From a virus, in the IMG/VR virus record IMGVR_UViG_3300045996_001455, positions 1-20,255 of that record: a stretch of 20,255 nucleotides of DNA; one strand, 5' to 3'. Shown one piece after another: positions 1 to 20,255 of the stretch. The notes below the pieces were generated by a model. The model saw only the letters and a list, made by a program, of their open reading frames with translations, did not search any database and was not told where the DNA came from. Both the position numbers and the translations under genes were made by a program. Numbering within the stretch: position 1 is the stretch's first letter; every line of letters starts with the position of its first letter.

Positions 1-31
1 CTGTTCCCTCTCCCTGCCGTCCGGCCGCGCC

Positions 32-1816
32 GTGACCGCCCCATCGGCGGCCGCCGGTAGTGAAGCGGAGGGTGCTCCGCGGCCGGGCCGTAGGGACGCT
101 CTCAGGGCCCTTCGCCGGGCGAATGACAGTCGGCCGCTCCTGCGCAAGCACGCGTCGGACGTCGTGGCGTCCGCCACCGTGCTCGGCGACCTGCTCGGGT
201 CGACAGAGCCGCGCATCTTCACGCCGCCGCTCCGCGAGCTCCGGCCGGCGGTCGTCGAGGTCGTCGACGGCGTGGAGATCATCGTCGAAAAGGCGACGTC
301 GTACGGCTATGCGGTCGTCGAGTTCGCCCGGGATGTGCTGCTCGAGCCGCTCGATCCCTGGGAGGAGTGGCTCGTCATCCATGCCGGCGAGCTCCTGCCG
401 GACGGCCGGCCGCGGTTCCGCACGCTGCTCGTGCTCGTCGCGCGGCAGAACGGGAAGACGCACCTGTTGAAGGTGCTCGCCCTGTTCTGGCTTTTCGTCG
501 AGTTCTGGGCGCTCGTCGTCGGGATGTCGACGAGCCTCGAGTACGCGAAAGAGGCCTGGGACAAGGCGGTCCTCGACGTCAAGCGCACGCCGGAGCTCGC
601 CGAAATGGTGCCGCGGCGGCAGGGGATCACGGACAACAACAACAAGGTGGAGCTCCGGATACAGACGGAGGACGGTCACACGGGGCGCTATCGCATCGCG
701 GCGCGGAACCGGCGCGGCGGCCGGTCCCTGTCCATCGACCGGCTGATCATCGACGAGCTCCGTGAGCACGCGACGTGGGACGCGTGGAACGCTGCAACGA
801 ACGCGCTGAACGCCCGGCCTTTCGGGCAAATCTGGACGATTTCCAACCAGGGTGACTCGACGTCGGTCGTGCTGCTCTCGCTCCGCGCGGCCGCGCTGAG
901 CTTCCTCGAGGCGGGGGAGGGTGACGAGCGGCTCGGCATCTTCGAGTGGAGCGCTCCGGAGGGCGCCTCGATGACGTCGCTTCCGGCGCTCGCCATGGCG
1001 AACCCGAACCTCGGCCGGCGGATCGACCCTGCAGCGCTGCTCGGCGCGGCCCGGCGCGCGGAGGCGAACCCGCATGAGGTCGACGCGAACGGGGTCACGG
1101 CGGAGGCGAGCTTCCGCACGGAAGTTATGTGCCAATACGTCCCGAAATTGGATCCTGCTGTCGACCGCGTGTCGTGGGAGGAGTCGGTGCGCGTCGGCGA
1201 CCTCGAGGGCGCTCGCGGCCGCCTGGTGACGTTCTTCGACCTGGCGCCGGACCGTCAGCACGCGACGCTCTGTGCGGCCGGTTACGAGCCGGACGGTCGG
1301 ATCCGCCTCGAGGTGGTCGCGGCGTGGGCGGGTCCGCAGACCACCCTGTTGGTGCGCCGGGAGCTCCCGGCGCTGCTGCGCAAGGTGAACCCGCGGTTGT
1401 TCGGGTGGATGCCGGGCGGTCCTGCGGCGTCGCTCGCTCCCGATCTCGCCGGCCGGCCGCGGGGGTCGCGCGCGATCCCGGCCGATGCGCAGCCGGCGCA
1501 GCGGTTCGGCGGCAAGATCGGCGGCGCGGAGGTGCAGGAGATCACGGCGGAGGTGCCAGCGCTGTGCATGGGGTTCGCTGCGCTCGTCGATGAGCGGGGG
1601 ATCGTGCACTCCGACGAGCCGCTCCTCACGGCGCACGTGCTGGGCGCCGGGAAGCTGCACATCGGCATGGAGGGTCAACTCTGGGTGTTCTCGCGTGCGG
1701 GGGAGGGTCACTGTGACGCGGCGTATGCGGCCGCCGGCGCGGCGCACTTGCTGATGACCTTGCCGAAATCGCTGGGTAAGCCGCGATTGGTCGTTGCAAG
1801 ATCGTCGCGTAACTGA
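32..1816 (+). CDS. Terminase large subunit (5' end may lie outside the window)
   Basis: This is the packaging motor: an ATPase and nuclease that cuts concatemeric DNA and pumps it through the portal. A terminase-type region rich in PW (DPWEEW, about residues 109-114) precedes the Walker A motif ARQNGKTH with K142. The Walker B motif is LIIDEL with D241/E242. A candidate RNase H-like nuclease acid is D403 in VTFFDLAPD, with D562 in GHCDAAYAAAG as a possible C-terminal metal ligand. The length of 594 residues suits the family. The GTG at 32 is the first start inside the window but has no Shine-Dalgarno sequence, and the frame is open to base 2, so the true start may be further left. It is followed 15 bases later by the portal fusion. 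No small subunit gene is recognisable next to it. Identification is firm; the start is not. Confidence 0.93.
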   Translation: MTAPSAAAGSEAEGAPRPGRRDALRALRRANDSRPLLRKHASDVVASATVLGDLLGSTEPRIFTPPLRELRPAVVEVVDGVEIIVEKATSYGYAVVEFARDVLLEPLDPWEEWLVIHAGELLPDGRPRFRTLLVLVARQNGKTHLLKVLALFWLFVEFWALVVGMSTSLEYAKEAWDKAVLDVKRTPELAEMVPRRQGITDNNNKVELRIQTEDGHTGRYRIAARNRRGGRSLSIDRLIIDELREHATWDAWNAATNALNARPFGQIWTISNQGDSTSVVLLSLRAAALSFLEAGEGDERLGIFEWSAPEGASMTSLPALAMANPNLGRRIDPAALLGAARRAEANPHEVDANGVTAEASFRTEVMCQYVPKLDPAVDRVSWEESVRVGDLEGARGRLVTFFDLAPDRQHATLCAAGYEPDGRIRLEVVAAWAGPQTTLLVRRELPALLRKVNPRLFGWMPGGPAASLAPDLAGRPRGSRAIPADAQPAQRFGGKIGGAEVQEITAEVPALCMGFAALVDERGIVHSDEPLLTAHVLGAGKLHIGMEGQLWVFSRAGEGHCDAAYAAAGAAHLLMTLPKSLGKPRLVVARSSRN

Positions 1817-1831
1817 CGTATCATCGCGCCC

Positions 1832-4800
1832 ATGGGTGGGGTGATCACGCGGGCGTGGCGGTGGCTGACGCTTGCTGACGTGGGGACGGTTCCGCGGCTG
1901 ACGTTCGCGGAACCGGCGCCGCGCCCGATTGATCGCGTTATCGCAGAGTTTGCGCAGATCGGCGTGTCGCCGAAAGCCTCGAGGACGGAGGCGCTCTCGC
2001 TCTCCGTCGTCCTCAAGGGCCGGAACATGATCGCGTCGATTGCGACGCTCCCGCTCGAGGTCCTCGACGAGGATTTCCGGCCGCAGCCGGCCGGGTTCCT
2101 GGGGCAGATCGACCCGAACGTCCCGAACGTGGTCACGCTCGCGCAGACCGTAGACGACTTGCTGTTCGAGGGCATCGCGTGGTGGCGGAAGCTCGCCCTC
2201 GACCCGCTCGGGTTTCCTGTCGCCGCGGAACACGTCGACGTCGGTCGGGTGTCCCTCCGGCCGCCGGCCGGCCGGCAACTCGCCCCGCTCCCGTCCGGAG
2301 AGGATCCGCGCGAGGCTGTCGTCTACGTCGACGGCGTGCGGACCCCGGCGCGGCTCATGATCCGATTCGACTCGCCGAACCCCGGGCTCCTGAAGCACGC
2401 GGGGCGGCCGATCAAGCGCGCGCTCGCCCTCGACCGGGCGGCCGGCATGTATGCCGATCAACCGCGGGCCCGCGGCTACTTCACTCCGACGCTCGGCGCG
2501 GATCCGGTCGAGGACGGAGACGTCGAGGAGATCCTCGACGACTGGGCGGACGGGCGTAAAAAGCACGTCGACGGCTACGTCCCGGCCGCGCTCACATATA
2601 ACGTCATCGATGAACTGTCGCCGGCGGACCTGCAGCTTGTCGACCTGCAGAAGCAGGTCATGCTCGAGCTCGTCAACGCGATGGGACTCGATCCGGAGGA
2701 CGTCGGCTTGTCGACGACGAGCCGGACCTACCAGAACGCCGTTGACCGGCGGAAAGACCGTGTCAACGACGTGTTGGCGCCGTACATGTCCGCGATCACG
2801 CAGCGGTTGACCATGGAGGACATCACCCGGCATGGGCTATCAGTGTTCTTCGATCTCGACGACTACCTCAAGCCGGACCCCTTGACCCGCGCGCAGGTCG
2901 CGCAGCGTGGCATCGAGGACGGGACGCTCACGCCCGCGGAGGCGCGGCGCGAGGAGCGGCGGCCGCCGCTCCCGGCCGGCTACCGCGCGCCCTCCAAGGA
3001 TCCTGCGCCGGCCGGGGTCGCCGCGGCCGCGAGTGCCGGTCTCCGCCTCGACGGCGGAGGCGCCCGGATGGCGTCGACTGTGCCGCTCGTCCACTTCGCG
3101 GTGGACGAGAAGCGCCGGGAGATCGTCGGTGTGGCTCTGCCGTACGGCACATCGCAGGTGGCGCAGAAGTACTGGCGCAAGTACCGATTCGAGCGCCACG
3201 CTCTACAGTGGACAGACGCCGGTCGCGTGAAACTGTTGCGTGACCACGATTACGGGCAACTGCTCGGCCGTGCGGTCGAGCTCGAACACCTCGAGAACGG
3301 TCTCCGTGTCCGGTTCCGCGTCGCGGCCGGGGCAGAGGGCGACCGGGCGCTGTCTCTCGCCGCGGAGGGCATCCTCGACGGGCTGTCGGTGGGTGTCGAC
3401 TTCGACGACGCGGACACAATCCCGGACCCGCACAACAAAGGCGTGACGCTCGTGCGTCGCGCAACCCTGCGGGAAGTCAGCCTCACAGCGATTCCCGCAT
3501 TCGATGATGCCCGCGTGACGTCGGTCGCCGCGGCGAACACGGAGGAACCAATGCAGTGTGCAGCGTGCGGTAACACGCACTCGCCTACCGTGGCGTGCCC
3601 GTCGCAGGGCATCGCGGCGAGCTCCGGCGGTCAGCAGCCGCAGGGGCAGCAGCCCGTGCAGCAGCAGCAGCCCGTGCAGCAGCAGCCGCAGGGGCAGCAG
3701 CCCGTGCAGCAGCAGGGGCAGCCGTTCATGCCCGATCCCGCGATGATGGCTCAGTTCGCGGCCTTCATGGCGCAGCAGCCCACCGCGCAGCAGCAGCAGC
3801 CGCAGTGGCCCGGCGGCCCGACCTACATGGTGCCGCAGCAGACCCCGGGCGGTGGCTTCTCGTGGGGGGCGCCGCAGCAGGGCGTGCCCGTGCAGCAGGT
3901 GCAGCAGGTCGCCGCGATGGTCGACCCGACCCGCGGCGGCGCGGCCATGAACGGCGGTGCCGTCGAGGTGCGCGAACCGGCGCCCTACACGTTCGGCCGG
4001 GTGCGGAACGCCTTCGACGAGTGGGAGCTCCGCCGCGGCCCGAACGGGTACGACTTCTCCACCGACCTCATCGCCGGATCCCGCGGCAACGGTGAGGCGC
4101 TCGCGCGCGCGACCACCTTCATGCGGGAGCACTTCGACGTCGACAAGGCGGACGCGGCCGCGCTGAACCCGACCCGTCAGCGTCCGGACATGTACGTGGA
4201 CCAGCGCCAGTACCGGTACCCGGTGTGGGAGCGGATCAACAAGGGTTCGCTGGAGGACGCGACCCCGTTCACGTTCCCGAAGTTCTCGAGCTCGTCCGGG
4301 CTCGTCGGGGCGCACACGGAGGGCGTCGAGCCGACCCCGGGCAGCATGGCGGCAACGTCGGCGACGGTCACCCCTGCGCCCAAGTCGGGCAAGGTGGAGA
4401 TCACCCGGGAGGCGTGGGACCAGGGCGGCAACCCGAAGTTGTCCACGCTGATCTGGCGCCAAATGGAGCGCGCGTGGTTCGAGTCGCTCGAGGCGGCCGC
4501 GGTCGCGGTCCTCGACGCGGCGTCTCCGACTGCGATCGCGCTCACGGCCGGCGCGGTGGACGCGGCGCTCGCGGAGGAGCTCGAGCAGAAACTCGCGCTC
4601 CTGCACTTCGTCCGCGGTGGCTTCTCCATGGACAGCGCGTTCGCGCAGGTCGACCTCTACAAGGCGCTCACGTCGGCCCGGGACACGGCCGGCCGGCCGC
4701 TGTACCCGATCCTCGGCGCGAGCAACGCCAACGGCACGACCGCGCAGCGGTTCGGCTCGATCGACGTCGGCGGCGTGCTGTTCCTTCCGGCGTGGGCGCT

Positions 4801-4996
4801 CGCCGCGACGGGCTCCGTCGTCGCGAGCTCCTACCTGTTCGATCGCGAGTCCGTCTGGGGTTGGGCGACCGCCCCGCAGCGGCTCGAGTTCCAGTACCGC
4901 GTGGCCTACGTCGACGTGGCAATCTGGGGCTACGCGGCGACCGCCATCACGGACATCAACGGCGTGCGTGAGATCACGTACGACCCCGTGGCCTGA
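1832..4996 (+). CDS. Fused portal / HK97-type prohead protease / major capsid protein
   Basis: One uninterrupted 1054-residue frame carries three head functions normally encoded by separate genes. Residues 1 to about 395 look like a phage portal. Residues 413-573 look like a U35-type prohead protease: candidate catalytic H472 in LRDHDYG and S519 in DGLSVGVD, followed by LREVSLTAIPAF. Residues 574-600 contain a small CxxC..H..C knuckle, about 600-690 are Gln-rich, and about 700-1054 resemble an HK97-fold capsid protein ending in AYVDVAIWGYAATA. ATGs at 3068 (M413) and 3551 (M574) have good Shine-Dalgarno sequences, so separate protease and capsid products are possible. The start at 1832 follows the terminase stop closely. 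Domain identities rest on family resemblance; whether the product is one polyprotein, is self-cleaved, or is made as three proteins cannot be told from the sequence. Confidence 0.88.
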   Translation: MGGVITRAWRWLTLADVGTVPRLTFAEPAPRPIDRVIAEFAQIGVSPKASRTEALSLSVVLKGRNMIASIATLPLEVLDEDFRPQPAGFLGQIDPNVPNVVTLAQTVDDLLFEGIAWWRKLALDPLGFPVAAEHVDVGRVSLRPPAGRQLAPLPSGEDPREAVVYVDGVRTPARLMIRFDSPNPGLLKHAGRPIKRALALDRAAGMYADQPRARGYFTPTLGADPVEDGDVEEILDDWADGRKKHVDGYVPAALTYNVIDELSPADLQLVDLQKQVMLELVNAMGLDPEDVGLSTTSRTYQNAVDRRKDRVNDVLAPYMSAITQRLTMEDITRHGLSVFFDLDDYLKPDPLTRAQVAQRGIEDGTLTPAEARREERRPPLPAGYRAPSKDPAPAGVAAAASAGLRLDGGGARMASTVPLVHFAVDEKRREIVGVALPYGTSQVAQKYWRKYRFERHALQWTDAGRVKLLRDHDYGQLLGRAVELEHLENGLRVRFRVAAGAEGDRALSLAAEGILDGLSVGVDFDDADTIPDPHNKGVTLVRRATLREVSLTAIPAFDDARVTSVAAANTEEPMQCAACGNTHSPTVACPSQGIAASSGGQQPQGQQPVQQQQPVQQQPQGQQPVQQQGQPFMPDPAMMAQFAAFMAQQPTAQQQQPQWPGGPTYMVPQQTPGGGFSWGAPQQGVPVQQVQQVAAMVDPTRGGAAMNGGAVEVREPAPYTFGRVRNAFDEWELRRGPNGYDFSTDLIAGSRGNGEALARATTFMREHFDVDKADAAALNPTRQRPDMYVDQRQYRYPVWERINKGSLEDATPFTFPKFSSSSGLVGAHTEGVEPTPGSMAATSATVTPAPKSGKVEITREAWDQGGNPKLSTLIWRQMERAWFESLEAAAVAVLDAASPTAIALTAGAVDAALAEELEQKLALLHFVRGGFSMDSAFAQVDLYKALTSARDTAGRPLYPILGASNANGTTAQRFGSIDVGGVLFLPAWALAATGSVVASSYLFDRESVWGWATAPQRLEFQYRVAYVDVAIWGYAATAITDINGVREITYDPVA
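3056..3070 (+). promoter_or_regulatory. Internal ribosome binding site and ATG for the protease domain
   Basis: GGAGG at 3056-3060 stands seven bases before an in-frame ATG at 3068, exactly where the protease-like domain begins (M413). It may be a live internal start or a relic of a once separate gene. Caution: gcg-gag (Ala-Glu) codons make GGAGG common in this genome. Confidence 0.45.
3541..3553 (+). promoter_or_regulatory. Internal ribosome binding site and ATG for the capsid domain
   Basis: GGAGGA at 3541-3546 stands four bases before an in-frame ATG at 3551 (M574), at the junction between the end of the protease-like domain and the Cys-rich start of the capsid part. Motif and spacing are close to ideal, making this the stronger of the two internal start candidates. 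It would yield a 481-residue capsid protein. Confidence 0.55.
3632..3715 (+). repeat. Perfect 36-bp direct repeat in the Gln-rich linker
   Basis: The 36 bases at 3632-3667 recur exactly at 3680-3715, a 48-base period, inside a CAG-rich tract coding for QQP, QGQQP and PVQQQ units. Further Gln-rich sequence without the exact repeat continues to about 3910. The tract lies between the protease and the shell-forming part of the capsid fusion. Such a tract can change length by slippage. Confidence 0.9.
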
Positions 4997-5574
4997 TGCC
5001 CTCGACGAGCTCGATCCTCCGTGTCGGGGAGCGGTGGCGCATCGCTGTCGACGTGGAGTCGACCGACGTCTCCGCCCCGGCGTACACGGTCACGCCTCCG
5101 TCCGGTTCGCCGGTCGCCGGCGAGCTCGAGCTCGTCGAGGGTGAGTCCGCGTCGTGGGAGGTGTTCGTCGAGACTCCGGCCGCCGGCCGGTATCTCGCGG
5201 AGGTCACCCTCGGCGCGGACGTCCTCCACTTCGCTGCCTACGCCTACGCGATCACGACCGCCGGCGGCATGCCCGTCGTCGGCGACGTCGTGATCTACCT
5301 CAAAGAGGACGCAGCGTCATGGGAGACGGAAGACCTCGAGGACGAGCTAGCCTCTCAAGCGGCCGCACAGCGCGCGAAATGCGGCGAGCGTGCCGCATAC
5401 CCGCCGGACCTCCGGCAAGCGCTCCTGCGACGCGTACAGCGGGCCCTAGCGCTGCGCTCGCTCCCGCTGGCCATACAGCAGGGCGACGCGGACGGCGGGC
5501 CGATGGTGATCCCTGGGAACGACCCTGAGGTCCGGTCCCTCGAGGGGCCCTATCGCCGGCGGGTGATGGGGTGA
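4996..5574 (+). CDS. Head-to-tail connector (HK97 gp6-like) with an extra N-terminal beta-rich domain
   Basis: The C-terminal half has the look of the actinophage head-tail adaptor family: a helical stretch PPDLRQALLRRVQRALALRS and a closing RSLEGPYRRRVMG, similar to the family's usual ending. This protein would sit under the portal and join the head to the neck. The first 100 or so of 192 residues are beta-rich (VGERWRIAVDVES..., YTVTPPSGSP) and may form an immunoglobulin-like or stopper-type domain. No separate head-completion stopper gene is visible nearby, so this domain may replace it; that is inference. The ATG overlaps the capsid stop codon by one base and the end overlaps the next gene by four, indicating coupled translation. 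Confidence 0.7.
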   Translation: MPSTSSILRVGERWRIAVDVESTDVSAPAYTVTPPSGSPVAGELELVEGESASWEVFVETPAAGRYLAEVTLGADVLHFAAYAYAITTAGGMPVVGDVVIYLKEDAASWETEDLEDELASQAAAQRAKCGERAAYPPDLRQALLRRVQRALALRSLPLAIQQGDADGGPMVIPGNDPEVRSLEGPYRRRVMG

Positions 5575-5918
5575 GCTTCGTCGGCATGCGCGCGGCGACC
5601 GCGGCCGCGCTCTCCACGGTCGAGGGCGTGAACGGGTTCGAGCGCCGGCCGGCGACCGCCCGGGCCGGGAGTGCGTGGTCGACGTTCGGCGGTGGCGCCC
5701 GGGCGGCCGGAACGGCGTTCATGACCACATGGAACGTGTTCGTGGTCGTTCCGCAGGATGAGGACGCAGCCGTCGAGTGGTTCGATGCGCGCTGGGAGGC
5801 GCTGTTCTTCGCCCTCGAGGACGTCGGATACGTCGCCAGTGTGGTCCCGGTTCTGCTCCCGGTGCCGAACGCCGGCGAGCTCAAGGCGTACCAAATCGTG
5901 ATGAACATCGGAGAGTGA
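5571..5918 (+). CDS. Probable tail terminator protein
   Basis: This 115-residue protein sits between the head-tail connector and the tail tube gene, the usual place for a tail terminator, which caps the tail tube and docks it to the head. It has a mixed fold with helices at the start, then a beta segment TTWNVFVVVPQ, an acidic helix DEDAAVEWFDARWEALFFALEDV and a final strand LKAYQIVMNIGE, compatible with terminators. The GTG start at 5571 overlaps the preceding stop in GTGA; ATG 5586 is an alternative five codons later. The role comes mainly from position, size and secondary-structure impression, as no diagnostic motif is present. Confidence 0.5.
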   Translation: MSFVGMRAATAAALSTVEGVNGFERRPATARAGSAWSTFGGGARAAGTAFMTTWNVFVVVPQDEDAAVEWFDARWEALFFALEDVGYVASVVPVLLPVPNAGELKAYQIVMNIGE

Positions 5919-5921
5919 GCC

Positions 5922-6338
5922 ATGCCGGCAGCAACCGGGGCAATCGTCCTGAAGAACGCCCTCGTCACGATTGATGAGGTTGAATACGCCAACCAGGTGC
6001 GTAAGGCGCGGTTCGTGCCCACGCAGGAGACGCAGACCTACAAGACGCTCGTCCCGGACGGTGCGCAGAGCGACACCGACAACGCGACGTGGGTACTCGA
6101 GCTCGCCGGCCTGCAGATTTGGACCGCGGGCGGCGTCGCGGACGCGATCGACGACGCGGCGATTGCCGGGACGGAGCTCGAGATCGTCTGCCAGTGGAAG
6201 ACCGGAGCGGGTCAGCCGACCGTCACGGCAACGATCAAGCCGGTTCGCCTCCCGATGGGCGGCGAGCAGGGACAGTTCATGGAGATCGACGTACAGATCC
6301 CGGTTGTGGGTGACCCCGTGCGCGGGGTCTCCGCGTAG
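5922..6338 (+). CDS. Major tail tube protein
   Basis: A 138-residue, beta-rich protein without Cys-rich or catalytic motifs, placed just before the chaperone genes and the tape measure. Its pattern (short N-terminal strand AIVLKNALVTIDEVEYANQV, central NATWVLELAGLQ, late strands PTVTATIKPVRLPM and FMEIDVQIPVVG) matches compact siphovirus tube proteins that stack as hexameric rings. It begins with ATG three bases after the previous stop. It should be among the most abundant virion proteins. The assignment combines position and overall character, and a minor structural protein of the same fold cannot be excluded. Confidence 0.7.
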   Translation: MPAATGAIVLKNALVTIDEVEYANQVRKARFVPTQETQTYKTLVPDGAQSDTDNATWVLELAGLQIWTAGGVADAIDDAAIAGTELEIVCQWKTGAGQPTVTATIKPVRLPMGGEQGQFMEIDVQIPVVGDPVRGVSA

Positions 6339-6364
6339 CCGGTCGACAGAGGGGGAATCCGCAC

Positions 6365-6670
6365 ATGACCTCGATGGTGTTCCACTACTCGGTAGAGCTC
6401 GAGGACGGGCGCAAGTTCGACACCGTGTCGGACCAGCGCGACGTCGCGAAATGGGAGCTCGAGCCGTTCGGCTGCGCGTTCATGACCGGACTGCAGGAAC
6501 GCACGGTGTCGCTCTCGCGGTACCTGGCGTGGTCGTCCTCCAAGCGGGACGGACAGCACAAGCTCACGTGGGCGGCGTGGTGCGACAAGGCGAAAGAGGT
6601 CACGGCGACCGGATCCGCGGATGAGGTTGAACCCGTGGACCCTGGGAACCCGGCAGCGTCCGCCGAGTAA
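6365..6670 (+). CDS. Tail assembly chaperone, first ORF (G-like)
   Basis: A 101-residue protein between the tail tube gene and the tape measure, in the position of the lambda G gene, whose product guides tape measure folding and tube polymerisation. It has a compact beta/alpha start (VFHYSVELEDGRKF) and an acidic low-complexity tail (DEVEPVDPGNPAAS). AGAGGGGG at 6348-6355 gives a good ribosome binding site nine bases before the ATG. Its TAA overlaps the ATG of the next small ORF (TAATG). In most siphoviruses the second chaperone is made by a programmed frameshift near the end of this gene; here the -1 frame is open from 6631 onward but I see no canonical slippery heptamer. Confidence 0.65.
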   Translation: MTSMVFHYSVELEDGRKFDTVSDQRDVAKWELEPFGCAFMTGLQERTVSLSRYLAWSSSKRDGQHKLTWAAWCDKAKEVTATGSADEVEPVDPGNPAASAE

Positions 6671-6789
6671 TGATCGAAATCTGCCTGTCGCGCGGTCGGA
6701 CGCTCGAGGAGATCGAACGGGCCCACCCTCGAGACCTAGCGACAATGATCGATATCTGGGAAGAGTTGGACGCAGCTAGGAAACGGTGA
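6670..6789 (+). CDS. Tail assembly chaperone, second ORF (T-like, 39 residues)
   Basis: A short ORF in the -1 frame relative to the first chaperone. Its 39 residues include RGRTLEEIERAHPRDLATMI followed by DIWEEL, resembling the C-terminal T segment of actinophage chaperones, where a helix such as LATVLDVLEE is typical. The ATG at 6670 overlaps the preceding TAA, so the product could come from termination-reinitiation as a free peptide. It could also come from a -1 frameshift upstream (between 6631 and 6667) as a G-T fusion. It lies directly before the gp10-like gene in the same frame, separated by a TGA. The resemblance is good but the mode of expression is unresolved. Confidence 0.6.
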   Translation: MIEICLSRGRTLEEIERAHPRDLATMIDIWEELDAARKR

Positions 6790-6795
6790 GCGCGC

Positions 6796-7254
6796 GTGGC
6801 GGAGGACGGGTCGGAGATCCGCGAGTTCGCCCGCGTGCTGCGCGCGTTCGACAACCGGGCGGAGGTCGTCAAGGCGCTCCGCCGGCGGATGACCGAACCG
6901 GTGCCCGCGGTCCGGGCCGCGATCAAGGCGGAAGCGATTGCGAGCCTCCCGTCCGGCGGTGGCCTGGGTGACTGGGTCGCCGCGATCAAGATCACGTCGT
7001 CGACGACGGTCAACGGCCGGACGGTCCGGGTTCGCCTCCGCGGCGGCCGCCGCTCGAACGGTGGGAAGACGGACGTCCGCGCGATCGACCGCGGCCGCGT
7101 CCGTCACCCGTCGTGGGGGCGCCGCGGCCGCGGCGACTGGCACACCCTGATCGTGAATCCTGAGTTCTTCACCCGGCCGGCGCGTGATGCCGACGAGTGG
7201 CCCGCGGCTATCCGGGCCGGAATGGTCGACGCAGTGAGGACGCTCGATGGCTGA
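6796..7254 (+). CDS. HK97 gp10-like tail completion / neck protein
   Basis: A basic 152-residue protein with an N-terminal helical part, a central glycine and arginine-rich beta region (GRTVRVRLRGGRRSNGG) and the segment VRHPSWGRRGRGDWH followed by EFFTRPARDA. The RHPxxG....W...P.F pattern is characteristic of the HK97 gp10-like family, which helps join tail to neck. Such genes usually precede the tail tube; here it stands between the chaperones and the tape measure, which is unusual. The GTG at 6796 is the first start after an in-frame TGA (6787-6789), and the end overlaps the tape measure start by eight bases. Function by family resemblance only. Confidence 0.62.
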   Translation: MAEDGSEIREFARVLRAFDNRAEVVKALRRRMTEPVPAVRAAIKAEAIASLPSGGGLGDWVAAIKITSSTTVNGRTVRVRLRGGRRSNGGKTDVRAIDRGRVRHPSWGRRGRGDWHTLIVNPEFFTRPARDADEWPAAIRAGMVDAVRTLDG

Positions 7255-9040
7255 CAGAGACGCAACGTTCGACGTCAACGCGAACGACAAGTCAGGGCCC
7301 GCGGTCCGGTCCGCCGCGGACGGGTTCGAGCGGCTCGGCGACAAGGCGGACAAGGCAAAGCGCCGGATCGACGGGCTCGGCGACGAAACCGGCGAGCTCG
7401 CGGTACAGATGGCCCGGGCCCGTCTCGCCGTGATCGCGCTGGGCAAAGAGTTCGACGCGACCGGCGACAAGGATGTGTGGAAGAACCTGCTCGGCGAGCA
7501 GCGCAAGCTCTCCAGCCTCCGCCGCGTCTCCAAGTCGCTCGAGCTCGAGCTCCTCAACGGCGTCAAGGCGGTTGGCTCGTCGCCGCAGCTCGGCGCGATC
7601 GGCGCGGCGGTGGGCGCCACGATGTCGATCCCGATCGTCGCGGCCCTGACCGGTGCTCTTGCCGCGGGGGTCGGCTCGAGCGTCGCCGGCCTGGGCCTGC
7701 TCGGCGCGTACCTCGGCAACCCGGAGGCAGTGAAGTCGGTCGCTACGTCCACCGTGGCGGACCTCAAGCGGCAACTCGTCGCGGCAACGGAAGACTTCCG
7801 GGCGCCCCTGCTCGCCGTGCTCGGCGACGTCCCGGCCATGGTCAAGGGGTGGGGCCTCGACAAGGCGTTCCGCGACGCGGTGCCGTTCGTGGAGATCATG
7901 GCGGACGGCGTTGACGGGTTCGGCCGGGGCGTCTCCCGCGGCGTGTCCGCCCTCACCTCCAAGGCGCAGCCGGCAATCGAGGCGGCCGCGGCCGGCATGG
8001 AGGAGCTCGGCGACGCGACCGGCGACGCAATGGAGGCCATGGCGGAGGGCGCGGAGGGCGGCGCGGAGGCGCTCCGGGACGTCCTGTTCGCTACCGCTGC
8101 GCTCGTCCGGCTGACTGGCGAGCTCGCCGGACTAGGCGCGAAAGCCTACGGCTGGATCGATGAGAACCCGTTCTCAGCCCTCCTCGCGACCGGTGGCCTT
8201 GCGGCGCCGATCGTGCTGCTCTCGCTGTTCTCCGACAAGACGGACCAGGTATCGGGGCGCATGCGCGCGCTCGTCCCGGAGCTCAACGCAGCCGCCGGCG
8301 CGATGCACAACACGGCGGAGGCGGCAAAGACTGCAGCGGAAGGCTTCAACCGCGCGTTCGGCGAAATGATGAACCTCGATCAAGCCAGCCTCGCAGTCAA
8401 GGCGGGATTCACGGACCTGCACAAGGAGCTCACGACCGGCACGCGGACGCTCAACCAGAACACGGCGGCCGGGCAGGAGAACGCCAAAGGGGTCCTTGAT
8501 CAAATCAAGCTGATTCAGCAACGGTACGAAGCGGAAATTGCGGCCGGGTCCGGCACGGCGGAGGCGGAGGCGAAAGCGCAAGCGGCGTATGCGGCGAGCA
8601 TCGCGCAGCTCCGCGGCATGCTGACGCAGCTCGGATACAACAAATCGGAGATCGACAACCTGATCAACCTCTACGAACAGTTGGCCAAGCCTTGGTCGGC
8701 AACGTTCACGACCGTGTGGCGCGACGTCGGCACGCCCCGGCCGTACGGCTACGGCGACGCGAAAACGGGTCACAGCCGGACGGGCGCCGGCGACTTCATG
8801 GCGGAGGGCGGCTGGGCGCCGGCGGCATTCGCTGCGTCGAGCCGCGCCGGCGCGGTCGCGTTCGCCCGGGCGGACACCGCGGCTACGTCCGCGTCGCGGG
8901 TCGGTGGTCCGCAGGAGCTCTCCGCCACGGTGGAGAACGTGGTCAACCTCGACGGCCGGCCGTTCCGTGAGTACACGGATCGGCAGATCCGCTTGAACGA
9001 TGACCGGCGCCGGTGGCGCTCGAGCGTGGGGAGTCGCTGA
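7247..9040 (+). CDS. Tape measure protein
   Basis: At 597 residues this is the longest tail gene, in the standard place after the chaperones. It sets tail length and is ejected ahead of the DNA. The N-terminus is charged and helical with coiled-coil character (about 1-110), followed by hydrophobic glycine/alanine-rich stretches at about 115-157 and 309-329 that could enter the host membrane, then a long helical Ala/Glu-rich part. Using the family rule of about 0.15 nm per residue, the tail would be short for a siphovirus, near 90 nm. No lysozyme or peptidase domain is visible. ATG 7247 overlaps the preceding gene; the stop overlaps the next ATG by one base. Confidence 0.85.
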   Translation: MADRDATFDVNANDKSGPAVRSAADGFERLGDKADKAKRRIDGLGDETGELAVQMARARLAVIALGKEFDATGDKDVWKNLLGEQRKLSSLRRVSKSLELELLNGVKAVGSSPQLGAIGAAVGATMSIPIVAALTGALAAGVGSSVAGLGLLGAYLGNPEAVKSVATSTVADLKRQLVAATEDFRAPLLAVLGDVPAMVKGWGLDKAFRDAVPFVEIMADGVDGFGRGVSRGVSALTSKAQPAIEAAAAGMEELGDATGDAMEAMAEGAEGGAEALRDVLFATAALVRLTGELAGLGAKAYGWIDENPFSALLATGGLAAPIVLLSLFSDKTDQVSGRMRALVPELNAAAGAMHNTAEAAKTAAEGFNRAFGEMMNLDQASLAVKAGFTDLHKELTTGTRTLNQNTAAGQENAKGVLDQIKLIQQRYEAEIAAGSGTAEAEAKAQAAYAASIAQLRGMLTQLGYNKSEIDNLINLYEQLAKPWSATFTTVWRDVGTPRPYGYGDAKTGHSRTGAGDFMAEGGWAPAAFAASSRAGAVAFARADTAATSASRVGGPQELSATVENVVNLDGRPFREYTDRQIRLNDDRRRWRSSVGSR

Positions 9041-9816
9041 TGCCCGCGATCGTGGCCACGGTGCAGGATGAGTACCCGCCGCGGGTGCTGGTCACCGTGT
9101 CCGGCATCACCATCGGCGACTCGGTCACCGTGTCCCGCAAGGTGGGCGCGACACGGACTGTCCTCCGCGGCGGGACCGTCGACGCGTCGCCGGACGTGGC
9201 GCTCGTCGTCCTCGACGCGGAGCTCCCTTTCGGCGTGCCCGTGACCTACTCCGCGGTGGTCGACGGCGTGGAGTTCCTGACGAGCGCGGCGACGTACGAC
9301 CTCCCCGGCGGCAAGGTGGCGGTGAGCGACGCGATCACGGGCGTGTCCGCAGAGGTGATCATCGGGGCGTGGCCGGAGAAGGTCCGGGAGCGGCCCTCGA
9401 CGCTGTTTCAGGCGGGCGGCCGGAATATCGTCGTGAGCGGCCGGTTCACGGGGTTCACGGGGTCGATCGAACTGCTCGTGCTGACGGAGAGCTCCCTCGA
9501 TTCGCTCTACACGCTGTTGGACGCGGCGACGGAGGGGATCGTGCAGATTCGCCGGCCGCTCCCGGTGTATGCGGGGATCGACTGCTACGTGGTGGTGCAG
9601 CGTGCGCGGGAGCGCCGGTTCTCGCAGGATGGCTCCGACCCCAAGCGGCTGGTGATCCTCGACGTCGTGCAGGTCGAGGCGTGGCCCGACGAGCTCGAGG
9701 CGGCCGGCTACACGTACGGGGATCTCGCGGACCTCTACACGGGGCTCACGTACGGGGATCTCGCCGGCGACTATTCGACGTACCTCGATCTCGCGCAAGC
9801 GGACCTCATCCCATGA
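9040..9816 (+). CDS. Minor tail protein, distal tail-like
   Basis: The first gene after the tape measure, a position usually held by the distal tail protein that begins the baseplate. The 258-residue product is beta-rich: an N-terminal sandwich-like half (residues about 1-90, QDEYPPRVLVTVSGI) and a second half containing STLFQAGGRNIVVSGRFTGF and IQIRRPLPVYAG-like strands (VQIRRPLPVYAG in the protein), ending in near-duplicated TYGDLADLYTGL and TYGDLAGDYSTY. The tail-end YGDL pattern is familiar in actinophage minor tail proteins. ATG 9040, overlapping the tape measure stop, is preferred over the in-frame GTG at 9013. Confidence 0.6.
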   Translation: MPAIVATVQDEYPPRVLVTVSGITIGDSVTVSRKVGATRTVLRGGTVDASPDVALVVLDAELPFGVPVTYSAVVDGVEFLTSAATYDLPGGKVAVSDAITGVSAEVIIGAWPEKVRERPSTLFQAGGRNIVVSGRFTGFTGSIELLVLTESSLDSLYTLLDAATEGIVQIRRPLPVYAGIDCYVVVQRARERRFSQDGSDPKRLVILDVVQVEAWPDELEAAGYTYGDLADLYTGLTYGDLAGDYSTYLDLAQADLIP

Positions 9817-10889
9817 TCGACGTATCCGCTGCAGCGCGCGCGGTCCTGCTTCGGTCGCGGCACTATGAGTTCACCGTGGAGTCGTGGCGCAACGGCGTGC
9901 TCCTCGACGAGTCGGTCCCGGCCGTGACCGGGGTCGAGGACGGAGAGCGCTCGAGCAACGTCCCGGAGCACGTCACGTTCGCCGTGCCGCGCCGGGACCG
10001 CGGCGTGTCCTGGGCGCCCTCCGCCGATGACCACCCGCTGGCCAGCAACGGGCAACACCTCCACGTGAAGATCGGCATCGGCGTCGCCGGCGGCGTCGAG
10101 GTGTTCCAGCGGGGCGTCTTCCTGATCCATTCGTCGCGCGTCGAGGGTGACGCAGTCATCGTGCAGACGGTCGGGAAACTTGACCTCATCAGGGAGGCGC
10201 AGCTCGTCGCCCCGTTCCAGCCGACCGGGACCATGGCGTCGACGCTCCGGCAACTCGTTGAGCCTGCGCTCACTGTCGCGATCGACGCGACCCTCATCGA
10301 CCGGGCGGTCCCGGCCGGAACGAACTGGGATCAAGATCGGCTCGGCGCGGTCGCGGAGCTCCTCGACTCGTGGGCCGCGGAGGGCGTCGTCGACACGGCC
10401 GGCATTCTGCAGGTCCGGCCGGCGGACCGGCCGCTTGTCTCCGTCCGCACCCTGACGGACGGCGTTGGCGACGTCGTCATCGACGCGGCCGGCGAGAGTA
10501 CGCGGGAGGGCGCCTTCGACATGGTGGTAGCCCGCGGCATCGCGGCGGACGGGGGGCAGGTGCAGGGCATCGCGTACGACCTCTCCGGCGGTCCCAAGTC
10601 GTTTGAGGGCCCGTGGAACCCGCTCCCGGTGCCGTACCACTTCTTCTCGCCGCTGCTGACGACCGCGGCGGAGTGCACTGCTGCAGCGGTCACAGTCAAA
10701 GAACGCAACCGGCGCCGGACCGCGCGCGCGTTCACGGTGACGATGCCGCCGGATCCCACGCTGCAGCTCGGCGACGTCTGCCTGGCGAGCACGGAGGCGT
10801 TCTCCGGGCTGTGCACGATCGAACGCATGAACCTGCCGTACCACCCGGACGGCGGGGCGCAACGCCTCACCCTGCGGGCGGTGGCGTGA
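9813..10889 (+). CDS. Minor tail protein, tail hub-like (DUF5047-like)
   Basis: A 358-residue protein that follows the distal tail-like gene with a four-base overlap (ATGA). Its beginning, RHYEFTVESWRNGVLLDESVP, the segment VFQRGVFLIHSSRVEG and the ending DPTLQLGDVCLASTEAF resemble actinobacterial phage hub proteins grouped under DUF5047-like names. These form the central ring of the tail tip. No enzymatic motif was seen. The start codon at 9813 fits coupled translation; longer in-frame upstream starts would run back through the preceding tail gene and are unlikely. The family name comes from memory of the pattern and should be taken as probable. Confidence 0.6.
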   Translation: MIDVSAAARAVLLRSRHYEFTVESWRNGVLLDESVPAVTGVEDGERSSNVPEHVTFAVPRRDRGVSWAPSADDHPLASNGQHLHVKIGIGVAGGVEVFQRGVFLIHSSRVEGDAVIVQTVGKLDLIREAQLVAPFQPTGTMASTLRQLVEPALTVAIDATLIDRAVPAGTNWDQDRLGAVAELLDSWAAEGVVDTAGILQVRPADRPLVSVRTLTDGVGDVVIDAAGESTREGAFDMVVARGIAADGGQVQGIAYDLSGGPKSFEGPWNPLPVPYHFFSPLLTTAAECTAAAVTVKERNRRRTARAFTVTMPPDPTLQLGDVCLASTEAFSGLCTIERMNLPYHPDGGAQRLTLRAVA

Positions 10890-11635
10890 TGGTGGATCGC
10901 TTCCTCGAGGGCGCTCTCCCGGCCGGTAGCCGGGTCGGCACGGCGACCGCGGCCAAGTCGGGAACGACGGTCACGGTAGAGATTTCCGGAATCGTCACCA
11001 CGGTGCAGGTCGCCCGCGACTTGTCCGTGAGCTCCGGCGACGTGGTGGTGCTGCTCCGGTACGGCGGTCTGTGGGTGGCGGTGGCCCGGCTGTGGGCGGC
11101 CGCCCCGGCGTCGACGTTCCCGGCCGCCCCGCCGGCGCCGCAGCCGCCGGCGACGAGCGGCGTGCTCACCGTGGCGCCGGTCGAGACGCGGACCTACCAG
11201 AGCGGATCGTGGCGCACCGACAATGACGGCGTCTACCAGGGCGAATACGGCGGGACGGGGCTCCGGACCGGCGTTGCGTTCTACGGCGGACAGCCGCGGT
11301 CGCTCGCCGGCGCCACGGTGACCGGCGCGACCCTTGCCGTGCGGCGCGAGCAGGGCGGAGACTTCGCGGCGCGGACGTCGACGCTGTGGCTCGTCACGCA
11401 GTCGACGCGGCCGGGTGGGGCTCCGACGAGGAGCTCGTCGACGACCGGTCCGACGCTCGGCACGCAGCAGCAGGACACGGCGTTTCAGGTCCCGGCCGCG
11501 TTCGGGCAGGCGCTCGTCGACGGCACGGCCGGGGCGCTCGCCGTGTACGACGCGGACGGGTCGCCCTACATGGTGCTCGCCGGCCGGTCGCGGTGGTCGC
11601 CGGCTTTCACTCTGTCGATCTACTGGAGACGGTAA
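10889..11635 (+). CDS. Minor tail protein
   Basis: A 248-residue protein with two parts. Residues 1-70 form a small beta domain (VGTATAAKSGTTVTVEISGI, VVVLLRYGGLWVAVARL). A proline/alanine-rich linker (PAAPPAPQPPATS) follows at about 75-95. The C-terminal part (about 100-248) is beta-rich with SLAGATVTGATLAVRREQGG and a closing aromatic strand FTLSIYWRR, reminiscent of carbohydrate- or surface-binding jelly-roll modules. Location between the hub gene and another tail gene suggests a baseplate or tip component. ATG 10889 overlaps the previous stop by one base. No firm family was recognised. Confidence 0.5.
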   Translation: MVDRFLEGALPAGSRVGTATAAKSGTTVTVEISGIVTTVQVARDLSVSSGDVVVLLRYGGLWVAVARLWAAAPASTFPAAPPAPQPPATSGVLTVAPVETRTYQSGSWRTDNDGVYQGEYGGTGLRTGVAFYGGQPRSLAGATVTGATLAVRREQGGDFAARTSTLWLVTQSTRPGGAPTRSSSTTGPTLGTQQQDTAFQVPAAFGQALVDGTAGALAVYDADGSPYMVLAGRSRWSPAFTLSIYWRR

Positions 11636-11637
11636 CC

Positions 11638-12204
11638 ATGAGTACTGCAACGGCGGAATACGCCCTGATCAAGCCGCAGGTCGGTGATGACGTCCGACCT
11701 GATGAGGACATTTCCACGCTCGCTGACCAGGTGGAGGAGACGCTCCTCACCTGCTACGGCGTCGTGGCCCGCGGCCGCCGCGAAACGTCGGCCACGACCG
11801 CCGGCGCCGTGGAGCGCGGCGTGCTCCGCCTTGACGGCGTGGACCTGAAGGGCGGCATCTTCTACACGGTCGAGCTCAACACGGTCGAGGTCGCGGTGAC
11901 GTCCGGCGAGACTGCGATCATGCACGCGCGGTTGTCGACGTCCGGCGCCGCGACTTTGGCGAGCGCGTCGATCGGCTACGCGCAGAGCAACGCGAACGCA
12001 GCGTTCGTGCCGCGGCAGGGTCCGACCCTCGTGGCGGAGTACGCCCCGTCGTCGGACGTCACGGTGTCCGTGCTGCTGACGCTCGGCAAGTCCGGCGGCG
12101 TCAACAACGCCGTGATGGCCGGTTCCAGCGCGCAGCCGATCTGCCTCTACGTGAAGGCGTGGGGCGTGGATCCTGGGGATAGCGGCGTCGACGTCGCGCC
12201 GTAG
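11638..12204 (+). CDS. Putative minor tail protein of unknown family
   Basis: A 188-residue protein starting two bases after the preceding stop. It opens with an acidic helix (DEDISTLADQVEETLLTCYG) and continues as a beta-rich domain (GGIFYTVELNTVEVAVTSG, PTLVAEYAPSSDVTVSVLL). The arrangement resembles a short trimerisation helix followed by a receptor-binding or fibre head. I do not recognise a family. It is the last tail gene before a strong hairpin and the lysis genes. The start at 11638 is preferred because upstream in-frame codons overlap the preceding tail gene fully. Confidence 0.45.
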   Translation: MSTATAEYALIKPQVGDDVRPDEDISTLADQVEETLLTCYGVVARGRRETSATTAGAVERGVLRLDGVDLKGGIFYTVELNTVEVAVTSGETAIMHARLSTSGAATLASASIGYAQSNANAAFVPRQGPTLVAEYAPSSDVTVSVLLTLGKSGGVNNAVMAGSSAQPICLYVKAWGVDPGDSGVDVAP

Positions 12205-12212
12205 CTCGAGCT

Positions 12213-12242
12213 CCGCGGGTCCGGGTGCGGCCGGGCCCGCGG
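12213..12242 (+). terminator. Strong GC hairpin between tail genes and lysis genes
   Basis: CCGCGGGTCCGG at 12213-12224 pairs with CCGGGCCCGCGG at 12231-12242 through a six-base loop: a 12-bp stem with a single G-T wobble. No T tract follows, so it may act as a partial terminator, an RNA-stability element or a processing site just upstream of the endolysin ribosome binding site. Confidence 0.55.
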
Positions 12243-12268
12243 GTACCATGATCGAAAAGGGGTGCCTC

Positions 12269-13120
12269 ATGGCCGGTTGGATCGTCTCTCCGTCGTTGCT
12301 CGCGCTCCGGGGATCGTTCGATGCCCGGTTCCCGAACCGTGACCGCGCGTCCGATGGCACGATCGGCGACGCTGCGCACCGTGAGGGCGTGTCCGGTCAC
12401 AACCCGGACGACACCCCGGGGTCGAGGTCGGAGTACGTCGACGCGGACGGCGTGGCGGAGGTGCGGGCCCTTGACGTCGACGCGGACCTCCGCGACTCCC
12501 GCGGCGCGACCATGTGGGACGTCGTCGACGCAATCCGCCGCGACACGGTGGCTCGCCGGCGCCTCCGCTACATCATCTTCGCCCGGCAAATCTGCTCCCG
12601 GAACAACGGGTGGGTGTGGGCTCCCTACTCCGGCGACAACGATCACACGAAACATGCTCACTTCTCCGGGGATCCGGATACTGAAGCGGACGGGTCACCG
12701 TGGCCCGTCGTCCTCAACCTCGGAGGCGTGATGACGCTCGCACTCGACACCCGGCAGTTCGTCGGCAACTACCAGGGCGACCCGCGGTATTCGCCGGAGA
12801 CGCAGACCCTCGCCGGTCTGTGGGCGGGCTCCTACTACTACTCGATCATCAACTTCCACAACCTCCGGGACCTGAAAGCCGCGGCCGCCGCGGACGAGCA
12901 GCGCGACAACGCAGCCGTCGCCGCGATCAACGCGCTCGCCGCGGCAATCGCGGCCGGCGGGGGCAGCGTCGACGCGGCCGCCATCATCGCGGAGGTCCGG
13001 GCGGTCGGTGCGCACACGCACGAAATGATCAACACGCTGCAGCGGGAGAACGAGGAGCTCCGGGGGCGTCTCGCCGCGGCGTACAGCGCAGAGGGGGTAC
13101 CACAGGGTGAACCAGCGTAA
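12269..13120 (+). CDS. Endolysin, M15-type zinc peptidase
   Basis: The enzyme should cut peptidoglycan peptides at the end of infection. The N-terminal part carries the M15-like pattern: IGDAAHREGVSGHNPDD with H44, VRALDVDAD with D69, and NDHTKHAHFSG with H126, H129 and H131. H44, D69 and H131 are the likely zinc ligands. From about residue 150 onward there is no second catalytic domain; instead an Ala-rich, coiled-coil-like tail (about 200-275) ends in NTLQRENEELRGRLAAAYS. ATG 12269 is preferred because AAAAGGGG stands about six bases ahead; ATG 12248, seven codons earlier, is the alternative. The end overlaps the holin-like gene by 14 bases, forming a lysis cassette. Confidence 0.85.
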   Translation: MAGWIVSPSLLALRGSFDARFPNRDRASDGTIGDAAHREGVSGHNPDDTPGSRSEYVDADGVAEVRALDVDADLRDSRGATMWDVVDAIRRDTVARRRLRYIIFARQICSRNNGWVWAPYSGDNDHTKHAHFSGDPDTEADGSPWPVVLNLGGVMTLALDTRQFVGNYQGDPRYSPETQTLAGLWAGSYYYSIINFHNLRDLKAAAAADEQRDNAAVAAINALAAAIAAGGGSVDAAAIIAEVRAVGAHTHEMINTLQRENEELRGRLAAAYSAEGVPQGEPA

Positions 13121-13448
13121 GGGATCGATCACATGGCCCGTGGTCGTGCTCGTCCTCATCGGCGTTGCGGGATTCGTGGGCATCTTCGCCCTGATCCCGG
13201 ACGACGAGCCGGAGAGCCGATCCGCGCTGCTGAGCGTCATCACCGTGACCGCGTCCGGCATCCTGGCCTGGGTCGTCAACCGCAAGGTGAACGCGGTGCA
13301 GGACGACGTGAGCGCGGTCGGCCGGGAGGTCGGCACGGTCAAGCGGCTCGTCAACGGGAACACGGCGCGACTGATCGACAAGCTCCCGGCCGGCGAGCAG
13401 GAGCTCGAGCGGGACGTCCACGAAAAGATCATGAGGGAGAACGCATGA
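13107..13448 (+). CDS. Holin-like membrane protein
   Basis: A 113-residue protein following the endolysin. Hydrophobic segments lie at about residues 9-30 (WPVVVLVLIGVAGFVGIFAL) and 40-57 (LLSVITVTASGILAWVV), then a long charged, helical tail (VNAVQDDVSAVGREVGTVK...). Two membrane segments, small size and place in the lysis cassette fit a holin, which forms the membrane lesion that releases endolysin. The GTG start has AGAGGGGG about nine bases upstream, within the end of the endolysin gene. Its TGA overlaps the next ATG. Holins share little sequence, so this is a topology and context call. Confidence 0.65.
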   Translation: MNQRKGSITWPVVVLVLIGVAGFVGIFALIPDDEPESRSALLSVITVTASGILAWVVNRKVNAVQDDVSAVGREVGTVKRLVNGNTARLIDKLPAGEQELERDVHEKIMRENA

Positions 13449-13819
13449 GCGTAGGGATGAGCGCGGCGGGTGCCAACACGGCGCTCGCCGCGTTGTTGGC
13501 TGCGTACCCGTGGATCAAGCTGCACGTCGGCGACCCCGGAGCGGCCGGCACGGCGAACCCGGCAACGGAGACGACGCGGCAGCAGGTCGCGTGGGATGCG
13601 CCCTCCGCCGGCGCGTCACAGAACGACGGTGCGGAGACGTGGACCGCGGCTGTCGCGACCGGCACGGAGGACGTGACGCACTTCTCGGCGTGGTCCGCGT
13701 CGTCCGGCGGGACGTTCGGCTTCTCCGGCACGATCACGGCGAACGCGTTCACGACCGGGACGGACCTCGGTCTTGCCGATGGCGACCTCGACATCTCCAT
13801 GACGGTCGGCGCGGCCTAG
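13445..13819 (+). CDS. Tail fibre-like protein
   Basis: A 124-residue protein with the actinophage fibre-type pattern YPWIKLHVGDPGAAGTANPA, TTRQQVAWDAPSAG, an aromatic THFSAWSASSGGTFGFSG and a closing DLGLADGDLDISMTVG. The family is annotated as putative tail fibre or minor tail protein in many actinophages and prophages; the exact role is not established. It overlaps the holin-like gene by four bases (ATGA). An in-frame ATG at 13457 is an alternative start. Its place after the lysis genes, next to a larger fibre-like gene, suggests a small host-recognition module at the end of the late operon. Confidence 0.6.
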   Translation: MSVGMSAAGANTALAALLAAYPWIKLHVGDPGAAGTANPATETTRQQVAWDAPSAGASQNDGAETWTAAVATGTEDVTHFSAWSASSGGTFGFSGTITANAFTTGTDLGLADGDLDISMTVGAA

Positions 13820-13821
13820 CC

Positions 13822-14913
13822 ATGGCTCGCCGGTTTCAGGCGGGACAGCGTGCCGTGTTTGCTGCGCCGGCTGCGCTGACGTCCGGCGGGGGTGCCGATG
13901 CGGGCCCGTTGACCATGATGGCGGTTGTCAAGGTCAACACGACCGGGTATCAGTGCCCGATCTACGCCCGGACGTCCGGCGGGGCGCACGCTTGGGCCGC
14001 GGAGTACACCTCGAGCGGCGGCGTGACAACCGGCGCCATGGCGGCCGGATCCACCGCTCGAGCGGTCAATACGGTCACGCGGTCCGCGTGGATCGCGCAC
14101 TTTTTCCGCAAGGATGCCGGCGGCACGTTCCAGCCGATCGGGCGCGTGCTCTCCGGCGCGAACTTCGCGACCGACAGTGGAGACGTGACCGCCGGTTCCA
14201 CTCTGTCCGATGGGCCCGCGCTCGATGCCGGCGGCACTCTCACGCTCGGCCGGTGGGGCACGACCGACGAGTCCGACGACCTCGAGGTGGCCGGACTGCA
14301 GTTCTGGCGCTCCCTGCTCACGGGTGCGCAGTGCGTCGCGAAACCAACCTGGGCGCTCGGGCTCGCCTCGCCGGCGCCGGACTACTGGATCACCTGCGCC
14401 GGGTCGACGTTCGTCGACTCGGCCGGCGCGTCTCCGACCTTGACCGGCGCCCCGTCCGTGACCGCGGACCCGTCCGGGTACTTCGGCTCGAGCGTAGTCG
14501 CGCTCGCCGGCGCCGCGTCGCTCGGCGGCATCACGGCGGCCGGCATCCTGCGGCCGCGGATCGTCCTCGCCGGCGCCGCGTCGCTCGGCGGCATCGCAAG
14601 TGCGGCCGCACTTCAGCCGCGGGTCGCGCTCGCCGGCGCCGCGTCGCTCGGCGGCATCACGGCGGCCGGCATCCTGCGGCCGCGGGTCGCGCTCGCCGGC
14701 GCCGCGTCGCTCGGCGGCATCACGGCGGCCGCGCTGCTCACGATCGCCGGGTCCGTCAGCCTCATCGGCTCGGCGTCGCTCGGCGGCATCACGGCGACGC
14801 TCCGGCTGACGACCCCGGGCAGTACCGTAAGGGCAGGCCTCGCGCCGGCATCGCGCCGGCGTCCCACGCTCACGGCCGGCCGGCCGGGGCGCACACTTCG
14901 CGTAGGGAGCTAG
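13822..14913 (+). CDS. Repeat-containing tail fibre-like protein
   Basis: A 363-residue protein. The N-terminal two-thirds (about 1-225) resemble a lectin-like jelly roll: PLTMMAVVKVNTTGYQCPIY, ARTSGGAHAWAAEYTS, GTLTLGRWG and ADLEVAGLQFWR-type strands (DDLEVAGLQFWRSLL here). Residues about 228-333 consist of five tandem units built on LAGAASLGGITAA, followed by a short basic tail (SRRRPTLTAGRPGRTLRVGS). This plan suggests surface-glycan binding on a repetitive stalk. ATG 13822 follows the preceding stop by two bases. The lectin-like reading is an inference from strand patterns, and a generic structural protein is possible. Confidence 0.55.
   Translation: MARRFQAGQRAVFAAPAALTSGGGADAGPLTMMAVVKVNTTGYQCPIYARTSGGAHAWAAEYTSSGGVTTGAMAAGSTARAVNTVTRSAWIAHFFRKDAGGTFQPIGRVLSGANFATDSGDVTAGSTLSDGPALDAGGTLTLGRWGTTDESDDLEVAGLQFWRSLLTGAQCVAKPTWALGLASPAPDYWITCAGSTFVDSAGASPTLTGAPSVTADPSGYFGSSVVALAGAASLGGITAAGILRPRIVLAGAASLGGIASAAALQPRVALAGAASLGGITAAGILRPRVALAGAASLGGITAAALLTIAGSVSLIGSASLGGITATLRLTTPGSTVRAGLAPASRRRPTLTAGRPGRTLRVGS
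14503..14820 (+). repeat. Tandem coding repeats of 63 bp
   Basis: Units begin at 14503, 14566, 14629, 14692 and 14761. The first three are 63 bp, the fourth 69 bp and the fifth is diverged. Each codes for an LAGAASLGGI core plus a variable part. Units 1 and 3 are nearly identical at DNA level, showing recent duplication or gene conversion. Confidence 0.93.
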
Positions 14914-14916
14914 ATC

Positions 14917-15207
14917 ATGACCGGCGAAAAGCCTGCGGCGACCGGCCGCAACAAGACAGCGCAGGAGCTCGCGGAGGGCGGCGCCCCGACGCGGCAGCAG
15001 GAGAACCGGCTCGGCGGCCGCGCGCGCGCGCTGTTCGAGGAGCTCGCCGCGGAGATCGGCGTTCCGACGTCGGAAATCCTCAAGATCGACGTCAAGCCGG
15101 GTGAGAACGGCACGGTGGTCGTCGAGGTGGTCGACCGGGACGAGCTCAACCGGGAGGCGGAGCGCGAGCAGCAGCGCGAGAGCGCGCGCCGGTCGGTCAA
15201 GCTCTAG
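14917..15207 (+). CDS. Small charged protein of unknown function
   Basis: The last gene of the late operon, 96 residues, starting three bases after the fibre-like gene's stop codon. The sequence is highly charged: a disordered start (MTGEKPAATGRNKTAQE), a helix (ARALFEELAAEIGVPTSEIL), a short strand (GTVVVEVVD) and a Glu/Arg-rich helical end (DELNREAEREQQRESARRSV). No family was recognised. It could be an accessory virion or assembly protein. The hairpin terminator lies about 47 bases downstream of its stop. Confidence 0.6.
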   Translation: MTGEKPAATGRNKTAQELAEGGAPTRQQENRLGGRARALFEELAAEIGVPTSEILKIDVKPGENGTVVVEVVDRDELNREAEREQQRESARRSVKL

Positions 15208-15253
15208 GCTGGAAGTCTGGGCTCCGGCCCTGGTTCCTCCCCCGGGAACGCAC

Positions 15254-15284
15254 AGCGCCCCACCCGTATGCCGGGTGGGGCGCT
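15254..15284. terminator. Bidirectional hairpin terminator at the end of the late operon
   Basis: A perfect 13-bp stem, AGCGCCCCACCCG at 15254-15266 and CGGGTGGGGCGCT at 15272-15284, with the five-base loop TATGC. It follows the last late gene and faces the leftward transcription unit, so it probably serves both. There is no long T run, which is common in actinobacterial terminators. Confidence 0.8.
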
Positions 15285-15365
15285 TCTGTGCTACCGGACC
15301 GGGTTCCACGTTCCTGGCTACCGTCCGGGCGTTGGGGGGCGGGCCCGACTGCTCTGGTCGCTTAG

Positions 15366-15387
15366 CCGTGGGAAGTTCTGCCCACGG
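15366..15387. terminator. Hairpin just beyond the 3' end of the tRNA-like gene
   Basis: CCGTGGG at 15366-15372 pairs with CCCACGG at 15381-15387 over an eight-base loop. On the minus strand it lies 9 bases downstream of the tRNA-like gene's 3' end and may terminate or protect its transcript. Confidence 0.4.
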
Positions 15388-15396
15388 GGTCCACCG

Positions 15397-15483
15397 TTGC
15401 CGCACCCGGATTTGAACCGGGGTCTCCGGGACTGGAGTGCACTCCGTACGTCCCGGCGCATTGGGCCTCTGTGCTATGCGGCG
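15397..15483 (-). tRNA. tRNA-like gene with an enlarged anticodon arm, isotype unclear
   Basis: On the minus strand an 87-nt cloverleaf is partly clear. The acceptor strands CGCCGCA and TGCGGCA give six of seven pairs, with a C-A mismatch at the first. TA is at positions 8-9, a D arm GCAC/ATGC has a loop containing GG, and a perfect T arm CCCGG-TTCAAAT-CCGGG is followed by discriminator A. CCA is not encoded. The anticodon region is abnormal: CCGGGAC pairs with GTCCCGG around a 17-base loop containing the palindrome GGAGTGCACTCC. A normal arm has a 5-bp stem and 7-base loop, so about 14 extra bases are present. If 14 bases ahead of CTCCAGT were removed, the anticodon would be CCA (Trp), but this is speculative. 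It could be a decayed tRNA. Confidence 0.5.
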
Positions 15484-15580
15484 TAGCGGGTGGACTTGCG
15501 CTCTGCGGTGCCCGGCCTTTCCGGGTAGACCGCCCGGGGGCGGCTCCACCATCACCGTGTGGCGCGCTCCGACTCGTCGA

Positions 15581-15597
15581 GGACCGGCGACCGGTCC
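15581..15597. other. Hairpin in the leader upstream of the tRNA-like gene
   Basis: GGACCGG at 15581-15587 and CCGGTCC at 15591-15597 form a perfect 7-bp stem with loop CGA. The stretch 15484-15619 has no credible ORF; apart from this and smaller GC hairpins I see nothing in it. Confidence 0.45.
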
Positions 15598-15619
15598 AGC
15601 GGACGTAACGCGCCGCGGT

Positions 15620-15645
15620 TACACCATAACCGGAATTATGGTGTA
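15620..15645. promoter_or_regulatory. 26-bp inverted repeat, possible operator, with a leftward promoter candidate
   Basis: TACACCATAA (15620-15629) and TTATGGTGTA (15636-15645) are perfect inverted repeats around CCGGAA, unusually AT-rich for this genome. On the minus strand TTGACC (15653-15648) and TATGGT (15628-15623) could be -35 and -10 boxes with a long 19-base spacer, driving the tRNA-like gene. CGGTTACACC at 15616-15625 recurs exactly at 18122-18131 before the helicase gene. Confidence 0.5.
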
Positions 15646-15666
15646 GGGGTCAACCGGTCAAATCGG

Positions 15667-15945
15667 TCACAGCCATAGGTCGCCGTTCAGGAAGGCTCGC
15701 AGTAGCGCGTCTGTGATTTCGCTCGGCGACACGTTTGCCTGACTGGACATGATCACCCGCTCGCCGGCCCTATTGCCGTCGATCCCGCGCCACCGTTGCG
15801 GGTAGTAGGTCACCTGCCGGAACGTGGCGCCCTGCGCGTCGTCGTGCTCGAGTACCTCGACGGCGGAGTAGGCGACGCGCTCAACGTCCCGGACCTGTCC
15901 GTGCATGGGCCCGCCAACGAATAGTGTCCGCTTGGGGGTCGTCAT
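15667..15945 (-). CDS. Small phage protein with FVGGPMHGQ motif, unknown function
   Basis: A 92-residue protein beginning MTTPKRTLFVGGPMHGQVRD. The start LFVGGPxHGQ, followed by a charged strand and a Y-x-P-type region (VTYYPQRWRG), belongs to a widespread group of small phage proteins whose role is unknown. The last residues (ITDALLRAFLNGDLWL) form a helix. It is the final gene of the leftward operon and overlaps the preceding one by four bases (ATGA). A longer in-frame reading back to 16116 would overlap that gene completely and has a non-protein-like Arg/Pro-rich extension, so ATG 15945 is chosen. Confidence 0.7.
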   Translation of the reverse strand: MTTPKRTLFVGGPMHGQVRDVERVAYSAVEVLEHDDAQGATFRQVTYYPQRWRGIDGNRAGERVIMSSQANVSPSEITDALLRAFLNGDLWL

Positions 15946-16127
15946 CTCGCCGGCGCCGGTCGGTCGGTGCTCCGGATCACGAAATACAGCCACTGGCCGT
16001 GACCCTGCACGGTGACGCGCTGGCGGGTGCTGAGCGCGGCCGCGCGGTCCGCGGCGTGCGCGTAGGCGTTCTGCAGTCCGGCGCGGCCGCAGACCTCCGA
16101 CCGGGTCTCGATGCACAGCCGGCTCAC
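15942..16127 (-). CDS. Small protein of unknown function
   Basis: Sixty-one residues from a GTG at 16127 that overlaps the preceding gene's TGA (GTGA). The sequence VSRLCIETRSEVCGRAGLQN has two cysteines, followed by AYAHAADRAAALSTRQRVTV and a strand QWLYFVIRSTD. It looks like a small helix-plus-sheet protein; no family was recognised. The overlap with genes on both sides, in an operon where every neighbour does the same, is the main support. An ATG further upstream (16223) is possible but would overlap the preceding gene deeply. Confidence 0.55.
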   Translation of the reverse strand: MSRLCIETRSEVCGRAGLQNAYAHAADRAAALSTRQRVTVQGHGQWLYFVIRSTDRPAPAR

Positions 16128-16327
16128 AGCACGACCGCCGGAAAGATGATGATCAGCACGACCGCGATTGCGCCCGGCAGGCAGAGCATGCCGATCGTGA
16201 GCAGGACGCTCGCCGCGCCGCACCCGGTGCGGGGCGGGGGCGGGTCGGCCGGGTCGCCGCGGCGGACCGCGGCGTGCGTCTGCACCCGGCCGGTCGGCCG
16301 CTGACCGGGGCGCGTCTTCTTAGGCAT
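16124..16327 (-). CDS. Small membrane protein
   Basis: Sixty-seven residues with a positively charged start (MPKKTRPGQRPTGR), a proline-rich stretch (DPADPPPPRTG) and a hydrophobic segment at about 40-66 (VLLTIGMLCLPGAIAVVLII), predicting one or two membrane passes with the basic end in the cytoplasm. The role is unknown. Starts eight bases inside the end of the preceding gene and overlaps the next by four. Early-expressed small membrane proteins in phages often act on host envelope or exclusion functions, but nothing here shows that. Confidence 0.6.
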   Translation of the reverse strand: MPKKTRPGQRPTGRVQTHAAVRRGDPADPPPPRTGCGAASVLLTIGMLCLPGAIAVVLIIIFPAVVL

Positions 16328-16565
16328 GGAGGCTCCTGAACGTGAGGTAGAGGGCGACGCACGCGAGCAGCGCGGCGCCGATCCCGATCCCGAGCATGAT
16401 GTCTTCGGCGACCGGGCGGCCGGCCGCGACGAGCTCGCGCATCCACGGGACGCGCCGGCGGCCGCGGTACCGGTTCGGTCCGTCGTGCGGGAGGAGCGTT
16501 GCCGCGATGAGCCGCGGCCGCTTGAGCGGCCCGGTCGGCTCCTCGTCGACGCGGTGGCGCCTCAC
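16320..16565 (-). CDS. Small protein with C-terminal membrane segment
   Basis: Eighty-one residues from GTG 16565, which overlaps the preceding gene's stop in GTGA. The first 40 residues are basic (VRRHRVDEEPTGPLKRPRLI, NRYRGRRRVPWMREL) and a hydrophobic segment lies at about 56-76 (IMLGIGIGAALLACVALYLT). It would be an inner-membrane protein with a cytoplasmic basic domain. A shorter form from the internal Met in MRELVAAGRP is possible. No family was recognised. Two successive membrane-protein genes in this operon may act together; that is inference. Confidence 0.5.
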   Translation of the reverse strand: MRRHRVDEEPTGPLKRPRLIAATLLPHDGPNRYRGRRRVPWMRELVAAGRPVAEDIMLGIGIGAALLACVALYLTFRSLHA

Positions 16566-16774
16566 GGCGTCACGACCTCGAGGTGTCCGCCCTCGATCCG
16601 GAGCGTGCAGCTCGAGCAGAACGTGAGCGCCGGGTGCGGGGCGGCCGGGACGAGCCGGAGGTACCGCTCCCCGTGGCGCAGGATGTGCCCGCACCCGGTG
16701 GCGTTCCGCGGCGTGTAGCAGGTGAGGAGCTCCTCGTCGACGAGCGGCGACGGGAGCGGGAGCGTGACGGTCAT
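16562..16774 (-). CDS. Small cysteine-rich, probable zinc-binding protein
   Basis: Seventy residues with CYTPRNATGCGHILRHGERY (C19, C28, H30) and FCSSC (C53, C56) forming a likely C..C/H..CxxC zinc site, a ribbon-like fold. No catalytic motif. Translation is well supported: AGGAGGG lies about four bases before the ATG and inside the end of the upstream gene, with ATGA overlap. Such small zinc ribbons often bind DNA, RNA or host proteins; the target is unknown. The dinner of short beta strands around the cysteines (LRLVPAAPHPALTF, LRIEGGHLEVV) fits a ribbon. Confidence 0.65.
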   Translation of the reverse strand: MTVTLPLPSPLVDEELLTCYTPRNATGCGHILRHGERYLRLVPAAPHPALTFCSSCTLRIEGGHLEVVTP

Positions 16775-17523
16775 GATCCCTCCTGAATCATCATCACGTT
16801 GCCGGTGATGAGCGCGGCCGCGACACGCGCCGCGTCGCTCCTGCTCAGCACGACCGCGGTGGGCTGGTAGAGCGCGTGGCCGACCTCGAGCCGGAGCGCC
16901 GGCCGGGCGTTGTCGTGGTCGTCGATCGCCTGCATGAGCACCACGCGGAGGGGTACGTCCGTGACGAGCTCCTCGTCAAGCACGGCGAGCGACAGGAGCT
17001 CGTGCTCGTGGCGGTAGGGCTGGTTCAAGTCCGACGTGTGGCCGGAGGTGCACCACGGGGGGCACGGCTTGTCGCCGAACGGGGCCGGTGCGAGTCCGTT
17101 CGTCCACACCGGGCCCGGCTCGGGCATGAGTCCCTGCCGGGTGAGCTCGTCCGCCATGGCGCTCCGGATGTCAGTGTCGGGGAGCGGGTCCTCGAGGTGG
17201 ATCGGGTCGCCGGCCGGCCGGCCGCAGACCGGCCGGGGGTCCGTGAGTCCATCCGCGCACTGGTCGACCCCGGCGAGCGGCTTGTAGGGGTGGCGGGGGT
17301 CGGTGTCGTTCGGGTCCTGCTGCTCGAGCGAGTTGACGCGGAGCGCGAGCTCCTCCGGGGTGAGCGGCCGGCCGGTGTGCGCGACCTCCCGGGGCGCCTG
17401 GTGCGACCCGTGCTCGTCGTTGACCGTGATGGTGCAGGGCTCGCCGGCCGGGGCGTTGCACCCGGCCTTGCCGCGTCCGTACAGGTTGTCGCACTTCAGG
17501 TAGAGCGCCCAGTTGGTGGTCAT
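16771..17523 (-). CDS. DUF6907-like cysteine/histidine-rich protein
   Basis: A 250-residue protein, first gene of the leftward operon. An N-terminal Cys-rich segment (C11, C22, C30 in GCNAPAGEPC) resembles actinobacterial CxxPxGxPC zinc motifs. A middle segment holds C89 and C100 (VCGRPAGDPIHLED). The C-terminal part carries CPPWC (154-158), H162, H172 and H174 and ends in a helix SRSDAARVAAALIT, the pattern of DUF6907, an uncharacterised actinobacterial family. Three candidate metal sites in one small protein suggest a scaffold or regulator. ATG 17523 is preceded by GAAAGG and by a promoter about 40 bases upstream. The domain name is from recall of the motif; function is unknown. Confidence 0.68.
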   Translation of the reverse strand: MTTNWALYLKCDNLYGRGKAGCNAPAGEPCTITVNDEHGSHQAPREVAHTGRPLTPEELALRVNSLEQQDPNDTDPRHPYKPLAGVDQCADGLTDPRPVCGRPAGDPIHLEDPLPDTDIRSAMADELTRQGLMPEPGPVWTNGLAPAPFGDKPCPPWCTSGHTSDLNQPYRHEHELLSLAVLDEELVTDVPLRVVLMQAIDDHDNARPALRLEVGHALYQPTAVVLSRSDAARVAAALITGNVMMIQEGS

Positions 17524-17563
17524 CGCGGGACCAGCCTTTCGTATCGGTGGGGTGTTGGGGGAG

Positions 17564-17591
17564 AACGTAGCACAGTTGACAGTACTGTCAA
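17564..17591 (-). promoter_or_regulatory. Leftward early promoter
   Basis: On the minus strand TTGACA (17591-17586), 16-base spacer, TACGTT (17569-17564). The predicted start lies about 34 bases before ATG 17523, leaving room for the GAAAGG ribosome binding site. Confidence 0.6.
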
Positions 17592-17592
17592 C
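17575..17592. promoter_or_regulatory. Perfect 18-bp palindrome between divergent operons, probable operator
   Basis: GTTGACAGTACTGTCAAC is a perfect palindrome. Each half contains a consensus -35 box, TTGACA on the plus strand (17576-17581) and TTGACA on the minus strand (17591-17586), so any protein bound here would cover both promoters. Confidence 0.85.
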
Positions 17593-17603
17593 AGTGCTAG
17601 TGT
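17576..17603 (+). promoter_or_regulatory. Rightward early promoter
   Basis: TTGACA (17576-17581), 16-base spacer, TAGTGT (17598-17603). The start site predicted about seven bases on falls at or next to the ATG at 17611, with no Shine-Dalgarno sequence in between, which points to a leaderless message. Confidence 0.65.
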
Positions 17604-17610
17604 CTCCGCC

Positions 17611-17781
17611 ATGGAACCGATCAAGCTGGAAACGGACAGAGCGGCTGTCGCCCGGGCGACCCGTAGTCGGACGGCGGACGAGCGGGAGGCGGAGAGGCTC
17701 CGCGGCCGCGGGTGGGACGTCCGGCCGCCGTGCGACCTCGGCGAGCAGGTCGCGAGCGGCAAGTACGGGCTCCGGCAGTGA
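17611..17781 (+). CDS. Small charged protein of unknown function, probably leaderless
   Basis: Fifty-six residues, MEPIKLETDRAAVARATRSR then TADEREAERLRGRGWDVRPP, ending LGEQVASGKYGLRQ. It is a charged helical protein with one cysteine and no recognised family. It is the first gene of the rightward operon; the start ATG lies where transcription should begin, so translation is likely leaderless, a common mode in actinobacteria. The stop overlaps the next start (GTGA). Its first position behind a palindromic operator would suit a small regulator, but no helix-turn-helix is evident. Confidence 0.6.
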   Translation: MEPIKLETDRAAVARATRSRTADEREAERLRGRGWDVRPPCDLGEQVASGKYGLRQ

Positions 17782-18053
17782 GCGCGCTCTCCGCGCTGCT
17801 CGTCGGCACGGCGCGCGCGATGCGCCGGGCGGCCGCCGTGCTCGAGCAGGTCCCGGACGGGCGGCCGGATGACTGGGCGCACACTCCGGTCCCTGGTTGG
17901 TGGGAGTCGCCGGCGCTTGCGTTCGCGGAGGGCGGCCGGGTGATGTACCTCGAGCTCACGGAGGGCGGGGCGCCGATCGACATGGGTCCGGCGATTCGAG
18001 CGCTCGAGCGGCGGAGGCGGAGCTCCCGGGAGGGGGTCGCCGGGAGCTCCTGA
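17778..18053 (+). CDS. Small protein of unknown function
   Basis: Ninety-one residues from GTG 17778, overlapping the preceding TGA. It starts with an Ala-rich helix (LSALLVGTARAMRRAAAVLE), then a segment with aromatic residues (DDWAHTPVPGWWESPALAF), a strand pair (GGRVMYLELTEGG) and a basic helical end (IRALERRRRSSREG). No family recognised. About 98 bases separate it from the helicase gene; in that interval only the CGGTTACACC copy at 18122 and the GAAAGG ribosome site were noted. Confidence 0.55.
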   Translation: MSALSALLVGTARAMRRAAAVLEQVPDGRPDDWAHTPVPGWWESPALAFAEGGRVMYLELTEGGAPIDMGPAIRALERRRRSSREGVAGSS

Positions 18054-18151
18054 GCCTCGCCCCTCCGACCCTTCAGCCGGAGAGGCTCGCCTATTCGGCC
18101 CGGCGCCGCGATACGCCCGGCCGGTTACACCCTACGAAAGGCCAGACCAGC

Positions 18152-19516
18152 ATGACCGACTTTCGGCAATTCTTCCACCCTGACTATGGACTCAAGGCGC
18201 GAACGGCTGCGAAACGCGTGCTCGAGGCGGGTCCGCTGCTGCTTTCGCCCGATGACCGATTCTGGGGTTATGCCGGCGGCGTCTGGGCGGAGGCGGAGAA
18301 AGACCTCCACGCGCGGACGGTCGATCTCCTCGACGAGCGGTTCCGTGCGCACCACGAAACGGAGATCCGCGGCGTGATCAAGCGCATGGTCGGATCGATG
18401 GACATCAACCCTACCGGCCGGTATATCAACTTCAGTAACGGCATGGTCGCGTGGGACGCGGAGGGTAAGCCGGAGAAGCTCCCGCACCATGAGGAGTACC
18501 TCTCGACCGTGCAACTGCCGGTCCGGTACGTCGAGGGCGCCAAGTGTCCGGAGTTCGATGCGTTCATCGCGGAGGCGGTCGCGGAGGACGACCGCGGCCG
18601 CGTCTGGGAGGTCATCGGCTACCTGATGATGTCCGGCAACCCGCTGCAGAAAATGTTCCTGCTCACGGGGTCCGGCGGCAACGGCAAGGGGGTGTTGCTG
18701 CACGTCATCATGTCGATTCTCGGGAAGATCAACGTTGCGAACGTCCCGTTGCACGCGTTCATCAATGACCGGTTCGCGCCGGCGCGGTTGTACAACCGGC
18801 TCGCCAACGTATGCGGCGACATCGATGTGACCTACATCGAACAAACCGGGCTGATCAAGCAACTCGCCGGAGAGGATCTCATCGACGGGGAGCGCAAGTA
18901 CGGTCAGCCGTTCCAATTCGAGTTCTGGGGAAAGTCGATCTTCTCGGCCAACGGAATCCCGGCCTCCGCCGATCCGTCGTTCGGGTGGGTCCGCCGGTGG
19001 GAGGTCGTCGACTTCCCCAACGCCCCGCGGCGGCCGGACCGCGGACTCAAGCGCCGGCTGTCGACGGACGACGAGCTCGAGGGGATCGCGGCGCGCGCGG
19101 TCCTGGCGCTCCGGGACCTCATGGCCCGCGGGGCGTTCGTCCACGGTGCTGCAGCAACCGCAGTGCACGACGAGTTCGCGCAGCGGTCTAACAAGGTGTT
19201 GCAGTGGCTGACCGAAACCACGTTCGAGGATCCCTCGAGCTGGTACGACCGCCCCACGATGGTCAAGCGATTCCGGGTGTGGGACGCGTACAACAACCCG
19301 TCTGCGCGGGTGCTCGGCACGCAGAAGTTCTACGAAATGGTGCGCGGGGTGCTGGGGCACGAACGCAAGCGCCGGGGGATCTACGGGTTCGCTGGCCGCC
19401 GGTTCCTCGAGGACATCGCTTACTCAGAGGTGGTCGACGGTTCGGCGGAGAGTGACGACGAAAATGCCCCATCGCAAGGGGGCAATTCCGGATTTAGCCA
19501 ACCGCACCTAGTCTGA
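18152..19516 (+). CDS. D5-type superfamily 3 replicative helicase
   Basis: A 454-residue ATP-driven DNA helicase of the phage/plasmid primase C-terminal (D5/P4-like) group. Walker A is GSGGNGKG with K179, Walker B is NVCGDID (D223, D225) and sensor 1 is FSANGIP (N267), followed by a likely arginine finger in GWVRRWEVVDFP. About 150 residues precede the motor and look like the D5_N region, with no primase catalytic motif visible, so priming may come from the host or an unrecognised protein. It is the only clear replication gene. The ATG is preceded by GAAAGG about 11 bases upstream; longer in-frame starts overlap the previous gene. The last 25 residues are Ser/Asn/Glu-rich and disordered. Confidence 0.88.
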   Translation: MTDFRQFFHPDYGLKARTAAKRVLEAGPLLLSPDDRFWGYAGGVWAEAEKDLHARTVDLLDERFRAHHETEIRGVIKRMVGSMDINPTGRYINFSNGMVAWDAEGKPEKLPHHEEYLSTVQLPVRYVEGAKCPEFDAFIAEAVAEDDRGRVWEVIGYLMMSGNPLQKMFLLTGSGGNGKGVLLHVIMSILGKINVANVPLHAFINDRFAPARLYNRLANVCGDIDVTYIEQTGLIKQLAGEDLIDGERKYGQPFQFEFWGKSIFSANGIPASADPSFGWVRRWEVVDFPNAPRRPDRGLKRRLSTDDELEGIAARAVLALRDLMARGAFVHGAAATAVHDEFAQRSNKVLQWLTETTFEDPSSWYDRPTMVKRFRVWDAYNNPSARVLGTQKFYEMVRGVLGHERKRRGIYGFAGRRFLEDIAYSEVVDGSAESDDENAPSQGGNSGFSQPHLV

Positions 19517-19692
19517 CCTGCGAAAACGTGCCACGGGGGGCAGGGGGCAATTTCAGCAAAACCGGCTTCATGCACGTATGGGCGCGTGCGCGCGCGTACG
19601 TGCGCGTTACTAACCCAGGCTCTGTGATCATGTCAACCTCTCGGACAGCAAAACTTACAAAGAATCGCCAAAAGGAAGGGATCAAGATCAAC
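19517..19692. other. Non-coding stretch with alternating purine-pyrimidine run and AT-richer half
   Basis: Positions 19582-19607 alternate purine and pyrimidine without a break for 26 bases (mostly GC/GT steps), and GCACGTA at 19572-19578 is the inverse of TACGTGC at 19597-19603. From about 19605 to 19692 the sequence becomes notably AT-richer than the rest of the genome. It follows the helicase gene. An origin or regulatory region is possible; no iterated origin repeats were found. Confidence 0.4.
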
Positions 19693-19785
19693 ATGGATGA
19701 CAACCGTGGTGACGGGCTGATGTTCGTCGCGTTCGTCGCGCTGCTCGTGATCGTGTGGGCTGTCGCCGGGTTCCCGGTGCCGTGA
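19693..19785 (+). CDS. Tiny membrane protein
   Basis: Thirty residues, MDDNRGDGLMFVAFVALLVI then VWAVAGFPVP: a short acidic start followed by one hydrophobic helix. GGAAGGG lies about 12 bases upstream, further than ideal. Its TGA overlaps the GTG of the HNH gene, which supports real coupled translation. Function unknown; single-helix phage proteins of this size are sometimes lysis or exclusion factors, but nothing here indicates which. A longer in-frame start further upstream (19528) would have an unlikely composition. Confidence 0.45.
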   Translation: MDDNRGDGLMFVAFVALLVIVWAVAGFPVP

Positions 19786-20099
19786 GCCGCAACTGGCGCC
19801 GCGGCTCCTCGGGCTCGTGGCGCCGCGTCCGCTTCTACGTCCTCGAGCGCGACCGCTACCGCTGCAAGATCGCGTTCCCGGGGTCGTGGACCGTGCGGGT
19901 GCGGAGCGCGGACGGATCATGGTCGACAGAGCGCCGGCGCTGCCTCGAGGTGGCGTCGTGCGCGCACCACACACTAGGACGGAGCGTGACTGGGGATGAC
20001 CCTCGATACGTCGTCGCTGCCTGCGCACCCTGCAACCACCGCGCCGGCGACCCCACCCGTACCGCTGACCCCCCGCACACACCACGTACTAGGTGGTGA
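19782..20099 (+). CDS. HNH endonuclease
   Basis: A 105-residue protein with the HNH fold pattern: WRRVRFYVLERDRYRCKIAF, an HH pair (H62-H63 in SCAHHTLGRS), and CAPCNHRAG with C81, C84, N85 and H86. C28, C60, C81 and C84 are possible structural zinc ligands. Genes of this type often lie beside terminase and cos in actinophages and can be required for terminase cleavage. If the window ends are joined, this gene lies just upstream of the terminase, fitting that role. The GTG at 19782 overlaps the previous stop. The C-terminal tail (PTRTADPPHTPRTRW) looks disordered, and the end overlaps an inverted repeat. Confidence 0.82.
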   Translation: MSRNWRRGSSGSWRRVRFYVLERDRYRCKIAFPGSWTVRVRSADGSWSTERRRCLEVASCAHHTLGRSVTGDDPRYVVAACAPCNHRAGDPTRTADPPHTPRTRW

Positions 20100-20115
20100 T
20101 GTTGGTATGTGTGCG
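20074..20115. repeat. Nested inverted repeats at the end of the HNH gene
   Basis: CACCAC (20080-20085) and GTGGTG (20093-20098) form an inner stem with loop GTACTAG. An outer pair, CGCACACA (20074-20081) and TGTGTGCG (20108-20115), encloses it. This may be a terminator or part of a packaging (cos-like) site near the genome end. Confidence 0.5.
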
Positions 20116-20255
20116 TTCGTACGTGATGTGCTGGGTGTGGAGGTCGAGCCATGGCAGTGCATGATCATGAGGGGGGTCACGGTGGGTAGTGGGTGGGGGG
20201 CATGTGATGCTGATCACGATGTCCGTTTTTCCCGATCTTGGGGGGGCCCTGACAC
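20107..20255 (+). CDS. Partial open frame with a terminase N-terminus-like motif, runs off the right end
   Basis: From ATG 20107 the frame is open to the window edge and begins MCAFVRDVLGVEVEPWQCMI. The F-x-RDVLG...PWQ string resembles the adenine-binding Q-motif region near the start of terminase large subunits, and the left-edge terminase has its own version, EFARDVLLEPLDPWEEW. The frame could start earlier, at ATG 19996 inside the HNH gene, where MTLDTSSLPAHPATT would lead in. Third codon positions are AT-richer than elsewhere. If the two window ends abut, this frame continues without stop into the terminase. The stretch 20120-20255 is also G-rich and may contain cos. It may be a true N-terminus, a relic or chance. 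Confidence 0.35.
   Translation, partial: MCAFVRDVLGVEVEPWQCMIMRGVTVGSGWGACDADHDVRFSRSWGGPD

Follow-up and report, generated by a model that had tools for sequence, protein, structure and literature searches.

A widespread phage reading frame joins portal, prohead protease and HK97-fold capsid protein and carries conserved start signals at its protease/capsid junction

In phage HK97, the portal, the protease and a capsid protein with a delta domain are encoded by genes 3-4-5, and the capsid protein touches the portal through its scaffold domain (PMC10275583). In lambda, an initiator complex is assembled from the portal (B), the protease and the scaffold (PMC3224144). The lambda genes for the protease (C) and the scaffold (Nu3) overlap (Shaw and Murialdo 1980, cited in PMC8508860), with Nu3 nested in-frame in C. 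Protease, scaffold and capsid protein are combined in a single gene in Pseudomonas phage MD8 (gp5; PMC8508860), and protease-scaffold-capsid fusions have been described in small actinophages (PMC7302621, PMC5513430).

The locus described here shares with HK97 the three folds, their order and the position of the scaffold as N-terminal domain of the capsid protein, but where HK97 uses three separate genes it uses one frame. The window, meaning the whole stretch of DNA analyzed, comes from a small actinobacterial phage and comprises 20,255 bases (70% GC) deposited in IMG/VR as a virus record. A single open frame on its plus strand, at positions 1832 to 4996 (1,054 codons; ATG at 1832, TGA at 4994-4996), encodes a portal, a protease, a scaffold-like linker and an HK97 capsid protein, with neither a stop nor a frame anomaly between the portal, protease and capsid parts. 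The AlphaFold full-length model, built on an alignment of 50 relatives, contains folded blocks at about residues 30-390, 420-560 and 719-1054, with low-confidence linkers at 392-418 and 562-718. Together, Pfam, AlphaFold and Foldseek show that an HK97-type portal, an S78/U35 prohead protease and an HK97-fold capsid protein occupy one frame with two disordered linkers. The initial annotation, made from sequence alone, had claimed a 1,054-residue stop-free frame with portal-like, U35-protease-like and HK97-capsid-like regions in that order. Both claims held, the second by Pfam, AlphaFold and Foldseek, and the structure prediction that it proposed as a check gave three separate folded blocks.

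Upstream on the same strand lies the gene for the terminase large subunit (2-1816; phrog_9, E=9e-60), which is open at the contig end and whose stop is 15 nt ahead of the fusion ATG; downstream, also on the plus strand, is a candidate major tail protein (5922-6338), supported only by a weak match (phrog_4574, E=0.001). Farther along the window, a gene with a fiber-like domain (PF23140 Gp80, 13133-13819) is followed by four to five tandem 63-nt repeats (14497-14819). The main replication gene recognized in the window encodes a D5-like primase/helicase (17897-19516; phrog_864, E=1e-64), and upstream of it is an imperfect 33-nt palindrome (17556-17611; ACAGTACTGT core) that is a possible operator.

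The portal region (residues ~30-390, positions 1919-3001, plus strand, as are all parts of the frame given below) fulfills both criteria for an HK97-type portal, namely a profile match over the core and a portal fold. Residues 69-375 match PF04860 (E=3e-17, 63 bits against a cut-off of 39), a profile of the region matches 3kdr at E=2.7e-22, and Foldseek retrieves 3kdr (E=2e-17) and the HK97 portal 8fql with TMt of 0.66-0.71. The protease region (residues ~420-562, 3089-3517) likewise fulfills the criterion of a profile match combined with a conserved His and Ser. PF04586 matches residues 431-565 (E=1.5e-10, 42 bits against a cut-off of 21), TIGR01543 scores 58.6 bits (cut-off, 59), and the candidate catalytic residues H472 (3245-3247) and S519 (3386-3388), which had been named in the initial annotation, held up as invariant across 18 aligned relatives. 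The NCBIfam protease/capsid fusion model NF045541, run on the whole protein, reached 44.8 bits, far under its cut-off of 525.

Recognition of the capsid part depended on the query. A Pfam scan of the whole chain gave no capsid match, PDB sequence searches with the full chain did not find the capsid domain, and the PHROG "major head protein" matches were located on the protease region, not on the capsid part. Residues 574-1054 scanned alone matched PF25209 Phage_capsid_4 (E=7.6e-10), and Foldseek with an AlphaFold model of the C-terminal part returned 365 PDB matches at E<=1e-3, led by phage shells of the HK97 fold. TMt of the capsid domain against HK97 head and prohead structures was 0.57-0.72 (0.72 for HK97 prohead II), HK97 capsid proteins were also found with the full-length model, and the requirement of an HK97 fold for a major capsid protein is therefore fulfilled. 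The initial annotation had assigned all of residues 574-1054 to the capsid and needs a minor correction, as the HK97 fold starts near residue 719 (719-1054, positions 3986-4993). Residues 574-718 (3551-3985) are a Q/P-rich, scaffold-like linker that forms a disordered (low pLDDT) N-terminal extension of the capsid protein and starts with a CxxC motif (MQCAACGNTH). Short Q/P-rich repeats (CAGCAGCCCGTGCAGCAG units) occupy positions 3632-3800 of this linker.

An assembly or sequencing error that deleted a stop or merged separate genes is all but excluded as the source of this frame. In favor of such an error, the window is a single metagenomic contig; against it, the same architecture is present in more than 100 independent contigs and in isolate genomes. 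A missed frameshift or stop at the domain junctions, which had been named in advance as what would refute the fusion, is contradicted by these relatives, whose proteins, in the aligned sets, share 33-57% identity with that of the window. Searching with the protein and with an alignment confirmed 358 viral-contig candidates, of which 80 were kept, and yielded 35 loci in bacterial genomes, mostly of Micromonospora, Salinispora, Nocardioides, Kribbella, Actinoplanes and other actinobacteria; the fused relatives include prophages from cultured Micromonospora, Salinispora, Kribbella and Nocardioides. By profile searches, portal, protease and capsid share one frame in 121 of the 138 loci having all three domains, a fraction that is biased upward because fused proteins served as queries and the best-ranking matches were retained. 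The remaining loci encode either a portal and a separate protease-capsid protein (13 loci) or a portal-protease protein and a separate capsid protein (4 loci). In one of the former, L089, the portal frame (L089:3121-4800) ends in a C-terminal ADP-ribosyltransferase exoenzyme domain (PF03496, E=5e-14) rather than a protease, and the protease-capsid part comes next in a different frame.

The fusion is thus shown to be real and widespread, and it is the inclusion of the portal that appears to be new. No cultured phage with a portal-protease-capsid fusion was found among 50,697 phage records searched with three different queries, and no report of portal-protease-capsid chains or of a nested capsid start was found in the open-licence literature searched. 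That protease-capsid fusions are known in phages, as the initial annotation stated, is correct, and its further statement, offered as unconfirmed, that small actinophages carry larger fusions holds for protease-scaffold-capsid proteins (clusters EE, AN and others; PMC7302621, PMC5513430). The small actinophage siphoviruses (clusters EE, AN, AX, FE, CW, DM and RRH1) resemble the window in gene order, in small genome size and in joining an S78 protease to an HK97 capsid via a scaffold-like linker. In all cultured phages examined, however, the portal is a separate gene, whereas in the window it is in frame with the protease; the window's larger fusion is therefore not one of those actinophage fusions. 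The record for "Pseudomonas phage Hadban" (L154, OR067381.1) has gene coordinates nearly those of Arthrobacter phage Adaia, and its recorded host may be wrong. In the Gordonia/Rhodococcus phages Emperor, Schiebs, EricDab and RRH1 (L143, L148, L151 and L157), lysin genes lie between the portal and the protease-capsid gene, exactly at the point where other phages are fused.

A chain with one copy each of portal, protease and capsid protein raises a problem of stoichiometry, which, the initial annotation argued, only cleavage or internal starts could resolve. That argument is supported. When each of the 66 start codons in phase with the window frame was scored for Shine-Dalgarno (SD) energy, the strongest SD-ATG pairs were M413 (GGCGGAGGCGCCCGG-ATG, nt 3068) and M574 (ACGGAGGAACCA-ATG, nt 3551), at -9.5 kcal/mol each and equaled only by one TTG inside the portal. 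Both are at domain junctions, in or bordering disordered linkers. At the portal/protease junction (junction 1), a GGAGG at 3056-3060 precedes the candidate start M413 (3068-3070), which falls within the linker 392-418 and would give a protease-capsid product of 642 residues. At the protease/capsid junction (junction 2), a GGAGG at 3541-3545, conserved in relatives, precedes the putative start M574 (3551-3553), which would give a scaffold-capsid product of 481 residues. The portal's own ATG (M1, 1832) has almost no SD (-0.4 kcal/mol). On sequence and comparative evidence only, an in-frame internal ribosome binding site and start, as in lambda C/Nu3-like nesting, is present.

The comparative evidence comes from 98 relatives dereplicated at 80%, in which a junction 2 start was defined as an ATG or GTG 5-17 residues past the protease and windows of the same size served as controls. 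A start with an SD of -5 kcal/mol or stronger was present at junction 2 in 90/98 relatives versus 16% of control windows, and one of -7 kcal/mol or stronger in 63/98 versus 4%. Mean junction 2 SD energy was -8.2, compared with -6.6 upon synonymous recoding of the same amino acids (p=3e-11), while other ATGs of the gene showed no SD excess over recoding. Messenger RNA folding was weaker around junction 2 in 77 of 82, and in 68 of 84 relatives no possible portal start had an SD as strong as that of junction 2. Chance SD matches are ruled out by the control windows, the recoding and the local folding. Constraint on the amino acids is likewise insufficient as the source of the junction 2 GGAGG, because the codon bias exceeds what the protein needs and the signal persists in a different frame. 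In the portal-protease / capsid loci, which are three distinct loci (L013, L018 and L019) since L023 duplicates L013, the capsid gene is in another frame and starts with an SD-ATG at the homologous place, 26-35 nt past the protease domain. All 13 portal / protease-capsid loci keep an in-frame junction 2 ATG or GTG with an SD. Furthermore, a CxxC motif lies no more than 12 residues from the internal start in 56/95 relatives and at residue 3 or 4 in 53/95, and this fixed distance of 2-3 residues past the internal Met is as expected of a true N-terminus. The conserved junction 2 start signals are thus shown, and the internal-start option has strong comparative support at this junction; actual initiation at M574, as at M413, is inferred.

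Junction 1 is more variable. Its start is strong in 35/98 relatives (17% of control windows) and weak or absent in 37/98, and it is therefore a variable addition; a separate protease-capsid product is not general. In most of the 13 portal / protease-capsid loci, the SD and start of the protease gene overlap or adjoin the portal stop, the start being less clear in L026 and L089.

Start signals of this kind also occur outside the family. Among 12 cultured fusion phages tested, nine (Maggie, Kels, Adaia, Atraxa, Penoan, Bri160, BonaeVitae, phiExGM16 and RRH1) have a junction 2 SD-ATG, with moderate energies near -6 kcal/mol, and the protease-capsid fusions of the other three (Emperor, Schiebs and EricDab) are without one. 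An internal capsid start is unmentioned in the relevant sections of PMC7302621 and PMC5513430. In the MD8 protease-capsid gene (L155:4371-6452), the in-frame SD-ATG that scores strongest falls inside the gene, at residue 185 (AAGGAGGagacctggATG), and nested starts may therefore occur in unrelated fusions; MD8 differs from the window in having a separate portal and a protease that is unmatched by the window family's protease profile and ClpP-like by eye.

We consider it likely, in the absence of protein or ribosome-profiling data, that the frame encodes a selectively maintained single-chain head precursor whose nested in-frame starts yield unequal products that are later cleaved. The weak start at 1832 would produce few full-length portal-protease-capsid chains, and the strong internal start at 3551 (M574) would supply abundant scaffold-capsid protein for the shell. 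In the window phage, and in roughly one in three of its relatives, the junction 1 start (here 3068, M413) would probably add extra protease-capsid chains. The full-length chains would build the portal ring with the protease, and with it a capsid arm, tethered; since the protease would be tethered to the portal ring, each procapsid would receive protease along with its portal. After assembly, the protease would cut the linkers to release free portal and mature capsid protein. Cleavage and its sites remain inferred, as does cutting of both the capsid and portal linkers by this particular protease, and no cleavage motif was established at either junction.

Alternatively, the frame could be a pure polyprotein, in which only equal full-length chains are made, all junctions are cut, and surplus portal and protease are discarded. 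The position of the protease in the chain between its partners and the disordered, cleavable linkers favor this view. We regard it as unlikely, however, as it explains neither the conserved codon-level SD-ATG at junction 2 nor the start of the capsid gene at that site in frame-broken relatives, and it would waste about 30 portals for each one used (inferred by setting 12 portals against a few hundred copies of capsid protein).

A second alternative is that the downstream starts do all the useful work of making protease and capsid protein and that the absence of a portal stop merely leaves a tolerated C-terminal extension. Starts are indeed present at both junctions in the window, and in a tree of portal and protease, with the cultured small actinophage fusion phages as outgroup, the architecture changes 10 times, with fused and split forms interconverting; the sisters L010 (fused) and L025 (split) differ near the portal-protease junction. 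In the same tree, however, the length of the portal-protease linker, which ranges from 29 to 128 residues among relatives, changes at least 77 times with the frame retained, whereas neutrality predicts that two thirds of indels would break it. Linker lengths rest on HMM boundaries and are hence noisy, but the contrast with the 10 architecture changes is still large, so that staying in frame looks selected; neutral drift should have disrupted the frame much more frequently, which makes it probable that the covalent link confers a benefit. Moreover, in the 37/98 relatives with a weak or absent junction 1 start, protease can come only from the fusion. This by-product explanation therefore also appears improbable.

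Within the preferred reading of a single-chain precursor with nested starts, a bolder version can be entertained, although we lean slightly against it: the full-length chain would be a covalent assembly initiator in which every portal subunit brings along one protease and one capsid arm. The protease dose would then be set at about 12 per procapsid and nucleation of the shell coupled to the portal, and the internal start would supply the remaining shell. The initiator role of the full-length chain is inferred. If this version were true, the portal fusion would be the sole protease source in relatives without a junction 1 start. By analogy with lambda and HK97, the fusion would render the initiator covalent. 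Lambda, unlike the window, makes its portal and its major capsid protein E as separate chains. Its nested product consists of scaffold only, compared with scaffold plus capsid in the window, where the portal is covalently attached.

Collectively, these observations suggest that many of the cultured actinophage proteins annotated as "capsid and protease fusion" may in fact yield a shorter capsid protein by internal initiation. How one portal is built into each shell and how the protease enters are old open questions in tailed phages, and in a family where the three partners are covalently linked, with their ratio set by nested starts as proposed here, both would become testable by simple mutations.
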